Of a stretch of 64,000 bases of DNA, positions 1 to 64,000 are shown piece after piece. The notes below the pieces were generated by a model that saw nothing but the letters and a program-made list of their open reading frames with translations, searched no databases and was not told where the DNA came from. Origin of the DNA: Clostridiales bacterium (GTDB taxonomy: Bacteria > Bacillota > Clostridia > Lachnospirales > Bianqueaceae); assembly GCA_024689505.1 (NCBI GenBank), contig JAILDJ010000271.1:1-64000 (forward strand), in the 5' to 3' direction. A program made the translations under genes and the position numbers. Each line of letters opens with the position of its first letter. Positions within the stretch are counted from its first letter, which is position 1.

Positions 1-1
1 C

Positions 2-721
2 GTCAGAAAAGTGCTGTTCAGCGGGGAAGTGATGCCTGAAAAGCATTTGCGGCAGTGGATGGAAAAACTTCCGGAAGCGGAGTTCGTCAACCTGTACGGC
101 CCGACAGAGATCACCTGCAACTGCACGTATCATCGTATCGATCGTACCCGGGAATATCAGGGGACGATTCCTATCGGACGGGCTTTCCCGAATGAGGAAG
201 TGTTCCTCCTGGAGGGCAGCAAAAAGGTAGAAGAGCCGGGACAGACCGGAGAGATCTGTGTCAGCGGCACGGCTTTGGCGCTGGGATACTATAATGCTCC
301 GGAGCAGACGAAAAAGGCTTTCGTGCAGAATCCGCTGCAGGATCGCTATCCGGAGATCATATACCGTACAGGAGACCTGGCCTGCTATAATGAAGACGGG
401 GAACTGGTCTTCAAAGGACGGAAGGATTTTCAGATCAAATATCAGGGCCATCGAATCGAATTGGAAGAGATCGAACGGGCTATGATGCAGTTGGAAGAAG
501 TGCGCAGAGCGGTTTGTGTTTTTGATGAACAAAAGGGCCGGCTGTTTGGATTCTATACGGGTGACATAGAAGGAAGCATACTTGTCGAAGCGCTCGGCAG
601 GACCCTGGCGGTCTGGCAGATCCCGAAACTGAAACAAGTCGAGGATATGCCGTTGACGAAAAACGGTAAAGTCGACCGCAAACTGCTGCTTGCGAGCGTT
701 CAACGGAGGCCACGCAAATGA
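2..721 (+). CDS. Amino-acid adenylation (AMP-binding, DltA/NRPS A-domain-like) enzyme, C-terminal part; 5' end is outside the window
   Basis: Open frame from the window edge. Motifs KVLFSGEVMP, NLYGPTE, YRTGDLA, GRKDFQIKYQGHRIELEEIE and PLTKNGKVDRKLL (A10 lysine) are typical of DltA/NRPS adenylation domains. Confidence 0.9.
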   Translation, partial: VRKVLFSGEVMPEKHLRQWMEKLPEAEFVNLYGPTEITCNCTYHRIDRTREYQGTIPIGRAFPNEEVFLLEGSKKVEEPGQTGEICVSGTALALGYYNAPEQTKKAFVQNPLQDRYPEIIYRTGDLACYNEDGELVFKGRKDFQIKYQGHRIELEEIERAMMQLEEVRRAVCVFDEQKGRLFGFYTGDIEGSILVEALGRTLAVWQIPKLKQVEDMPLTKNGKVDRKLLLASVQRRPRK

Positions 722-1857
722 TCGATCGAGTGCAACGATATGGTACGCCGTTATATTACTTCGACGGAGAGATCCTACGGGACCGCATCTGCTTTTTACG
801 AAAGCATATACCGGAGGCGACAGACCTTTGCTATGCGGTCAAGGCCAATCCGTTTCTGATCAAGGAAGCAGCGCCTTATGTGGACCGTCTGGAGGTCTGT
901 TCTCCCGGAGAGGCCAGGATCTGTTTTGATCAACAGGTGCCGGAGGAGAAGATGGTCATTTCCGGAGTCTATAAGGATCCGGATTTCATGCAGGAACTGG
1001 TGCAGCAGCACCCTTTGATCGGCTGGTATACAGTCGAGTCTATGTCACAGTATCAGTTACTGACACAACTTGCCAGGACCTATGGGCGGAAACTCAAATT
1101 GCTGCCCCGTTTGTCCTCCGGAATGCAGTTTGGGATGGACGAGAAGGAGATCACCGGGATCCTGGAAGCGCCGGACCCGGAGGTCGAAATCTGTGGGCTG
1201 CAATTCTTTTCGGGGACGCAGAAAACATCCTTGAAGAAAATGCGGCGTGAGATGGAGAAGAGCAGCCGGCTGGTGCGTGCGTTTGGCCTTCAGGAACTCG
1301 AATTCGGCACAGGCTTTCCTGTCTTTTACTTCGCGGACGAGACCTTCGATGAAGAAGCATATCTGCAAGGTTTTCGAGCATTGCTGGAGGAGTATGCGGA
1401 AGGTCTTACCGTGACACTGGAGCTGGGGAGAAGCATCACGGCTTCCTGCGGTACGTATTATACGACCGTCGTAGATACCAAGCAGATCGGTTCGGAAAAG
1501 TTTGCCATCGTGGATGGCGGCATCCATCAGATCGCCTATTATGGGCAATTCATGGCAATGAAACTGCCATGTATGCGGCTTTTGCCGGAGCGGAAGGCCG
1601 ATGCGGAGCCATGGAATATCTGTGGCAGCCTTTGCACCGTTAATGATATTTTGGTCAAGGAGTGGCCTACGGCACCACTGTCACAGGGGGACGTACTGGC
1701 ATTTGAAAAGGCTGGTGCGTATTGTGTGACAGAAGGGATCGCGCTGTTTTTGAGCCGGGATCTGCCGGCGGTCGTTTTGAAAAGCGCACAGGATGGAAAA
1801 GAACACCTGCTGCGTGCACATGTTGAAACAAATACTTTGAATGAAGGGGAGTACTGA
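718..1857 (+). CDS. PLP-dependent decarboxylase, Orn/DAP/Arg decarboxylase family 2 (fold type III)
   Basis: YAVKANP (PLP lysine), GTGFPV, ELGRSI, CGSLCTVNDIL (catalytic Cys region) and FEKAGAYC motifs. Overlaps the upstream stop by 4 nt. Confidence 0.88.
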   Translation: MIDRVQRYGTPLYYFDGEILRDRICFLRKHIPEATDLCYAVKANPFLIKEAAPYVDRLEVCSPGEARICFDQQVPEEKMVISGVYKDPDFMQELVQQHPLIGWYTVESMSQYQLLTQLARTYGRKLKLLPRLSSGMQFGMDEKEITGILEAPDPEVEICGLQFFSGTQKTSLKKMRREMEKSSRLVRAFGLQELEFGTGFPVFYFADETFDEEAYLQGFRALLEEYAEGLTVTLELGRSITASCGTYYTTVVDTKQIGSEKFAIVDGGIHQIAYYGQFMAMKLPCMRLLPERKADAEPWNICGSLCTVNDILVKEWPTAPLSQGDVLAFEKAGAYCVTEGIALFLSRDLPAVVLKSAQDGKEHLLRAHVETNTLNEGEY

Positions 1858-1860
1858 GCT

Positions 1861-2091
1861 ATGGAAACATTATTGGATATTTTGCAGGAGATCGCGCCGA
1901 CCGTGGATTTTGAAAACTGCACCACGCTGATCGACGATCACAAATTGGATTCTTTGGCGATCCTGTCTTTGATCGCGGAATTAGAGGATGAATTTGATAT
2001 CACGATCCCTACGGTGGAGATCGTGCCGGCGAATTTCAATTCTGCTGAGGCGATGTGGGCCATGATCGAGCGCCTGCAGGCGGAGGATTAA
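1861..2091 (+). CDS. Acyl/peptidyl carrier protein
   Basis: 76 aa; LDSLAILSLIAELEDEF matches the phosphopantetheine attachment motif (DSL). Sits between the decarboxylase and MBOAT genes. Confidence 0.88.
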   Translation: METLLDILQEIAPTVDFENCTTLIDDHKLDSLAILSLIAELEDEFDITIPTVEIVPANFNSAEAMWAMIERLQAED

Positions 2092-3672
2092 GTGAAATCA
2101 TACCTCTCGTTTTCGTATCTTCTCGTCCTGCTGCCGTTGGCGCTGTTATGCTATCAGATCATGCCCCAGCGCATCCGCCGATACGTGCTGCTTTTGATGA
2201 ACCTGTGTTTCATCTTTTATTTCAGCCGTAAAGGCAGTGTGTTTATCGTACTGTCTACGCTCAGTATCTATGGCGCAGGCCTTTGGATCGAAAAGCTTTC
2301 GCAACAGCAGAAGGAAGCCGCTGCAGGACTGGAACGAAGTGCACGCAAAACATTGAAACTGCGGTATGCAAAGAAGCAGCGCGGGGTCCTTGCCCTGGCG
2401 GTCGTATTCAATATCGGGATCCTTTTGGTACTCAAATACGCAGGCTTCTTCATGACCAACGTATATGCGGTGCTAGGCAAAAGTGATGGGACCATTCCCA
2501 GATTTATGCTGCCCATCGGATTGTCATTCTATACGATGTCCGCAGTCTCTTACGTCACAGATGTGTATCGCGGGCAGATCGAGGCGGATCATGATCTGGT
2601 GCGTCTCGCGCTGTTCTTGAGCTTCTTTCCAACGATCATGGAAGGTCCGATCTGTCGGTATTCTGACACGGCTGTCTCGATCAATGAAGCACGCCGGATC
2701 CGATATGAGGATCTGACCTGCGGTGCCCAGCGCATTGTCTGGGGACTGGCGAAGAAATTGATCGTTGCTGATCGTTTGAACAACCTCATCAAGACGGTGT
2801 TCCTGCATTACATTCGATATGATGGAACGGTCATGGCACTGGCGGCTGTACTATATACGATCCAACTGTATATGGAGTTTTCCGGAACGATCGACGCGGT
2901 CATTGGGACCGGGGAGATCTTTGGAGTGCGGATCCCGGAGAATTTCCGTCAACCGTTTTTTTCGGTTTCCATCTCTGATTTCTGGGCACGTTGGCATATC
3001 ACGTTGGGCACATGGTTCCGTGATTATATTTATTATCCGGTCTCGATGTCTGGGCCACTGAAAAAACTGACCATGAAGTCACGCAAGAAGCTGGGTAATT
3101 ACTATGGCCCTATGCTTTCTGGGTTGATCGCACTGTTCGCCGTGTGGCTGGCCAATGGACTGTGGCATGGCAGCGCCTGGAGTTTCATTTTCTTCGGCAT
3201 GTATCACTTTACACTGCTGATGATCGGAAGGATCTGTGAGCCGGGAATCGTTCGCCTGCTGCAGTGGCTGCACATCGATAGGGAGAGTAAGGCGTACCGT
3301 GCGTTCCGCATCGTGCGAACAGCGCTGTTGGTCATGATCGGTGAGCTTTTCTTCCGTGCGCATGGCCTGAGGGCAGGCCTTGCCATGTTTGGTCGTTTAT
3401 GTACCGGCTTCCAGGTGCGCACACTTTTTGATGGTACATTGCTCACTCTAGGCATGGACGCCAAAGATTATGTGATCATCGGGCTGTTCTTGCTCCTGGT
3501 CCTGTGGGTCAGCATGCAGCATGAAAAAGGTGTGTCTCTGCGGGATCAGATCGCAGCTCGTCCGGTTGCACTGCGTTGGTCGCTGTATTATGTTCTGTTA
3601 TTGGCTGTTGTCATTTTTGGCGCTTACGGCCCGGGCTATGTCGGGATCGATCCGATCTACGCCGGGTTTTAG
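2092..3672 (+). CDS. MBOAT family O-acyltransferase (DltB/AlgI-like)
   Basis: 526 aa polytopic; LPIGLSFYTMSAVSYVTDVYRG, FWARWHITLGTWFRDYIYYP and WLANGLWHGSAWSFIFFGMYH signatures. GTG start abuts the upstream stop. Confidence 0.92.
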   Translation: MKSYLSFSYLLVLLPLALLCYQIMPQRIRRYVLLLMNLCFIFYFSRKGSVFIVLSTLSIYGAGLWIEKLSQQQKEAAAGLERSARKTLKLRYAKKQRGVLALAVVFNIGILLVLKYAGFFMTNVYAVLGKSDGTIPRFMLPIGLSFYTMSAVSYVTDVYRGQIEADHDLVRLALFLSFFPTIMEGPICRYSDTAVSINEARRIRYEDLTCGAQRIVWGLAKKLIVADRLNNLIKTVFLHYIRYDGTVMALAAVLYTIQLYMEFSGTIDAVIGTGEIFGVRIPENFRQPFFSVSISDFWARWHITLGTWFRDYIYYPVSMSGPLKKLTMKSRKKLGNYYGPMLSGLIALFAVWLANGLWHGSAWSFIFFGMYHFTLLMIGRICEPGIVRLLQWLHIDRESKAYRAFRIVRTALLVMIGELFFRAHGLRAGLAMFGRLCTGFQVRTLFDGTLLTLGMDAKDYVIIGLFLLLVLWVSMQHEKGVSLRDQIAARPVALRWSLYYVLLLAVVIFGAYGPGYVGIDPIYAGF

Positions 3673-3681
3673 GAGGCTGCT

Positions 3682-4644
3682 ATGAATATGACGATCAAGC
3701 ATATGGTAAGAGCCAGTCTCTTTATCCTGATATTTGTCTTGCTGATGGTAGGCCTGTCGTTCGTATTCCGGCCAAAGAACAACAGCCGTGACGAGGGCAT
3801 GGATTTTGCAGAAGCCAATGGAATCCTGGGTGAACCGGAGAATACCATCGATGTTCTATATATCGGCGATAGCGAAGTCTACAATGGGATCTCGCCTTTG
3901 GAGATCTGGAACAACAGAGGTATTACCGGCTATGACTGTGCGACCGGTGCACAGCAGATCCTGAGCAGCTGGAATTTCGTGGAGCAAGCCTTTGAAACCC
4001 AAAAGCCCCGGGTCGTGGTCATAGAAACGACGGTCTTGTTCCGCAAGTTCGGGGCAGAGAAGTGGTTCGAAGAGCAATTACGCTATCATTTTCCAATGTT
4101 CCGTTTTCATGACCGTTGGAAATATCTGAAGGCAAACGATCTCAAGTTTTCTTATCAGACCACCTGGAGCGATCCTTTGAAAGGATTTCGTTTATTCAAG
4201 AAAGTTTCAGGATTTGAACCGGATGAAGAGTATCGCAAGCCAACGGAAAAAAAGGTTAAAATGAACCGCTTCTCCAGATTGTATCTGCAGAAGATGCAAG
4301 CGTTGTGTGATACACATGGTGCGCAGCTCGTCCTGCTCTCACTGCCAACGACCAAAAACTGGAATTTCGGCCGACATAACAGTATCCAACATTATGCTGA
4401 GGAGCATGGACTGGTCTACCTGGATATGAACCTGCTGCCTGAATCTGAATTCAGCATTGACTGGATGAAAGATACCAAGGACAAGGGAGATCACCTGAAT
4501 TACACAGGAGCCGTCAAGGCCAGTGGATACTTGGCGACCTATCTGGCAGAATCATTTGGCCTGGAGGACCATCGCTCCGATCCCAGGTATGAGCATTGGG
4601 ATGCGTATTGGAAAACCTATCTGACTTTAGTCGATGAGAATTAA
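3682..4644 (+). CDS. SGNH/DltD-AlgJ-like surface acyl-transfer protein
   Basis: N-terminal TM segment, YIGDSEVYNGI (GDS block) and DKGDHLNYTGA (Asp-x-His block). Follows the MBOAT gene. Confidence 0.8.
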   Translation: MNMTIKHMVRASLFILIFVLLMVGLSFVFRPKNNSRDEGMDFAEANGILGEPENTIDVLYIGDSEVYNGISPLEIWNNRGITGYDCATGAQQILSSWNFVEQAFETQKPRVVVIETTVLFRKFGAEKWFEEQLRYHFPMFRFHDRWKYLKANDLKFSYQTTWSDPLKGFRLFKKVSGFEPDEEYRKPTEKKVKMNRFSRLYLQKMQALCDTHGAQLVLLSLPTTKNWNFGRHNSIQHYAEEHGLVYLDMNLLPESEFSIDWMKDTKDKGDHLNYTGAVKASGYLATYLAESFGLEDHRSDPRYEHWDAYWKTYLTLVDEN

Positions 4645-4656
4645 TACAATAAAAGA

Positions 4657-4697
4657 GACCCTCGATCGCCTGTGATGGCTTTCGAGGGTCGTTGTTT
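4657..4697 (+). terminator. Intrinsic terminator at the end of the dlt-like operon, between convergent genes
   Basis: gaccctcgat...(t)ttcgagggtc inverted repeat followed by gttgttttt. Confidence 0.7.
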
Positions 4698-4710
4698 TTG
4701 AATCGTTCGA

Positions 4711-5721
4711 TCATAACAATTCGATGCCGAGCACTTCGCAAGCGGCACGATGTTCTTCCGGCCAAAGGGAAGACTGGACCTCGCCGATATGAGCTTTATT
4801 CAGGAAAAGCATGCAAAGACGGGATTGTCCGATGCCACCACCGATGGTGTAGGGCAGTTTTTTATGCAGCACAGCATCCTGGAAAGGCAGCTCTTTGCGT
4901 TCCGGTACACCGGCCAGCTTCAACTGTTTTTCCAAAGATTCCTCATCCACACGGATGCCCATGGAAGAGATCTCAAAGGGGATGTCCAACAACGGATAAT
5001 AAACGATGATATCACCATTCAGGTTCCAGTCATCATAATCCGGAGCGCGTCCGTCATGCGGTTTGCCGGAGCGAAGCGCTCCACCGATCTGCATGATGAA
5101 GACAGCGCCATATTCTTTGGAGATCTCCTTTTCGCGTTCCTTCGGTGTCAGATCCGGATAACGATCCTCCAACTCCTGTGCGGTGATAAAATGGATGGAA
5201 TCTGGAAGATAGGCATCCAGAAAACCGTAATACCCACAGATGAATCGTTCGGTATCCTTGAGAACATCGAATATGTCCCGGACCACTTTTTTGAGCGTCG
5301 TCAGATTACGGGTCTCTTTGGAAATGATCTTTTCCCAATCCCACTGGTCGACATATAAGGAATGCAGGTTATCCGTTTCTTCATCACGGCGGATCGCGTT
5401 CATATCGGTGTACAGACCTTCGCCTGGGGCGAAACGATAACGCCAGAGCGCTTCGCGCTTCCATTTGGCCAGCGAGTGGACGACTTCAGCTTCGACACCG
5501 GTCTCCAGTACATCAAAATGCACCGGGCGTTCGACACCGTTCAGATTATCATTCAGACCGGTCTTAGGATCCACGAATAGTGGAGCAGTAACACGGTACA
5601 AATGAAGCTTTTCAGCCAGAGCGATCTGGAAATGATCCTTGATCTGCTTGATAGCATACTGCGTCTGACGGATATCGAGTTCGGAACGATAGGGGGCGAT
5701 AGGGGAAATCAATGTAGACAT
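4711..5721 (-). CDS. asnA: Aspartate--ammonia ligase
   Basis: 336 aa; [28 protein letters not shown]-type, DLNGVERPV-type and [11 protein letters not shown] motifs typical of AsnA. Confidence 0.97.
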
Positions 5722-5736
5722 AAAAACTCCTTGAGA

Positions 5737-6585
5737 TCACGACTCGGTCTGGCTGCGCTTATAGGCAGACGGTGAAATACCGAAACGTTTTTTGAATAAT
5801 TTACTGAAATAATAGGGATCATCATAGCCGACTTTCTTCGCCGCATCCTGAATGGAAAAATGACCTTCCTTCAGGATCTCGCGCGCTTTCTCCATACGCA
5901 GATTGATCAGGTAATTGATGGGAGTGTCGCCGGTGATTTCTTTGTAGATCTTCGTGATATAGGTCGTGCTCAGATATGAAGAGCGTGCGATCTCTTCCAC
6001 GGAGATCTTTTTCATATAGTTTTCCTGGAAATAGGATGTGATCGTCTGTGCGATGGTTTGTTTATCATAGGTCTTCAGCTGGAAATACTCTTGGATCGAC
6101 GAAGAAGTCTGCGGAGCGAGTTCCTTCAGCATAAGGACAAGAAACTGCAGAGAGAGCACCTTGGACATCAAAGACCAGCCGGGTTCCTTCTTTTCCTGTG
6201 TCAGAATGATCTCGTGGTAACAGTGGTACAATTCTTGCTGATACTTATGCAGTTGAACGACAGCAGAATCATAAGGAATATAATTCTTTGGATACCCCTT
6301 GATATACAGATCATCGATACCCAGATAAAAAACCGTAGAATGCAGATCAGTGTCCGGATCATTGAGCAATTGACAGTGCTCGACGTTCGGATTGATGATC
6401 AGGACCTCGTCTTTGTGGACTACGACGGTAGAATTGCCCAACTGAAAACGTACGTGGCCAGAAAGCACGTAATGAAAAGAAACGAAATCGTGTGTGTGCG
6501 GGGTGCTTGGATGCAGCTTTTTTACGCGAAAACAAAAAGCGACTTTGGGATTGAACTCTTCTGCATTGATCGAGATATTGCTCAT
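5737..6585 (-). CDS. AraC family transcriptional regulator with N-terminal cupin domain
   Basis: Cupin-like HTHDFVSFHYVLSGHVRFQLG. C-terminal double HTH: ISVEEIARSSYLSTTYITKIYKEITGDTPINYLINLRMEKAREIL...VGYDDPYYFSKLFKKRFGISPSAYK. Confidence 0.95.
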   Translation of the reverse strand: MSNISINAEEFNPKVAFCFRVKKLHPSTPHTHDFVSFHYVLSGHVRFQLGNSTVVVHKDEVLIINPNVEHCQLLNDPDTDLHSTVFYLGIDDLYIKGYPKNYIPYDSAVVQLHKYQQELYHCYHEIILTQEKKEPGWSLMSKVLSLQFLVLMLKELAPQTSSSIQEYFQLKTYDKQTIAQTITSYFQENYMKKISVEEIARSSYLSTTYITKIYKEITGDTPINYLINLRMEKAREILKEGHFSIQDAAKKVGYDDPYYFSKLFKKRFGISPSAYKRSQTES

Positions 6586-6627
6586 GGATACCTTCTTTCT
6601 CCCGGAACAACTTGGCGTACAAGAAGC

Positions 6628-6655
6628 ATTATATCATCTAAATCTTAAATTGCAA
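6628..6655 (-). promoter_or_regulatory. Sigma-A-like promoter for the AraC-type gene
   Basis: On the minus strand, TTGCAA - 16 bp - TATAAT. Confidence 0.6.
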
Positions 6656-6662
6656 AATATTT

Positions 6663-6691
6663 TTGTAATAAGTGTGAAGGTGTAGTATAAT
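6663..6691 (+). promoter_or_regulatory. Sigma-A-like promoter for ispF and the antiporter operon
   Basis: TTGTAA - 17 bp - TATAAT. Confidence 0.65.
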
Positions 6692-6732
6692 ACGATGTAA
6701 GGTTTTAGCTCTCAAGAAAGAAGGTAGATGCT

Positions 6733-7209
6733 ATGCGGATCGGAATCGGATATGATGTTCATCGGTTGACGGAAGACAGGGACCTGATCCTTGGAGGTGT
6801 AAAGATCCCCTTTGAAAAAGGACTTCTGGGGCATTCTGATGCGGATGTCCTGATCCATGCGATCATGGACGCGATCTTGGGAGCATTAGGCGCCGGCGAT
6901 ATCGGGAAGCATTTCCCGGATACAGATCCACAGTATAAAGGCATCTCAAGCGTTCGCTTACTGGACCATGTTGTGGGTCTGATGCAGGAGCAAGGATTTG
7001 AGATCGGCAATCTGGACGCGATCGTGATCGCCCAGAAGCCTAAGATCGGCCCGTATTTTCCGGAGATGAAAGAGCATATAGCGCAGGCGCTCGGCTGTTC
7101 TCCTGCCCATATCAATTTAAAGGCAACGACAGAAGAGGGGCTGGGTTTCACAGGCCGACAGGAAGGCATGGCCGCGCAGGCGGTCTGTCTCCTCACAGAA
7201 AGGGTATAA
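6733..7209 (+). CDS. ispF: 2-C-methyl-D-erythritol 2,4-cyclodiphosphate synthase
   Basis: [42 protein letters not shown] and [12 protein letters not shown] motifs. Confidence 0.98.
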
Positions 7210-7212
7210 ACG

Positions 7213-7665
7213 ATGCCGCTTTTGATTTTATTGTTATGGGTCGTTCTGAACGGTAAGATCACTTTGGAGATCCTATTGTTTGGAGTTGCCATCACGGTAT
7301 TGATCACGATCTTCGCCTATCGTGTGATCGGATATTCGGTGATGCATGATCTGCGTGTGATCCGCAACCTTCCGATCCTTCTGTTATATATCTTGAATCT
7401 GATCTATGAGATCCTGAAAGCGGCGTTCAAGGTCACGAGCATGGTGTATCAAGCAGATGAGCCAGATCCGGTCATTGTGGAGTTCCATTCCGGATTCAAA
7501 AACCGCCTGCAGAACGTTCTGTTGGCCAATTCCATCACTTTGACACCGGGCACCATCACCGTTTTCCTGGAGGAGGATCATTTTGTTGTTCATGCAGTGC
7601 GTCGTGAATATGCAGAGGGCATTGAGTCATCTTCTTTCATAAAGCTGCTGCGTAAAATGAAGTAA
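7213..7665 (+). CDS. Na+/H+ antiporter subunit E (MrpE/MnhE; MbhA-like)
   Basis: ILNLIYEILKAAFKV and ANSITLTPGTITVFLEEDHFVVHAV are typical of MnhE. Confidence 0.92.
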   Translation: MPLLILLLWVVLNGKITLEILLFGVAITVLITIFAYRVIGYSVMHDLRVIRNLPILLLYILNLIYEILKAAFKVTSMVYQADEPDPVIVEFHSGFKNRLQNVLLANSITLTPGTITVFLEEDHFVVHAVRREYAEGIESSSFIKLLRKMK

Positions 7666-7675
7666 GGAAAGACAT

Positions 7676-8032
7676 ATGGATATACAGACAGCGTATCAGT
7701 ACTTGTACGGAGGAGCTTTGATCTGGCTTGCCATATTGGGCGGTATGATGCTGATCCGGTCGATCATCGGTCCCAGGATCACAGACCGTATCCTTGCGAT
7801 CAATATGATCGGGACAATGGTCATCTGCAGCATAGCGATCCTGTCACGGCGGTTAGGGGAAAGCTATTTGGTGGATGTAGCGTTGATCTATGCTATGGTC
7901 AGTTTCATTTCTGTTCTGATCCTGGCGATGATCTATATCCCAGTCATGAAGAAGCGCGGCCGGTTTGAAAAGGAAGTCCGGGAAGAAGTGCAGGCGGAAA
8001 GAGAATTGTTGCAGGAGGAGGAATCAAAATGA
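7676..8032 (+). CDS. Monovalent cation/H+ antiporter complex subunit F (MrpF/MnhF; MbhB-like)
   Basis: RSIIGPRITDRILAINMIGTMVICSIAILS...YLVDVALIYAMVSFISVL. Confidence 0.9.
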   Translation: MDIQTAYQYLYGGALIWLAILGGMMLIRSIIGPRITDRILAINMIGTMVICSIAILSRRLGESYLVDVALIYAMVSFISVLILAMIYIPVMKKRGRFEKEVREEVQAERELLQEEESK

Positions 8033-8367
8033 GCGGTGAATGGATCCGTTTTGCAGTGACGGCAGCGTTACTGTTCGTTGCGATGGTCTCTTTTTCTGCG
8101 GCTGTGATCGGTGCCTATCGGTTTGGGTTTGTTTTGAATCGGATCCATGCCGCCGGTATTGGAGATACAGCGGGCGTATTCTTTGTGATCTTATCACTTC
8201 TGATTTCTGCGGGTTCGGGTCTGGACACGGTGAAACTGATATTGATCGTATTGTTTTTGTGGTTTACATCTCCAGCTTCCTCACACTTCGTGAGTCAGGT
8301 GGAGTATTATACGAATCCACATCTGTTCCGGTATGTGGATCGTCAGATGAAAGAACCGGAGGATTGA
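8029..8367 (+). CDS. Monovalent cation/H+ antiporter subunit G (MrpG/MnhG; MbhC-like)
   Basis: RFGFVLNRIHAAGIGDTAGVFFVILSLLI and FTSPASSHFVSQ motifs; ATGA overlap with the upstream gene. Confidence 0.9.
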   Translation: MSGEWIRFAVTAALLFVAMVSFSAAVIGAYRFGFVLNRIHAAGIGDTAGVFFVILSLLISAGSGLDTVKLILIVLFLWFTSPASSHFVSQVEYYTNPHLFRYVDRQMKEPED

Positions 8368-8368
8368 T

Positions 8369-8653
8369 ATGGAACTGACAGTTATTTTACGAACGATCCT
8401 GCTTCTGGTGCTGATCGTATGCGCGATCGCAGTCAACCTTTCCAAAAGCCTGCTGCAATCGGTGATCATTTTCATGTCGTACAGTTCCATCATGTGCCTT
8501 TTATGGATCCTTATGGAATCTCCGGATCTGGCGATCACGGAAGCAGCGGTCGGTGCTGGTATCAGCGGGACTTTGTTCTTGATGACACTGAAGAAACTGC
8601 GGGCTGAGGACCGTCGGGACGATATGGAAGGGGAAGAAGGGCAGACTTCATGA
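8369..8653 (+). CDS. DUF4040 / MbhD-like (MrpA C-terminal segment) subunit
   Basis: ESPDLAITEAAVGAGISGTLFLMTLKKL, the DUF4040 hallmark. Confidence 0.88.
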   Translation: MELTVILRTILLLVLIVCAIAVNLSKSLLQSVIIFMSYSSIMCLLWILMESPDLAITEAAVGAGISGTLFLMTLKKLRAEDRRDDMEGEEGQTS

Positions 8654-9603
8654 GTCGATTCAAAGACAGATTCACGCGGTGGCTGAATGGTGAGTCAGAT
8701 GTCATGAATTACGTCATGGACAGTACGCGAACACCGTATCTTTCCCGTGAATCTATAAAAGAACAAACCGCTGCGAAACGGCAAGAGTTTGCCGGTCGGT
8801 CCAGGACCAAGGACGTGGTGCGTGCAGAGACCAAGGGATTCTATGCATTGTATAACGTGGTGGCTATCATCAGCTGCATCGCTTTGATCGGGGTTCTGTT
8901 GTTTACAGTAGCGAACCTTCCGGAATATGGCCAGGAAAACCCCCGTACGGTCGAAGTGGTCAGCCGGTATGTGGAGAACGGCCTGGAGGAAACAGGCGCC
9001 GTCAATATCGTCGCGGGTATGATTCTGGATTATCGTGCCTTTGATACGCTTGGTGAGTCGCACGTCCTGTTTACAGCGCTGATCTGCGTGCTGATCTTGC
9101 TGCGCATCGATGCGAAAAACATGCGTATCGATTATGAGGATTATTATACGATCCGAGAGGACGCGTATTTTGACGTATCCGGTGACGCGATCATGCGCGG
9201 CGTTGGACTGGTGATCCTGCCCAGCGTTTTCCTGTTTGGCATCTATATTCTGTTGAACGGTCAGAATGGGCCGGGCGGTGGTTTTTCAGGCGGTGCGATC
9301 ATCGGTGCCGGATTGATCCTGTATTCGACAGCCTATGGCTTTGCTGCCGTGGATCGTTTCTATACACTGAAGCTATCAATTGCGATCACTTTTATTTCAT
9401 TGACCTTTTACAGCTTTGCGAAAGGATATGTATTTTTCACAGGAGCGAACGGACTTGAGAACGGGATCCCTAAGGGGATCCCCGGAGCGATCCTGTCCGG
9501 CGGACTGATCCTGCCATTGGATATCGCTGTCGGACTGGTGGTGGCATGTACGATGTACGGGTTTTACAGTTTGTTTAAGAGAGGAAGTATCGGCGGTGCT
9601 TGA
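8650..9603 (+). CDS. Fused MbhE-like + MnhB/MbhF-like antiporter subunit
   Basis: GAVNIVAGMILDYRAFDTLGESHVLFTAL (MbhE-like), then LNGQNGPGGGFSGGAIIGAGLIL (MnhB). Confidence 0.85.
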   Translation: MSRFKDRFTRWLNGESDVMNYVMDSTRTPYLSRESIKEQTAAKRQEFAGRSRTKDVVRAETKGFYALYNVVAIISCIALIGVLLFTVANLPEYGQENPRTVEVVSRYVENGLEETGAVNIVAGMILDYRAFDTLGESHVLFTALICVLILLRIDAKNMRIDYEDYYTIREDAYFDVSGDAIMRGVGLVILPSVFLFGIYILLNGQNGPGGGFSGGAIIGAGLILYSTAYGFAAVDRFYTLKLSIAITFISLTFYSFAKGYVFFTGANGLENGIPKGIPGAILSGGLILPLDIAVGLVVACTMYGFYSLFKRGSIGGA

Positions 9604-9976
9604 GAATTTATTGATCAATAACGAAGAAGCGGCGGCGGTCATCCTTTTTGGCATAGGATTTACCATGCTGCTGTTTCAGAAAAACCTGATCAAGAAATTG
9701 ATCGGGATGAATATCATGGATACGGGTGTCTTCCTGTTTTTGGCTTCCATGGGCTATATCAGCGGAAGGAAAGCACCGATCATCGTGGATGGCATACAAA
9801 CGACGGAAGCGTACATCAATCCGATCCCGGCAGGTCTGGTCCTGACGGGCATCGTGGTCTCGGTGTCGGTCACAGCCGTGATGCTTTCACTGACGATCCG
9901 ACTGTATAAGCGCTATCATACGTTGGAGTTGGACGAGATCTATGTGCTTTCCAAACACCAGATGGAGGATCGATAA
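9596..9976 (+). CDS. NuoK-like antiporter subunit (MrpC/MnhC; MbhG-like)
   Basis: 126 aa; LFGIGFTMLLFQKNLIKKLIGMNIMDTGVFLFL...NPIPAGLVLTGIVVSVSVTAVMLSLTIRLYKRY. GTG start overlaps the upstream gene. Confidence 0.88.
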   Translation: MLENLLINNEEAAAVILFGIGFTMLLFQKNLIKKLIGMNIMDTGVFLFLASMGYISGRKAPIIVDGIQTTEAYINPIPAGLVLTGIVVSVSVTAVMLSLTIRLYKRYHTLELDEIYVLSKHQMEDR

Positions 9977-11485
9977 GTGGATTTTATAACCAATTTTCCG
10001 CTGTTCAGCATCGTGCTGAGTCTGTTCTCCGGAGCCTTGTGTTTTACGCTTAGAGGGCATGGACGGGCGGCCAAGATCTACACGGTATGCGTTGAGAGCG
10101 TGTTGATCGCTCTTAACCTTTGTGTCCTGATCTATACGCTGAAAACGGGTACTTCTTTCACTTATACCATGGGTGAATTTCCCGCGCCTTGGGGCAATGA
10201 GATCCGCGCAGGTGTGCTGGAAGCCTTTTTGGCCGTATCTTTTGTAGGCATTCTTTTATGTTCGGTCCTGGCAGGGTACCGCTTTGTGCGGATCGACATG
10301 GACGCGGAAAAGATCAATCTGTATTATGCATTGATCAATCTGCTGACCGCGGCATTGATGGCCCTGATCTGGACGAATGATATTTTTACAGGGTATGTGT
10401 TCCTGGAGATCATGACGCTGACCAGCTGCGGCATCCTGATCGTTCGAGAGATCGGTCGTACCACGTTGGCGGCTGTCCGATATATGATCATGAATCTGCT
10501 GGGTTCCGGTCTGTTTCTGCTTGGCGTCGTTCTGTTATATGATCTGACGGGTCATCTGCTGATGGTGCCCATGCAGGAAGCGATCCGAGAGCTATCGGTT
10601 GATACAAAAGTCATTCCGGTTCTCACGATGTCAGTCGTGATCCTGACGATCGGACTCTCGATCAAAAGCGGTTTGTTTCCCTTCCATTTCTGGATGCCGG
10701 ATACCTATGGCTGGGCAACTCCGACATCGGCATCGATCCTTTCATCTTTAGTCTCCAAGGCATATATCTTCCTGTTGATCAAGATCTACTACCGGGCGGT
10801 CGGGTTCTGGGTCATTGAACAGATGCCGATCCAGGGTGTACTGATGGTGTTGGGGATCTGCGGGATCGTGATCGGTTCCTTCCAGGCGATCCGCGCGAAT
10901 ACGATCAATAGTATGGTGGCCTTTTCTTCAGCAGCACAGATCGGGTATATCTACATGGGCATCGGCCTGGGTGGAGAAGCGGGATACACAGCAGCAATTT
11001 TCCATATGCTGGCGCACGCAGTCACCAAATCCCTGCTGTTTCTGACAACGCCGCGCCTAGCAGCAGTATCCGGCGAAAGCCTGATATTCAAACGTCTGCA
11101 AGGAAGCGGCCTGCGCGACCGCATGGCGGGTGTCGCGTTTTTGATATCTTCATTCTCCATGATCGGCATTCCGATCTTCGCCGGCTTCTCATCCAAAATC
11201 CAGTTTGGACTGGCGGCGGTCAGCACCCGATCGGATGGCATCGTGATTTCCGTTATGTTGGCATTGGCGCTCAGTTCAGCTTTGAACGCGGTATACTTCA
11301 TCCGAACGATCATTCGTATCTACAGTACACGAGACGGCGCGGAGACAGAAGAGGATACCGGAAGATCCAGGGATCTTTCATTTGTCGGACCTATGCTGGC
11401 TTTGACACTTGGCAATTTGTTTCTAGGCTTGTTTTCCTGGATCGCAGTAGGATGGATCCAGACAGGCCTTTCGATGTTTTCCTGA
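9977..11485 (+). CDS. Complex-I antiporter-like subunit 1 (MrpD/NuoN-M-like)
   Basis: FLEIMTLTSCGILIV, SIKSGLFPFHFWMPDTY and IGIPIFAGFSSK motifs; about 14 TM segments. Confidence 0.88.
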   Translation: MDFITNFPLFSIVLSLFSGALCFTLRGHGRAAKIYTVCVESVLIALNLCVLIYTLKTGTSFTYTMGEFPAPWGNEIRAGVLEAFLAVSFVGILLCSVLAGYRFVRIDMDAEKINLYYALINLLTAALMALIWTNDIFTGYVFLEIMTLTSCGILIVREIGRTTLAAVRYMIMNLLGSGLFLLGVVLLYDLTGHLLMVPMQEAIRELSVDTKVIPVLTMSVVILTIGLSIKSGLFPFHFWMPDTYGWATPTSASILSSLVSKAYIFLLIKIYYRAVGFWVIEQMPIQGVLMVLGICGIVIGSFQAIRANTINSMVAFSSAAQIGYIYMGIGLGGEAGYTAAIFHMLAHAVTKSLLFLTTPRLAAVSGESLIFKRLQGSGLRDRMAGVAFLISSFSMIGIPIFAGFSSKIQFGLAAVSTRSDGIVISVMLALALSSALNAVYFIRTIIRIYSTRDGAETEEDTGRSRDLSFVGPMLALTLGNLFLGLFSWIAVGWIQTGLSMFS

Positions 11486-11500
11486 AAGAGGTGATAGATC

Positions 11501-12949
11501 ATGCTGTATGTACTCGCATTCCTGTTTCCGGCAGCGGCAGGCGTTCTGTCTGCAACACTTCCGGTACACAACGATCGGACAAGAAAAGCTCTTTATATAG
11601 GCACACTGTTTTTGTCGGATCTTTTCGCGGTATTGGCCATGCTGCGAGGCGGAACGTTTACACTCTGTACACTTTCGGAAAACGTCCGTCTGTCCTTTGC
11701 ATTAGATGGTTTTGGCCGTTTGTGTCAGGCCGTCGTACTGTTCATGTATACCGTCATTTGCTTCTATGCGTTCGAGTATATGAAGAAAGAGGAGCACCCG
11801 GACCGGTTCTTCGCGTTCTATTTCGTATCTATGGGTGCGATGAATGCGGTATGCATGGCGCAGAACCTGGTCAGCCTGTATTTCTGCTTTGAACTGGCGA
11901 CACTTTCGACTTTGCCGCTGGTCCTGCATGAACTGAGCCGTGACGCGATCGCCGCTGGTTTGAAATACTTGTTCTATTCCATCGGCGGAGCGCTGCTTGG
12001 CTTGTTCGCGATCTTCTTCGTATATGAATATACGAATGGAGCGCCAGCGTTCGTGCTGGGCGGGTGTCTGGACCGGACAGCCCTGGAAGGACACGAAGGG
12101 ATCTTCCTGGCAGCCGTATTCGCAGGCATCGTAGGCTTTGGTACAAAGGCCGGTATGTATCCGATGCATGGCTGGCTTCCGGCGGCACATCCGATCGCGC
12201 CGGCGCCTGCGTCTTCACTGCTTTCCGGTATCATTGCGAAGGCCGGGATCATTGCTGTGATCCGTCTGGTGTATTATTCAACGGGCACAGAGATCCTGGC
12301 AGGGACCTGGGTCCAGACGACGTGGATGATCCTTGCGCTCATCACCATCTTTATGGGCTCTATGATGGCGTACCGAGAGAAGATCGTAAAGAAACGCCTG
12401 GCATATTCGACGGTCAGCCAGATCTCGTATATCATGCTGGCACTTTCCTTCCTGTCGGTACAGGGACTGAAAGGCGGCCTGCTGCACTTGATGGCGCATG
12501 CGTCCGCTAAAGGATGCTTGTTCCTCGTCGCCGGTGTGTTCATTTACAAATGGGATCTGCGGCAGGTTGGCGACCTGAAAGGCATCGGGCAGAAAATGCC
12601 CGTGACCATGTGGTGCTTTATGATATCGGCACTATCGCTGGTGGGTATCCCCCCGATGGGCGGATTCGTCAGCAAATGGGTGATCGCGGAAACGGCTGTT
12701 GGCAGCGGCCTTGCGGTATTCCGATTCTTAGCACCGGCAGTACTATTGTTATCTGCGTTGTTGACTGCAGGCTACTTGTTCCCGATCGCGATCGATGGAT
12801 TCTTCCCAGGACATGAAGAGAGCAGTGTGCCGGCGGAGAAGGATGAGCCCACTGCTTGGATGGTAGTGCCCATGATCCTGCTTTGCGCAGCAGGTCTTTG
12901 CGTGGGTCTGTTCGGACAGCCCTTGGTCAGTGGAATCTTTGGTTTGTAA
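11501..12949 (+). CDS. Complex-I antiporter-like subunit 2 (MrpD/NuoM-like)
   Basis: FGTKAGMYPMHGWLPAAHPIAPAPASSLLSGIIAKAGI and VGIPPMGGFVSK. Confidence 0.9.
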   Translation: MLYVLAFLFPAAAGVLSATLPVHNDRTRKALYIGTLFLSDLFAVLAMLRGGTFTLCTLSENVRLSFALDGFGRLCQAVVLFMYTVICFYAFEYMKKEEHPDRFFAFYFVSMGAMNAVCMAQNLVSLYFCFELATLSTLPLVLHELSRDAIAAGLKYLFYSIGGALLGLFAIFFVYEYTNGAPAFVLGGCLDRTALEGHEGIFLAAVFAGIVGFGTKAGMYPMHGWLPAAHPIAPAPASSLLSGIIAKAGIIAVIRLVYYSTGTEILAGTWVQTTWMILALITIFMGSMMAYREKIVKKRLAYSTVSQISYIMLALSFLSVQGLKGGLLHLMAHASAKGCLFLVAGVFIYKWDLRQVGDLKGIGQKMPVTMWCFMISALSLVGIPPMGGFVSKWVIAETAVGSGLAVFRFLAPAVLLLSALLTAGYLFPIAIDGFFPGHEESSVPAEKDEPTAWMVVPMILLCAAGLCVGLFGQPLVSGIFGL

Positions 12950-12970
12950 ACGACTGAGGAGGATATACGA

Positions 12971-14443
12971 TTGAACCCCCTGTTTCTTTTAGTTCCCATC
13001 CTGTTCCCGATCCTTTTCGGGTTTTTGCTGATCCCTCTCGGGATCCCGCAGCATAAGGACAGACTTCGGAACGTATACGCAGAAGTGATCGTCATCCTGA
13101 CGACGATCTTCGTGTGGGTGGCATTGCTGTGGGTGCAGCGAGAGCCGGTCGAGATCTATAGCTTTACCCGTGGGTTTTCTATCGATCTGAAGATCGATGG
13201 ACCGGGCCTGCTGTTTGCCGGTATGATCTCCGTGATGTGGCCTCTTGTAATGCTGTATGCTTTCGATTACATGAAAGAAACGAAGCGCAAAAACATGTTT
13301 TTTGCCTTCTATATCATGACATATGGGGTGACGCTGGGCATTGCTTTCGCTGCCAATATGACCACGATGTATGTTTTCTTTGAAATGCTTACACTTGTCA
13401 CCGTGCCTTTGGTCTCTTATTATCAGGATCATGACAGCATGTTCTCCGCGCGCAAGTATGCCGCCTATACCATTGGCGGAGCCGGTCTGGGCTTTTTCGC
13501 TGTGGTCGCATCCACGGTATATGGTGACGCGGGCAGCTTTGTATTGGGTGGCAGCTTGGGAGATGTGTATGATTCCTGGATCATTCATGTCGCGTTCTTG
13601 TTCGGCTTTTTTGGCTTTGGCGTGAAGGCGGCCTTGTTCCCCGTGCACGATTGGCTGCCGACCGCATCGGCTGCACCCACGCCGGTCACCGCGCTGCTGC
13701 ATGCCGTTGCTGTCGTCAACTCCGGTGTTTTTGCCATTGTGCGTCTGGTCTGGTATACCTTTGATCCTCAGAAAATGATCGGGACCTGGCCACAGCAGAC
13801 AGCGCTTGTTTTTATCATCTTCACATTAGTGTTTTCAGCGGGCATGGCACAGAAGGAACGTCATTTCAAAAGGCGTTTGGCGTATTCGACGGTCAGCAAT
13901 CTGTCCTATATGCTGTTCGGGATCCTGCTGATGACACCGGCCGGCCTGGAGGCAGGTCTTCTGCATATGCTGTTCCACGGGATCATCAAAATGACACTGT
14001 TCCTGTGTGCAGGTGTTTTCATGCACGTCACCGGACGCAATTATATGTATGAGATCAATGGTGTGGGACGATGGATGCCAACGACGTTCGTATGTTTTAC
14101 CATTGCGGCATTTTCTTTGATCGGCATTCCCGGGTTCTGCGGCTTCGTATCCAAATGGTACCTGATCACAGCCGGCCTGGAGTCTGATACTGTTCTGGGA
14201 ACTGTCGGGGCGTTCGCACTTATCATTGCGGCCTTCCTGTGCGCCATGTATACATTGAACATCAGTGTGCGCGCATTCTTCCCGATGCATAAGACCGATC
14301 AGTTTGCGGACCGCAAGAAACCGTTCCCGCCGCATGTGCTGATGCTGATACCGATCGTGGTCTTCTGCCTGGTCAATATGATCATAGGCGTACATCCGCA
14401 GCCTGTGGTCCGCCTGATGCAGTGGATCACCAGCGGAATATAA
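12971..14443 (+). CDS. Complex-I antiporter-like subunit 3 (MrpA/NuoL- or MrpD-like)
   Basis: FGVKAALFPVHDWLPTASAAPTPVTALLHAVAVVNSGVFAIVRL and IGIPGFCGFVSKW; TTG start. Confidence 0.88.
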   Translation: MNPLFLLVPILFPILFGFLLIPLGIPQHKDRLRNVYAEVIVILTTIFVWVALLWVQREPVEIYSFTRGFSIDLKIDGPGLLFAGMISVMWPLVMLYAFDYMKETKRKNMFFAFYIMTYGVTLGIAFAANMTTMYVFFEMLTLVTVPLVSYYQDHDSMFSARKYAAYTIGGAGLGFFAVVASTVYGDAGSFVLGGSLGDVYDSWIIHVAFLFGFFGFGVKAALFPVHDWLPTASAAPTPVTALLHAVAVVNSGVFAIVRLVWYTFDPQKMIGTWPQQTALVFIIFTLVFSAGMAQKERHFKRRLAYSTVSNLSYMLFGILLMTPAGLEAGLLHMLFHGIIKMTLFLCAGVFMHVTGRNYMYEINGVGRWMPTTFVCFTIAAFSLIGIPGFCGFVSKWYLITAGLESDTVLGTVGAFALIIAAFLCAMYTLNISVRAFFPMHKTDQFADRKKPFPPHVLMLIPIVVFCLVNMIIGVHPQPVVRLMQWITSGI

Positions 14444-14458
14444 GAGGGAGGGGCGCTT

Positions 14459-16540
14459 ATGTTGACCATCAGTATTGTTTTTGGTCCCTTCTTATGCGCG
14501 GCCGTACTCTTCTTTCTTGGGCTGAAACGGCCGATCCTGCGGGACCTTGGCGTGATCATCGTATCTGCGATGGAATTGATATTGACGCTCTTTTTATGGA
14601 GACAGAAGGTACAGCTGCGGGTCCCCGTGCTGCTGCAGGGGCTTGGATTCACGACGGATGGGTTCCGTTCCACATATGCGGTGATCACTGCGTTTATGTG
14701 GACCGGTGCCAGCGCGTTCGCGAAAGAGTACTTCCGGCACGAAAGGGAGCATCTGGACCGATTTTGGTTTTTCATGATCATAACGCTCGGCGCGACGGAA
14801 GGAGTGATGCTGTCCGCAGACTTGATGACAGCATTCATCTTTTTTGAGATCTTGTCCTTTACTTCTTTTACCTGGGTCATCCATGAGGAGACACCTGGAG
14901 CGATCCGTGCCGGATATACTTATTTATTCATCGCCGTGATCGGCGGTCTGGTCCTGTTTATGGGGTTGCTCCTTCTGCATACCGAGACTGGGACGCTGGT
15001 ATTCGCAGAGCTGAAACATGGAGTCGAAACAGCGGAACATCCGAAGCGCATCCTGACGGCAGCCGTCTGCATCCTGCTTGGCTTTGGCGCCAAGGCAGGT
15101 ATGTTTCCGCTGCATGTATGGCTGCCGAAAGCCCATCCTGTGGCGCCTTCGCCCGCTTCGGCGCTGCTGTCCGGCATGCTGACCAAAGTCGGCATCTACG
15201 GTATCTTGATGCTCAGTGTTTCCGCGATGCTGGAAAGGCAGCCGTTTGGCCTTCTGGTATTGATTCTGGGCTTGATTACAATGGTGCTCGGTGCTGTGCT
15301 CGCACTGTTTTCCATTGATTTGAAGCGGACGCTCGCATGTTCTTCGATGTCGCAGATCGGCTTTATCCTGACCGGCGTTGGGATGATGGTCTGCTTAAGC
15401 GCGGGCGGCGCGGAAGAAGGAGCAGGTGTTGCCGCATCCGGCCTGGTGCTGCACATGGTCAACCACTCATTGATCAAACTGGTCCTGTTCCTGGCGGCCG
15501 GTGCCGTCGTGATGCGCCTCCATAAGCTGGATCTGAATGAGATCCGCGGATGGGGTCGGCGAAGAAAAGTGTTGATGATCGCGTTTGCACTGGGGGCCTT
15601 GTCCATCAGCGGAGTACCGTTTTTTGGAGGTTATATAAGCAAGACATTGCTGCATGAAGGGATCGTCGAAGGGATCCATCATCTGGAAGGCCTGCATGGA
15701 TTTCTTTCTGCGGCAGAGTGGATGTTCCTGTGTTCCGGCGGTATGACGTTTGCCTATATGCTGAAACTGTTTATCTGCTTGTTCGCAGAGAAGAACAAAG
15801 ATGAAAAAGTACAGGCTGCCTATGACGCCGGTCCTGGCGCCATGAATGGCTTAAGTACAGCCGCGATCCTGGCAGCGGCTATTTGGATGGTCATCCTGGG
15901 ACAGCCCGCCGTGATGACACGGCTGGCTGCGCGTATGACCGGATTTCATGAGATCCTTTCCTTCCAGGCATTCTCCTGGACGAACCTGAAGGGAGGGTTG
16001 ATCTCTCTTACGATCGGTGCGGTGCTGTATAGCACGGTGGTACGGCGCTGGATCCTGAAAGATGGCGTTTATAGAGATCTGTGGCCTTCCGGATGGGATC
16101 TGGAAGAGAAGCTATACCGCCCATTGCTGACCCAATGGCTGCCGAAGATCGGCGGCATGATCGCGCAGATCCCCGGAGAGAACCGCATCCTGATACCCGC
16201 CATGAAAGAGCTTGTGAAACTGGGCAAAGCCGCAGCGGCAGTTCCTGGAGAAAATAAAGTCCTGCGGCCGCTTGCCAAAGCCATTGTATGGATCGGCGCG
16301 TTCGTGGGACGGCTGCTGGATACCGGTATGGATGGGATGATCCTTTTGCTGCGGCGTACTTTGATGAAAGAACGAAAGCTGCAAGGCGAAGAACGCAGAC
16401 ATCCGGGTCTGATCCGGACCATGACGGCGGAACTTGAGGAAACGATGCATCCGCTGATGTCGAACTTTACTTTTGCCATGCTGATGACATGTCTTGGCAT
16501 CCTGATCGTTTTGATCGCTGTCATTGCTGCAGTCATGTAG
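14459..16540 (+). CDS. Complex-I antiporter-like subunit 4 (HyfB/NuoL-like, 693 aa with C-terminal extension)
   Basis: FGAKAGMFPLHVWLPKAHPVAPSPASALLSGMLTKVGIYG and SGVPFFGGYISK; long C-terminal extension ending in a TM helix. Confidence 0.88.
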   Translation: MLTISIVFGPFLCAAVLFFLGLKRPILRDLGVIIVSAMELILTLFLWRQKVQLRVPVLLQGLGFTTDGFRSTYAVITAFMWTGASAFAKEYFRHEREHLDRFWFFMIITLGATEGVMLSADLMTAFIFFEILSFTSFTWVIHEETPGAIRAGYTYLFIAVIGGLVLFMGLLLLHTETGTLVFAELKHGVETAEHPKRILTAAVCILLGFGAKAGMFPLHVWLPKAHPVAPSPASALLSGMLTKVGIYGILMLSVSAMLERQPFGLLVLILGLITMVLGAVLALFSIDLKRTLACSSMSQIGFILTGVGMMVCLSAGGAEEGAGVAASGLVLHMVNHSLIKLVLFLAAGAVVMRLHKLDLNEIRGWGRRRKVLMIAFALGALSISGVPFFGGYISKTLLHEGIVEGIHHLEGLHGFLSAAEWMFLCSGGMTFAYMLKLFICLFAEKNKDEKVQAAYDAGPGAMNGLSTAAILAAAIWMVILGQPAVMTRLAARMTGFHEILSFQAFSWTNLKGGLISLTIGAVLYSTVVRRWILKDGVYRDLWPSGWDLEEKLYRPLLTQWLPKIGGMIAQIPGENRILIPAMKELVKLGKAAAAVPGENKVLRPLAKAIVWIGAFVGRLLDTGMDGMILLLRRTLMKERKLQGEERRHPGLIRTMTAELEETMHPLMSNFTFAMLMTCLGILIVLIAVIAAVM

Positions 16541-18059
16541 GCATGGCACCTGATAAAAACCCTTTGGGACGGTACTGCAGCGCCTCGGCGATCTGCTGTG
16601 TCCCGATCTGCTCCTGATCAGCCAGATCCGCTATGGATCTGGCTGTTTTCAATAGGTTGTGCCTCGTACGAAGACTTAAGTGGAACCGGGCACAAGCCTC
16701 GCGGAACAAGGATGCGGCGGAAGGATGCAGTTTGCAGTATGTTTCGATCTTTCCCGGAGGAATGCGGCTGTTCAGGGTGAAACTTTCCTTACGGAACCGG
16801 GACCGCTGACGGTCGGCTGCTTGCTGTATCTGTTCCTGGAGATGCGTCACATCGGCCGGTGTGTAGACCTGACGGTCCGTATCCGGAACCGCATCGAGCA
16901 GCACGCACAGATCGATACGCTCGATGAGGGCGGTGCTTAATCTGCCTTGATAGCGGCGGATCGCATGTAAGGAACAAGAGCATGCAGGTGAAGGGAATTG
17001 CCCACAGGGGCAGAGGTTGGTGGTGCCGACCAGCATGAAATCCGCGGGCAGCGTTTCGGCCTGATCCAGATACCGCAGGCGGATTTGATGGGATTCCAAC
17101 GGGGTCCGCAGATGCTCCAGCACGCCTGTGGCGAATTCTGCCGCCTCATCAAGGATCAAAAGACCGTGATCGGCCCGGGTGATCTCGCCCGGCTGGATGG
17201 GGCGGCCGCCGCCGATCAGCGCATGGGCGGTGATCGAATGATGCGGTGACCGGATAGGCCGACTGACCTGCTGCGTCAAGTGTGTTTCAGATAAGGCACG
17301 GATCATCAGAAGATGCTGCAGATCCTCTTCAGAGGGCACGGGCAGCAGGCATGGAGCAGCCTGAGCCAAAAGCGTTTTGCCGCAGCCAGGCGGACCCAGA
17401 AACAGCAGATTGTGTCCACCGGCGCAGGCGACCATCAACGCCCGTTTGCCAGCCAGCTGGCCCCGTATCGACAGCAGGGTATCAGCAGGAGGCCGCGCGT
17501 AATGTAATGGGACATGCGGTAACGGATCTATAGTAAGACGGCCGCACCATAAAGCTGCCGCTTCAGCAAGCGTCGCAACAGGGAGGATCTCAAGATCCGG
17601 CAGCAAAGAGGCTTCAGCCGTGTTTCCGGCAGGGACGAGTATGGATGAGATACCGGCCTTAGCCAGATCCCCATGGACTAAGGGGCCGAAAGATCCTATG
17701 CGCTGTACAGGGTGGATATCCCCATTCAGGGACAGATCCCCTATGACGGCCGTGGTGGCGTTGCGATGACAGGGAGCCTGGAGATCGGCGCAAAGGATGC
17801 CGAGGGCGACAGGCAGGTCCAATCCAGCTTTGAGCCTGGCCGTATCCGGACAGCGCAGGTTGACTGTGATGCGTTTTGCCGGGAAGGAGAACCCGGCAGC
17901 CAGAAATGCGCTGTGCACCCGCTCGCGAACGCCCCGGGCTACGGTCTCGGATACCCCGATCATATGGATGGCGGGCAGTCCGGGAAGGATGTCGACCTCG
18001 ATATCCAGCCGCCTGGCCCGGATCCCGTCATGATAGATCGTACAGATTTTCTGAAACAT
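16533..18059 (-). CDS. comM: YifB/ComM family Mg-chelatase-like AAA+ ATPase
   Basis: MFQKICTIYHDGIRARRLDIEVDILPGLP; Walker A LGPPGCGKTLLAQ; FRSPHHS-type PIRSPHHSIT; ATNLCPCG-type TTNLCPCG. Start placed at the internal ATG (18059). Confidence 0.95.
   Translation of the reverse strand: MFQKICTIYHDGIRARRLDIEVDILPGLPAIHMIGVSETVARGVRERVHSAFLAAGFSFPAKRITVNLRCPDTARLKAGLDLPVALGILCADLQAPCHRNATTAVIGDLSLNGDIHPVQRIGSFGPLVHGDLAKAGISSILVPAGNTAEASLLPDLEILPVATLAEAAALWCGRLTIDPLPHVPLHYARPPADTLLSIRGQLAGKRALMVACAGGHNLLFLGPPGCGKTLLAQAAPCLLPVPSEEDLQHLLMIRALSETHLTQQVSRPIRSPHHSITAHALIGGGRPIQPGEITRADHGLLILDEAAEFATGVLEHLRTPLESHQIRLRYLDQAETLPADFMLVGTTNLCPCGQFPSPACSCSLHAIRRYQGRLSTALIERIDLCVLLDAVPDTDRQVYTPADVTHLQEQIQQAADRQRSRFRKESFTLNSRIPPGKIETYCKLHPSAASLFREACARFHLSLRTRHNLLKTARSIADLADQEQIGTQQIAEALQYRPKGFLSGAMPT
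16620..16650 (+). terminator. Candidate terminator for the antiporter operon inside the 3' end of comM (antisense)
   Basis: agccagatcc-gctat-ggatctggct, a perfect 10-bp stem with 5-nt loop, then gttttc. Confidence 0.4.
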
Positions 18060-18351
18060 AGATGTCCTTTCCATCAAGATCATTTGCTGATATATAGGTC
18101 GTTTTTCCGGAAGTGTCCATGACACATCCAAGTGTCGGTGTGTGGGATCTGCCTGTTTTTTTGCTGAAGAGAGAAAGAAAATATAAAGGAATAGTTAAAA
18201 TACATAAAAAAATAACGCGATCGTTCGAGATATCATAAAAATCAGCGAATTCTAAAAGATCGCTGTTTTTTCATCTATGCAAAAAGGAAAATTCAACGTA
18301 TAATAATTGGCGCAGATGATCCGGGACCGGAATATGATGGGAGATCATAGG

Positions 18352-19437
18352 ATGGAAACCAATACGAAGGATCTGTTATGGCTGCTTATATCAGAAGGCC
18401 CGGGGATCGGGCTGAGGGCAGCAATCAAGTGTTATCATACGTGGAACGATCCGCTTCGGATCTGGCAGGCCGGTCCGGAACAATGGAGGGCAGCTGGCCT
18501 TCCGGATAAAGCCATCGCATATCTGGATCAGGGACCTGCATTGGAGCAGGCGCGTACGCAGGCGGAAGCATGGAAAGAGAAGGGGATCACGCTGATCAGC
18601 TTGTCTTCCGATCTCTATCCGGAGACGTTGAAAACGATCTTCGATCCACCGCCGGTATTGTTCGCCGCGGGAGAGCTGGACCTGCTTGCCGCCTCGATGA
18701 TGGCGGTGGTCGGAGCCAGACGCTGCTCATCCTATGGTGAGCAGGCAGCGCTCTATATCGGAGAAGGGCTGGCCAGGCGCGGGTATGCGGTCATCAGTGG
18801 ACTTGCGGCAGGGATCGATGCAGCAGCACATCGTGGCGCATTAAAAGCTGGAGGATATACGGTCGCGGTCCTGGGAAATGGCATCGATATATGTTATCCT
18901 CCGGAAAACCTGCGTCTCTGGGAAGAAATACGATCTTCCGGTCTGATCCTGTCGGAGCACAGACCGGGCGTGCGTCCGATGGCAGGGTTTTTCCCTCGGC
19001 GGAACCGTATCATCAGTGGCTTGAGCCAGGGCGTGATCGTAGTCGAAGCCGGAGAGAAGAGTGGGTCTTTGATCACAGCGGACTTTGCTTTGGAGCAAGG
19101 CCGCAGCGTATATGCGGTACCGGGCTCTTTCTTTTCATTAAAATGCAAGGGGACGCATGCGCTCATCCGAGACAGTGGCGCTGCGATCCTGGTCGATATC
19201 AACGACATAGCTCCGGCCGAGCATGGTTTAGTGTGCAGTCATGAACAGGTGGAAAAGCGGGAGCCGGAATCAGAGGAAGAACGAGCAGTGCTCCGAAAGA
19301 TCGCGCCGGAAGGGACAGCCATGGAGGAACTGCTCACGGTACAAAGTGATGTAGTGCAATTGCAGCGAACGCTGTCCATGCTCGAATTGTTTGGATTCAT
19401 TCGTCAGAGCGCGGACCAGAAATGGGTCCCGATCTGA
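18352..19437 (+). CDS. dprA: DNA-processing protein DprA
   Basis: VVGARRCSSYGEQAA, ISGLAAGIDAAAHRGAL, NGIDICYPPENL and AGEKSGSLITADFALEQGR. Start placed at METNTKDLLW because a TATAAT box lies at 18299-18304; the supplied ORF begins at 18307. Confidence 0.93.
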   Translation: METNTKDLLWLLISEGPGIGLRAAIKCYHTWNDPLRIWQAGPEQWRAAGLPDKAIAYLDQGPALEQARTQAEAWKEKGITLISLSSDLYPETLKTIFDPPPVLFAAGELDLLAASMMAVVGARRCSSYGEQAALYIGEGLARRGYAVISGLAAGIDAAAHRGALKAGGYTVAVLGNGIDICYPPENLRLWEEIRSSGLILSEHRPGVRPMAGFFPRRNRIISGLSQGVIVVEAGEKSGSLITADFALEQGRSVYAVPGSFFSLKCKGTHALIRDSGAAILVDINDIAPAEHGLVCSHEQVEKREPESEEERAVLRKIAPEGTAMEELLTVQSDVVQLQRTLSMLELFGFIRQSADQKWVPI

Positions 19438-19465
19438 TGTCAGTTTATATATGGGAGGTACAGGA

Positions 19466-21550
19466 ATGGCAAAAAACCTCGTGATCGTCGAGTCACCTGC
19501 AAAAGCTAAAACGATCAAGAAGTTTTTGGGCAACAGTTATCAGGTCATCGCGTCCAATGGACATGTGCGGGATCTGCCGAAAAGCCAGATGGGGATCGAT
19601 ATCGATCACGATTTCGAACCTAAATATATCACGATCCGTGGAAAGGGTGAATTGCTGGCCCAGCTGCGCAAAGAAGTCACGAAAGCGGATCATATCTATC
19701 TTGCGACAGACCCGGACCGCGAGGGAGAAGCGATCTCATGGCATTTGTACCATACGCTCGATCTCGCGGAAAAGAAGACCCGCCGCATCACCTTCAATGA
19801 GATCACCAAGGATGTCGTGAAAGGTGCGCTGAAGCAGGCCAGAGATATCGATCTGGACCTGGTCGATGCACAGCAGGCCCGCCGCGTGCTGGACCGTATC
19901 GTAGGATATGAAATCAGTCCGATCCTGTGGAAAAAGGTCAAAAAAGGCCTTTCCGCCGGCCGTGTACAGTCCGCGACCTTGAAGCTGCTTTGTGATCGTG
20001 AGGATGAGATCAACGATTTCATTCCAGAGGAATTCTGGACGATGGAAGCGGATCTTTCCAAGACGGGAGCCGTCGGTCGGCTGCACGCGAAAGTCGCCTT
20101 TGTTGATGGAGAGAAGTTTGCCTGCGGTTCTGAAGCAGAAGCCGTGAAGCTCGAGGAGCGTCTGCGTGCGGCCAAGACACTTACGGTGGAGCAGATCCAT
20201 ACCGGCCGCAGATCGCGCAGACAGCCGCTGCCGTTTACGACCAGTACACTGCAGCAGGAAGCTTCCAAGCGATTGAATTTCACACCGGCAAAAACGATGC
20301 AGATCGCGCAGCAATTATATGAAGGTGTGGAAGTCAAGGGACATGGTACCATCGGTCTGATCACCTATCTGCGTACCGATTCTGTACGTATCTCAGAAGA
20401 AGCACGGGCAGCGGCGCTGCTGCAGATCCGTGCGGAATATGGCGAAGAATACGCGGATGAAGCCCGCCGAAACGAGCAGACCGGCCGTATCCAGGATGCC
20501 CATGAGGCGATCCGCCCCACCTATGCGGATCTGAAGCCTGCGCAAATCGCGGATTCCGTCAGTCGGGATCAGCTGCGGCTGTACCGTCTGATTTGGGAAC
20601 GTTTCATGGCCGCGTTGATGCGTCCGGCGGAATACGAGACCATGCAGATCACGGTCTCCGGAGAAGGCATTGTTTTGACTGCGTCGGGCTCCAAACTGAT
20701 CTTCCCTGGTTTCCTGAAAGCCTGCAAGGATCTGGATGAAGAGGAAGAGGGCGAGCTCAAGAGCATCAAAGGCCTGGAAGAAGGGGACAGACTGGTGCTG
20801 GAAGACCTGCAGAAAGAGCAGCATTTTACGCAGCCGCCTGCCCGTTTCACGGAAGCGTCTCTGGTCCATGAAATGGAAGAGAACGGACTGGGCCGGCCCA
20901 GTACGTACGCGCCGACCATCACGACGATCCTCGCCCGCGGCTATGTCTCCAAAGAGAAAAAGGCGCTGTATGTTACAGAACTGGGCACGATCGTCAATCA
21001 GATCATCGGTGAGTATTTCCCGGAGATCGTGGACGTAAGGTTCACAGCGCAGATGGAGGACCGTCTGGACAGCGTCGAGACCGGTGACATCCCCTGGAAG
21101 CAGATCGTCCGGGAGTTTTACGGGGCATTCGAGCCGGAAGTAGCTGATGCGATGACGCGACTGGAAAAGGTCGAGATCCATGACGAAGTCACGGACGAGA
21201 TCTGTGACCTTTGCGGACGGAACATGGTCCTGAAGCAGGGGCGCTTCGGCCGTTTCTATGCCTGCCCGGGATTCCCGGAATGCCGCAATACCAAACCGTA
21301 TTTCGAGTATGTGGACGCAGCATGTCCGCAATGCGGCGGCAGGATCCAGATCAAACGGACCCGCAAAGGACGCGTCTATTACGGATGCGAAAATTATACG
21401 ACCTGTGATTTCATGTCCTGGGATCAGCCGACCAATGAGGTATGTCCGGACTGCGGAGAGCGCCTGTATAAAAAGAACGGCCGCAGAAGACGCCTGTTCT
21501 GCAAGAAAGAAGGCTGCGGCTACTTCCGCGAGATCGAGGAAGAAGAATAA
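19466..21550 (+). CDS. topA: DNA topoisomerase I (type IA)
   Basis: MAKNLVIVESPAKAKTIKKFLG, TYLRTDSVRIS, YVSKEKKALY-type and three C-terminal CxxC...C zinc-finger segments. Confidence 0.98.
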   Translation: MAKNLVIVESPAKAKTIKKFLGNSYQVIASNGHVRDLPKSQMGIDIDHDFEPKYITIRGKGELLAQLRKEVTKADHIYLATDPDREGEAISWHLYHTLDLAEKKTRRITFNEITKDVVKGALKQARDIDLDLVDAQQARRVLDRIVGYEISPILWKKVKKGLSAGRVQSATLKLLCDREDEINDFIPEEFWTMEADLSKTGAVGRLHAKVAFVDGEKFACGSEAEAVKLEERLRAAKTLTVEQIHTGRRSRRQPLPFTTSTLQQEASKRLNFTPAKTMQIAQQLYEGVEVKGHGTIGLITYLRTDSVRISEEARAAALLQIRAEYGEEYADEARRNEQTGRIQDAHEAIRPTYADLKPAQIADSVSRDQLRLYRLIWERFMAALMRPAEYETMQITVSGEGIVLTASGSKLIFPGFLKACKDLDEEEEGELKSIKGLEEGDRLVLEDLQKEQHFTQPPARFTEASLVHEMEENGLGRPSTYAPTITTILARGYVSKEKKALYVTELGTIVNQIIGEYFPEIVDVRFTAQMEDRLDSVETGDIPWKQIVREFYGAFEPEVADAMTRLEKVEIHDEVTDEICDLCGRNMVLKQGRFGRFYACPGFPECRNTKPYFEYVDAACPQCGGRIQIKRTRKGRVYYGCENYTTCDFMSWDQPTNEVCPDCGERLYKKNGRRRRLFCKKEGCGYFREIEEEE

Positions 21551-21604
21551 GATCTAAGATCCGAAAACCAGTACTCCGTTACAAAAGAAAGAGGATCCTG
21601 CTGA

Positions 21605-22270
21605 ATGGACGGCAGTGTAACGGAGTCACAGTTTCTGCATATTTGGAAATGTTATCACATATCTCGTGATGAAAAACTGAAAGAACAGCTTATCCTGAGC
21701 CGCATGCCGTTGATCCGGGCCGTCAGTGCCCGTGCGGTCCTGCATTGTCCAAAGGACATGGACCTGGAAGATATCAATGGTTATGCGGTCCTGGGTTTTA
21801 TTGAGGCGCTCGATCGTTTCGATCCACGCGTACATACCAGTTTTCCCGCTTTCGCGGTCTGCTGGATGCGCGGCCGGATCGCGCATGGAGCCAGAGAGCA
21901 TGCCGGCATCAAACGTTCGCAGATCAAGTATCTGACGCAGACCATTTCTTTGAATACAGGCACTGCGGAAGAGGAGCTCCTGGAACGGATCGCGGATCCG
22001 GAGGATGCGCTGGGCGATCTGGAGGATCGTCTGGCGATGCATCAGCTGCATAGCCTCCTGGAGAAACAGATCGCAAAACTGGAGCCGCGGCAGCAGATGA
22101 TCATTCGGCGGCATTATTATGAGAAAGTGTCGCTGCGCAGGCTCGGACAGGATCTGGGATGCAGTCCTTCCTGGATCAGCTTCCAACACAGACAGGCGCT
22201 GGAACGGCTCAGAGAATCTGTTGGAAGAGAGCCGCTGTTTGCCGAAGAAAAATCGCAATATCTTGCGTAA
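21605..22270 (+). CDS. Sigma-70 family RNA polymerase sigma factor, SigD/FliA-like
   Basis: DMDLEDINGYAVLGFIEALDRFDPR (region 2), SFPAFAVCWMRGRIAHGAREH, and LEPRQQMIIRRHYYEKVSLRRLGQDLGCSPSWISFQHRQALERLRE (region 4). Confidence 0.85.
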   Translation: MDGSVTESQFLHIWKCYHISRDEKLKEQLILSRMPLIRAVSARAVLHCPKDMDLEDINGYAVLGFIEALDRFDPRVHTSFPAFAVCWMRGRIAHGAREHAGIKRSQIKYLTQTISLNTGTAEEELLERIADPEDALGDLEDRLAMHQLHSLLEKQIAKLEPRQQMIIRRHYYEKVSLRRLGQDLGCSPSWISFQHRQALERLRESVGREPLFAEEKSQYLA

Positions 22271-22276
22271 TTGTAC

Positions 22277-22305
22277 TTGATTTTTCATGACAGGCCTGTT
22301 ATAAT
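22277..22305 (+). promoter_or_regulatory. Promoter of rpsB-tsf
   Basis: TTGATT - 17 bp - TATAAT. Confidence 0.75.
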
Positions 22306-22311
22306 TTCGAA

Positions 22312-22442
22312 TGGTACGCATTTCTCATGTGCGTAACATATATCACACGCGGACGGAGTTATCCGCCGGTGCTGCCCGCAGATCGGGCGGTGGCAGGAGA
22401 AGTGGCCGGACGCGGAAGAAAAACCAAATGGAGGTATGTATC
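22312..22442 (+). promoter_or_regulatory. Structured 5' leader of rpsB (possible ribosomal-protein autoregulatory leader)
   Basis: About 130-nt untranslated leader with several G/C stems, e.g. gcgga-cggagtta-tccgc and gcccg-cagat-cgggc. Confidence 0.5.
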
Positions 22443-23186
22443 ATGAGTGTTATTTCTATGAAACAGCTTTTGGAGGCTGGTGTACATTTCGGTCATCAGA
22501 CTCGTCGCTGGAACCCCAAGATGGCGCCGTACATCTTTACCGAGCGCAATGGCATCTACATCATCGACCTGCAGAAGACCAGCCGTATGATCGACGATGC
22601 TTACGCACAGGTCAAGGCGATCGCTGCTGAAGGCGGCAAGGTCCTGTTCGTCGGCACCAAGAAGCAGGCGCAGGATGCGGTCAAGGCCGAGGCTGAGCGC
22701 TGCGGTATGTTCTATGTCAACAGCCGTTGGCTGGGTGGCATGTTGACCAACTTCAAGACCATCCGTTCCCGTATCGATCGTATGATCGCTCTGGAAAGAA
22801 TGCAGGAAGACGGTACTTTCGATGTGCTGCCGAAGCAGGAAGTCCTGAACCTTGAGAAGGAGCTGGATAAGCTGCGCAAGAATCTGGACGGTATCCGCAA
22901 CATGACCGAGATGCCCGACCTGATCTTCGTTGTTGATCCGCGCAAAGAGCACATCTGCATCCAGGAAGCACATACGCTGGGTATCCCCATGGTCGGTATC
23001 GTCGACACCAACTGTGATCCGGACGAGATCGATTTTGTCATCCCCGGCAACGACGATGCGATCCGTGCCGTCAAGCTGATCGCCGCTACCATCGCTGATG
23101 CCGTCATCGAAGGCAACCAGGGTGAAGACGCGCCTGTCAGCGAAGCTCCGGCAGAAGAAGCAGTCGAAGAAGCTGAAGAAGAATAA
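22443..23186 (+). CDS. rpsB: 30S ribosomal protein S2
   Basis: [32 protein letters not shown] and [13 protein letters not shown]. Confidence 0.99.
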
Positions 23187-23215
23187 TCGATAAACCAGTC
23201 TTAGGAGGAAGAAAC

Positions 23216-24139
23216 ATGGCAATTACCGCAGGAATGGTCAAAGAACTGCGTGAGATGACCGGCGCCGGCATGATGGATTGCAAAAAGGCGCTTACTGAAA
23301 CCAATGGAGATATGAACGCGGCTGTCGATTACCTTCGCAAGAAGGGTCAGGCTGCTGCGCAGAAGCGCGCCAGCAAGATCGCTGCTGAAGGTCTGGTCAC
23401 CTTCAAGATCGCTGATGATTTCAAATCCGCCGCGATCGTCGAAGTCAACTCCGAGACCGATTTCGTCGCGAAAAACGAGATCTTCCGTGAATTCGTAAAT
23501 GATGTAGCTGCTCAGGCTCTTGCGACCAAAGCTGCTGATATGGAAGCTTTCATGGCTGAGCCCTGGAACAAGGATCCGCAGATCACTGTCAACGACGCTC
23601 TGGTCGAGAAGATCGCTCTGATCCACGAGAACCTGAAGATCCGTCGTTTCGAGAAGATCACGACCGAAGGTTACATCGGCGGTTATATCCATGGCGGCGG
23701 ACGCATCGGCGTTCTTGTCGAACTGGATGCAGCCAATGATAGCGAGCCGGTCCGTGATGCTGCGAAGGACGTGGCCATGCAGGTCGCTGCTCTGAATGCG
23801 CAGTATATCAGCCGTGCAGATGTTTCCGACGAGTACCTGGCACATGAGAAAGAGATCCTCATGGAGAAGGCTATGAAGGAAGCGAACGGCAAGCCCGCCA
23901 ACATCGTTGAGAAGATGGTCGAAGGCCGTTTGTCCAAAGAACTGAAAGACATCTGCCTGCTGGATCAGATCTATTTCCGTGACAATGAGCAGACCGTCGG
24001 AAAGTTCCTGAAGAAAGCTACTCAGGACGCTGGCACCCCGATCACTGTTAAGAAGTTCATCCGTTTCGAGACCGGTGAAGGTATCGAGAAGAAGGAAGAG
24101 AACTTCGCAGAAGAAGTCGCCGCACAGATGAGACAGTAA
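23216..24139 (+). CDS. tsf: Elongation factor Ts
   Basis: ITAGMVKELREMTGAGMMDCKKALTETNGDMNAAVDYLRKKG. Confidence 0.99.
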   Translation: MAITAGMVKELREMTGAGMMDCKKALTETNGDMNAAVDYLRKKGQAAAQKRASKIAAEGLVTFKIADDFKSAAIVEVNSETDFVAKNEIFREFVNDVAAQALATKAADMEAFMAEPWNKDPQITVNDALVEKIALIHENLKIRRFEKITTEGYIGGYIHGGGRIGVLVELDAANDSEPVRDAAKDVAMQVAALNAQYISRADVSDEYLAHEKEILMEKAMKEANGKPANIVEKMVEGRLSKELKDICLLDQIYFRDNEQTVGKFLKKATQDAGTPITVKKFIRFETGEGIEKKEENFAEEVAAQMRQ

Positions 24140-24152
24140 AGAACAAAAATAG

Positions 24153-24234
24153 GGCCCCTGACATATATCCTCATTCGCTAAGCTCGCAAAGCGAAATACG
24201 CTCATGAGGATATATGTCAGGGGCCTTTTTTTTT
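24153..24234 (+). terminator. Long-stem terminator after tsf
   Basis: ggcccctgacatatatcctcat ... atgaggatatatgtcaggggcc (perfect 22-bp stem), then ttttttttt. Confidence 0.85.
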
Positions 24235-24306
24235 CAGACGGATGATGCCCTTCTGCAAGCAGAGGGCTTGTTTTTCTGCATGACGCTTGGGCTTGGGTAA
24301 AAGAAA

Positions 24307-24330
24307 ACCGGTTGGGTGATCCCAACCGGT
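24307..24330 (-). terminator. Terminator of the 3D-domain gene
   Basis: accggttggg-tgat-cccaaccggt with a T-rich tract downstream on the minus strand (ttttctttt). Confidence 0.75.
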
Positions 24331-24337
24331 AGGCTGC

Positions 24338-25192
24338 TTAGCCGACGATGTAAACATTGGCGTATTGTACTCCGAAGTCATAGGCGACGGAGTGAGAATC
24401 AAAGAAGATGTCGATCGTGTTGGATGAGAAGTTACCACAATCCTCAACGGTGTATGTTCCGTAACCTTCGATATACACGACGGTACCATAGGGCAGAACA
24501 CTGGGGTCTGCAGCGATGGTATATCCTTCCACCGGAACGGTGCCAATCGCGGTGATGCCGGTGTTGGAGCCGCAACAGATGGAACACGGACAATATGCCG
24601 TCAACCTGAATGTGCCTACGTAGTTACCGTTATCAGAAGGCTCTTCCTGAGCCTCATCTTCTGGTGTTTCTTCCACGGCTGCCTGTTCCGCAGACGTGTC
24701 AGCGGACTGCTGGGCTTCGGCTTCTTCGCGGGCGGCTTCTTCACGGGCCGCTTCATCACGCGCAGCTTTTTCCGCAGCAAGACGATCCGCCTCTTCTTGT
24801 TCTTTAGCGAGACGTTCTTTTTCCGCGGCTTCTTCAGCAGCTTTCTTTTCTTTCAATGCTTCCTGTGCTATGTTGGCTGATGCCTGCACATCCGCAAGTG
24901 TTACGGTGTGCATGGGGCGCGCCAGAGATACTTCTGTTTTTTTCTGATCTCTGAGCGACACGGCCTTCATTGCCACTGTCTGAGCGGGCAGAGCTTTGGG
25001 AGAGCCGAGTGCGGACTCCAAAGCGACCTGTCCGATCTCGGGATCACTGTCGGAAATAATGATCTGACTTTCCGAGGATTCCCGTGCGTACGCTTCATTT
25101 TTGTAATTCAATAAAATAGTTTCAGAAACGACGATGGTTATTACAAGCACCAGGAAGAACTGAAAGAATCTTGTATTGTAAGATTCTCTCAT
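24338..25192 (-). CDS. 3D-domain (MltA/RlpA-like double-psi barrel) secreted or membrane-anchored cell-wall protein
   Basis: N-terminal TM segment, Ala/Glu-rich coiled coil, and C-terminal RLTAYCPCSICCGSNTGITAIGTVPVEGYTIAADPSVLPYGTVVYIEGYGTYTVEDCG...IDIFFDSHSVAYDFG. Confidence 0.9.
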   Translation of the reverse strand: MRESYNTRFFQFFLVLVITIVVSETILLNYKNEAYARESSESQIIISDSDPEIGQVALESALGSPKALPAQTVAMKAVSLRDQKKTEVSLARPMHTVTLADVQASANIAQEALKEKKAAEEAAEKERLAKEQEEADRLAAEKAARDEAAREEAAREEAEAQQSADTSAEQAAVEETPEDEAQEEPSDNGNYVGTFRLTAYCPCSICCGSNTGITAIGTVPVEGYTIAADPSVLPYGTVVYIEGYGTYTVEDCGNFSSNTIDIFFDSHSVAYDFGVQYANVYIVG

Positions 25193-25281
25193 GTGGACCT
25201 CCTTTTTCCCGTAATGATACCTTGCTTTGTCTTTCTGTCTATTTCATCAATAGACTGCGCTCACCTCACGCAGGTTCTCAT

Positions 25282-25310
25282 ATTTTATCATGAGGGGGTC
25301 GAAAAGTCAA
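25282..25310 (-). promoter_or_regulatory. Promoter of the 3D-domain gene
   Basis: On the minus strand, TTGACT - 17 bp - TAAAAT. Confidence 0.65.
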
Positions 25311-25533
25311 TTTTCGGCCATCTTGCGGTCAGAAAACGCGGAAAGCACAATGTGTGGCGTTTTTTCAACGGGTTTTCGATGATTAAAATACAGGATGTTG
25401 TGGTGCGAAAAATGGACATTTAGATTACAAAAATATGAACAATTTGTTAACAAAAGGGCAAATCGTAAGATCGTACCATGATTCGTAAAATCATCCATCA
25501 GGGATTCCGAACTATGGCAAACGACTTTCTTTA

Positions 25534-25562
25534 TTGCTTTTTCCGATGGCAGATGGTATAAT
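25534..25562 (+). promoter_or_regulatory. Promoter of the pyrH operon
   Basis: TTGCTT - 17 bp - TATAAT. Confidence 0.65.
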
Positions 25563-25601
25563 GGACCCAATGTTAAAGACGCGATAAAGGGAGGATCTCA
25601 A

Positions 25602-26297
25602 ATGTACAAAAGAGTCCTGTTGAAACTGAGCGGAGAGGCGCTTTCCGGCGATGTGGGCATGGGTCTGGATCTGGAGACGACTCGTAAAGTAGGCCTGCAA
25701 GTCAAAGAAGCACATGACCTGGGCATGCAGATCGCCATCGTGATCGGTGGAGGAAACTGGTGGCGCGGACGCAGCTCTCAGGGCATCGACCGTGTCAAGG
25801 CGGATCAGATCGGCATGTTGGCGACTGTTATGAATTGCCTGTATGTATCTGAAGTGTTCCGCACCCAGGGTATGGAAACATCCGTGTATGTCCCGTATCC
25901 TATCGGCATCTATGCTGATGTTTTCAACAAGGACAAAGCGATCCGTGATCTGGAACAGGGCAAGATCGTATTCTTCGCGGGCGGCACCGGCCATCCCTTC
26001 TTCTCGACCGATATGGCCACGGCTCTCAGAGCGGCAGAGACCGATTGCGATGCTGTACTGATGGCCAAGAGCGTCGACGGGGTGTACGATGATGATCCTG
26101 CCATCGATCCCGATGCGAAAAAGTATGACGTCATGACCTATCAGGAGATCCTGGACAAGCAGCTGAAAGTCATCGACCTATCCGCGGCCATCCTGCTCAT
26201 GGAAAGGAAGATCCCGTCCAAGCTCTTCGCGCTGCGCGAAGAGGGCGGCATCATCCGTGTCATCCAAGGCGCGTCTGTCGGAACGACCATAGAATAA
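25602..26297 (+). CDS. pyrH: Uridylate kinase
   Basis: YKRVLLKLSGEAL, IGGGNWWRGR and ATVMNCLYV. Confidence 0.98.
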   Translation: MYKRVLLKLSGEALSGDVGMGLDLETTRKVGLQVKEAHDLGMQIAIVIGGGNWWRGRSSQGIDRVKADQIGMLATVMNCLYVSEVFRTQGMETSVYVPYPIGIYADVFNKDKAIRDLEQGKIVFFAGGTGHPFFSTDMATALRAAETDCDAVLMAKSVDGVYDDDPAIDPDAKKYDVMTYQEILDKQLKVIDLSAAILLMERKIPSKLFALREEGGIIRVIQGASVGTTIE

Positions 26298-26323
26298 AAT
26301 AAAGCCAGGGAGGGACTTACATC

Positions 26324-26884
26324 ATGGCAACAAGCAAATATCTTACCACTCACGAGGACAAATTCGTCAAGTGCCTGTCCAATCTGGACAGCGAGCTGAA
26401 CACCATCCGTGTCGGCCGTGCCAATCCGCATGTGCTGGATCGTGTCACTGTGGATTATTATGGTACGCCTACGCCGCTGCAGCAGGTCGGCAATATCACT
26501 GTGCCGGAGGCTCGTCTCCTGGTCATCCAGCCTTGGGATGCCAGTCTGATCACGCCCATCTGCAAAGCCATCCAGATGTCCGACGTCGGTATCAACCCCA
26601 GCACCGATGGCAAGGTCATCCGTCTGCCGTTCCCGGAACTGACCGAGGAAAAGCGTAAAGACACCAGCAAAGAGGTCAAACAGAAGGGTGAGGCCACTAA
26701 GGTCGCCATCCGCAATGTCCGCCGCGATGGCATGGATCAGCTGAAAAAGCTGAAGAAAGATGCCACCATCACCGAAGACGAGCAGAAGGATCTGGAGACA
26801 GAGCTGCAGAAGCTGACGGACGATTATATCGCGAAAGTCGATAAGCGGGTCGACCAGAAGACCAAAGAGGTCATGTCGGTCTGA
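26324..26884 (+). CDS. frr: Ribosome recycling factor
   Basis: IRVGRANPHVLDRVTVDYYGTPTPLQQVGNITVPEARLLVIQPWD. Confidence 0.99.
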   Translation: MATSKYLTTHEDKFVKCLSNLDSELNTIRVGRANPHVLDRVTVDYYGTPTPLQQVGNITVPEARLLVIQPWDASLITPICKAIQMSDVGINPSTDGKVIRLPFPELTEEKRKDTSKEVKQKGEATKVAIRNVRRDGMDQLKKLKKDATITEDEQKDLETELQKLTDDYIAKVDKRVDQKTKEVMSV

Positions 26885-26992
26885 GGTTTATACAGAAAAG
26901 AAAGCAATGAGACATACGGGGCCGTTTCTTACGGAAGCGGCCTTTCGTGCGCCTAACAGCCTGAAATCTTATCATCAGATGGAGGAGATCCT

Positions 26993-27715
26993 ATGACATT
27001 CGAAGATCTGCGTCCGGAACAGATCCCGCGGCATGTGGCGATCATTCTGGATGGAAACGGCCGATGGGCCAAGGCCAATGGCAAACTGCGCAGCCAGGGG
27101 CATAAGGCCGGTGCCGATAACGTCGAGACCATCAACGATGCGTTGACGGAGATCGGTGCGAAGTATCTGACGGTCTATGCGTTTTCTACTGAGAACTGGA
27201 AGCGCGCCGAGGATGAGGTATCCTATCTCATGTCTTTGATGAAGCGATATTTGATCCGCAATAAAAAAGATGCCATTGCACGCCGGACCCGCATCCGTGT
27301 CATCGGAGATAAAAGCAGGCTCGATCCGGAGCTGCAAGTGCTGATCCGGGAAGTGGAAGAAGATACGGCACATCTGGACCGGTTCAATCTGACGTTTGCT
27401 ATCAACTATGGTGGCCGGGACGAGATCGTCAGGGCGGTGCGCCGGGTAGCGCAGGAAGCAAAAGAAGGACTGCTGGATCCGGGTATGATCGATGAGGCGT
27501 TGTTCTCTTCTTATCTGGATACGGCGGATCTGCCGGATCCGGATCTGTTGATCCGCACCAGTGGAGAAGAGCGTATCAGCAATTTCCTGCCATGGCAGAT
27601 CGCGTACAGTGAGCTTTACTTCGCGCAGGTCTACTGGCCGGATTTCACCATCGATGAATTGAAAAAAGCGATCCTGTCCTATGCGGGCCGGGAGCGCCGT
27701 TTTGGAGGCAGATGA
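26993..27715 (+). CDS. uppS: Isoprenyl transferase (undecaprenyl diphosphate synthase family)
   Basis: IPRHVAIILDGNGRWAKANG, AFSTENWKR and DPDLLIRTSGEERISNFLPWQIAYSELYF. Confidence 0.97.
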   Translation: MTFEDLRPEQIPRHVAIILDGNGRWAKANGKLRSQGHKAGADNVETINDALTEIGAKYLTVYAFSTENWKRAEDEVSYLMSLMKRYLIRNKKDAIARRTRIRVIGDKSRLDPELQVLIREVEEDTAHLDRFNLTFAINYGGRDEIVRAVRRVAQEAKEGLLDPGMIDEALFSSYLDTADLPDPDLLIRTSGEERISNFLPWQIAYSELYFAQVYWPDFTIDELKKAILSYAGRERRFGGR

Positions 27716-27716
27716 T

Positions 27717-28529
27717 ATGTTGACGCGTACGATCAGTGGTTTTTTCCTTATCGTGATCCTTTTCGCCTTGCTGTATTTCGGCGGGTATGTCCTGCTGGCG
27801 GCACTTTTACTTTTCAGCCTGATCGGCCTGTACGAGTATCATAAAGCGATCTCGGCGGAGCACAGGCCTTTCGTCTGGCTCAGTTATATTGCCTGTGTTG
27901 GTTATTATGCCATCCTGTTCTTCCGACCGGAAGCGGTGGTGGAGCAGCCTTATGGCTTTTTGTTCCTGATCGTTTTCTTCCTTGTTTTGATGATCGCCGC
28001 GGTCTTCACATATCCGGAACGCCGTTTTGAGGATGCGTTCCTTACATTCTGCGGAACGGTCTATGTAGCGGTCCTGTTCTCCTTCCTGTTCTTTGTGCGC
28101 CGCAGGGATCACGGCTTCACCTATGTGTGGTTCATCTTCTGGGCAGCCTGGGGCAGCGATACGTTTGCGTATCTGTGCGGAAGGGCGTTCGGTAAGCACA
28201 AACTGGTACCGAAGCTCAGCCCGAACAAGACGATCGAAGGTGCGGTCGGCGGTGTCATCGGTGCGACGGTGCTTTGCGTGGTCTACGGCATGTTGGTCCG
28301 CGGACAGCTTGGAATGGATACGGCGCAGATCCTGATGCTGGCGATCCCGGTCGGTTTATGCGGAGCGGTCCTGGGGCAGACCGGCGATCTGTTTTCTTCT
28401 GCAATCAAGCGTTTTATGGACATCAAAGACTTCGGGCATCTGATCCCCGGCCATGGCGGCATTCTGGATCGTTTCGACAGTATCCTGCTGTCCGGCACGG
28501 TCGTCGCGTTGGTCCTGATGCTGATCTGA
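27717..28529 (+). CDS. cdsA: Phosphatidate cytidylyltransferase
   Basis: WGSDTFAYLCGRAFGKHKLVPKLSPNKTIEGAVGG...QTGDLFSSAIKRFMDIKDFGHLIPGHGGILDRFDS. Confidence 0.97.
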   Translation: MLTRTISGFFLIVILFALLYFGGYVLLAALLLFSLIGLYEYHKAISAEHRPFVWLSYIACVGYYAILFFRPEAVVEQPYGFLFLIVFFLVLMIAAVFTYPERRFEDAFLTFCGTVYVAVLFSFLFFVRRRDHGFTYVWFIFWAAWGSDTFAYLCGRAFGKHKLVPKLSPNKTIEGAVGGVIGATVLCVVYGMLVRGQLGMDTAQILMLAIPVGLCGAVLGQTGDLFSSAIKRFMDIKDFGHLIPGHGGILDRFDSILLSGTVVALVLMLI

Positions 28530-28538
28530 GGCGGACGT

Positions 28539-29672
28539 ATGAGACATATCGTATTATTAGGATCGACCGGATCCATTGGTACGCAGACCCTGGACGTGAT
28601 CCGGCATCAGCCGGAGTGTGCAAAAGTTGAGGCTTTAGCAGCCGGCGGCGGGAGGATCCCGCTGCTGGAAGAGCAGACGCGGGAATTCATGCCGCGTCTC
28701 GTGGCTGTATATGATGAAAAGGCAGCTGCGGATCTGCGTGTCCGCCTGCAGGATACGCCTGTGCGGGTCGTCTCTGGCATGGCAGGCCTTTTGGAAGCCT
28801 GCGCAATGGAAGAAGCGGACATGGTCGTGACAGCTATGGTCGGTATGATCGGCCTGGAGCCCACGGTGGAAGCCATCCGCCGTCATAAAACGATCGCTCT
28901 GGCCAACAAGGAGACGCTGGTGTGCGCCGGTGCGCTCATCATGCGGATGGCGCAGGAGGAAGGCGTTCAGATCCTACCGGTAGACAGTGAGCATTCGGCG
29001 ATCTTCCAGTGCCTGGATGGACGTGGACCCGAAACGGTCCGGCGCATCCTGCTGACCGCATCCGGAGGTCCTTTCCGTGGCTGGACCTGGGAACAATTGG
29101 TTCCTGTACGACCGGAACAGGCGCTGAAACACCCCAATTGGTCCATGGGTGCCAAGATCACCATCGATTCGGCGACCATGATGAACAAAGGCCTGGAAAT
29201 GATCGAGGCCAAATGGCTGTTTGGTGTCCGACCGGAGCAGATCGAAGTGGTGGTCCATCCGCAGAGCATCGTACATTCCGCTGTGGAATTCACGAATGGT
29301 TCTGTGATCGCGCAGATGGGTGTGCCGGATATGCGGCTGCCCATCCAGGAAGCGCTGGAGTATCCGGTGCGCGGCGCATTGACCGTCGAGCCGTTGGATC
29401 TTTTTCAGAAAAGCCCGTTGACGTTCGAGAAGCCGGATGAAGAAGTGTTCCGCTCCATCCGCCTGGCGCGTGAGGCGCTGATCAAAGGCGGTTTGTATCC
29501 GGCGGTCTTCAACGCGGCGAACGAGAAAGCCGTTGCAGAGTTCCTTGCCGGGACGATAGGCTTTACCGAGATTTTCTCCCGGGTGGAGGAAGCACTGGAG
29601 CGCTATGATGCCTTGCCGCACCCGGATGTATATACGCTGGAGGACGTGCTGGAGATCGGCCGTTCCATATAG
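28539..29672 (+). CDS. dxr: 1-deoxy-D-xylulose-5-phosphate reductoisomerase
   Basis: LGSTGSIGTQTLDVIR, ALANKETLV, PVDSEHSAIFQCL and ASGGPF. Confidence 0.98.
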   Translation: MRHIVLLGSTGSIGTQTLDVIRHQPECAKVEALAAGGGRIPLLEEQTREFMPRLVAVYDEKAAADLRVRLQDTPVRVVSGMAGLLEACAMEEADMVVTAMVGMIGLEPTVEAIRRHKTIALANKETLVCAGALIMRMAQEEGVQILPVDSEHSAIFQCLDGRGPETVRRILLTASGGPFRGWTWEQLVPVRPEQALKHPNWSMGAKITIDSATMMNKGLEMIEAKWLFGVRPEQIEVVVHPQSIVHSAVEFTNGSVIAQMGVPDMRLPIQEALEYPVRGALTVEPLDLFQKSPLTFEKPDEEVFRSIRLAREALIKGGLYPAVFNAANEKAVAEFLAGTIGFTEIFSRVEEALERYDALPHPDVYTLEDVLEIGRSI

Positions 29673-29678
29673 AAGGGA

Positions 29679-30722
29679 ATGAGTATCATCAGTATCATCG
29701 TTGCCATACTAGTCTTTATGATCATCATCGTGGTCCACGAGTGGGGCCACTTCATAGCCGCACGCTTGTGCGGCGTTTATGTGGAAGAATTCGCGGTCGG
29801 CATGGGACCGAAGATCCTTGGCCGCACGTCGAAAAAGGGGACGCTCGTAGCTTGGCGGCTGTTCCCGGTCGGCGGTTTCTGCCGTATGCGCGGCGAGGAG
29901 GAAGCTTCTGACGAACCGGGTTCCTTCTCCGAAGCCAGTGTCTGGAGGCGTATGGCCATCGTCGCTGCGGGTCCTTTGATGAATTTTGTGCTGGCCATGG
30001 CGCTGATGATGGTCTTTACCGGTGCCTACGGCTACGTCGATACCAAGATCGAAAGCGTCGAAGCGGATTATCCGGCTGCGGAAGCCGGTATCGAAGCGGG
30101 GGACCGGATCATTGCGATCAATGGGCAGACCGTCCATCTTTATACGAAATTCAGCTACGTCATGTCGCTGAATACGGGCGATGAAGTCAGGATGACGGTC
30201 CGTTCCGCGTTCGGAGAAACGAAGGAAGTCATCATAAAGCCCAAAATGGATGAAGCAGCCGGAAGATATCGATTGGGTTTCGCGGTGGGTGCCAATACGG
30301 ACCCGAACATAGGACAGGTCATTTCCCAGAGCTTCTGGAACCTGTGCTTTGACGTCGAACTGGTGGTACGCAGTTTCGTGCAGCTCATCACCGGACAGGT
30401 CGCCATGCGTGAAGTCTCCGGCCCGATCGGGATCGTATCGGTCATCGGGCAGAGTTATCGTGAAGGCATCCAGGAAAGCGTTCTAGCCGCGCTGAGCAAC
30501 GTGGGCAGTCTGGTCATCTTGCTGTCGGTCAACCTGGGGGTGCTGAACCTGTTCCCCATCCCGGCTCTGGACGGCAGCCGTCTCGTCTTCCTGGTCATCG
30601 AAAAGATCCGCGGCAAAAAGATGGATCCCAAAGTAGAAAACGCGATCTACGCCATCGGATTTCTGCTGCTGATGGCGCTGATGGTCCTGATTGCGATCAA
30701 CGATATCCATAATTTACTGTAA
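29679..30722 (+). CDS. rseP: Site-2 metalloprotease RseP/RasP family
   Basis: VVHEWGHFIAARLCGVYVEEFAVGMGP (HExxH), PDZ domain, and NLFPIPALDGSRL. Confidence 0.97.
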   Translation: MSIISIIVAILVFMIIIVVHEWGHFIAARLCGVYVEEFAVGMGPKILGRTSKKGTLVAWRLFPVGGFCRMRGEEEASDEPGSFSEASVWRRMAIVAAGPLMNFVLAMALMMVFTGAYGYVDTKIESVEADYPAAEAGIEAGDRIIAINGQTVHLYTKFSYVMSLNTGDEVRMTVRSAFGETKEVIIKPKMDEAAGRYRLGFAVGANTDPNIGQVISQSFWNLCFDVELVVRSFVQLITGQVAMREVSGPIGIVSVIGQSYREGIQESVLAALSNVGSLVILLSVNLGVLNLFPIPALDGSRLVFLVIEKIRGKKMDPKVENAIYAIGFLLLMALMVLIAINDIHNLL

Positions 30723-30734
30723 AGGAAGACAAAT

Positions 30735-31790
30735 ATGTTCACACATGAAGATACAAGACGTATCAATGTAGGTGGGGTCAGCCTTGGCGGCGGTGCTCCG
30801 ATCCGCATCCAGTCCATGACCAATACACCGACGGCGGACGTCAAAGCTACGGTGGATCAGATCCTCCGTCTGGAGGATGCCGGCTGCGAGATCGTGCGTT
30901 CGACGGTGCCGGATCAGGCGTCGGCGGATGCCATCCGTGAGATCCGCCGTCAGATCCATATCCCGCTGGTGGCGGACATCCATTTTGATTACCGCATGGC
31001 CATCGCTGCCATGGAGAACGGTGCGGATAAGATCCGCATCAACCCGGGCAATATCGGCTCCCTGGAGCGGGTCCGTAAAGTCGTGGAGACCGCCAGGGAA
31101 CGGCAGATCCCCATCCGCGTCGGCGTGAATGCAGGGTCCTTGGAAAAGGAACTGCTGGAACGATACGGCGGTCCGACGGCGGAAGCGCTGGCGGAAAGCG
31201 CGCTCAAGAGCGTCCGCTTGATCGAGGATCTGGATTATGATCAGATAGTCGTGTCCATGAAAGCTTCGAATATCCGGCTGTGCGCGGATGCGCATCGCCT
31301 ATTTGCGGAGCAGCGGGATTACCCCCTGCACATCGGGATCACCGAAGCAGGAACGGTGCATGATGGCACCATCAAATCGGCCATGGGTCTGGGGATCCTT
31401 CTGTATGCCCGCCTGGGCGATACGTTGCGCGTCTCTTTGACGGGCGATCCTGTCGAGGAGATCTATGCTGCGAAGAAGATCCTGACGTTCTCCGGGGAGC
31501 GCAGGTTCGGTGTGGAACTCATCTCCTGTCCCACCTGCGGCCGTACGAAGATCGATCTGATCAGCTTGGCGGGGCGTGCGGAAGAAGCGCTGCGCGAGAT
31601 CGACCGGCCAATCAAAGTCGCGGTCATGGGCTGCGTCGTCAATGGCCCGGGAGAGGCCAGAGAGGCGGATTACGGCATCGCCGGGGGCGAAGGTGAAGGC
31701 CTGTTGTTCAAAAAGGGCAAGGTCCTCAGGAAAGTACCTGAAGATCAGCTGCTGGACGCACTGATGCAGCTGATCCGGCAGGAGAGTTGA
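30735..31790 (+). CDS. ispG: 4-hydroxy-3-methylbut-2-en-1-yl diphosphate synthase (flavodoxin/ferredoxin)
   Basis: GGGAPIRIQSMTNTPTADV, ISCPTCGRT and VMGCVVNGPGEAREADYGIAGG. Confidence 0.98.
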   Translation: MFTHEDTRRINVGGVSLGGGAPIRIQSMTNTPTADVKATVDQILRLEDAGCEIVRSTVPDQASADAIREIRRQIHIPLVADIHFDYRMAIAAMENGADKIRINPGNIGSLERVRKVVETARERQIPIRVGVNAGSLEKELLERYGGPTAEALAESALKSVRLIEDLDYDQIVVSMKASNIRLCADAHRLFAEQRDYPLHIGITEAGTVHDGTIKSAMGLGILLYARLGDTLRVSLTGDPVEEIYAAKKILTFSGERRFGVELISCPTCGRTKIDLISLAGRAEEALREIDRPIKVAVMGCVVNGPGEAREADYGIAGGEGEGLLFKKGKVLRKVPEDQLLDALMQLIRQES

Positions 31791-31805
31791 TCATAGGAGG
31801 CATTG

Positions 31806-34800
31806 ATGGAAGGAGTGCAGCGGACACTCTTTGATGTTTTTCCCGGCGCCTTTGACGGGCGGGACTGCGAGGAACTGCTGGATGGAGCCACAGTCGACCG
31901 AGTGACGATCTCCAAGGAGCAGATGACGGTATCTGTGCACATGTCGGTACGGCAGTTGATGCCGCCGGCATTGGAAGAAGACATCCGGGAAAGTCTGGAT
32001 GCCTATCTCCGGCAGCGGATGCACATCGATATCCACATCCATTATCCTACTGTGGATCTGGAGGAAGGATTCGAGGAATACCGCAGTCATATCCAGGAAC
32101 ATATAGCGGAAGAATCGCCGATCCTCGGCCGTTTCCTTGAGGATAGTGCATGGGAGCGGGACGGGGATGTGATCCATATCCGGATCCCGGAGTCGGCGGA
32201 ATCTCTGATCAAAGAAAAAAAGGCGGAAAAACTGCTGGAAGAGCAGATCGAGGAAGAAACCGGGCGCCATATGGCCGTGCGGTTCATTTCTTGTGCGCTG
32301 ACGCAGGAAGAACGGGCTGCTGCCGCGGAAAAAGCTGTAGATAAAGAGGCTTCCATGATCCGCCGCGGCATGATGCGTGTGCAGCAGGAAGAAGCGGAGA
32401 CCGCGCAGGATGAGGAAGTCGACCTGCCATGGGAGGATCCGGTGGAGACCGGTACCGATCAGGTGCTCCTGGGCAAACCGATCCAGGGACCGGAAAAACC
32501 CTTGAGCTTCTGCGATCACGAGGCCAAAGGTGTTATCCTGCGGGGCATCCTGCGTTCTACGTCCACCCATGAGATCAAGGGCGGCAAGATCATTTTGACC
32601 ATGACCTTGACCGATTATGAGCGTTCCGTCACGGCCAAGGCATTCATCGCGCAGGATGTGTTCCAGAAGACCATCGAATCCCGGCTCAAGAGCGGGCAGA
32701 CCATTGCGGTCAAGGGTGCGGTCAAGGAGGATTCCTTCCTGCATGATTGGGTTCTGATGGCCAATCACATCACGATCTGCGCTGAGGAACTGGCGGTGGA
32801 TCCTGCTGTCAAGGAAGCGGCGGAACAGATGATCATCGGTACACCGTTCAGTGGAGCGGTGCGGCCGATCCGGAATATCGAAAACACCACGGGCACTGTG
32901 ATCATCCATGGTGACATCATAACGTCTGAGGAAAAAGAACTGCGTTCCGGCGCCGTCATGATGCGAGTCGATCTGACCGATTATACAGGTTCGATCCCGG
33001 TCAAGATGATGCTGGACGCGGATACCTATAAAGCCAAGAAGGGCTGTTTCAAAAAAGGAAAGCAGCTGCGGGTGCAGGGCGAGATCCAGGAGGATGAATT
33101 CGCCCATGAAAAGATGCTCACAGCCACCGCGGCGCTGCCGGAAAATGGGCAGATCCGTGTGCTGCGCGAGGATCACGCGGAAGAAAAACGTGTCGAACTG
33201 CATGCGCATACGCAGATCAGTGAAATGGACGCGGTAGATTCCCCGACGGCTTTGGTCAAACAGGCCATCGCCTGGGGCCACCCGGCCGTTGCCATCACGG
33301 ACCATGGCGTCGTACAGGGTTTCCCGGATGCGATGACGGCCGCCGGCGATAAGATCAAGGTGCTGTATGGCGTGGAAGCGTACTTGGTCGATGACCTGAT
33401 GGAAGCGGTCATCGATGGGCAGGGCCAGGACTTCTCCGATACTTTCACGGTATTTGATATCGAGACCACCGGTATCCACAAAGAATCCGATCATATCATC
33501 GAGATCGGTGCGGTCCGGGTCGAGAATGGGTTGATCACCGATCGCTTCAGCCGCTTTATAAATCCTGGGATCCCGATCCCTGAGCAGATCACAGAACTTA
33601 CGTCCATCACGGACGCAGACGTGCAGGATGCGGACCCGATCGAGATCGTCCTGCGCGATTTCCTGGCATGGGTCGGAGATTCGGTCCTGGTGGCGCACAA
33701 TGCGATGTTCGACACCGGATTTGTAAAGATCTGGGCGGAGCGTATCGGTATGGGAGCTGTGCCTAATACCATCATGGATACGCTGGTCCTGGCCCGTGGT
33801 ATGTATACGCTGCGCCGCTACACGTTGGATTCTGTGGCCAAACATCTGGAAGTCTCTCTGGAGCATCATCACCGCGCGGTCGACGATGCAGAAGCAACGG
33901 CGGAGATCTTCCTGCACATGATCGCAGAGCTCCAGGAGCAGGGTCTGACCCGCCTGGACGGGATCAATACATACATCCACGATCATACGGACATCAAGAG
34001 GCTTCGTTCCCACCACGCCGTCATCCTGGTACAGAGCCAGGCCGGCATGCGGAACCTGTACGAGCTCATTTCGCTGTCCCATCTGAATTACTATTACCGT
34101 CAGCCGCGTATCCCCAAGAGTGAATTCCTGCGTTTGCGAGAAGGGCTGCTGATCGGTTCTGCCTGTGAAGCGGGCGAACTGTTCCGCGCGGTCCTGGAGC
34201 AGGAATCTCCGGAAGTCATCGAGCGGCTGGTCAATTTCTACGATTATCTGGAGATCCAGCCCATCGGAAACAACGCGTTCCTGGTGCGTGAGGGCACCGT
34301 GCCGGATGAAGAAGGTCTGCGTGACCTGAACCGCAAGATCGTCGCCTTGGGCGAGCAGTATGGCAAGCCCGTCGCGGCGACCTGCGACGTGCATTTCCTG
34401 GAACCGGAAGATGAGGTCTATCGCCGGATCCTTATGTTCGGCAAGGGCTTCGAAGATGCGGATCAGCAAGCGCCGCTGTACTTCCGTACCACGGAAGAAA
34501 TGCTGGAAGAGTTCAGTTATCTTGGCCCGGAGAAGGCCAGAGAAGTCGTCATAGAAACGCCGCGGAAGATCGCGGACAGTATCGATTGGGTCAAACCGAT
34601 CCCGGATGGCACCTATACGCCGGAGATCCCCAATGCGATCGAGGAACTGCAGGAGATCTCGTACAAGAAGGCGAAGAGCATGTATGGGGATCCGCTGCCC
34701 AAGGTCGTAGAGGACCGTCTGGACCGGGAGCTTACGTCCATCATCAAGAACGGTTTCGCTAGTTTGTACATCTTTGCGCAGCGTCTGGTCTGGAAGTCCA

Positions 34801-36503
34801 ACGCCGATGGGTATCTGGTCGGATCCCGAGGATCTGTCGGCTCTTCCTTCGCGGCGACGATGGCCGGTATCACGGAAGTCAACCCGCTGCCGCCGCACTA
34901 TTACTGCAAGAAGTGTCAGTATAATGAATTCGACTCTCCGGAGATCCGTGCGGCTGCCGGTCTGTCCGGCTTCGACCTGCCTGACAAAGTATGCCCGGTA
35001 TGCGGAGAGATGCTCGTCAAGCAAGGGCAGGAGATCCCATTCGAAACCTTCCTGGGCTTCGATGGGGACAAGGAACCGGATATCGACCTGAATTTCTCCG
35101 GTGAGTACCAGCCCCACGCATGGGCGTATACCGAAGAACTGTTCGGAAAAGGGCAGGTCTTCCGCGCCGGAACGATGGGTACGCTTGCGGAGAAAACAGC
35201 CTACGGCTACGTCAAGAAATATATGACGGACCACCATCTGACGGTCAACACCGCGGAGATCAACCGCCTGGTGGCAGGGTGCACCGGCGTCAAGCGCACG
35301 ACGGGACAGCACCCCGGCGGCCAGATGATCGTACCGAAAGGCTATAGTATCTATCAGTTCAGTCCCGTGCAGCACCCGGCCAATGATATGACGACCGACA
35401 TCGTCACGACCCACTTTGATTATCATCAGATCAAAGGCCGTCTTTTGAAGATGGATATTCTGGGCCATGACGATCCTACGATGATCCGTATGCTTGAGGA
35501 TCTGACAGGACTGCCCGCGACGGAGATCCCATTGGACAATAAAGAGGTCATGTCGTTGTTCCTGGGTACGGAGGCGCTGGGTGTGACACCGGAGGAGATC
35601 AACTCTCCGGTCGGTACGTTCGGTATCCCGGAGTTCGGTACGCAATTCGTCCGGCAGATGCTGGTCGATACCAAGCCGAAAGCGTTTTCGGACCTGGTCC
35701 GCATTTCCGGTCTGTCCCATGGTACCGACGTCTGGAACAACAATGCCAAGGATTTGATCGATCAAGGCATCGTCGGTATTTCCGAATGCATTTGTACGCG
35801 TGACGATATCATGACGTATCTGATCCACAAAAACATGGACAGTCTGGAATCGTTCAAGATCATGGAGTCCGTGCGTAAGGGCAAAGGCCTGACGCCCCAA
35901 TGGGAAGAAGACATGCGGGCACATGACGTGCCGGAATGGTACATCGGTTCCTGTAAGAAGATCAAGTACATGTTCCCGAAAGCACATGCGGCCGCGTACG
36001 TTACGATGAGTCTGCGTGTGGCTTACTACAAGGTCTTCTATAAAGAAGCCTACTATGCAGCCTATTACACGGTCCGCGCCGATGGGTTCGATTACGACCT
36101 GATGTGCAACGGGCTGGAACGGGCCAGAGAGGCTATCCGGGAGATCGATGCCAAGGACAAGAAGGATACGACGGCCAAAGACAAAGAGATCCGCACGATC
36201 CTGGAACTGGTCGTGGAAATGTACTGCCGCGGTCTGGAATTCGTGCCCATCGACTTGTATAAGTCCGACAGTACGCATTTCATCATCACGGAGGACAAGA
36301 AGCTCCTGCCGCCGTTCAATTCCATTTCGGGCATGGGCCTCACGGCCGCGGAGAGCATCGTGGAAGCTCGGAAAGACGGGGAATTCACGACGATCGAGGA
36401 TCTTCTGGCGCGTACCAAAGTCAGCCGTACGATCGTAGATCTCATGAAACAGCACGGCTTCCTGGACGGTCTGCCGGAAACAGACCAGATGAGTTTGTTC
36501 TGA
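31806..36503 (+). CDS. polC: DNA polymerase III subunit alpha, PolC type
   Basis: About 1565 aa. PHP domain ELHAHTQISEMDAV, DEDD exonuclease TVFDIETTGIHKESDHIIEIGAV, and polymerase domain VGSRGSVGSS...DLNFSGEYQ. Confidence 0.98.
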   Translation: MEGVQRTLFDVFPGAFDGRDCEELLDGATVDRVTISKEQMTVSVHMSVRQLMPPALEEDIRESLDAYLRQRMHIDIHIHYPTVDLEEGFEEYRSHIQEHIAEESPILGRFLEDSAWERDGDVIHIRIPESAESLIKEKKAEKLLEEQIEEETGRHMAVRFISCALTQEERAAAAEKAVDKEASMIRRGMMRVQQEEAETAQDEEVDLPWEDPVETGTDQVLLGKPIQGPEKPLSFCDHEAKGVILRGILRSTSTHEIKGGKIILTMTLTDYERSVTAKAFIAQDVFQKTIESRLKSGQTIAVKGAVKEDSFLHDWVLMANHITICAEELAVDPAVKEAAEQMIIGTPFSGAVRPIRNIENTTGTVIIHGDIITSEEKELRSGAVMMRVDLTDYTGSIPVKMMLDADTYKAKKGCFKKGKQLRVQGEIQEDEFAHEKMLTATAALPENGQIRVLREDHAEEKRVELHAHTQISEMDAVDSPTALVKQAIAWGHPAVAITDHGVVQGFPDAMTAAGDKIKVLYGVEAYLVDDLMEAVIDGQGQDFSDTFTVFDIETTGIHKESDHIIEIGAVRVENGLITDRFSRFINPGIPIPEQITELTSITDADVQDADPIEIVLRDFLAWVGDSVLVAHNAMFDTGFVKIWAERIGMGAVPNTIMDTLVLARGMYTLRRYTLDSVAKHLEVSLEHHHRAVDDAEATAEIFLHMIAELQEQGLTRLDGINTYIHDHTDIKRLRSHHAVILVQSQAGMRNLYELISLSHLNYYYRQPRIPKSEFLRLREGLLIGSACEAGELFRAVLEQESPEVIERLVNFYDYLEIQPIGNNAFLVREGTVPDEEGLRDLNRKIVALGEQYGKPVAATCDVHFLEPEDEVYRRILMFGKGFEDADQQAPLYFRTTEEMLEEFSYLGPEKAREVVIETPRKIADSIDWVKPIPDGTYTPEIPNAIEELQEISYKKAKSMYGDPLPKVVEDRLDRELTSIIKNGFASLYIFAQRLVWKSNADGYLVGSRGSVGSSFAATMAGITEVNPLPPHYYCKKCQYNEFDSPEIRAAAGLSGFDLPDKVCPVCGEMLVKQGQEIPFETFLGFDGDKEPDIDLNFSGEYQPHAWAYTEELFGKGQVFRAGTMGTLAEKTAYGYVKKYMTDHHLTVNTAEINRLVAGCTGVKRTTGQHPGGQMIVPKGYSIYQFSPVQHPANDMTTDIVTTHFDYHQIKGRLLKMDILGHDDPTMIRMLEDLTGLPATEIPLDNKEVMSLFLGTEALGVTPEEINSPVGTFGIPEFGTQFVRQMLVDTKPKAFSDLVRISGLSHGTDVWNNNAKDLIDQGIVGISECICTRDDIMTYLIHKNMDSLESFKIMESVRKGKGLTPQWEEDMRAHDVPEWYIGSCKKIKYMFPKAHAAAYVTMSLRVAYYKVFYKEAYYAAYYTVRADGFDYDLMCNGLERAREAIREIDAKDKKDTTAKDKEIRTILELVVEMYCRGLEFVPIDLYKSDSTHFIITEDKKLLPPFNSISGMGLTAAESIVEARKDGEFTTIEDLLARTKVSRTIVDLMKQHGFLDGLPETDQMSLF

Positions 36504-36599
36504 GCATATATTTTCAAAGTATGTTCACAAATTATTCATAATTATAGAATATATTGTTTTAGTGCATCATGCTGACAATGTGTTAAGGAGGAGAACACC

Positions 36600-37541
36600 T
36601 TGATAGAAGTAAAAAACCTCACCAAACGATATGGCGACCATCTGGCTGTCGATAACAGCACTTTTACGGTCAATGACGGTGAGATCGTTGGTTTTCTGGG
36701 ACCGAACGGTGCCGGAAAAACTACGACTATGAATATGCTGACCGGATACTTGTCTTCTACGGAGGGCGAGATCATGATCGACGGGATCGATATCCTGGAG
36801 GATCCGGTCCATGCCAAAATGAAGATCGGATACCTGCCGGAAGTCCCGCCTTTGTATCCGGAAATGACGGTGAACGAGTATCTGCAGTTTGCCTGCGCTC
36901 TTAAAAAAGTACCGGCGAGAGACCGCAAAGAGCATGTGGAGAAGCTGCTGAAGGAATGCCGCATCAAGGACATGCAGAACCGCCTCATCACCAATCTTTC
37001 CAAGGGTTACAAGCAGCGTGTCGGACTGGCGGCCGCCCTGGCGGGCGATCCGGATGTCCTGATCCTGGACGAGCCTACGGCCGGCCTGGATCCCAAACAG
37101 ATCACCGAGTTCCGTGATCTCATCCGTTCGCTGAGCAAGAACCATACCATCATCATCAGCTCTCATATCATGCAGGAGATCCAGGCGGTGTGCGATAAGG
37201 TCATCATCATCAATCATGGCCGCATCATCGCGATCGACACGCCGGAAGCACTGTCTCAGCGGATCATGCGCAACAACAAACTGGAACTGCGCATCAAAGG
37301 CCCGCGCGCGGAGATCGTCAGCGGCCTGAAAGAGATCCCGGGCATCACCGGTGTGGATATCACGCGCATCCGTGAGGAAGGTTCGATCGATATCCAGGTC
37401 GAGACCGAGGACGAGGCCGATGTGCGCGAGCAGGTCTTTGAACTTTGCAGCAGCAATCACTTCCCGATCCTGCAGATGAACATTTCGGAAATGACGCTGG
37501 AAGACATCTTCCTGCAGATCACCGGGGAAAGAGAGGCGTAA
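36600..37541 (+). CDS. ABC transporter ATP-binding protein (GldA-like)
   Basis: GFLGPNGAGKTTTMNMLTG, LSKGYKQRVGLAAALAGDPDVLILDEPTAGLDP. Confidence 0.95.
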   Translation: MIEVKNLTKRYGDHLAVDNSTFTVNDGEIVGFLGPNGAGKTTTMNMLTGYLSSTEGEIMIDGIDILEDPVHAKMKIGYLPEVPPLYPEMTVNEYLQFACALKKVPARDRKEHVEKLLKECRIKDMQNRLITNLSKGYKQRVGLAAALAGDPDVLILDEPTAGLDPKQITEFRDLIRSLSKNHTIIISSHIMQEIQAVCDKVIIINHGRIIAIDTPEALSQRIMRNNKLELRIKGPRAEIVSGLKEIPGITGVDITRIREEGSIDIQVETEDEADVREQVFELCSSNHFPILQMNISEMTLEDIFLQITGEREA

Positions 37542-37547
37542 AAGGAC

Positions 37548-38414
37548 ATGAAAGCAGTTTATCTCAAGGAGCTGCGCTCCTATTTCACCAGCACACTGGG
37601 CTATATCTACATCGCCATGATGCTCGTGATCTTCGGTTTTTACTTCTTCCTGTACAACCTGTACGCCGGCTATGTCGACTACTCCTATGTGCTGTCGAAC
37701 GTGACCACGCTGATCCTGTTCGCGATGCCGGTCCTGACCATGCGTCTGTTCGCGGATGAGCTCAAGAGCAAGACCGATCAGATGCTGTTTACAGCGCCTG
37801 TCAGCACCGGTCAGATCGTGGTCGGCAAGTTCCTTGCAGCCCTTACGGTCTTCACCATCACTGTCGTGCTGACCTTCCCGCAGCCGTTGACCATCGTCGG
37901 CCTGGGCGGCAATCTGCCGGTCCCGCGTGTGGTCGGTGCCTATATCGCGCTGTATCTGATGGGCATTGCCTTCATTTCCATCGGCATGTTCATCTCTGCC
38001 TGCACCAATAACCCCATCGTTGCGTTGGTCGTGTCCATAGCAGTCTTCCTGCTGATGTTCATCGCCAGAGGCATCGGCGACATGCTGCCTTCTACCATCA
38101 CGTTCGCAGTCGGTATGTGCATCGTCTGCCTGGCGGTCCTGGTCTGGTTCCTGTATCGTGCCATCAAGGACGTTTATCTGTCCGCGACGGTCGGCGTCAT
38201 CGGTCTTGGTGCCCTGGTCGCTCTGTATTTCCTGAAGCCGTCCGTTTATAATGGCCTGGTCTCGAAAACGCTGAACTGGATCAGCATCACGGCTCGTTAT
38301 GCCGACTTCTATTCCGGCATCTTTACGTTTGCCCACATTCTGTTCTATGTCTCTTTGTCCATCCTGTTCGTCTTCCTGACGGTACAGCGCATCGAGAAAA
38401 GACGTTGGAGTTAA
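37548..38414 (+). CDS. ABC-2 type permease (GldF-like)
   Basis: KAVYLKELRSYFTSTLGYIYIAMMLVI...DQMLFTAPVSTGQIVVGKFLAA; multiple TM segments. Confidence 0.9.
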   Translation: MKAVYLKELRSYFTSTLGYIYIAMMLVIFGFYFFLYNLYAGYVDYSYVLSNVTTLILFAMPVLTMRLFADELKSKTDQMLFTAPVSTGQIVVGKFLAALTVFTITVVLTFPQPLTIVGLGGNLPVPRVVGAYIALYLMGIAFISIGMFISACTNNPIVALVVSIAVFLLMFIARGIGDMLPSTITFAVGMCIVCLAVLVWFLYRAIKDVYLSATVGVIGLGALVALYFLKPSVYNGLVSKTLNWISITARYADFYSGIFTFAHILFYVSLSILFVFLTVQRIEKRRWS

Positions 38415-38426
38415 GGGGGACCTGTC

Positions 38427-39908
38427 ATGGCTAAACTGGATTTTAAAAACGCGGCAAGACGCAATAAGAATCTGAAATATGGCGGATACGCGGCCATCGT
38501 GACCGTGATCTGCGTTGTGATCCTGGTCGTGGTCAACCTGCTGTTCGAAAAACTGAACCTGACGATCGACCTGACCCAAGAGGAATTATATACTGTTTCT
38601 GACGAGACGATGGAGATCCTGGACGAACTGGATCAGGACGTGGATATCTATGGTTTCTATGTATCCGGTGAAGAGACCAGCACTTACAACTCCATGGTCG
38701 TCAATTTCCTGGAACGGTATGAAGCGCTGAACAAGCACCTGCATTTCGAATTGAAGGACCCGGTAGGAGATCCGGCCTTTGCCAATCAGTTCCTGAAGGG
38801 CCCGAATGAGACCATCACCAGCGGCAACGTCGTTGTTACGAACAAGGAGACGGGCCGTTATAAGATCCTTGCGCTGGCGGACATGCTGCAGTTCTCCTAT
38901 GATCAGTCTTCGAAGAACGGCTACCGTGTATCCGGATGGAACGCGGAATCGGCCATCACCGGCGCTGTGCAGTACGTCACGTCCGAGAAGACGCCGGCTT
39001 TGTATCAGTTGGTCGGACATGGGGAAACGACGCTGGATGATCGTGTGACGGGATATCTGAATACCTCCAACTTCGACGTGTATTCTCTGAACATGGTATC
39101 CGGTGACGAGATCAGCCCGGAAAACTATAACACGATCCTCATCAACAATCCTAAGACCGACATCACCGATATGGAATATGATACACTCCTGGATTACATG
39201 GAGCATGGCGGACGTCTGATCTTCATGTTCGAGTACAATCTGCCGGAAATGAAGAATTTCGACCGTCTGCTGGCGCGCTTCGGTATGTCTGTCGACCGCA
39301 GCGGTTTCATCATTGAGACCGACGATGCGCATTACTATTCTTATCCGCAGCTGATCATCCCGAATATGCAGACAGAAGACGATATGACGGAGATCATCCA
39401 GAACCTGCAGAGCAATACGCAGCTGCTGCTCCTGGCGCCTGCTTCCATCAAGGAAAGCGCGGACCGCAACCGTCTGACCAAGCTCACCACACTGCTGTAT
39501 ACATCTGAAGGTGCACTGATCAAGGCAGAAGGCAATTCCATGCTCGCTTATGAAGAGGGAGATGAGAAGGGCCCGTTCAACCTGATCATGATGGCGGTCG
39601 AGCAGGAACAGCTCGGCAACAACGTTGCTACAGCGGAACTCTGTGTGATCGGTTCCTCTTCCTTCATCGACTATGAAGCGGCCTCCGGTCTGGTGACCAA
39701 CGGCAACTATCAGCTGTTCCTGAACATCTGCAGCTACATGCAGGATCAGGTATCGACGCTGTACATCCCTCCGAAGGAATTCTCCAGTGAAAACCTGCTC
39801 AATACCATGCGTGTCGCGATCACCGGCGGTATCATCTTCGTCGTAGTGATCCCGCTGATCATCATCGGCATCGGCGTCTTCATCTGGATGCGGAGGAAGA
39901 AACTATGA
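38427..39908 (+). CDS. GldG-family ABC transport accessory protein
   Basis: N-terminal TM segment, DLTQEELYTVSDETMEIL, LYQLVGHGETTLDD, GGRLIFMFEY, and a C-terminal TM segment. Confidence 0.88.
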   Translation: MAKLDFKNAARRNKNLKYGGYAAIVTVICVVILVVVNLLFEKLNLTIDLTQEELYTVSDETMEILDELDQDVDIYGFYVSGEETSTYNSMVVNFLERYEALNKHLHFELKDPVGDPAFANQFLKGPNETITSGNVVVTNKETGRYKILALADMLQFSYDQSSKNGYRVSGWNAESAITGAVQYVTSEKTPALYQLVGHGETTLDDRVTGYLNTSNFDVYSLNMVSGDEISPENYNTILINNPKTDITDMEYDTLLDYMEHGGRLIFMFEYNLPEMKNFDRLLARFGMSVDRSGFIIETDDAHYYSYPQLIIPNMQTEDDMTEIIQNLQSNTQLLLLAPASIKESADRNRLTKLTTLLYTSEGALIKAEGNSMLAYEEGDEKGPFNLIMMAVEQEQLGNNVATAELCVIGSSSFIDYEAASGLVTNGNYQLFLNICSYMQDQVSTLYIPPKEFSSENLLNTMRVAITGGIIFVVVIPLIIIGIGVFIWMRRKKL

Positions 39909-41530
39909 AGCGCAGTAAGAAACTGATCCTTCTCTGTGTTGCTTTGGTCCTGGTGATCGTGAGTTATACGGTCATCTCCTATATCCAGAAGAACAAACCC
40001 GTCGAGGAGAGCAAAGACGGGCAGGAGGTCGAATCGGATTCTTCCTATCAGGGATACGGCCATGTGCTGGATTTTACCGTAGACGACGTGCAGTCGGTCC
40101 ACATCAAGAACGCGCTGGACGATTTCACGATCAATTATACGGAAGAAAAAGAGAACGATCCTGATTTCCACTGGACGATCGAGGGACATGAGGAATGGAC
40201 GCTGGATCATACTAGTGTCAATAATACGCTCGAACTCACCACGTCGCTGTTCGCCAATCGTATGGCGGATCCGGACGCGGTGGCCAATGAGCGCAATCTG
40301 GAGGACTTTGGTCTGGCCGAGCCTATCTCCACCATTTCTGCAACCTTCAAAGATGGCACCAGTGAGACGATCTACGTGGGCAACCGGACGGCGGACGGTC
40401 AGTATTACTATGGCATGGTCGAAGGGGACAATGCGATCTATACATTGGGCCGCAACGCGGGCAATACCGCCACCTTCACCACCAGGAACCTGCGGTTCAT
40501 CAATTCGTTGGATATCCATAAAGAAGCCAGTGAGATCTATTATCTGCTGATCGAGAACGCGGATGGACGCAACACCGAACTTACTTATGCCGGCATCAAC
40601 GACAAAGGTGATACCCTCGAATACTATAACGCCGGCGTCATGAAGATGTCTTACGGTGAGAACTTCGCATATGACAAGCAGTTCTTCGTCACAGGCAACC
40701 TGGCAGATATCTTCCAGGCCATGCCGGATACGATCTTGCCGGAAGAGCAGATCGAGGATCATGCCACGGATCTGGATAAGTACGGCCTTGGTGAGAAACC
40801 GGTCCATCATGTCGTCCTGACGTTCCGTACAGAAGTTACGGAAACAGAAATGAGCGAATTCATGGATGCCATCGATGCCGGTTACGACACCACGCTTACG
40901 AAAGACGACTTCATCCTGGACGAAGAGACGGGCATGCACTACCTGTATACGACCAATGAGTACACCTTCGGAAACGAGTATACGAATGAAGAAGGCAAGC
41001 AGATGGTATACTTCCGTTTCGCTAAGTCCGACGATGTCCTGGGCGTGCCGAAGAGTGAGGTCGACAAGTTCGAATTCGACCCGTACATGTACGTGCAGCG
41101 TGTCCTGTATATGAACAACATCGACAATGTGGAGTCCATGAAGTTCACGATCCAGGGTCAGACCTATGATCTGGAATTCAAGCGCGGTGAAGCAACCGTC
41201 GATGAGGATGGTAACAAAGTGCAGGATCAGGTCTTCAAGATCAATGGTCAGTTGATCGAAGAAAAGGCCTTCCGCGGATTGTATACGACTTTGATCGGCA
41301 TCATGTCCGACTATGAGATCTATGGAGAAGATCCTGAGATCGATGAGAACGATACCCTGAAGATCGAATATGTCTTCCTGGATGGAAGTACGCATGAGAT
41401 CACTTACTATCGTGCCGGAGAATTCTATTATGTGACCAAAGTCGGTGACAAGACGTGGTTCGCCTGCGCCTATACGCAGTTCCAGGATATCCTGGACCAG
41501 CTTGACGTCTGCTTGAACGGCGGCGAGTAA
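39905..41530 (+). CDS. DUF4340 domain-containing membrane-anchored protein
   Basis: N-terminal TM segment. Repeated domains of the form DDVQSVHIKN...YVGNRTADGQYYYGMVEGDNAIYTL, encoded directly after the GldG-like gene. Confidence 0.8.
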   Translation: MKRSKKLILLCVALVLVIVSYTVISYIQKNKPVEESKDGQEVESDSSYQGYGHVLDFTVDDVQSVHIKNALDDFTINYTEEKENDPDFHWTIEGHEEWTLDHTSVNNTLELTTSLFANRMADPDAVANERNLEDFGLAEPISTISATFKDGTSETIYVGNRTADGQYYYGMVEGDNAIYTLGRNAGNTATFTTRNLRFINSLDIHKEASEIYYLLIENADGRNTELTYAGINDKGDTLEYYNAGVMKMSYGENFAYDKQFFVTGNLADIFQAMPDTILPEEQIEDHATDLDKYGLGEKPVHHVVLTFRTEVTETEMSEFMDAIDAGYDTTLTKDDFILDEETGMHYLYTTNEYTFGNEYTNEEGKQMVYFRFAKSDDVLGVPKSEVDKFEFDPYMYVQRVLYMNNIDNVESMKFTIQGQTYDLEFKRGEATVDEDGNKVQDQVFKINGQLIEEKAFRGLYTTLIGIMSDYEIYGEDPEIDENDTLKIEYVFLDGSTHEITYYRAGEFYYVTKVGDKTWFACAYTQFQDILDQLDVCLNGGE

Positions 41531-41544
41531 GCCAAAAAGCATAT

Positions 41545-41588
41545 GCGCTTCCTGAAAGCTCTTTTCGGGCGGAGGGAAGCGCTTTTTT
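41545..41588 (+). terminator. Intrinsic terminator after the GldAFG/DUF4340 operon
   Basis: gcgcttcc ... ggaagcgc followed by tttttt. Confidence 0.75.
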
Positions 41589-41637
41589 CTTTGATCGCGC
41601 AGAGAGAAAAGAACCGGCCGCGACAGTAGAAAAAACG

Positions 41638-41666
41638 TTGACGATACATGCAAAATGTGATATATT
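41638..41666 (+). promoter_or_regulatory. Promoter of the ACT-hom-aspartokinase operon
   Basis: TTGACG - 17 bp - TATATT. Confidence 0.65.
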
Positions 41667-41679
41667 ATATGACGCATGT

Positions 41680-41724
41680 ACACATGTCGGCTGGGAGTGG
41701 ACAGTTCCGGAGCTGAACATGTGT
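41680..41724 (+). promoter_or_regulatory. Stem-loop leader upstream of the ACT-hom-aspartokinase operon
   Basis: ACACATGT ... ACATGTGT, an 8-bp perfect closing stem with inner pairings. Lies between the promoter and the RBS. Confidence 0.45.
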
Positions 41725-41745
41725 TAAATTTTGAAGGAGAATCAC

Positions 41746-42189
41746 ATGTCTTATCAGGTCGAGTATTTCATTGTAGACCGCAGAGCATTGCCCGACGTCT
41801 ACGTCAAGGTTGTGGAAGCGAAAAGGATGCTTGCAACGGGCGAAGCAGCAAGTGTTCAGGAGGCGGCCAAGCTTCTGAATATCAGCCGCAGTTCGTTCTA
41901 TAAATACAAAGACATGATCGAACCGTTCACGGACACTACGAGCAAGAAGATCGTCACATTGTCTTGTACATTGGAAGATGAACCCGGTGTGCTGTCGCAG
42001 CTGCTGACCGTCGTGGGAGAGGGACGGGCCAACATCCTGACCATTCATCAATCGATCCCTATCAATGGTCTTGCGGATATTTCTCTCAGCATCGAGCTGA
42101 AAGAGGATTCTGTCTGCCTGGGAGATCTGGTCGAAGCGATGCGGCAGGTGAACGGCATCCATGAGATCAAAATCGTCGCACGTGAATAA
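41746..42189 (+). CDS. ACT domain-containing protein (UPF0735/PheB-like)
   Basis: YFIVDRRALPDVYVKVVEAKRMLATGEAASVQEAAKLLNISRSSFYKYKDMI, then ACT domain LEDEPGVLSQLLTVVGEGRANILTIHQ. Confidence 0.93.
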   Translation: MSYQVEYFIVDRRALPDVYVKVVEAKRMLATGEAASVQEAAKLLNISRSSFYKYKDMIEPFTDTTSKKIVTLSCTLEDEPGVLSQLLTVVGEGRANILTIHQSIPINGLADISLSIELKEDSVCLGDLVEAMRQVNGIHEIKIVARE

Positions 42190-42205
42190 AGGAGAGAAAC
42201 CATTC

Positions 42206-43192
42206 ATGAAAGCTGCCATCCTCGGATTCGGTACCGTCGGGTCAGGCGTCTGGAAAGTCCTGACGGAGAATCAGGATCAAATACAACGATATCTGGGAGA
42301 ACCGGTCGAGACGGCCTATGTGCTGGATCTGCGGACCTTTGGGGACCATCCTGTCAGCCGTGTGCTGACAAGAGAGATCGATGACATCGTGAACGATCCT
42401 CAGGTCGACGCCGTCATAGAATGTATGGGCGGGCTGCATCCGGCGTATGAGTTCGTACATAAAGCGCTGTCTGCGGGCAAGTGTGTGGCTACGTCCAATA
42501 AAGCGCTCGTCGCAGCGTACGGTGCGGAGCTCATGAGGACCGCTGCCGACCATCAGACCGACTTTTTCTTTGAAGCCAGTGTGTGCGGCGGGATCCCGGT
42601 CCTTCGGACCATCCGGCACAGCCTGGCACAGGAGAAGATCCTTTCTGTAGAAGGTGTCTTCAACGGGACGACCAATTATATCCTGTCCCGCATGGAGCAG
42701 GGGCTGAGTTATGACGCTGCGCTTGCGGAAGCCCAGGTCAAAGGATACGCCGAGCGCGACCCGGAGGCCGACGTGGAAGGGATCGATTCATGCCGGAAAC
42801 TGGCGATCATCGCTTCCATGATCAGTGGGCATACAGTGCATTATGAAGATATCCCCACGGTGGGGATCAGCCATGTTACGGCTGCGCAGATCGACGCTGC
42901 CAAAGCAGAGGGAAAGAAGATCCGCTTGATCGCCCGGGTCACCATTTGCGGCCATGAGGTGGACGCGAAAGTTGGACCGGAAGCGGTCGCCCAGGATCAT
43001 CCGTTGGCGCAGGTCAAGGACGTGTATAATGCGGTCCTGATCCATGGCAATATGGTAGGCGACATTTTACTGCAGGGGCAAGGCGCCGGCAGCGAGGCGA
43101 CTGCAAGCGCGGTCGTATCCGACGTTCTGGTCGCGTTGAACGACCGAAAAAGAAAGATCTTTGAACCGGTCTGTTGGACCGATCAAGTGTAA
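42206..43192 (+). CDS. hom: Homoserine dehydrogenase (ACT-less, about 328 aa)
   Basis: KAAILGFGTVGSGV, VATSNKALVAAYG, EASVCGGIPVLRTIR and GVFNGTTNYILSRM. Confidence 0.96.
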   Translation: MKAAILGFGTVGSGVWKVLTENQDQIQRYLGEPVETAYVLDLRTFGDHPVSRVLTREIDDIVNDPQVDAVIECMGGLHPAYEFVHKALSAGKCVATSNKALVAAYGAELMRTAADHQTDFFFEASVCGGIPVLRTIRHSLAQEKILSVEGVFNGTTNYILSRMEQGLSYDAALAEAQVKGYAERDPEADVEGIDSCRKLAIIASMISGHTVHYEDIPTVGISHVTAAQIDAAKAEGKKIRLIARVTICGHEVDAKVGPEAVAQDHPLAQVKDVYNAVLIHGNMVGDILLQGQGAGSEATASAVVSDVLVALNDRKRKIFEPVCWTDQV

Positions 43193-43206
43193 AGGAGCAT
43201 AGCAAG

Positions 43207-44421
43207 GTGCTGATCGTTAAGAAATTCGGCGGCAGTTCCGTGGCGGATGCTGAGCGTGTCCGTCACGTTGCGGAACTGATCACGGAGGATGTAGATAAAG
43301 GAAACCAAGTGGTCGTTGTCCTGTCGGCGCAGGGCAAGACCACGGATCATCTGATCGCAAAAGCGAGAGAACTGAACCATAATCCAAGCAAGAGGGAGCT
43401 GGATATGCTGATCACGACAGGTGAGCAGCAGTCTGTAGCGCTGATGGCGCTCGCCCTGCAGGAAATGGGATATAAGGCTGTGTCGCTGAACGCGTTCCAG
43501 ATCGCGATGAACACGACGCGGGTCTACGGCAATGCCCGCCTGAAGAACATCAATACCGAACGTTTGAAGATGGAACTGGAGCACGGTAATATCGTGATCG
43601 TGACAGGCTTCCAGGGTGTCAATCGGTATGAGGACTATACGACGCTGGGCCGCGGTGGTTCCGATACGACGGCCGTTGCACTGGCGGCAACGCTGCATGC
43701 GGACCGCTGCCAGATCTATACCGACGTCGAAGGGATCTATACGGCGGATCCGCGTATCGTCAAAGATGCCCGCAAATTGAAAGAGATCAGTTACGATGAA
43801 ATGCTGGAGCTGGCGTCCATGGGCGCAAAGGTCCTGCATAATCGTTCCGTAGAAATGGCAAAACGTTATAATGTGGTCCTGGAAGTGCTTTCCAGCATGA
43901 CGAAGGCAGAAGGGACTCTGGTCAAGGAGGAAACCAAGGTGGAAAGATTGTTGATCACCGGTATCGCGGTCGATAAGAATATAGCACGTGTCTCTGTGAT
44001 CGGATTTGATGATGTGCCGGGTAAGGCGTTCCGTCTGTTCGATCTGCTTTCCAGAAATAATATCAACGTCGATATCATCCTGCAGTCTATCGGCCGTGAA
44101 GGTTCCAAGGACATTTCCTTTACGATCTCCCGTGATGATCTGGAGGATACACGCCGTGTCCTGGAAGAGAATAAAGAGATGCTGGGCGCCCAGGATATCA
44201 AGTACAGTGATCAGTTCGCCAAGATCTCCATCGTTGGTGCGGGCATGATCTCCAATCCCGGTGTTGCGAGCCGCATGTTTGAGGCGCTCTATAATGCGGG
44301 TGTGAACATCCACATGATCTCCACGTCCGAGATCAAGATCTCGGTTCTGATCGCGGAGCGTAATGTTGCTTTGGCGATGGAAGCGATCCATGACCGCTTC
44401 AATATGGCGTCGCATCTATAA
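43207..44421 (+). CDS. Aspartate kinase
   Basis: VKKFGGSSVADAERV, GFQGV...TTLGRGGSDTTAVALAA; two C-terminal ACT domains; GTG start. Confidence 0.97.
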   Translation: MLIVKKFGGSSVADAERVRHVAELITEDVDKGNQVVVVLSAQGKTTDHLIAKARELNHNPSKRELDMLITTGEQQSVALMALALQEMGYKAVSLNAFQIAMNTTRVYGNARLKNINTERLKMELEHGNIVIVTGFQGVNRYEDYTTLGRGGSDTTAVALAATLHADRCQIYTDVEGIYTADPRIVKDARKLKEISYDEMLELASMGAKVLHNRSVEMAKRYNVVLEVLSSMTKAEGTLVKEETKVERLLITGIAVDKNIARVSVIGFDDVPGKAFRLFDLLSRNNINVDIILQSIGREGSKDISFTISRDDLEDTRRVLEENKEMLGAQDIKYSDQFAKISIVGAGMISNPGVASRMFEALYNAGVNIHMISTSEIKISVLIAERNVALAMEAIHDRFNMASHL

Positions 44422-44477
44422 ACAAGTGCTGTTGAAGCGTACAACGATTTCATAAGAACCGGAAAGAGAGGCATACT

Positions 44478-45200
44478 ATGCTGGAGCAACTGCGTGAACA
44501 AGTATGGAACGCGAATCTGGAACTGGTGCGCCGTGGCCTGGTCCTGTACACTTGGGGCAACGTCAGCGGTAAGGATCCGGAGACTGGCCTGGTGGTCATC
44601 AAACCGTCAGGTGTGGATTATGATGTTTTGAAACCGGAGGATCTGGTCGTGCTGGATCTGGAGGGCAACGTGGTGGAAGGAAAATACCGCCCGTCTTCAG
44701 ATACAGATACACATCTGGAGATCTATCGCTCCTTCCCTGAGACCGGCGGTGTTGTGCATACGCATTCCACATGGGCTGTGATCTTTGCGCAGGCAGGTCT
44801 GGGGATCCCGGCGCTGGGAACGACGCATGCAGATTATTTCTACGGTACGATCCCTTGCACACGTTTCATGAAGCCGGAAGAGATCGGCGGCGAGAATGAA
44901 GGGCAGTATGAACTCAATACCGGTAAAGTCATCGTAGAGACGTTCGAGGAAAAGGGGATCGATCCCATGCAGGTGCCGGCGGTGCTGGTCCGGGAGCATG
45001 GACCCTTCACTTGGGGCAAAGATGCGGATGATGCCGTCTATCATGCGGTCGTGTTGGAGCAGTTGGCCATGATGGCTTATCATACCGCGGCGCTCAGAAG
45101 TGTGGGAACAGAGATCGAGCAGGCGGGCATGCAGCAAGCCCTGTTAGATAAACACTACCTCCGCAAACATGGCGCACATGCCTATTATGGGCAGAAATAA
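44478..45200 (+). CDS. araD: L-ribulose-5-phosphate 4-epimerase
   Basis: [59 protein letters not shown] and REHGPFTWG. Confidence 0.95.
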
Positions 45201-45213
45201 GGGATTTTCCTTC

Positions 45214-45248
45214 CAGCCGGAGTTCAATATCGGGCTCCGGCTGTTTTT
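45214..45248 (+). terminator. Terminator after araD
   Basis: cagccggag ... ctccggctg, then ttttt. Confidence 0.8.
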
Positions 45249-45332
45249 ATGCCGAAAAAGCAGAAAATGCATAAATTGAGAAATAAAAGGAGAAAAAAAG
45301 ACCTGTCCATCAGAAGTGGATATAATCGCAGA

Positions 45333-45402
45333 TACCAGCTCGACTGGACGGAGATGCTGGTTTTCGGATTTGTGGACCCCGGTTCTGCCGGGGTGTTTTT
45401 TT
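45333..45402 (+). ncRNA. Candidate small RNA: 5' hairpin plus intrinsic terminator, preceded by a TATAAT box
   Basis: TATAAT at 45321-45326; ACCAGC(16 nt)GCTGGT hairpin at 45334-45361; acccc-gg-ttctg-cc-ggggt followed by a T-rich tract at 45376-45402. No ORF fits the interval. The -35 element is weak. Confidence 0.35.
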
Positions 45403-45678
45403 GTCTGGACCCGTTTTGAAAGAGCCTGTGCAGGAGAGAAACGCATCTGCGCACATATGTTTTTTTGCCTTGAAAACAGGAGGATCCTGACGCAGATCTC
45501 CGCACATGGTTTTTATGCAGAAAAAGACAAGTAAAGAAGAAAAATGGAATAAACGCCGTAAAATTGCATCCGGCAGAGACCGCAAGGTATAATGCGTGCC
45601 AGGATGAACAAATCAAACCGAGTCCGGTATCATCTGCAAAATGAGAAATGTTCGTCCATAAAAGAAAGGGGTGGATGC

Positions 45679-46791
45679 ATGAAGATCCAACTGGCTATCT
45701 GTCTGAAGGATCCGGAATATGGCGCACGGATCTGCCGATATTTGAACACGAAAGGCGGAGCCCGTATGGAGGCGCGTTGTATCGAAGAGAGGGCGGTGCC
45801 TGAACGTATGGAGATCCTGTTGACAGATACCGAAAGGATCCAGACGGAAACCGGCAATGCGATCTTTATGGGAACACAGGAAGAAGCCGTCCGTCTTGAT
45901 TGGGACGGACCGCGGGTCGACCCGTATATCAGCGGGCCGAAGATTTTGTCTCAATGTCTGGAACAGGCGGCACGGATCAAAGAGCAAAGTTCTGGTTCCA
46001 GTCGCTTGGTGCACAGCCGCCCGGATCAGCAATCTCCTGTATATCAAAAGCGGAATGACAGGCAGGGAGAAGGAGGAAAGATCCTGGCAGTGTACGCGCC
46101 TTCTGGCGGAGCAGGTACGACCGTGCTTGCTATGACGCTGGCGGATCTTCTGGCGGCCAAGGGTAAAAAGGTACTGTATCTGGATCTGGAAAGTATCTCC
46201 GCGTGGCGGCAATTCTTCCGCTCGGATGCAGCCTATAACCTTTCGGATTTCCTGTACAACATGCTTTTGGACACGTTGGCGCCGGAGGAAGCGGCACGCT
46301 GCCTTGAGGACATGACGACAGTGCAGACCCGGAAAATGTTCTTTATTGAGCCGTGCAATGGGGGAGAGGATCTGTTGGTCCTCGAACCGGAGGAGCAACG
46401 GCAGCTTTTGGCCGTGCTGCGACAGGCCTTTGACTACGTGGTATGCGACCTGGATACATGCTTGACGCCATTTCAGATGACGGTTCTTACATATTGCGAT
46501 GCACGCGTCTGGATCCGGGCGGGTAATACATCAGGCCGAGCCAAATGGGAAGATCTGGTCTCTGTATTGCGGCGCAAGCATAAGGAGGAGATCCTGCAGG
46601 ATGCGCATTGTGTGCATGTGCGGATCGGGGCGGGAGCCAAGGAAAGGAAAACGCAGGATCTGTGGGATCTGCCTTGGGAGAAGGACCTGTTTCAGGAGAA
46701 GGAAGGACTGAAATGGATCCAGCAGAATTCGGAATGGTACAAAAAAGCAGGTGCTCTGCTGCGGGAGGTCGAACGTCTTGCCGGAACATGA
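45679..46791 (+). CDS. tadZ: TadZ/CpaE-like MinD-family ATPase (Tad pilus)
   Basis: N-terminal receiver-like domain; YAPSGGAGTTVLAMTLADLLAAKGKKVLYLDLESI (deviant Walker A); first gene of the Tad locus. Start placed at MKIQLAIC. Confidence 0.85.
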   Translation: MKIQLAICLKDPEYGARICRYLNTKGGARMEARCIEERAVPERMEILLTDTERIQTETGNAIFMGTQEEAVRLDWDGPRVDPYISGPKILSQCLEQAARIKEQSSGSSRLVHSRPDQQSPVYQKRNDRQGEGGKILAVYAPSGGAGTTVLAMTLADLLAAKGKKVLYLDLESISAWRQFFRSDAAYNLSDFLYNMLLDTLAPEEAARCLEDMTTVQTRKMFFIEPCNGGEDLLVLEPEEQRQLLAVLRQAFDYVVCDLDTCLTPFQMTVLTYCDARVWIRAGNTSGRAKWEDLVSVLRRKHKEEILQDAHCVHVRIGAGAKERKTQDLWDLPWEKDLFQEKEGLKWIQQNSEWYKKAGALLREVERLAGT

Positions 46792-47953
46792 TACCAGTCA
46801 ATATGTGGCTCTGAAACAGAAGGTCCAAAGCGCGATGCCCGTGCGGCAGGAGTATACGGACGCGGATGTGGAGCAGACGATCTATCATGTGCTGGCCAAG
46901 GAAGCGCACGAGGATTATACCAATGTGCGGGATCGGGTTTCCATCGGCCGCCGGATCTTTCATGCCATGCGTCGGCTGGATGTACTGCAGCCCTACCTGG
47001 AGGATCCGGAGATCACGGAGATCATGGTCAATGGACCGGATCACATCTTCATCGAAAAAGATGGCCGCCTGTATCGGACCGAAACGGTGTTCGAATCCGT
47101 GACCCGGCTGGAAGATGTGATTCAGCAGATCGTAGGCACGGTGAACCGTACCGTCAACGAGTCCAATCCTATCGTGGATGCGCGTCTGACAGACGGTTCC
47201 CGTGTCAATGCGGTCCTGCCGCCGGTGGCCTTGAATGGTCCGATCTTGACGATCCGCAAATTCCGGGAGGATCCGATCACGATGGATGAACTGATCGCCT
47301 GGGGTACCTTGACACAGGAAGCGGCGGAGTTTCTGAAGGAACGTGTCCGAGAACGATATAATATCTTCATTTGTGGAGGTACTGCTTCAGGAAAAACGAC
47401 GTTCCTGAATATTCTGTCAGGTTTTATCCCTAAGGAAGAGCGGATCATAACGATCGAGGATGCGGCTGAACTTAAACTGACAGGCCTTGAAAATCTGGTA
47501 ACGTTGGAAACAAGGAAAGCGGGGGTCGAAGGTAAGGGCGAGATCACGATCCGTGATCTGATCCGTACCAGTCTGCGCATGCGGCCTAACAGGATCATCG
47601 TGGGAGAGATCCGAGGTGCGGAGGCTATTGATATGCTGCAGGCTATGAATACCGGGCATGATGGCTCCTTGAGCACCGGACATGCTAATTCCTGCGCAGA
47701 CATGATCTCTCGTATCGAAAGCATGGTCCTGCAGGGTGCTTTGTTTCCGATCGAAGCGATCCGGGCACAGATCGCTTCCGCCATCGACCTGATGGTCTAT
47801 CTGACGCACAGGCCGGACGGTAGAAGGCAATTGACGGAGATCGTACAGTTGGAAGGTATGCAGGAAGGCCATGTCGTCATGGAGCCGCTGTTTGTAAGAA
47901 AGGGGGAACAACTGATCCGAACCGCGCATGAAGTCAAAATCAAACAGAAATAG
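46751..47953 (+). CDS. tadA: TadA/CpaF pilus assembly ATPase
   Basis: ICGGTASGKTTFLNILSGFIPKEERIITIEDAAEL (Walker A) and NRIIVGEIRGAEAIDMLQAMNTGHDGSLSTGHAN. True start may be the ATG at 46835. Confidence 0.95.
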   Translation: MLCCGRSNVLPEHDTSQYVALKQKVQSAMPVRQEYTDADVEQTIYHVLAKEAHEDYTNVRDRVSIGRRIFHAMRRLDVLQPYLEDPEITEIMVNGPDHIFIEKDGRLYRTETVFESVTRLEDVIQQIVGTVNRTVNESNPIVDARLTDGSRVNAVLPPVALNGPILTIRKFREDPITMDELIAWGTLTQEAAEFLKERVRERYNIFICGGTASGKTTFLNILSGFIPKEERIITIEDAAELKLTGLENLVTLETRKAGVEGKGEITIRDLIRTSLRMRPNRIIVGEIRGAEAIDMLQAMNTGHDGSLSTGHANSCADMISRIESMVLQGALFPIEAIRAQIASAIDLMVYLTHRPDGRRQLTEIVQLEGMQEGHVVMEPLFVRKGEQLIRTAHEVKIKQK

Positions 47954-48686
47954 AATCCGGATCCGGTATCGACTGACCTGGAAGGATTGGTTGCTGTATG
48001 GTACCGTGGGAGCCTTTTTCTGCGCCTTGATCCTGGCTGTATTTTATGGAGAGCTGATGATCTCAGCTATTGGGGCGGTCCCGGCCGCTGTCCTGTATCC
48101 GCTGTACAAAAGAAAGGATCTTAAAGAACGGAAAAAGCAAAAGGTCCTTTGGGAATTCAAAGAGAACTTGTATGCTTTGTCTACAGCACTTCGTGCTGGC
48201 CAGTCTTTGGAGAGTGCTTTCGAGACGATGACACAGGATATGGATACAGAGATCTATCGGATCTTGACGCCGGTATACCAAAGCATGGTGGCGCAGATGA
48301 AACTGCATCGGCGTCTGGAGGATCTACTTTTGGAATTTGCTATGGAATCTGAAGCCGATGATATCCAAAGCTTTGCGGAGATCATTGCAGTCGCAAAACG
48401 CACACGAGGTGATATGACACAAGTCATAGAAAACACAGCGCAGCTTTTGCAGGAAAAGATCGAGATCCGACAGGAGCTGGAAGTCCTGCTGGCCAGAAAA
48501 AAGACGGAGCAGCGTATCATGAATCTGATGCCGCTGCTGGTCATTGGTATGTTGGCAACACTATCGCCTGATTATGTCCGGCCTTTGTATGTGACCCTGC
48601 AAGGCCGGGTGATCATGACGATCTGCCTGCTGTTGGCGATGGCCAGTATCCTGGTGGCGAAGCATATGGCGGATATTGCCTTATAG
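47928..48686 (+). CDS. tadB: TadB-like type II secretion F-domain protein
   Basis: LYALSTALRAGQSLESAFETMTQD, EIIAVAKRTRGDMTQVIENTAQLLQEKIEIRQELEVLLARKKTEQRIMNLMPL. Confidence 0.9.
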   Translation: MKSKSNRNRIRIRYRLTWKDWLLYGTVGAFFCALILAVFYGELMISAIGAVPAAVLYPLYKRKDLKERKKQKVLWEFKENLYALSTALRAGQSLESAFETMTQDMDTEIYRILTPVYQSMVAQMKLHRRLEDLLLEFAMESEADDIQSFAEIIAVAKRTRGDMTQVIENTAQLLQEKIEIRQELEVLLARKKTEQRIMNLMPLLVIGMLATLSPDYVRPLYVTLQGRVIMTICLLLAMASILVAKHMADIAL

Positions 48687-48695
48687 GAGGGATTT

Positions 48696-50114
48696 ATGCG
48701 CATCTGGATCGGAATCATACTGGTGGGATGGTGCAGCTTGTTCCTCATGTGGATCTGTGGCAGGCCGAAAAGCTTGCCACAACTGATCGCCGCGGCTGGC
48801 TTATTCCTACCGGGCAGATATGTTCGCAGACAGGCGGTTCGTGTACAGTCAGAAAAGGCGTGGACTTTGTTCGAAGAGCAGGAGTCGGAAGAGGCAGTGC
48901 GATCCTATGTGCGATTCTGGTGGGGATTATGGTATTGCGGCATGGTCGTCGCTGCGACCATATGCTTCGGTGCCATGCGCCTGGAGCGGCTGCAGCCTGA
49001 AACGACAGAGACCGTATCTTTGGCTCGGCCAGAATTCGGTGCTGAAGACAGGAATGTCGTAATGGAACTGGAGGCAAAGGACGGAAACGATCGGATACAG
49101 GATACAGTCCGCATCCATATCCCTTCCAAAGCCCCATCGGAAGCTGAGATCAAAAGGATCATGGATGCTGCGGAAGGGCGAGTGCGGCAGTATTTCGACA
49201 CAGAATATCTGCAGCGGGAGACTTGGCCAGAGGACGGGACATCAGTGCAGATCCTTTGCTTTCCAGAAGATCTTTCCTGGATCGATGCCCATGGAACGAT
49301 CCTCTGGGAGCAGATCAAAGCATCTGTGGATACACAGATCCGTGTCTTATTATCTGCTTATGGGAAAGAGCGGGCATTTGAGATACGGTTGCATATCGAT
49401 CCGAAGCAGGAAACACTGGACGAAAAAGTCTCGCATATGCTGGAGCGGATGGAGGATGGCGCGTATGTGACCGAAGATGCACTATCGCTTCCAGCGGAAG
49501 ACAGGGACGGAGTTCGTTATACCTGGAAGCCGGTGGAGCAAAGACAGCCTACGGATCCGAAAATGTATTATGTATGGGTGGGTCTATTGCCATTCTTGCC
49601 GATCGTTTTATATCAGTATAAGATCCGTCAAAAGACTGTGGAGCGAAGACAAAGGATCTATCGCAGTTATCCGGACATGCTCAACCAGTTCATGATCCTG
49701 CTTGGTTCAGGTATGAGCATCATGAAAGCATGGGAGAAGATGGATGCCGATTACCGGAGCAAGAAGAAAAGGGATCACATACAGGATCCTTTATACGAAG
49801 AGATGCTGAGAGCAGAAAACAGGATGCGTACCGGCTATTCCTTTGGCGAGGCGGTCCGGCTTATGGCGGAGCATCTGAAGATCCGGGAGATCCGTCAATT
49901 TGCATCGATCCTTGCCGCCAGTTGGAAACGAGGCGATGAGCATGTGCTGCTGCACTTGAAGGATCTGCATGACCGCTCCTGGGAGATCCGAAAGAATCAG
50001 GCCAGGAAAGCCTCGGAAGAAGCAGATACCAAGCTACTGCTTCCTTTGATGATGATGTTGATCGTGGTGATAATCATCGTATTGAGCCCGGCGCTGATGA
50101 CGATGACAGTTTAG
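48696..50114 (+). CDS. tadC: TadC-like type II secretion F-domain protein with about 200-aa extracytoplasmic-type insertion
   Basis: C-terminal YPDMLNQFMILLGSGMSIMKAWEKM...SFGEAVRLMAEHLKIREIRQFASILAASWKRGDEHVLLHL. N-terminal TM segments flank an unassigned region. Confidence 0.85.
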   Translation: MRIWIGIILVGWCSLFLMWICGRPKSLPQLIAAAGLFLPGRYVRRQAVRVQSEKAWTLFEEQESEEAVRSYVRFWWGLWYCGMVVAATICFGAMRLERLQPETTETVSLARPEFGAEDRNVVMELEAKDGNDRIQDTVRIHIPSKAPSEAEIKRIMDAAEGRVRQYFDTEYLQRETWPEDGTSVQILCFPEDLSWIDAHGTILWEQIKASVDTQIRVLLSAYGKERAFEIRLHIDPKQETLDEKVSHMLERMEDGAYVTEDALSLPAEDRDGVRYTWKPVEQRQPTDPKMYYVWVGLLPFLPIVLYQYKIRQKTVERRQRIYRSYPDMLNQFMILLGSGMSIMKAWEKMDADYRSKKKRDHIQDPLYEEMLRAENRMRTGYSFGEAVRLMAEHLKIREIRQFASILAASWKRGDEHVLLHLKDLHDRSWEIRKNQARKASEEADTKLLLPLMMMLIVVIIIVLSPALMTMTV

Positions 50115-50128
50115 TTGGGAGGAAAACA

Positions 50129-50341
50129 ATGATGGCTATATGTTCGATGTTTCTAGACCGGATCCGCACCTGGTGCGAGGATCAGGATGGATTTGGAACA
50201 CTGGAATTGGTGCTTTTGGTCTGTGTGCTGATCGCACTGGCGCTTTTGTTCAAGAATACGATCGTATCTTTTGTCAGCAACATGCTGAAAACGATCTCAA
50301 CACAAGGGTCAGGCTTCGACCCTGCCTCATTGGCGAAATGA
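50129..50341 (+). CDS. Flp-type class IVb pilin
   Basis: 70 aa; DGFGTLELVLLVCVLIALALLFKNTI hydrophobic pilin helix with conserved Glu, located in the Tad locus. Confidence 0.85.
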   Translation: MMAICSMFLDRIRTWCEDQDGFGTLELVLLVCVLIALALLFKNTIVSFVSNMLKTISTQGSGFDPASLAK

Positions 50342-50784
50342 AACTGAAAGGGACGGCAACGGTAGAAGCTGCGTTGATCTTTCCCTTGATCTTTCTGCTG
50401 TTGATGGTCTTTCTGCAGTATGCTTTATATTTCCTGACATTGGAACATGTGCAGGCGGCCTGTAATGAGGGGATCGTTGCAGGCCGGGCACAGGTCCCGG
50501 ATGAGACCATCCGGGCTCATATCGGGCAGATCCTTAAGCACAGCATGGTGACAAGAGGAGCAGACATAACGATACAGCATGGGCATTGGTTCATGTTTCC
50601 GACACGAGAGATCCGTGTCCAGGGTACATTTTCTTTGTTCTTTCCCATGGAGATCGATGTATGTGCGCGTGGATATGGGCTCGAGGCAGAAGCGTTCTGC
50701 AGGATCACAGATCTGATCTGGGAATGCGCGGGAACTTTACAGGAAGCGGGGCTCTTGCAGGGCCAGTGGTTCGGAGGCGGTTGA
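50338..50784 (+). CDS. TadE-like pseudopilin
   Basis: MKLKGTATVEAALIFPLIFLLLMVFLQYALYFLTLEHVQAACNEG; ATGA overlap with the Flp gene. The supplied ORF from 50140 is upstream read-through. Confidence 0.85.
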   Translation: MKLKGTATVEAALIFPLIFLLLMVFLQYALYFLTLEHVQAACNEGIVAGRAQVPDETIRAHIGQILKHSMVTRGADITIQHGHWFMFPTREIRVQGTFSLFFPMEIDVCARGYGLEAEAFCRITDLIWECAGTLQEAGLLQGQWFGGG

Positions 50785-50821
50785 GTCGAGATACACAAGT
50801 AATAAAACGGGAAGCCTGACG

Positions 50822-52732
50822 GTGTTCTTCAGCATGATCATGAGTGCCGTGATCCTGTTCATGATCGTGATCTATACGGTCAGTCAGACACTGATGGCAG
50901 GCGTGCGCGGCAGGCAGGCCATGGATGTATGCGCGAAAAGCACCATGGCTGGATATGTATATGAACTGTACAGGGAATATGGATTGTTCGCGCTGCTTTC
51001 AGATGCATCCGCCGAGGAAGATCTGACTTTTTTTCTGCAGGAAAACCTGGCAGCAGAGCATGTGAGGGATATCACATATACATCCACTGCCAAACTGACA
51101 GATACAGCTGTTTTTGAAGGTCAGATCAGAGAATTTATGGAGTACAGGATGCCGCTGCGCTTGATCGAGCAGTATTCGGATCTGTTGGATCAATTCCAGG
51201 AGATCGGTGATGTTTCTAAAGTGATCGATCAGGAGATCAGCCTCAACGAATGTATCGAGCAATATGCGGCGCTTTTTTCAGCCTTTATCACAGCGCTGGA
51301 AGGTGTCGATGCCTATGGCGGACAGGATGATGTCTGTGTGAAAAAGTTTTGGGATGAAACATGGAGCCGTGCGTCGTATCAAGAGTTGCTGGCTGAGGAT
51401 CCGCAGGAAAAGGTGTCTGCGGTCGCAGCATGGCGTGAGCGTACGGAACGTTTTGCCGACGTAACGGAAGAAGCGTTGGAAGCGTGGACCGAACTGCAGG
51501 CGGAAGGACGGAAGATACGGCCTGAGTTGGAAGAAATGCTGGGCAAGGCCGAGACAGAGGATCAGAAAACGGAGATCCGCAAGATGCTCGCTTCCTTACA
51601 TACGGGGCAGACGGAAGATCAGGAGATCCAGAAGATCCTGGCGGAAGATCTGCAATATATCAGCCAGGCGGAACAAGCGTTAAGCAACCTGCTGGATGAG
51701 GGTGATGCGGCTGATGTTGCATCCGCTGAGGCACTGCTGCAGTATCGGACAGATCTGTATGTGGCTTATGAACTGCATCCGATACAGAACGAAACATCCT
51801 CCTGGAGAAAACTCTGGAGGGAATTGCAGGATTACGTCACGGATCTCTCCTCATATGTCGGAAAAGAGACGGCGGTCAGTGATAGCATGCGCGAAAGCCT
51901 CCCTTCACATACGCTGCCGCGTCCGGACAGATCGGGACTGTCTCTGACGGAATTGTCAAAGTGGGCCGGACAGACATTGGAGCACGCACCGCGTAAGGTC
52001 TTGGACCGAGTCTATACAGTGGAGTACGCCACCGGAATGTTCCAAGATCTGCGGGAACAGATCTATATCCAGGAAGAAAAAGGAAAACCAGCCCGTTCTC
52101 TGCGCGCAAGGGAGAAAAGGGCCGGTGTCTTTCTGGCGGAGCAGGAATATCTGCTTATCGGGCATGGAAAAGATCTCAGAAACTGCCAGATGGTGCGACT
52201 GGAGATCATTGGCCTGCGTATGCTCAGCAATCTTTGGTTTCTAAGCACGAACGCGGAGAAAAAAGAAGAGATCAAAAGCATGTCCGCTGTGGGCGGCATT
52301 CTGGCACCGGGATGGGGCGATCTTGTACTGGGAGCATTGATCACGGCAATCTGGGCCGGAGTAGAGTCATTGAGTGATTACGAGATCCTGATCCATGGTG
52401 GTAAGGTCCCGGTCCTGAAGACTGCCCGATCGTGGCATACGGATCTGAAGAATCTGTCGCTGAAGAATTGGAAAGAGGAAAAAGACAAATGGACCAGGCA
52501 AGGATCAGAGACAACAGGGCTGCCGTATGAGGATCATATCAAGATCTTATTGTATTGCCTGCCTAAGCATACGCTGAACAGTCGTATCATGGATCTGATC
52601 CAGCTGAATCTGAGCCGGTGGACAGGGGTTTCGATACGATTGGATCAGATGCCGGTCGCGTTTCGGGCTGCATGCAGCTATAGGATCAATGGACGAAAGT
52701 ATCAGGCAAAAGGGGAGTATGGGTATACATGA
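50822..52732 (+). CDS. DUF5702-like (TadG-like) large pilus-locus protein, 636 aa
   Basis: N-terminal TM segment, GRQAMDVCAKSTMAGYVYELYREYGLFALLS; coupled to neighbours on both sides in the Tad operon. Confidence 0.7.
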   Translation: MFFSMIMSAVILFMIVIYTVSQTLMAGVRGRQAMDVCAKSTMAGYVYELYREYGLFALLSDASAEEDLTFFLQENLAAEHVRDITYTSTAKLTDTAVFEGQIREFMEYRMPLRLIEQYSDLLDQFQEIGDVSKVIDQEISLNECIEQYAALFSAFITALEGVDAYGGQDDVCVKKFWDETWSRASYQELLAEDPQEKVSAVAAWRERTERFADVTEEALEAWTELQAEGRKIRPELEEMLGKAETEDQKTEIRKMLASLHTGQTEDQEIQKILAEDLQYISQAEQALSNLLDEGDAADVASAEALLQYRTDLYVAYELHPIQNETSSWRKLWRELQDYVTDLSSYVGKETAVSDSMRESLPSHTLPRPDRSGLSLTELSKWAGQTLEHAPRKVLDRVYTVEYATGMFQDLREQIYIQEEKGKPARSLRAREKRAGVFLAEQEYLLIGHGKDLRNCQMVRLEIIGLRMLSNLWFLSTNAEKKEEIKSMSAVGGILAPGWGDLVLGALITAIWAGVESLSDYEILIHGGKVPVLKTARSWHTDLKNLSLKNWKEEKDKWTRQGSETTGLPYEDHIKILLYCLPKHTLNSRIMDLIQLNLSRWTGVSIRLDQMPVAFRAACSYRINGRKYQAKGEYGYT

Positions 52733-53658
52733 AGCACAAGCAAGGGTCTCTGACAGTGGAAGCCTCGATCATCGTGCCTGTCGCATTTGTTGTACTGCTG
52801 CCATTCCTTTTTATCATCAGGACCGTGTATATCTATGATGCGGTCCAGTCAGCCGCCTCAGATACGGCGGCGTTTATGAGCACTGTGTTTTATCTTTCTG
52901 AAAAGATGCCGGAATCCGGCACATTGGAGGAATCATTCAGAGAGACTGCGGAGCAAGCGGTCCAGACATACATTCCTGAGTATCAAGGGTTGATGGATAC
53001 GTTGTCAGAGATCGCGGAAGAAACAGGTGCGGGGATATTCGTCAAGAATCTTGCTCTGCAGCAGACAGCGCGATATTTTTGTGATCGGCTTTTGAAGCAA
53101 AGACCGGTCTTGACGCAGGGGATCCGTGGCGGTACGAAACGGATCTCTTATATACTATCAGATTTTTTCTATACTAAGAATGAGAAAACAGACCTGTTTC
53201 GTCTGACACTGTTGTATGAGTTGACGTTCCCCTTCAATAGCAGGTTCGCAACACTGAGGCCGGTCATGATCTCAGTGACCGCGCGTAAGTACACCGGATG
53301 CAGATTATCAGGCGATACAGATGGAGAAGACGGGGAACATGAGCAGCAGGACGTTTCGGGTGTCTATTATCGGATCCAAAATGGAACGCACTATCATACG
53401 GCCTCCTGTTATTTGATCGATAAATCCTTAAGAACGATGTCGATCAGTGAAGCGCAGGCACAGGGATATACTGCCTGCAGATACTGTAAGGATCATATCG
53501 GGCACGTGGTCGTCGCAACGAACGGAGGGACCAGGTATCATGCACCGGATTGCTATCATATCGGGGGACAGATCAGTACGATCACGTGGGATGAGATCTG
53601 CAGCGGCGGATACCAGCCATGCCAGATCTGCATCGGAGGTGGAGAATGGTTTGGATAA
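52729..53658 (+). CDS. TadE-like pseudopilin with two C-terminal HxxxC...CxxC repeats
   Basis: N-terminal KQGSLTVEASIIVPVAFVVLLPFLFIIR. C-terminal GTHYHTASCYLI...GYTACRYC and GTRYHAPDCYHI...GYQPCQIC. Confidence 0.8.
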   Translation: MKHKQGSLTVEASIIVPVAFVVLLPFLFIIRTVYIYDAVQSAASDTAAFMSTVFYLSEKMPESGTLEESFRETAEQAVQTYIPEYQGLMDTLSEIAEETGAGIFVKNLALQQTARYFCDRLLKQRPVLTQGIRGGTKRISYILSDFFYTKNEKTDLFRLTLLYELTFPFNSRFATLRPVMISVTARKYTGCRLSGDTDGEDGEHEQQDVSGVYYRIQNGTHYHTASCYLIDKSLRTMSISEAQAQGYTACRYCKDHIGHVVVATNGGTRYHAPDCYHIGGQISTITWDEICSGGYQPCQICIGGGEWFG

Positions 53659-54092
53659 GTGAAGGGATCGCCGGTATCTTACTGTTATGGCTGTCCATCT
53701 GTGACCTGAAGAGTCGGAAGATCCCTATGTGGGGCCTGATGAGCTTTTGTGCTTGCGGCGTGATACGACTGCTGCTTTTGGAGCGATCCATGGTTCTGAC
53801 ACAGTGCCTGCTCTGTCTGTGGATATGGCTCAGCCTTTGGTTGGCAGGTAAAGCTTCCGGCCGTGGGATCGGTGGAGGAGACGTCTGGTTGTTGACATCC
53901 ATGCCATTCTGGAGGACGGGTGGGTCACTGCTTTGGACACTGCTGGCGGCGTTTCTTGGGGCTGCCGTGTATGGACTGCTGCGCTATGGGGTCCGGGGAC
54001 GAAAGACCCGGTTCCCTTTTGTTCCATGGATCACTGTGGGATTCATATCGATAGGCTTAGCTATGACTAGGAAAGGACTGATAGGGATATGA
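53646..54092 (+). CDS. A24 family prepilin peptidase (TadV/CpaA-like)
   Basis: SICDLKSRKIP and GRGIGGGDVWLL aspartate motifs; polytopic. Start placed at ATG 53646. Confidence 0.85.
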   Translation: MVWISEGIAGILLLWLSICDLKSRKIPMWGLMSFCACGVIRLLLLERSMVLTQCLLCLWIWLSLWLAGKASGRGIGGGDVWLLTSMPFWRTGGSLLWTLLAAFLGAAVYGLLRYGVRGRKTRFPFVPWITVGFISIGLAMTRKGLIGI

Positions 54093-54769
54093 AGGAATTC
54101 TTGACCATACAAGAGCAGAGTGATCAACGATGGATCGAGTATGAGATCGATCCGCGTACACAGATCCTGTATCAGCGGGAGATCTTGCAGAAGGAGATGG
54201 ATTCCTGGTGCCTCCCTCATACAGTACAAAATGGCAGATGTATTTATGAGATGGACCTTCAAAAGTCACTGGAGCGATACGGTGCCAAGCAACCTTCCGT
54301 GCAGGAGATCCTGAAACTACTGGAAGCTTTTGACAGGCAGGCTCTGATCTCGGAGGACGCATTGCTGGATCGAACCCGCTGGTGTTGGGATGCGGCCTGT
54401 TGGTCCTGGGATGCGGACAGACAGACACTGCGGGGCGTCTACATCCCGGATCGGTCGTTTTCATCAGATCGTGGGGTCTTTTTGAATGGACTTTCCTCTC
54501 AGTTGATGCGCTTCTGTCTGGCGGAACACTGGGAAAATGAAGAAACGATCCTGTTTCTGCATAGGTTATATCGTGCGGGGCCGGAGCTGGCGTCGGAAAC
54601 GCTAGGTCTTAAAGAGTTCATTGAAAGAGAGCGGGAAAATATTGCGGCAAGAAGCAGGATGGAAGAAGTTGCAGTTATACCGGAAACCACGTTGGAACCT
54701 CAAAAGAAAAAGCCAAGGTTATTAAAACTGTTCTTCCACAGAAGACAGGTCGCTTTACCTTTCGGATGA
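54089..54769 (+). CDS. DUF6382-like Tad-locus protein lacking an FHA domain
   Basis: Last gene of the Tad run, ATGA coupled. VQEILKLLEAFDRQALISEDALLDRTRW resembles DUF6382 proteins found with Tad genes, but no FHA module follows. Confidence 0.5.
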   Translation: MKEFLTIQEQSDQRWIEYEIDPRTQILYQREILQKEMDSWCLPHTVQNGRCIYEMDLQKSLERYGAKQPSVQEILKLLEAFDRQALISEDALLDRTRWCWDAACWSWDADRQTLRGVYIPDRSFSSDRGVFLNGLSSQLMRFCLAEHWENEETILFLHRLYRAGPELASETLGLKEFIERERENIAARSRMEEVAVIPETTLEPQKKKPRLLKLFFHRRQVALPFG

Positions 54770-54813
54770 AGTATGATACAATACATAATGATGATAAATG
54801 CGAGGTGAACAGA

Positions 54814-55554
54814 ATGTATCAGGAATTTGCCCGCGTCTATGATGAATTCATGGAAACGGTTCCTTATGAGACCTGGGCGGATCATATAGAGAGCCTTTGG
54901 CAAAAACATGATGTGCGGCCAACTTTGGTCCTGGATCTGGCGTGTGGGACCGGTGGACTTGCCATCGAGCTCAGCCGCCGCGGCTACGATATGATCGGTG
55001 CGGATCTTTCCATCGAGATGCTGGAAGAGGCGCAGGAAAAATCTGCCGTAGAGGGAGAGAACATTCTTTGGATCCACCAGGATATGCGGGAACTTGAACT
55101 GTTCGGAACAGTGGATGCGATCGTCTGTACCTGTGATAGCCTGAACTATATCACGGATCTGGAGGATCTGAATCGGGTGTTCCAAGGTGTCAGCGCGTAT
55201 CTGGAAAGCGGCGGGACGTTCATATTCGATATCAATACTTTGTACAAATACGAACAGGTGCTCGCGGAAAACACATATGCGGACACATATGATGACGCTG
55301 CTTTCATTTGGCAGAACTACTATGACCCGGAAACACGGGAAAACGAATATCAGGTCACGTTTTTCGTGGAGCAAGAGCAGGACCAGTATGTCCGGTTCGA
55401 AGAGGTCCATATCCAAAAAGCCTATAGTTTGGAAGAGATCCGGGCTTGTTTTGAGGAAGCGGGCTTTGAAGAAGAAGGGTTATATGATGAACTATCGTTA
55501 CAAGCCCCGGGACCGGATGCGGAAAGAGTACATTTTGTCATCCGTAAGAAATAG
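54814..55554 (+). CDS. Class I SAM-dependent methyltransferase
   Basis: YQEFARVYDEFMETVPYETWADHIESLWQKH, VLDLACGTGGLAIELSRRGYDMIGADLSIEML. Start placed at MYQEFARV. Confidence 0.92.
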   Translation: MYQEFARVYDEFMETVPYETWADHIESLWQKHDVRPTLVLDLACGTGGLAIELSRRGYDMIGADLSIEMLEEAQEKSAVEGENILWIHQDMRELELFGTVDAIVCTCDSLNYITDLEDLNRVFQGVSAYLESGGTFIFDINTLYKYEQVLAENTYADTYDDAAFIWQNYYDPETRENEYQVTFFVEQEQDQYVRFEEVHIQKAYSLEEIRACFEEAGFEEEGLYDELSLQAPGPDAERVHFVIRKK

Positions 55555-55572
55555 AGAAAAGAGGATTTGATC

Positions 55573-56463
55573 ATGCAGGATTATATGATCCGTGCGACAG
55601 CAGCCGATGGACAGATCGCGGCATATGTGGCAGTGACGACGCAGACAGTGGAAGAAGCAAGGAGAAGACACGGGACGTCGCCAGTGATCACGGCGGCTTT
55701 GGGCCGTACGATGACTGCAGCCGCTTTGATGGGCTGGCAGTTGAAAGCTGAGGATGAGTCCATAACGATCCAGATCGATGGCAATGGACCGGTCGAACGG
55801 ATCGTAGCAGTTTCCAATTGCAATGGAGAAGTCAAGGGATATGTGCATCATCCTGATGTGGATCTTCCGTTGAATGATAAAGGCAAACTGGACGTCGGTG
55901 GCGCGGTCGGTCTGGGTGTGATGAGCATCATCAAAGACATTGGACTGAAGGAGCCATATATTGGACGGACACATCTGGTCTCCAGTGAGATCGCGGAGGA
56001 TCTTGCGTATTATTTCACAGCTTCGGAACAGGTGCCTTCTGCTGTCGCTCTGGGTGTCCTGGTCCGTAAGGATCAGACGGTATGGACGGCAGGCGGATTG
56101 ATTCTGCAGATGATGCCCGGCGCAACAGATGAAACAGCCGAAGCCCTGCAGGAGATCGTGTCCAATTTCATGCCGGTAACAGAGTATTTCGCTATGGAAC
56201 ATACGCCGGAGGAACTGCTGGACGTCCTGCTGTCGGATTTTGGTTATCATATTCTGGATAAAAAAGAAATCTGCTTCCACTGCGACTGCAACAAGGACCG
56301 TGTATCACGGGCGCTGCTGAGCGTAGGAGAAGCAGAATTGCAGCAGATGATCGACGAGGGCGAGACCATCGAGATGAGCTGCCACTATTGTGGGGATAAG
56401 TATTACTTTACGGTAGATGAAATGAAAGCCCTGTTGGCACAGGGCAAGAAGGATCAGGACTGA
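55573..56463 (+). CDS. hslO: Hsp33 family redox chaperone
   Basis: IRATAADGQIAAYVAVTT, CHCDCNKDRVSRALLSVGEAELQQMIDEGETIEMSCHYCGDKYYF (CxC...CxxC). Confidence 0.96.
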   Translation: MQDYMIRATAADGQIAAYVAVTTQTVEEARRRHGTSPVITAALGRTMTAAALMGWQLKAEDESITIQIDGNGPVERIVAVSNCNGEVKGYVHHPDVDLPLNDKGKLDVGGAVGLGVMSIIKDIGLKEPYIGRTHLVSSEIAEDLAYYFTASEQVPSAVALGVLVRKDQTVWTAGGLILQMMPGATDETAEALQEIVSNFMPVTEYFAMEHTPEELLDVLLSDFGYHILDKKEICFHCDCNKDRVSRALLSVGEAELQQMIDEGETIEMSCHYCGDKYYFTVDEMKALLAQGKKDQD

Positions 56464-56867
56464 GCAGACCGGTTCTGCTTTGCCTGCTGTATTTGTATGT
56501 GTTCCATCACCAGATGGCCATACAATGTTTTCAGAGACCAAAGGATGTTGGTATCCGTGGCGACCGCTTTCAGAGCGACTGGCGCAGCCCCGCAGGTACG
56601 CAAGGCTTTGAGCAGTGCGTCCAGGCGCAGTTCTGACAGACCGCCCAGGATCATCATTTCACCCCTTGGTGCCTGGTCCGAAGATGAGGCAGACGAGTTT
56701 TCCAGAAAACCGTTCCTGCCCAAAAGATATCCTAATGACTGATCTGCATCGGCTACACTGATTTCTTTATGTGGCATCGACAGCCGGTCCAGCAAAGCGG
56801 CAATGATTGCGCGGCGCTCGGCCGGCTGGATATTATATAAGAGCACCATTTCGTTTGCGGATCGCAT
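56454..56867 (-). CDS. DUF3783 domain-containing protein
   Basis: MLLYNIQPAERRAIIAAL...MMILGGLSELRLDALLKALRTCGAAPVALKAVATDTNILWSLKTLYGHLVMEH. Confidence 0.8.
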   Translation of the reverse strand: MRSANEMVLLYNIQPAERRAIIAALLDRLSMPHKEISVADADQSLGYLLGRNGFLENSSASSSDQAPRGEMMILGGLSELRLDALLKALRTCGAAPVALKAVATDTNILWSLKTLYGHLVMEHIQIQQAKQNRSAQS

Positions 56868-56895
56868 GATCAGACCTCCTGATAATAAAAAAATA

Positions 56896-56915
56896 AGGTC
56901 TTCTTACGAAGACCT
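56896..56915 (-). terminator. Terminator of tRNA-Leu
   Basis: aggtcttc-ttac-gaagacct with a T-run downstream on the minus strand. Confidence 0.8.
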
Positions 56916-56917
56916 AT

Positions 56918-57000
56918 GCGGATGAAGGGACTCGAACCCCCACGTCCTTGCGAACACTAGAACCTGAATCTAGCGCGTCTGCCAATTCCGCCACATCCGC
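56918..57000 (-). tRNA. tRNA-Leu (anticodon CAG)
   Basis: Minus strand GCGGATGTGGCGGAATTGGCAGACGCGCTAGATTCAGGTTCTAGTG...GTGGGGGTTCGAGTCCCTTCATCCGC. Class II tRNA with a TTCAGGT anticodon loop. Confidence 0.96.
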
Positions 57001-57121
57001 TCGTGTTCCTGCGAACATCAAATATATTATCATAGATCCAACTTCTTGTCAACATGGAATTTCATCTTTTTTTCATTCCTGCCCTTTAAAAGACAAGGAT
57101 GGGTATAGAAGGAGTATCGAT

Positions 57122-57874
57122 ATGCGTACATTTTTGCTGGAAGGATGTATCGATAGCGTCGCATCAGCAGCTGCCGCGGCAAGGGGCGGAGCAGACCGAT
57201 TGGAGGTCTGTGCGGACCTGCCGGTCGGGGGCACAACGGTACGGCCCTCCGTCTTTCGTCAGATCCGGGAACAGGTGCAGATCCCGCTGCGTGTCCTGAT
57301 CCGTCCTCGTTTTGGGGACTTTCTCTTCGATGAGATGCAGATCCGGGAAATGGAGGAGGATATCCGGACGCTGAAAGATCTAGGTGCGGATGGGGTCGTG
57401 ATCGGGGCACTGCGGCCGGATGGGACTTTGGACACAAAAGTGTTGAAGCGCTTGATCCTTGCGGCAGGAGGACTGCCTGTTACATTGCATCGTGCTTTCG
57501 ATATGACCCGGGACCCCATGGAAGCATTGGAAACGGCCATCGGACTTGGGATCGATACGATCCTGACTTCTGGGCAGCGGGACGTTTGCATTGATGGTAT
57601 AGAGCTGCTGAAAGCCCTTCATGAACAGGCCGACGGCCGTATCCATATCATGTGCGGCAGCGGTGTGAAAGCGGAGAATATCGAAAGTTTAGCGCACGCG
57701 ACAGGGATCCGTTCTTTTCACATGTCAGGCAGCAAAACGCGCGAAAGCGGGATGATCTATCGAAATCCGAATGTGCACATGGGATTAAAGAACCTGAGCG
57801 AATATGAGATCAGGGAATCGGATGAGGAACAGTTCCGACAGGCGGCTACAGTACTCAGCAAGTTATATGGGTGA
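57122..57874 (+). CDS. cutC: Copper homeostasis protein CutC family
   Basis: LEGCIDSVASAAAAARGGADRLEVCADLPVGGTTVRPS, VLIRPRFGDFLF, VTLHRAFDM and ILTSGQ. Confidence 0.96.
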   Translation: MRTFLLEGCIDSVASAAAAARGGADRLEVCADLPVGGTTVRPSVFRQIREQVQIPLRVLIRPRFGDFLFDEMQIREMEEDIRTLKDLGADGVVIGALRPDGTLDTKVLKRLILAAGGLPVTLHRAFDMTRDPMEALETAIGLGIDTILTSGQRDVCIDGIELLKALHEQADGRIHIMCGSGVKAENIESLAHATGIRSFHMSGSKTRESGMIYRNPNVHMGLKNLSEYEIRESDEEQFRQAATVLSKLYG

Positions 57875-57891
57875 AAAATCTTTACAGGTTA

Positions 57892-57920
57892 TTGATTTAC
57901 AATGGAATCGATGTTACAAT
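57892..57920 (+). promoter_or_regulatory. Promoter of the flavodoxin-like gene
   Basis: TTGATT - 17 bp - TACAAT. Confidence 0.55.
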
Positions 57921-57989
57921 AAAACAAATACAATGCCCGTATGTGCAGGATGCTTGCACTGCGGAACATCATAGAAAGGATCGATTCCC

Positions 57990-58427
57990 ATGAAATTACA
58001 GACATTCTTCTTCAGTAAAGACGAGCGTGGCGGACAGGCCCGCCTGATCGGCGAGCAGCTTGGCGATCTGTTCAAGTGCAAATGTGACCAGATCCCCCCG
58101 GCATATCAGTGCAACCGTGAAAAGCTTGTCATCATTACCTACGAAAAGTATGGTAAGCTGCAGAAGAAATTTACGGAATTCATTGAAAGTCTTACGACTG
58201 AAAAGGTGCTCAATGTAGCTCTGATCGAACTGTCCAACAACGGTAACGAAGGCTTTGGCGATCTGGAAGCCATCTTCGACAAGAACGGTGTCAAAGTCGT
58301 TGAGACCCTGGGCCTGAAGGTCAAGAAAGGCCTGTTCAGCTCGCCGAAGGTTACCGATGAGCAGATCAAAGAGGCTGTTGATTTCGCACACAGGATCGCG
58401 GCTTCCATGTTCGATTCCATCAACTGA
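57990..58427 (+). CDS. Small conserved hypothetical protein, flavodoxin-like
   Basis: 145 aa monocistronic ORF with its own promoter, RBS and terminator. LVIITYEKYGKLQKKFTEFIESL weakly resembles flavodoxin-like proteins. Confidence 0.65.
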   Translation: MKLQTFFFSKDERGGQARLIGEQLGDLFKCKCDQIPPAYQCNREKLVIITYEKYGKLQKKFTEFIESLTTEKVLNVALIELSNNGNEGFGDLEAIFDKNGVKVVETLGLKVKKGLFSSPKVTDEQIKEAVDFAHRIAASMFDSIN

Positions 58428-58444
58428 TCGATCAAATCCATAAA

Positions 58445-58471
58445 ACTGCCCTCAAAGGAGGGCGGTTTTTT
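58445..58471 (+). terminator. Intrinsic terminator
   Basis: actgccctc-aaag-gagggcggt then tttttt. Confidence 0.85.
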
Positions 58472-58494
58472 GTTAACGGAAAGATACAAAAAGG

Positions 58495-58523
58495 TTGATT
58501 CTTCTATAGGGCTGCGCTATAAT
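58495..58523 (+). promoter_or_regulatory. Promoter of ddl
   Basis: TTGATT - 17 bp - TATAAT. Confidence 0.65.
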
Positions 58524-58571
58524 GAACAAAGTGTCTTGATATAATAAAGATATCTATAAGGAGTTATCGAT

Positions 58572-59618
58572 ATGAATATAGCATTGGTCTATGGAGGTGT
58601 TTCTTCGGAACATGAGATCTCCTGCCTGTCCGCGAAAACGATCTATAAGGCTCTTGATCCGGAGCGTTATGAAGTCACACTGATCTTCATCACAAAAGAT
58701 GGGCAGTGGAAACTGGTCGATCACATCCAGGACTATACGGAGGAAGCGTATGCAACATTTCCGACCGCAGTGGTGATCCCGAGCAAAGAAGAAATGAATT
58801 GCCTTATCCTGGAAGAACCGGTCCGTCGGCTGCATATCGATCTGGCCATCCCTGTACTGCATGGATTGGGCGGTGAAGATGGAACGATCCAGGGATTGTT
58901 TGAAATGGCAGGGATCCCATATGTCGGATGCGGAGTCATCGCTTCTGCGGCAGCCATGGATAAGATCACGACCAAGAAGATCGTGGCACCGTTGGGCATC
59001 CGTCAGGCACGCTTCGTGGATGTGTATCGCCATGAGCTGAACCATATGGAAGATGTCATCGCCAAAGTGGAGGAGACGCTGGACTATCCGGTGTTCGTCA
59101 AGCCTTCCAATGCCGGGTCTTCCGTAGGTGTTTCTCAGGCGAACGACCGTACCGAGTTAGCAGCAGGACTGCATACAGCGGCTGTGCAGGACAGACGCAT
59201 CCTGGTGGAAGAATCCATCGTCGGACATGAAGTCGAATGTGCGGTACTGGGCAATCTGGACGTTGCGGCATCCCGCGTGGGCGAGATCCTCGCGGCCGAC
59301 AGTTTCTATACCTACGATGCCAAATATAACAACCCTGAATCGCAGACTGTCATTGCGGACTATCTCCCTGAGGAGACGATCCAGGAGATCCGGAAGGATG
59401 CGGTACAGATCTTCAAAGCACTGGACGGAAGTGGCCTTGCACGGGTCGATTTCTTCGTGGAAAAAGAGACTGGTGAAGTCGTCTTCAACGAGATCAATAC
59501 CTTCCCGGGCTTCACATCGATCAGTATGTATCCCACCCTTTGGATCCATGAAGGATTCACCATAGAGGGGTTGGTCGACAGATTGATCCAGCTGGGCTTG
59601 GAACGCGAACACAAATGA
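58572..59618 (+). CDS. ddl: D-alanine--D-alanine ligase
   Basis: VYGGVSSEHEISCLSA, PVLHGLGGEDGTIQGLFEMAGIPYVGCGV, FVKPSNAGSSVGVS and FNEINTFPGFTSISMYP. Confidence 0.97.
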   Translation: MNIALVYGGVSSEHEISCLSAKTIYKALDPERYEVTLIFITKDGQWKLVDHIQDYTEEAYATFPTAVVIPSKEEMNCLILEEPVRRLHIDLAIPVLHGLGGEDGTIQGLFEMAGIPYVGCGVIASAAAMDKITTKKIVAPLGIRQARFVDVYRHELNHMEDVIAKVEETLDYPVFVKPSNAGSSVGVSQANDRTELAAGLHTAAVQDRRILVEESIVGHEVECAVLGNLDVAASRVGEILAADSFYTYDAKYNNPESQTVIADYLPEETIQEIRKDAVQIFKALDGSGLARVDFFVEKETGEVVFNEINTFPGFTSISMYPTLWIHEGFTIEGLVDRLIQLGLEREHK

Positions 59619-60088
59619 GCAGTCGGCAAAAGCCCGCGCATATCACATTGTTCTCGAGAGAGCAGGCGGGCAATGAAGTACAGACGGACCGGTTCGAATT
59701 TGATGGCGTTTGGTTTGAAAAGGCGGGAAAACCCTTCATCCTTTTTGAAGAACCTTTGGAAGATGGCACTTTGGTGCGTTCGGCACTGCGGATCGATCCG
59801 GATAAAGTCGCGGTGCTGCGTCATGAAAAAGTCGGTGGGCATCTGATCCTGGATCCGAACCACCGACAAAAAATGAAACATCCATCGCCTTATGGAATGT
59901 TGGAGTTTTATGTGACGACACATCGCCTGGAGGCCGAAGTCTTGAAAGAACAGATCCGGATCCGCGCGGAATACAGCCTGCAGCTTTTGTTTGATGAACA
60001 AGAAGCACCGGATCCGCAAAAGCAAGATGTGTACAGGAGTCTTGAACTCCACATCAACGAGCAAAAAATGAGCTCATCGGATAAGTAA
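59615..60088 (+). CDS. DUF1934 (calycin-like) domain protein
   Basis: Lipocalin-like beta pattern; HPSPYGMLEFYVTTHRLE...IRAEYSLQL. ATGA overlap with ddl. Confidence 0.7.
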   Translation: MSSRQKPAHITLFSREQAGNEVQTDRFEFDGVWFEKAGKPFILFEEPLEDGTLVRSALRIDPDKVAVLRHEKVGGHLILDPNHRQKMKHPSPYGMLEFYVTTHRLEAEVLKEQIRIRAEYSLQLLFDEQEAPDPQKQDVYRSLELHINEQKMSSSDK

Positions 60089-60106
60089 TGTCCGATGAGC
60101 TTTCTT
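60071..60106. terminator. Bidirectional terminator overlapping the last codons and stop of the DUF1934 gene
   Basis: agctcatcgga-taagtaatg-tccgatgagct, flanked by aaaaaa on the left and a T-rich tract on the right. The stop codon (60086-60088) is in the loop. Confidence 0.75.
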
Positions 60107-60694
60107 TTATCGATTCTTTTTGCTGCGTTTGGCACCGCCGGTGTACATGCGCTGCTGATCACGCGCGGCTTTCTTGGCGGCTTCAACGGCCTGTTTGCCG
60201 TCAGGATGCTGCTTTTTCTTTGTGGGCTCGGTGTCGTTCTGCACCTTGTTCAGCTTGTTCTGCAGCTTTTCACGGAGTGTGAGCTTCCGCGGAGGTGCTA
60301 CGTATTTCTCGCCCTTCTTAGCGGTAGAGAAGCCCAGGATGTAGGCACCGGAGATCTCCAATTTGAGAACGCGCTTGACCGGGAGCACTTCATAGACTTT
60401 CGGATCGCACAGCATCGTCATGAACTGTGGCCCGACTTTGACTTTGACCATGGGCATTTTACGGATCTTCAAGTAGAAGGGAACGCCCTCTATGGCCTGT
60501 TTCGGCAGATTGGATTCTGTCAGTTTCATTTTCTTTTTATCGATGACCATGGCGGATATCGTTTGGCGGTTCTGCTGGATCATGGTCTGGGATTCCGCCT
60601 GCTTTTTCTGCAGTTTGTTGCCCAGGAAATACAGACCTACGAGCAGAAGTGCCACCACCAGGATGACGGTAAAGACTATACCTAAGGTATCCAT
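60107..60694 (-). CDS. Hypothetical membrane-anchored protein with highly basic C-terminal tail
   Basis: N-terminal TM segment (GIVFTVILVVALLLVGLYFLG), conserved-looking middle, Lys/Arg-rich tail ending GGAKRSKKNR. Confidence 0.75.
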   Translation of the reverse strand: MDTLGIVFTVILVVALLLVGLYFLGNKLQKKQAESQTMIQQNRQTISAMVIDKKKMKLTESNLPKQAIEGVPFYLKIRKMPMVKVKVGPQFMTMLCDPKVYEVLPVKRVLKLEISGAYILGFSTAKKGEKYVAPPRKLTLREKLQNKLNKVQNDTEPTKKKQHPDGKQAVEAAKKAARDQQRMYTGGAKRSKKNR

Positions 60695-60778
60695 GAATAC
60701 GACCTCCTATACATAACTTGATATAGTGTAACTGATTTCCAACCGTTCGTCAAGTGGACAATTCCTCCTGACATCAAT

Positions 60779-60807
60779 TTGCAACCGTTGGCACTTTATG
60801 CTATCAT
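60779..60807 (+). promoter_or_regulatory. Promoter of the cob gene cluster
   Basis: TTGCAA - 17 bp - TATCAT about 30 bp upstream of cobT. Confidence 0.55.
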
Positions 60808-60835
60808 AGAGGTACATAGAGGGAGATCATAAAAT

Positions 60836-61909
60836 ATGAGATATTCCATCAAAGTACCAACGCCGGATACAGAGGCTGCGGCAGAAGCAATACAGCGCTG
60901 TAATCAGCTGATCAAACCTCCGGGCAGTCTGGGTGTGCTGGAAGAGATCGCCATCCGACTGGCAGGGATCCTGGGGACCTCGCATCCGCTGGCAGGTAAA
61001 AAAGCCGTCATTGTCATGGCGGCGGATAACGGTGTCACGAAAGAGGGTGTCGCCAGCGCTCCCAAACATTTCACCGCGATCCAGACCCGGCAGATGCTGC
61101 TGGGGCGAACGGGGGTCGCCGTACTGGCGCGGCAGGCTGGCGCAGCACTGCGCGTCGTCGATGTCGGTATCGAGGGCGAACTGGAAGCACCGGGGCTTAT
61201 CCAGGAAAAGATCCGGCATGGCACAGGTAATATCCTATGGGAAGATGCCATGACAGAAGAGGAACTCTTGCAGGCAATGGAAGTCGGACGTGCTCAGGTC
61301 CGGATCTTGAAAGCGCAAGGCGTCACCACGGTCGGCATCGGAGAGATGGGGATCGGTAACACTACGACGACAGCTGCCATCCTGCATGCATTGCGCCCAG
61401 ACGTGGAACTGGAAGGGATCGTAGGAAAGGGAGCGGGGCTTACAGAAGCAGCGCGGCAGAAGAAGATACAGGTCATCCGGGCGGCTGTATCGAGAGCGGT
61501 GCTGACACCGGAGGATCCCTTGCGGATCCTGCAATGTGTCGGAGGCCTGGACATCGCGGCCATGACCGGCGCATACCTTGGTGCAGCTGCGTTGGGCATC
61601 CCTGCCGTGATCGACGGCGTCATCAGTATGGTGGCCGCCTATCTGGCCTGGAAGATCTGCCCGGAAGCGAAAGCATATTTCTTTGCCTCCCATCGTTCTG
61701 CGGAACCGGCTTACGAGGTCATGAGCCGGGAAATGGGCCTGGAACCGCCGCTGCATATGCAGATGCGCCTGGGTGAAGGAAGCGGCTGTCCTTTGTTTTT
61801 CGGAATCATGGACATGGCATGTGCCATGCTGAACGATATGGCGACTTTCACAGAGGCAGAGACCGATGGTGGTTTTTTGATCGATATCCGGGAGGAGACC
61901 GGAAAGTAA
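60836..61909 (+). CDS. cobT: Nicotinate-nucleotide--dimethylbenzimidazole phosphoribosyltransferase
   Basis: KPPGSLGVLEEIAIRLAGI, MAADNGVTKEGVASAP and GEMGIGNTTTTAAI. Confidence 0.98.
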   Translation: MRYSIKVPTPDTEAAAEAIQRCNQLIKPPGSLGVLEEIAIRLAGILGTSHPLAGKKAVIVMAADNGVTKEGVASAPKHFTAIQTRQMLLGRTGVAVLARQAGAALRVVDVGIEGELEAPGLIQEKIRHGTGNILWEDAMTEEELLQAMEVGRAQVRILKAQGVTTVGIGEMGIGNTTTTAAILHALRPDVELEGIVGKGAGLTEAARQKKIQVIRAAVSRAVLTPEDPLRILQCVGGLDIAAMTGAYLGAAALGIPAVIDGVISMVAAYLAWKICPEAKAYFFASHRSAEPAYEVMSREMGLEPPLHMQMRLGEGSGCPLFFGIMDMACAMLNDMATFTEAETDGGFLIDIREETGK

Positions 61910-61915
61910 GGATAT

Positions 61916-62497
61916 ATGAAAACAAAAATGTTGATCACGGGCGGGGCGCGCAGCGGGAAAAGCCGTTTTGGCCAGGAGACGGCCGCCCATATCAGCCCGG
62001 AGGGACGGGTCCTGTACGTGGCCACGGCCCGGGTGTGGGACGAGGAGATGGCGGTCCGCGTGCAGAAGCACAAAGACAGCCGGCCCGCGTGCTGGGACAC
62101 TTATGAAGGGTACGAACATCTGGGGGAGAAGCTTCTGTCCTGGAGTGAGCAGTATGAGACGGTGCTGATCGATTGTGTCACGATGTTACTGACCAATGGC
62201 ATCTTCGATCGGATCGGTTCACAGGATCCGGATACTTTGACCAAAGAGCAGATCCTTATGCTGGAACAGGATGCGGAGAAAACGATCCAGGAATTGATCC
62301 GGGGCATCGAAGGGACAGCATGCAATGTGCTGCTGATCACCAATGAACTGGGCTCTGGTGTAGTCCCGGAGCGTCTGCTGGGACGGGTCTTCCGGGATAT
62401 GGCCGGCAGGGCCAATCAGCAGCTGGCAGCATCGATGCCGGAGGTCTGTTTGATGGTGAGTGGCCTGCCGTTGATGGTGAAGGGGGCATTGCCATGA
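61916..62497 (+). CDS. cobU: Bifunctional adenosylcobinamide kinase / adenosylcobinamide-phosphate guanylyltransferase
   Basis: LITGGARSGKSRFGQETA, DCVTMLLTNG and TNELGSGVVPE. Confidence 0.96.
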   Translation: MKTKMLITGGARSGKSRFGQETAAHISPEGRVLYVATARVWDEEMAVRVQKHKDSRPACWDTYEGYEHLGEKLLSWSEQYETVLIDCVTMLLTNGIFDRIGSQDPDTLTKEQILMLEQDAEKTIQELIRGIEGTACNVLLITNELGSGVVPERLLGRVFRDMAGRANQQLAASMPEVCLMVSGLPLMVKGALP

Positions 62498-63279
62498 TCC
62501 TTTTGGAATGCAAGGCGCTGATTTTTTGCCTGCAGTTTCTGACCCGCCTGCCGCTGCCCTTCCGCATCGAAGGTCCTGATGATCTTTTTGCCCGCGGTAC
62601 CGTCTTTTTCCCACTGGCCGGTGCTTTGATCGGTGTGCTGGACGCAGCCGTTTACTGGCTTATAAGTCAGTGGGCGGGGCCTTGGACGGCAGCCTGTCTG
62701 GTCGTTTTGTTCGACTCCTGGATCACCGGTGGATTGCATCTGGATGGCCTTGCGGACACGGCCGATGCCTTTGGCAGCTGGCAGAGCCGCGACAGGATGC
62801 TGGAGATCATGAAGGACAGTCGCATTGGAACGGCGGGCGTGCTTGCCGTTGCGGGCGTTCTGATCGGACGCATCGCGTTGTATGGTGAATTGATGAGCCG
62901 TGGATTACCGCTCCGGACCCTGCTGGGTATCATAGCGGTCATTCCCTGCATCAGCCGGACGGGTATGGTCATGTTGATCTACGCTTCCCGGTATGCAAGG
63001 GAAAATGGCTTGGGCGGGATGTTTTTCATGTACAGGAATAAGATCGACGTAGCCTTTTTCATCACCCTTATACTGGCCGCGGGGCTCATCTATCTGCTGC
63101 TGCCTTCGTGGATCAGTCTGATCCTGGTGGGAACGAGCTGCATCACGGGTCTGCTGCACAGGGTTCGGTGTTATCGCAAGATCGGCGGCATGACCGGAGA
63201 CACCTTAGGTGCCGGACTTGAGTGGATGGAAGCGGCTATGGGTCTGGCGGCGGTCATCGCCGTCTTTTATCTGGTATAA
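62494..63279 (+). CDS. cobS: Adenosylcobinamide-GDP ribazoletransferase
   Basis: LQFLTRLPLP, GGLHLDGLADTADAFGSW, MKDSRIGTAGVLA and GGMTGDTLGAGLEWMEA. Confidence 0.96.
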   Translation: MILLECKALIFCLQFLTRLPLPFRIEGPDDLFARGTVFFPLAGALIGVLDAAVYWLISQWAGPWTAACLVVLFDSWITGGLHLDGLADTADAFGSWQSRDRMLEIMKDSRIGTAGVLAVAGVLIGRIALYGELMSRGLPLRTLLGIIAVIPCISRTGMVMLIYASRYARENGLGGMFFMYRNKIDVAFFITLILAAGLIYLLLPSWISLILVGTSCITGLLHRVRCYRKIGGMTGDTLGAGLEWMEAAMGLAAVIAVFYLV

Positions 63280-63288
63280 GGAGGGCGT

Positions 63289-63891
63289 ATGCAGATCTAT
63301 TTGATGCGCCATGGGCTGACGGAATATAATCTGACAGGCCGCTTCACCGGCCGTGCGGATGTACCGCTGCATCCTGACGGGGCTGCGCAGGCAGAGCAGG
63401 TCCATGAAATGCTGAAAAACGTACAGTTCGACCGCGTGATCGCTTCTTCTCAACAACGGGCGGTCCGAACGGCGCAGATCGTAGCGCCGGGACATCCGGT
63501 GGAAGCGATGGAAGAACTGGTGGAACTGGACGTGGGCACCTGGACCGGACATACCTGGGCTGAGGTCGAAGAGATGGACCCCGAAGGTGCCAGGCGTCAT
63601 GAGGAGGACTGGACGGCAGCCGTAGGCGGCGGAGAAACGGCGGATGATATGTTCGAACGGGTCGGCAGAGCGGTGCGAGAGGTCCTCGCCACCTCAGCCC
63701 TCGATGATACTGTTTTGATCGTTTCTCATGGCGGACCCATGCGTGTCCTGGCCACGCTTTTGCTGGATCTTCCCAAAGAAGTATACTGGCATCTGGTCGC
63801 AGGACAAGGGTCTTACAGCCTGCTGACAGCATATCCCGAATCTCCACTGTGGTTCTCGATCGCGGAGTGGAACAGCAGGAGGATCCGGTAA
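63289..63891 (+). CDS. Histidine phosphatase family protein (probable alpha-ribazole phosphatase, CobC-like)
   Basis: IYLMRHGLTEYNLTGRFTGRADVPL, ASSQQRAVRTAQ and VSHGGPMRVL; last gene of the cob cluster. Confidence 0.85.
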   Translation: MQIYLMRHGLTEYNLTGRFTGRADVPLHPDGAAQAEQVHEMLKNVQFDRVIASSQQRAVRTAQIVAPGHPVEAMEELVELDVGTWTGHTWAEVEEMDPEGARRHEEDWTAAVGGGETADDMFERVGRAVREVLATSALDDTVLIVSHGGPMRVLATLLLDLPKEVYWHLVAGQGSYSLLTAYPESPLWFSIAEWNSRRIR

Positions 63892-63906
63892 AAAGGCATA
63901 AAAAAA

Positions 63907-63924
63907 CCACCCGAGATCGGGTGG
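63907..63924 (-). terminator. Terminator downstream of tRNA-Gly
   Basis: ccacccga-ga-tcgggtgg with a T-run on the minus strand. Confidence 0.75.
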
Positions 63925-63930
63925 ATATAG

Positions 63931-64000
63931 AGCGCGAAACGAGATTCGAACTCGCGACCCTCGCCTTGGCAAGGCGATGCTCTACCACTGAGCCATTCGC
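63931..64000 (-). tRNA. tRNA-Gly (anticodon GCC), missing about 2 nt of its 5' end at the window edge
   Basis: Minus strand (..)GCGAATGGCTCAGTGGTAGAGCATCGCCTTGCCAAGGCGAGGGTCGCGAGTTCGAATCTCGTTTCGCGCT. Anticodon loop TTGCCAA. Acceptor pairing needs two bases beyond position 64000. Confidence 0.93.

Follow-up and report, generated by a model that had tools for sequence, protein, structure and literature searches.

A Dlt-like operon with an embedded PLP decarboxylase in a Clostridiales bacterium: a possible route to on-carrier-made amine esters of the cell envelope

Introduction

Five genes at the very beginning of a 64,000-nucleotide stretch of DNA from a Clostridiales bacterium (assembly GCA_024689505.1, contig JAILDJ010000271.1; the whole stretch is hereafter "the window") raise a rather simple question: what would an amino acid decarboxylase be doing inside of what otherwise looks like a Dlt system? 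An adenylation enzyme, a carrier protein, an MBOAT protein and an SGNH protein are found both in Dlt and here, and the adenylation enzyme and the MBOAT are detectably similar to DltA and DltB, respectively, with the SGNH protein folding like DltD, among others. The operon differs from Dlt, however, in that a decarboxylase is embedded in it, the adenylation pocket is different, the SGNH protein is not a PF04914 DltD, all of its members fall below the curated Dlt cut-offs, and the acyl-shuttle motif, carried by DltX in Dlt, is found at the MBOAT C-terminus. Our answer, towards which the balance tips only slightly, is that the operon follows the logic of Dlt and is a self-contained system of envelope acylation, by which an acidic amino acid would be loaded onto the carrier, decarboxylated there and transferred to a polymer.

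Results

The window represents the first 64 kb of its contig (C246), which begins at window base 1. On the forward strand, from 2 to 4644, lie five genes, each overlapping the next or separated from it by less than 10 bases, and all of them are found where, and on the strand on which, the first-pass annotation had placed its tightly coupled run. The operon opens with a DltA-like amino acid adenylation enzyme ("A", 2–721), of which, the gene being cut by the contig start, only the C-terminal 239 aa are present; it overlaps by 4 bases a 379 aa fold-III PLP decarboxylase ("DC", 718–1857; PF02784/PF00278 over cut-off), which is followed by a 76 aa carrier protein with a phosphopantetheine Ser31 ("ACP", 1861–2091; PF00550, 29 bits), a 526 aa MBOAT O-acyltransferase (2092–3672; PF03062, 54 bits) whose GTG start comes directly after the ACP stop, and a 320 aa SGNH acyltransferase-like protein (3682–4644). 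A strong terminator-like hairpin with a T-rich tail after it (4657–4695, + strand; MFE −25.7 kcal/mol, z −5.1, with none of 200 shuffles equally stable) ends the operon. The next gene downstream, on the opposite strand, reads as an AsnA-like asparagine synthetase. Pfam cut-offs are passed by A, DC, ACP and MBOAT, curated equivalog, Dlt and LysA cut-offs by no member of the operon, and an Rfam scan of ten loci for an upstream riboswitch as a substrate clue returned nothing at the operons.

Within the window's order, DC was found in 47 of 392 genomes (E < 1e-40); in most of the loci opened there A, DC and ACP adjoin one another, MBOAT and SGNH join them in about two thirds, and the surroundings of the cassette are varied, with no widely shared flanking genes among the loci compared and many different contexts. 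A scan of public genomes, independent of the order survey, yielded more than 560 relatives, and the exact A-DC-ACP-MBOAT-SGNH order, the conservation of which the first-pass annotation had proposed to survey and whose absence from other genomes it would have counted against its proposal, is seen in 63 of the 81 loci made up of the best 80 of these relatives and the window, most of the remaining ones representing contig edges or rearrangements. The 81 loci come from Clostridia, Erysipelotrichia and Coriobacteriia, and five-gene loci occur in Oscillospiraceae, Lachnospiraceae, Eubacteriaceae and Erysipelotrichaceae, as well as in Coriobacteriia of the Actinomycetota. The recurrence of the same genes in the same order in so many of these loci puts the arrangement far beyond chance. 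Several A-DC-ACP loci have no adjoining MBOAT/SGNH, and DltD is rare in the window's order (5 of 392 genomes, with one overlap with the DC-bearing set), from which, the phylum sample being too sparse as well, we read no anti-correlation of DC with canonical DltD.

Both catalytic motifs claimed earlier for the decarboxylase stand, as the PLP lysine (K42 in YAVKANP) and C306 in CGSLC are each invariant in 116 relatives, and D310 and Y335 are also kept in the alignment of these 116 DCs. That DC might be nothing but a housekeeping LysA for lysine biosynthesis, caught by chance in a dlt-like operon, would fit its superfamily membership and a TIGR01048 (LysA) score of 137.9 bits, which is, however, far under the cut-off of 297.9, whereas a separate LysA on contig C81 of the same assembly clears it with 412 bits (a further LysA-like gene on C80, at 290 bits, falls just under). 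The two DAP-binding residues of LysA, the Arg of RPxxY, which contacts DAP at its distal end, and the CES Glu, are gone in 116 of 116 DCs, which have Tyr274 and Thr/Ser307, respectively, at these positions, Thr at 307 being common to BtrK, SbnH and the exosortase-type PEP1. In a tree of 43 rows, the cassette DCs form one clade (100/100) and six LysA rows lie apart (100/99). The separate clade, the lost DAP residues and another LysA in the genome make DC distinct from housekeeping LysA, so that a firm grouping with LysA together with DC being the only lysA of the genome, which the first-pass annotation had named as speaking against its proposal, is not what was found; with the operon order conserved as well, we consider the housekeeping explanation exceedingly improbable.

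As to what DC resembles instead, its profile finds BtrK first among PDB entries (222 bits, with SbnH at 195 and the best LysA at 190), and a fold search also ranks BtrK first (E 3.3e-29), LysA folds being close behind; a single-sequence search ranks some LysA first. BtrK is, thus, the closest solved relative of DC, and the earlier appeal to butirosin as a precedent holds to that extent, but BtrK is neither the sole precedent nor the closest one in gene logic. In the tree, DC stands apart from LysA and does not group with BtrK, which falls outside the DC clade, on the other side together with PEP1 and LysA (reference rows being few, and long branches leaving the position of SbnH unsure).

The part of A present in the window scores 68 bits with the AMP-binding Pfam model, matches TIGR01733 partially and stays below the cut-offs of the DltA models. 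Its missing part, the recovery of which, together with the specificity residues, had been suggested, was not found on the other contigs of the assembly (a second A was found on contig C166), but the pocket could be read from relatives, such as the complete 509 aa A of a same-genus genome (G011, L055:3785-5314), to which the window A is 82% identical over the common part and which itself scores 286 bits against a cut-off of 560 with TIGR01734 and 294 against 476 with PRK04813. Mapped by hand to GrsA numbering, the pockets of 117 A proteins are near-invariant: D235 is found in 110, V236 in 106, K239 in 108, S301 in 114 and N331 in 107 of them, the main code being D233 D235 V236 K239 with W279, S301, C330 and N331. 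Seven of the 117 ("subgroup 2") have D233 I235 A236 R239 with S301 and S331 instead, so that D235, the usual alpha-amino anchor, is lost in them while D233 and a basic 239 stay; overall, residue 239 is basic in 115 of 117 pockets.

Relatives of A in loci without DC (order A-ACP-MBOAT) have Y233 D235 [SAL]236 K239 with V/G330 and D/M331. The DC-type (DDVK) code was found in DC-bearing genomes in 21 of 21 cases and the other code in one of nine (Fisher 1.5e-6, a P value that overstates independence, as the main type, the other type and subgroup 2 are each one clade, about three in all, and a few evolutionary events, not thirty, lie behind it). Even so, the pocket co-varies with the presence of DC, and this links the decarboxylase to the substrate of A. 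In two cases, one on the C166 contig of the same assembly and one in genome G168, an A gene of the DC type has no adjoining DC, although DC is present elsewhere in both genomes. A lead is offered by the A domains that load acidic residues in iso-linkage, such as those of microcystin and ACV synthetase, whose codes would likewise have a basic residue at 239. K239 alone is not a sign of side-chain loading, as it is also present in the DC-free relatives. VinN, an adenylation enzyme for beta-amino acids, has bulkier residues at positions 236 and 301 (S299 in VinN), and A236V became fixed in TycA evolved for beta-Phe (PMC11253843); the V236, S301 and D235 frequencies given above echo such enzymes. 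The beta13–beta14 loop of A, by sequence reading only, shows no shortening in comparison with LgrA, the VinN loop, which is one residue shorter, having been compared by description.

Turning to the export half of the operon, the ACP serine is conserved in 112 of 112 proteins, and the DltC and DltB models give 31.7 bits (cut-off 68) for ACP and 160 bits (cut-off 375) for MBOAT. In the latter, H302, H359 and Tyr523 are each present in 102 of 102 aligned proteins, Tyr523 being part of the C-terminal motif PIYAGF (3652–3669, + strand), which, on motif type and Tyr conservation, we regard as an acyl-shuttle motif; every MBOAT C-terminus listed fits the FxYxxF type, the window variant having P for the first F. 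In PatA, the Tyr of a C-terminal FxYxxF accepts the acyl group and hands it over to the SGNH protein, and DltX is the bearer of the motif in Dlt; other MBOAT-SGNH pathways are, according to the authors, without a carrier protein (PMC12148441). The operon at hand joins a carrier protein with a shuttle motif fused to the MBOAT, and the gaps of less than 10 bases between its four complete genes leave no room for a separate DltX-like microprotein between them (A being cut at its 5' end).

The SGNH protein of the window has no relevant Pfam match, weak GDSL matches being seen in only 7 of 27 members, and no PF04914 (DltD) match was found in the whole of its own genome. Its AlphaFold model (pLDDT 94.6), however, combines an N-terminal membrane helix with an SGNH fold, and Foldseek matches it with GDSL/SGNH hydrolases, PatB and DltD among these; Ser64 and His271 are conserved in 103 and 104 of 106 proteins, respectively. 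With the MBOAT His and C-terminal Tyr and the SGNH Ser and His all in place, the two proteins fit a PatAB-type pair, and the role given to them in the first-pass annotation is supported, as everything needed to pass an acyl group on to a polymer outside the cell is encoded.

No polymer gene was found beside the operon in the window, and candidates for the acceptor come from elsewhere. Contig C166 carries LicD, an acyltransferase, SGNH and MBOAT, together with a protein of the sulfatase family that resembles LtaS and an A whose pocket code is identical; a related ACP follows after 12 kb, and DC is absent. The assembly is estimated to be 5.7% contaminated, and C166 may be foreign. Among subgroup-2 loci, one (L044) has a cytidylyltransferase, a glycosyltransferase and YfhO nearby, and two (L039, L054) read as lying among surface-polysaccharide genes. 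Such neighbours point to envelope polymers while singling out none; judging by them, the group is probably attached to an LTA-like polymer or, in some of the relatives, to a polysaccharide of the cell surface.

Discussion

We envisage a sequence of events in which A would activate an acidic alpha-amino acid by adenylation at its side-chain carboxylate and load it onto the ACP phosphopantetheine, and DC would then strip the free alpha-carboxylate from the carrier-bound residue to give an omega-aminoacyl-S-ACP; a decarboxylase of fold III can act only where the alpha-amino-acid end is free, which means that, for a carrier-bound substrate, activation must have taken place at another carboxylate. 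By analogy with PatA and DltX, the acyl group may then be carried through the membrane by MBOAT and placed on the Tyr of the MBOAT motif, from which the SGNH protein would take it on Ser64 and esterify a hydroxyl of the extracellular polymer; like D-alanine in Dlt, the ester would presumably bring positive charge. In favour of this on-carrier course stand the conserved five-gene order, the nearness of DC to BtrK and its distance from LysA, the near-invariant pocket of A with its V236 and S301 and the other code of the DC-free relatives, the loss of D235 in 7 of 117 A proteins, while D233 and a basic 239 stay, the VinN/VinL/VinO and FlvN precedents, the shuttle motif of the MBOATs, and the LtaS-like and surface-polysaccharide neighbours described above. 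Among the points against it, the C166 A has the same pocket and no adjoining DC, so that either a DC acting in trans would be required or the loaded residue could be passed on intact; the beta13–beta14 loop does not appear visibly shortened as in VinN; and some A-DC-ACP loci have no adjoining MBOAT/SGNH. Substrate and acceptor are both inferred only, and this includes the GABA or beta-alanine suggested earlier. If the on-carrier course is right, Asp giving a beta-alanyl group would be favoured with some confidence, and Glu giving a 4-aminobutyryl group would come second as a rather unlikely choice, since esters and thioesters of the 4-aminobutyryl group are prone to ring closure to pyrrolidone and Asp or methyl-Asp is accepted by VinN-type enzymes, considerations that fall short of proof.

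The main rival to decarboxylation on the carrier is that DC makes a free omega-amino acid (e.g., beta-Ala from Asp), the product being what A activates. This has a precedent, as the 3-aminobutyrate that IdnL1 loads comes from free beta-glutamate decarboxylated beforehand by IdnL3 (PMC11284099), and the V236/S301 pocket would also suit a plain beta-amino acid; the basic 239 in nearly all of the pockets, however, suggests an acidic group on the substrate (even though the DC-free relatives have it too), and BtrK and SbnH, the closest relatives of DC, act on derivatised amino acids, their substrates being taken from PDB titles, which leaves the free-product order unlikely, though deserving of attention. 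We give considerably less credence to meso-DAP being loaded by one of its alpha-carboxylates and decarboxylated at the other end, with a lysyl group ending up in envelope lysylation: DC does belong to the LysA superfamily, a thioester at the distal end would account for the loss of the Arg/Glu of LysA there, and a Lys ester would add positive charge too, but the nearest relative is BtrK and not LysA, the separate LysA should supply free lysine, so that no DC would be needed, and the canonical alpha-amino anchor D235 is lost in subgroup 2.

Just as improbable, in our opinion, is that the operon serves to produce a natural product, be it secreted or free, and decorates no polymer, for which the A-DC-ACP or DC/A loci without MBOAT/SGNH, a few loci in natural-product-like surroundings (L036, L052, L053) and the service of VinO and BtrK in antibiotic pathways could be cited. 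Against it stand the MBOAT and SGNH genes in fixed order at 62 of 80 loci (the best 80 of more than 560 relatives, the window left aside), a shuttle motif of the FxYxxF type known from polymer acylation, and a cassette without condensation or polyketide genes.

For decarboxylation on the carrier there are precedents. In vicenistatin (VinN/VinL/VinO) and fluvirucin B2 (FlvN) biosynthesis, a standalone adenylation enzyme and an ACP are combined with a PLP decarboxylase that acts on the loaded acidic amino acid (PMC11284099). These pathways, likened here to the operon by description, differ in feeding a polyketide starter, needing VinM and VinK, and having neither MBOAT nor SGNH. Loading in butirosin biosynthesis (BtrI/BtrJ/BtrK) is performed by an ATP-grasp ligase, and VinN/VinL/VinO and FlvN, in which an adenylation enzyme is used, as here, are, therefore, closer in gene logic. 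BtrK, a glutamyl-S-carrier decarboxylase, is the best profile and fold match of DC, but its product goes to an aminoglycoside and the DC clade is distinct from it. The exosortase A-associated ligase, decarboxylase and ACP (TIGR03098, TIGR03099) embody the same three-protein idea near glycan genes, and a member from S. meliloti adjoins an ACP and glycosyltransferases, with no MBOAT/SGNH pair annotated in the stretch seen; DC, however, scores far below the TIGR03099 cut-off (141 vs. 478 bits). PatA/PatB, lastly, shares with the operon an MBOAT with its own C-terminal FxYxxF Tyr and a separate SGNH protein (PMC12148441), but, serving peptidoglycan O-acetylation, it uses acetyl-CoA and no carrier protein, and lacks A, ACP and decarboxylase.

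Conclusions

The open papers searched, which took in no preprints and only a minority of subscription papers, yielded no prior description of such an operon (priority is not claimed); the parts are known, whereas their combination with a polymer-directed MBOAT-SGNH pair is undescribed in the open papers searched. It is possible, albeit somewhat short of an even chance, that the operon stands for an undescribed class of envelope decoration, i.e., beta-alanyl or 4-aminobutyryl esters made on a carrier by decarboxylation of an acidic amino acid and transferred, via an MBOAT that acylates itself and an SGNH protein, to polymers like LTA or to polysaccharides of the surface in common gut Clostridia and Coriobacteriia, for the most part in genomes lacking canonical DltD. 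Annotation would call such a system a broken dlt operon with a stray lysA. If the proposal is true, on-carrier decarboxylation, known from antibiotic biosynthesis, and MBOAT-SGNH polymer acylation, so far known only apart, would be joined in a single surface-charge system of widespread gut bacteria, the carriers including relatives of Ruminococcus bromii, Collinsella and Agathobaculum. A new amine ester would then be predicted on commensal cell surfaces, and its effects should, as with D-alanylation, extend to cationic-peptide resistance and host recognition.

Related gene sets and surroundings of the cassette

A second aminoacylation-type set is carried by another contig of the window's own assembly (G000:C166, L176:283-12304 and L182:5445-5675), comprising LicD, an AT3 acyltransferase, SGNH, MBOAT, an LtaS-like protein of 725 aa and a DltA-like adenylation enzyme (A), together with a nucleotidyltransferase-aminotransferase fusion and an ornithine-cyclodeaminase-like gene; its A has a pocket code identical to that of the cassette A, a carrier protein (ACP) lies 12 kb further along, and no decarboxylase (DC) was found in these stretches. 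The order A-ACP-MBOAT without DC is seen at loci L195, L205, L206, L207, L209, L210, L211 and L212, where the A pocket (e.g., D235 S236 K239 D278 ... V330 D331, GrsA numbering) resembles a Glu code.

Distant relatives of DC and A, without MBOAT/SGNH, occur in clusters at L036:4700-7564, L052 and L053, adjoined, as read from the sequence, by UvrA-like and NAD-synthase-like genes; these clusters are natural-product-like.

Downstream of the operon, ORF translations reveal a gene run for an Mrp/Mnh-type multisubunit cation antiporter (window 7213-12949), which has no relation to the acylation operon. An OLE RNA (L145:6459-7051; Rfam RF01071, 281 bits) lies a short distance upstream of another cassette locus. 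At L087 and L095, one A-DC-ACP core is flanked by two MBOAT-SGNH pairs, which perhaps correspond to two acceptors.
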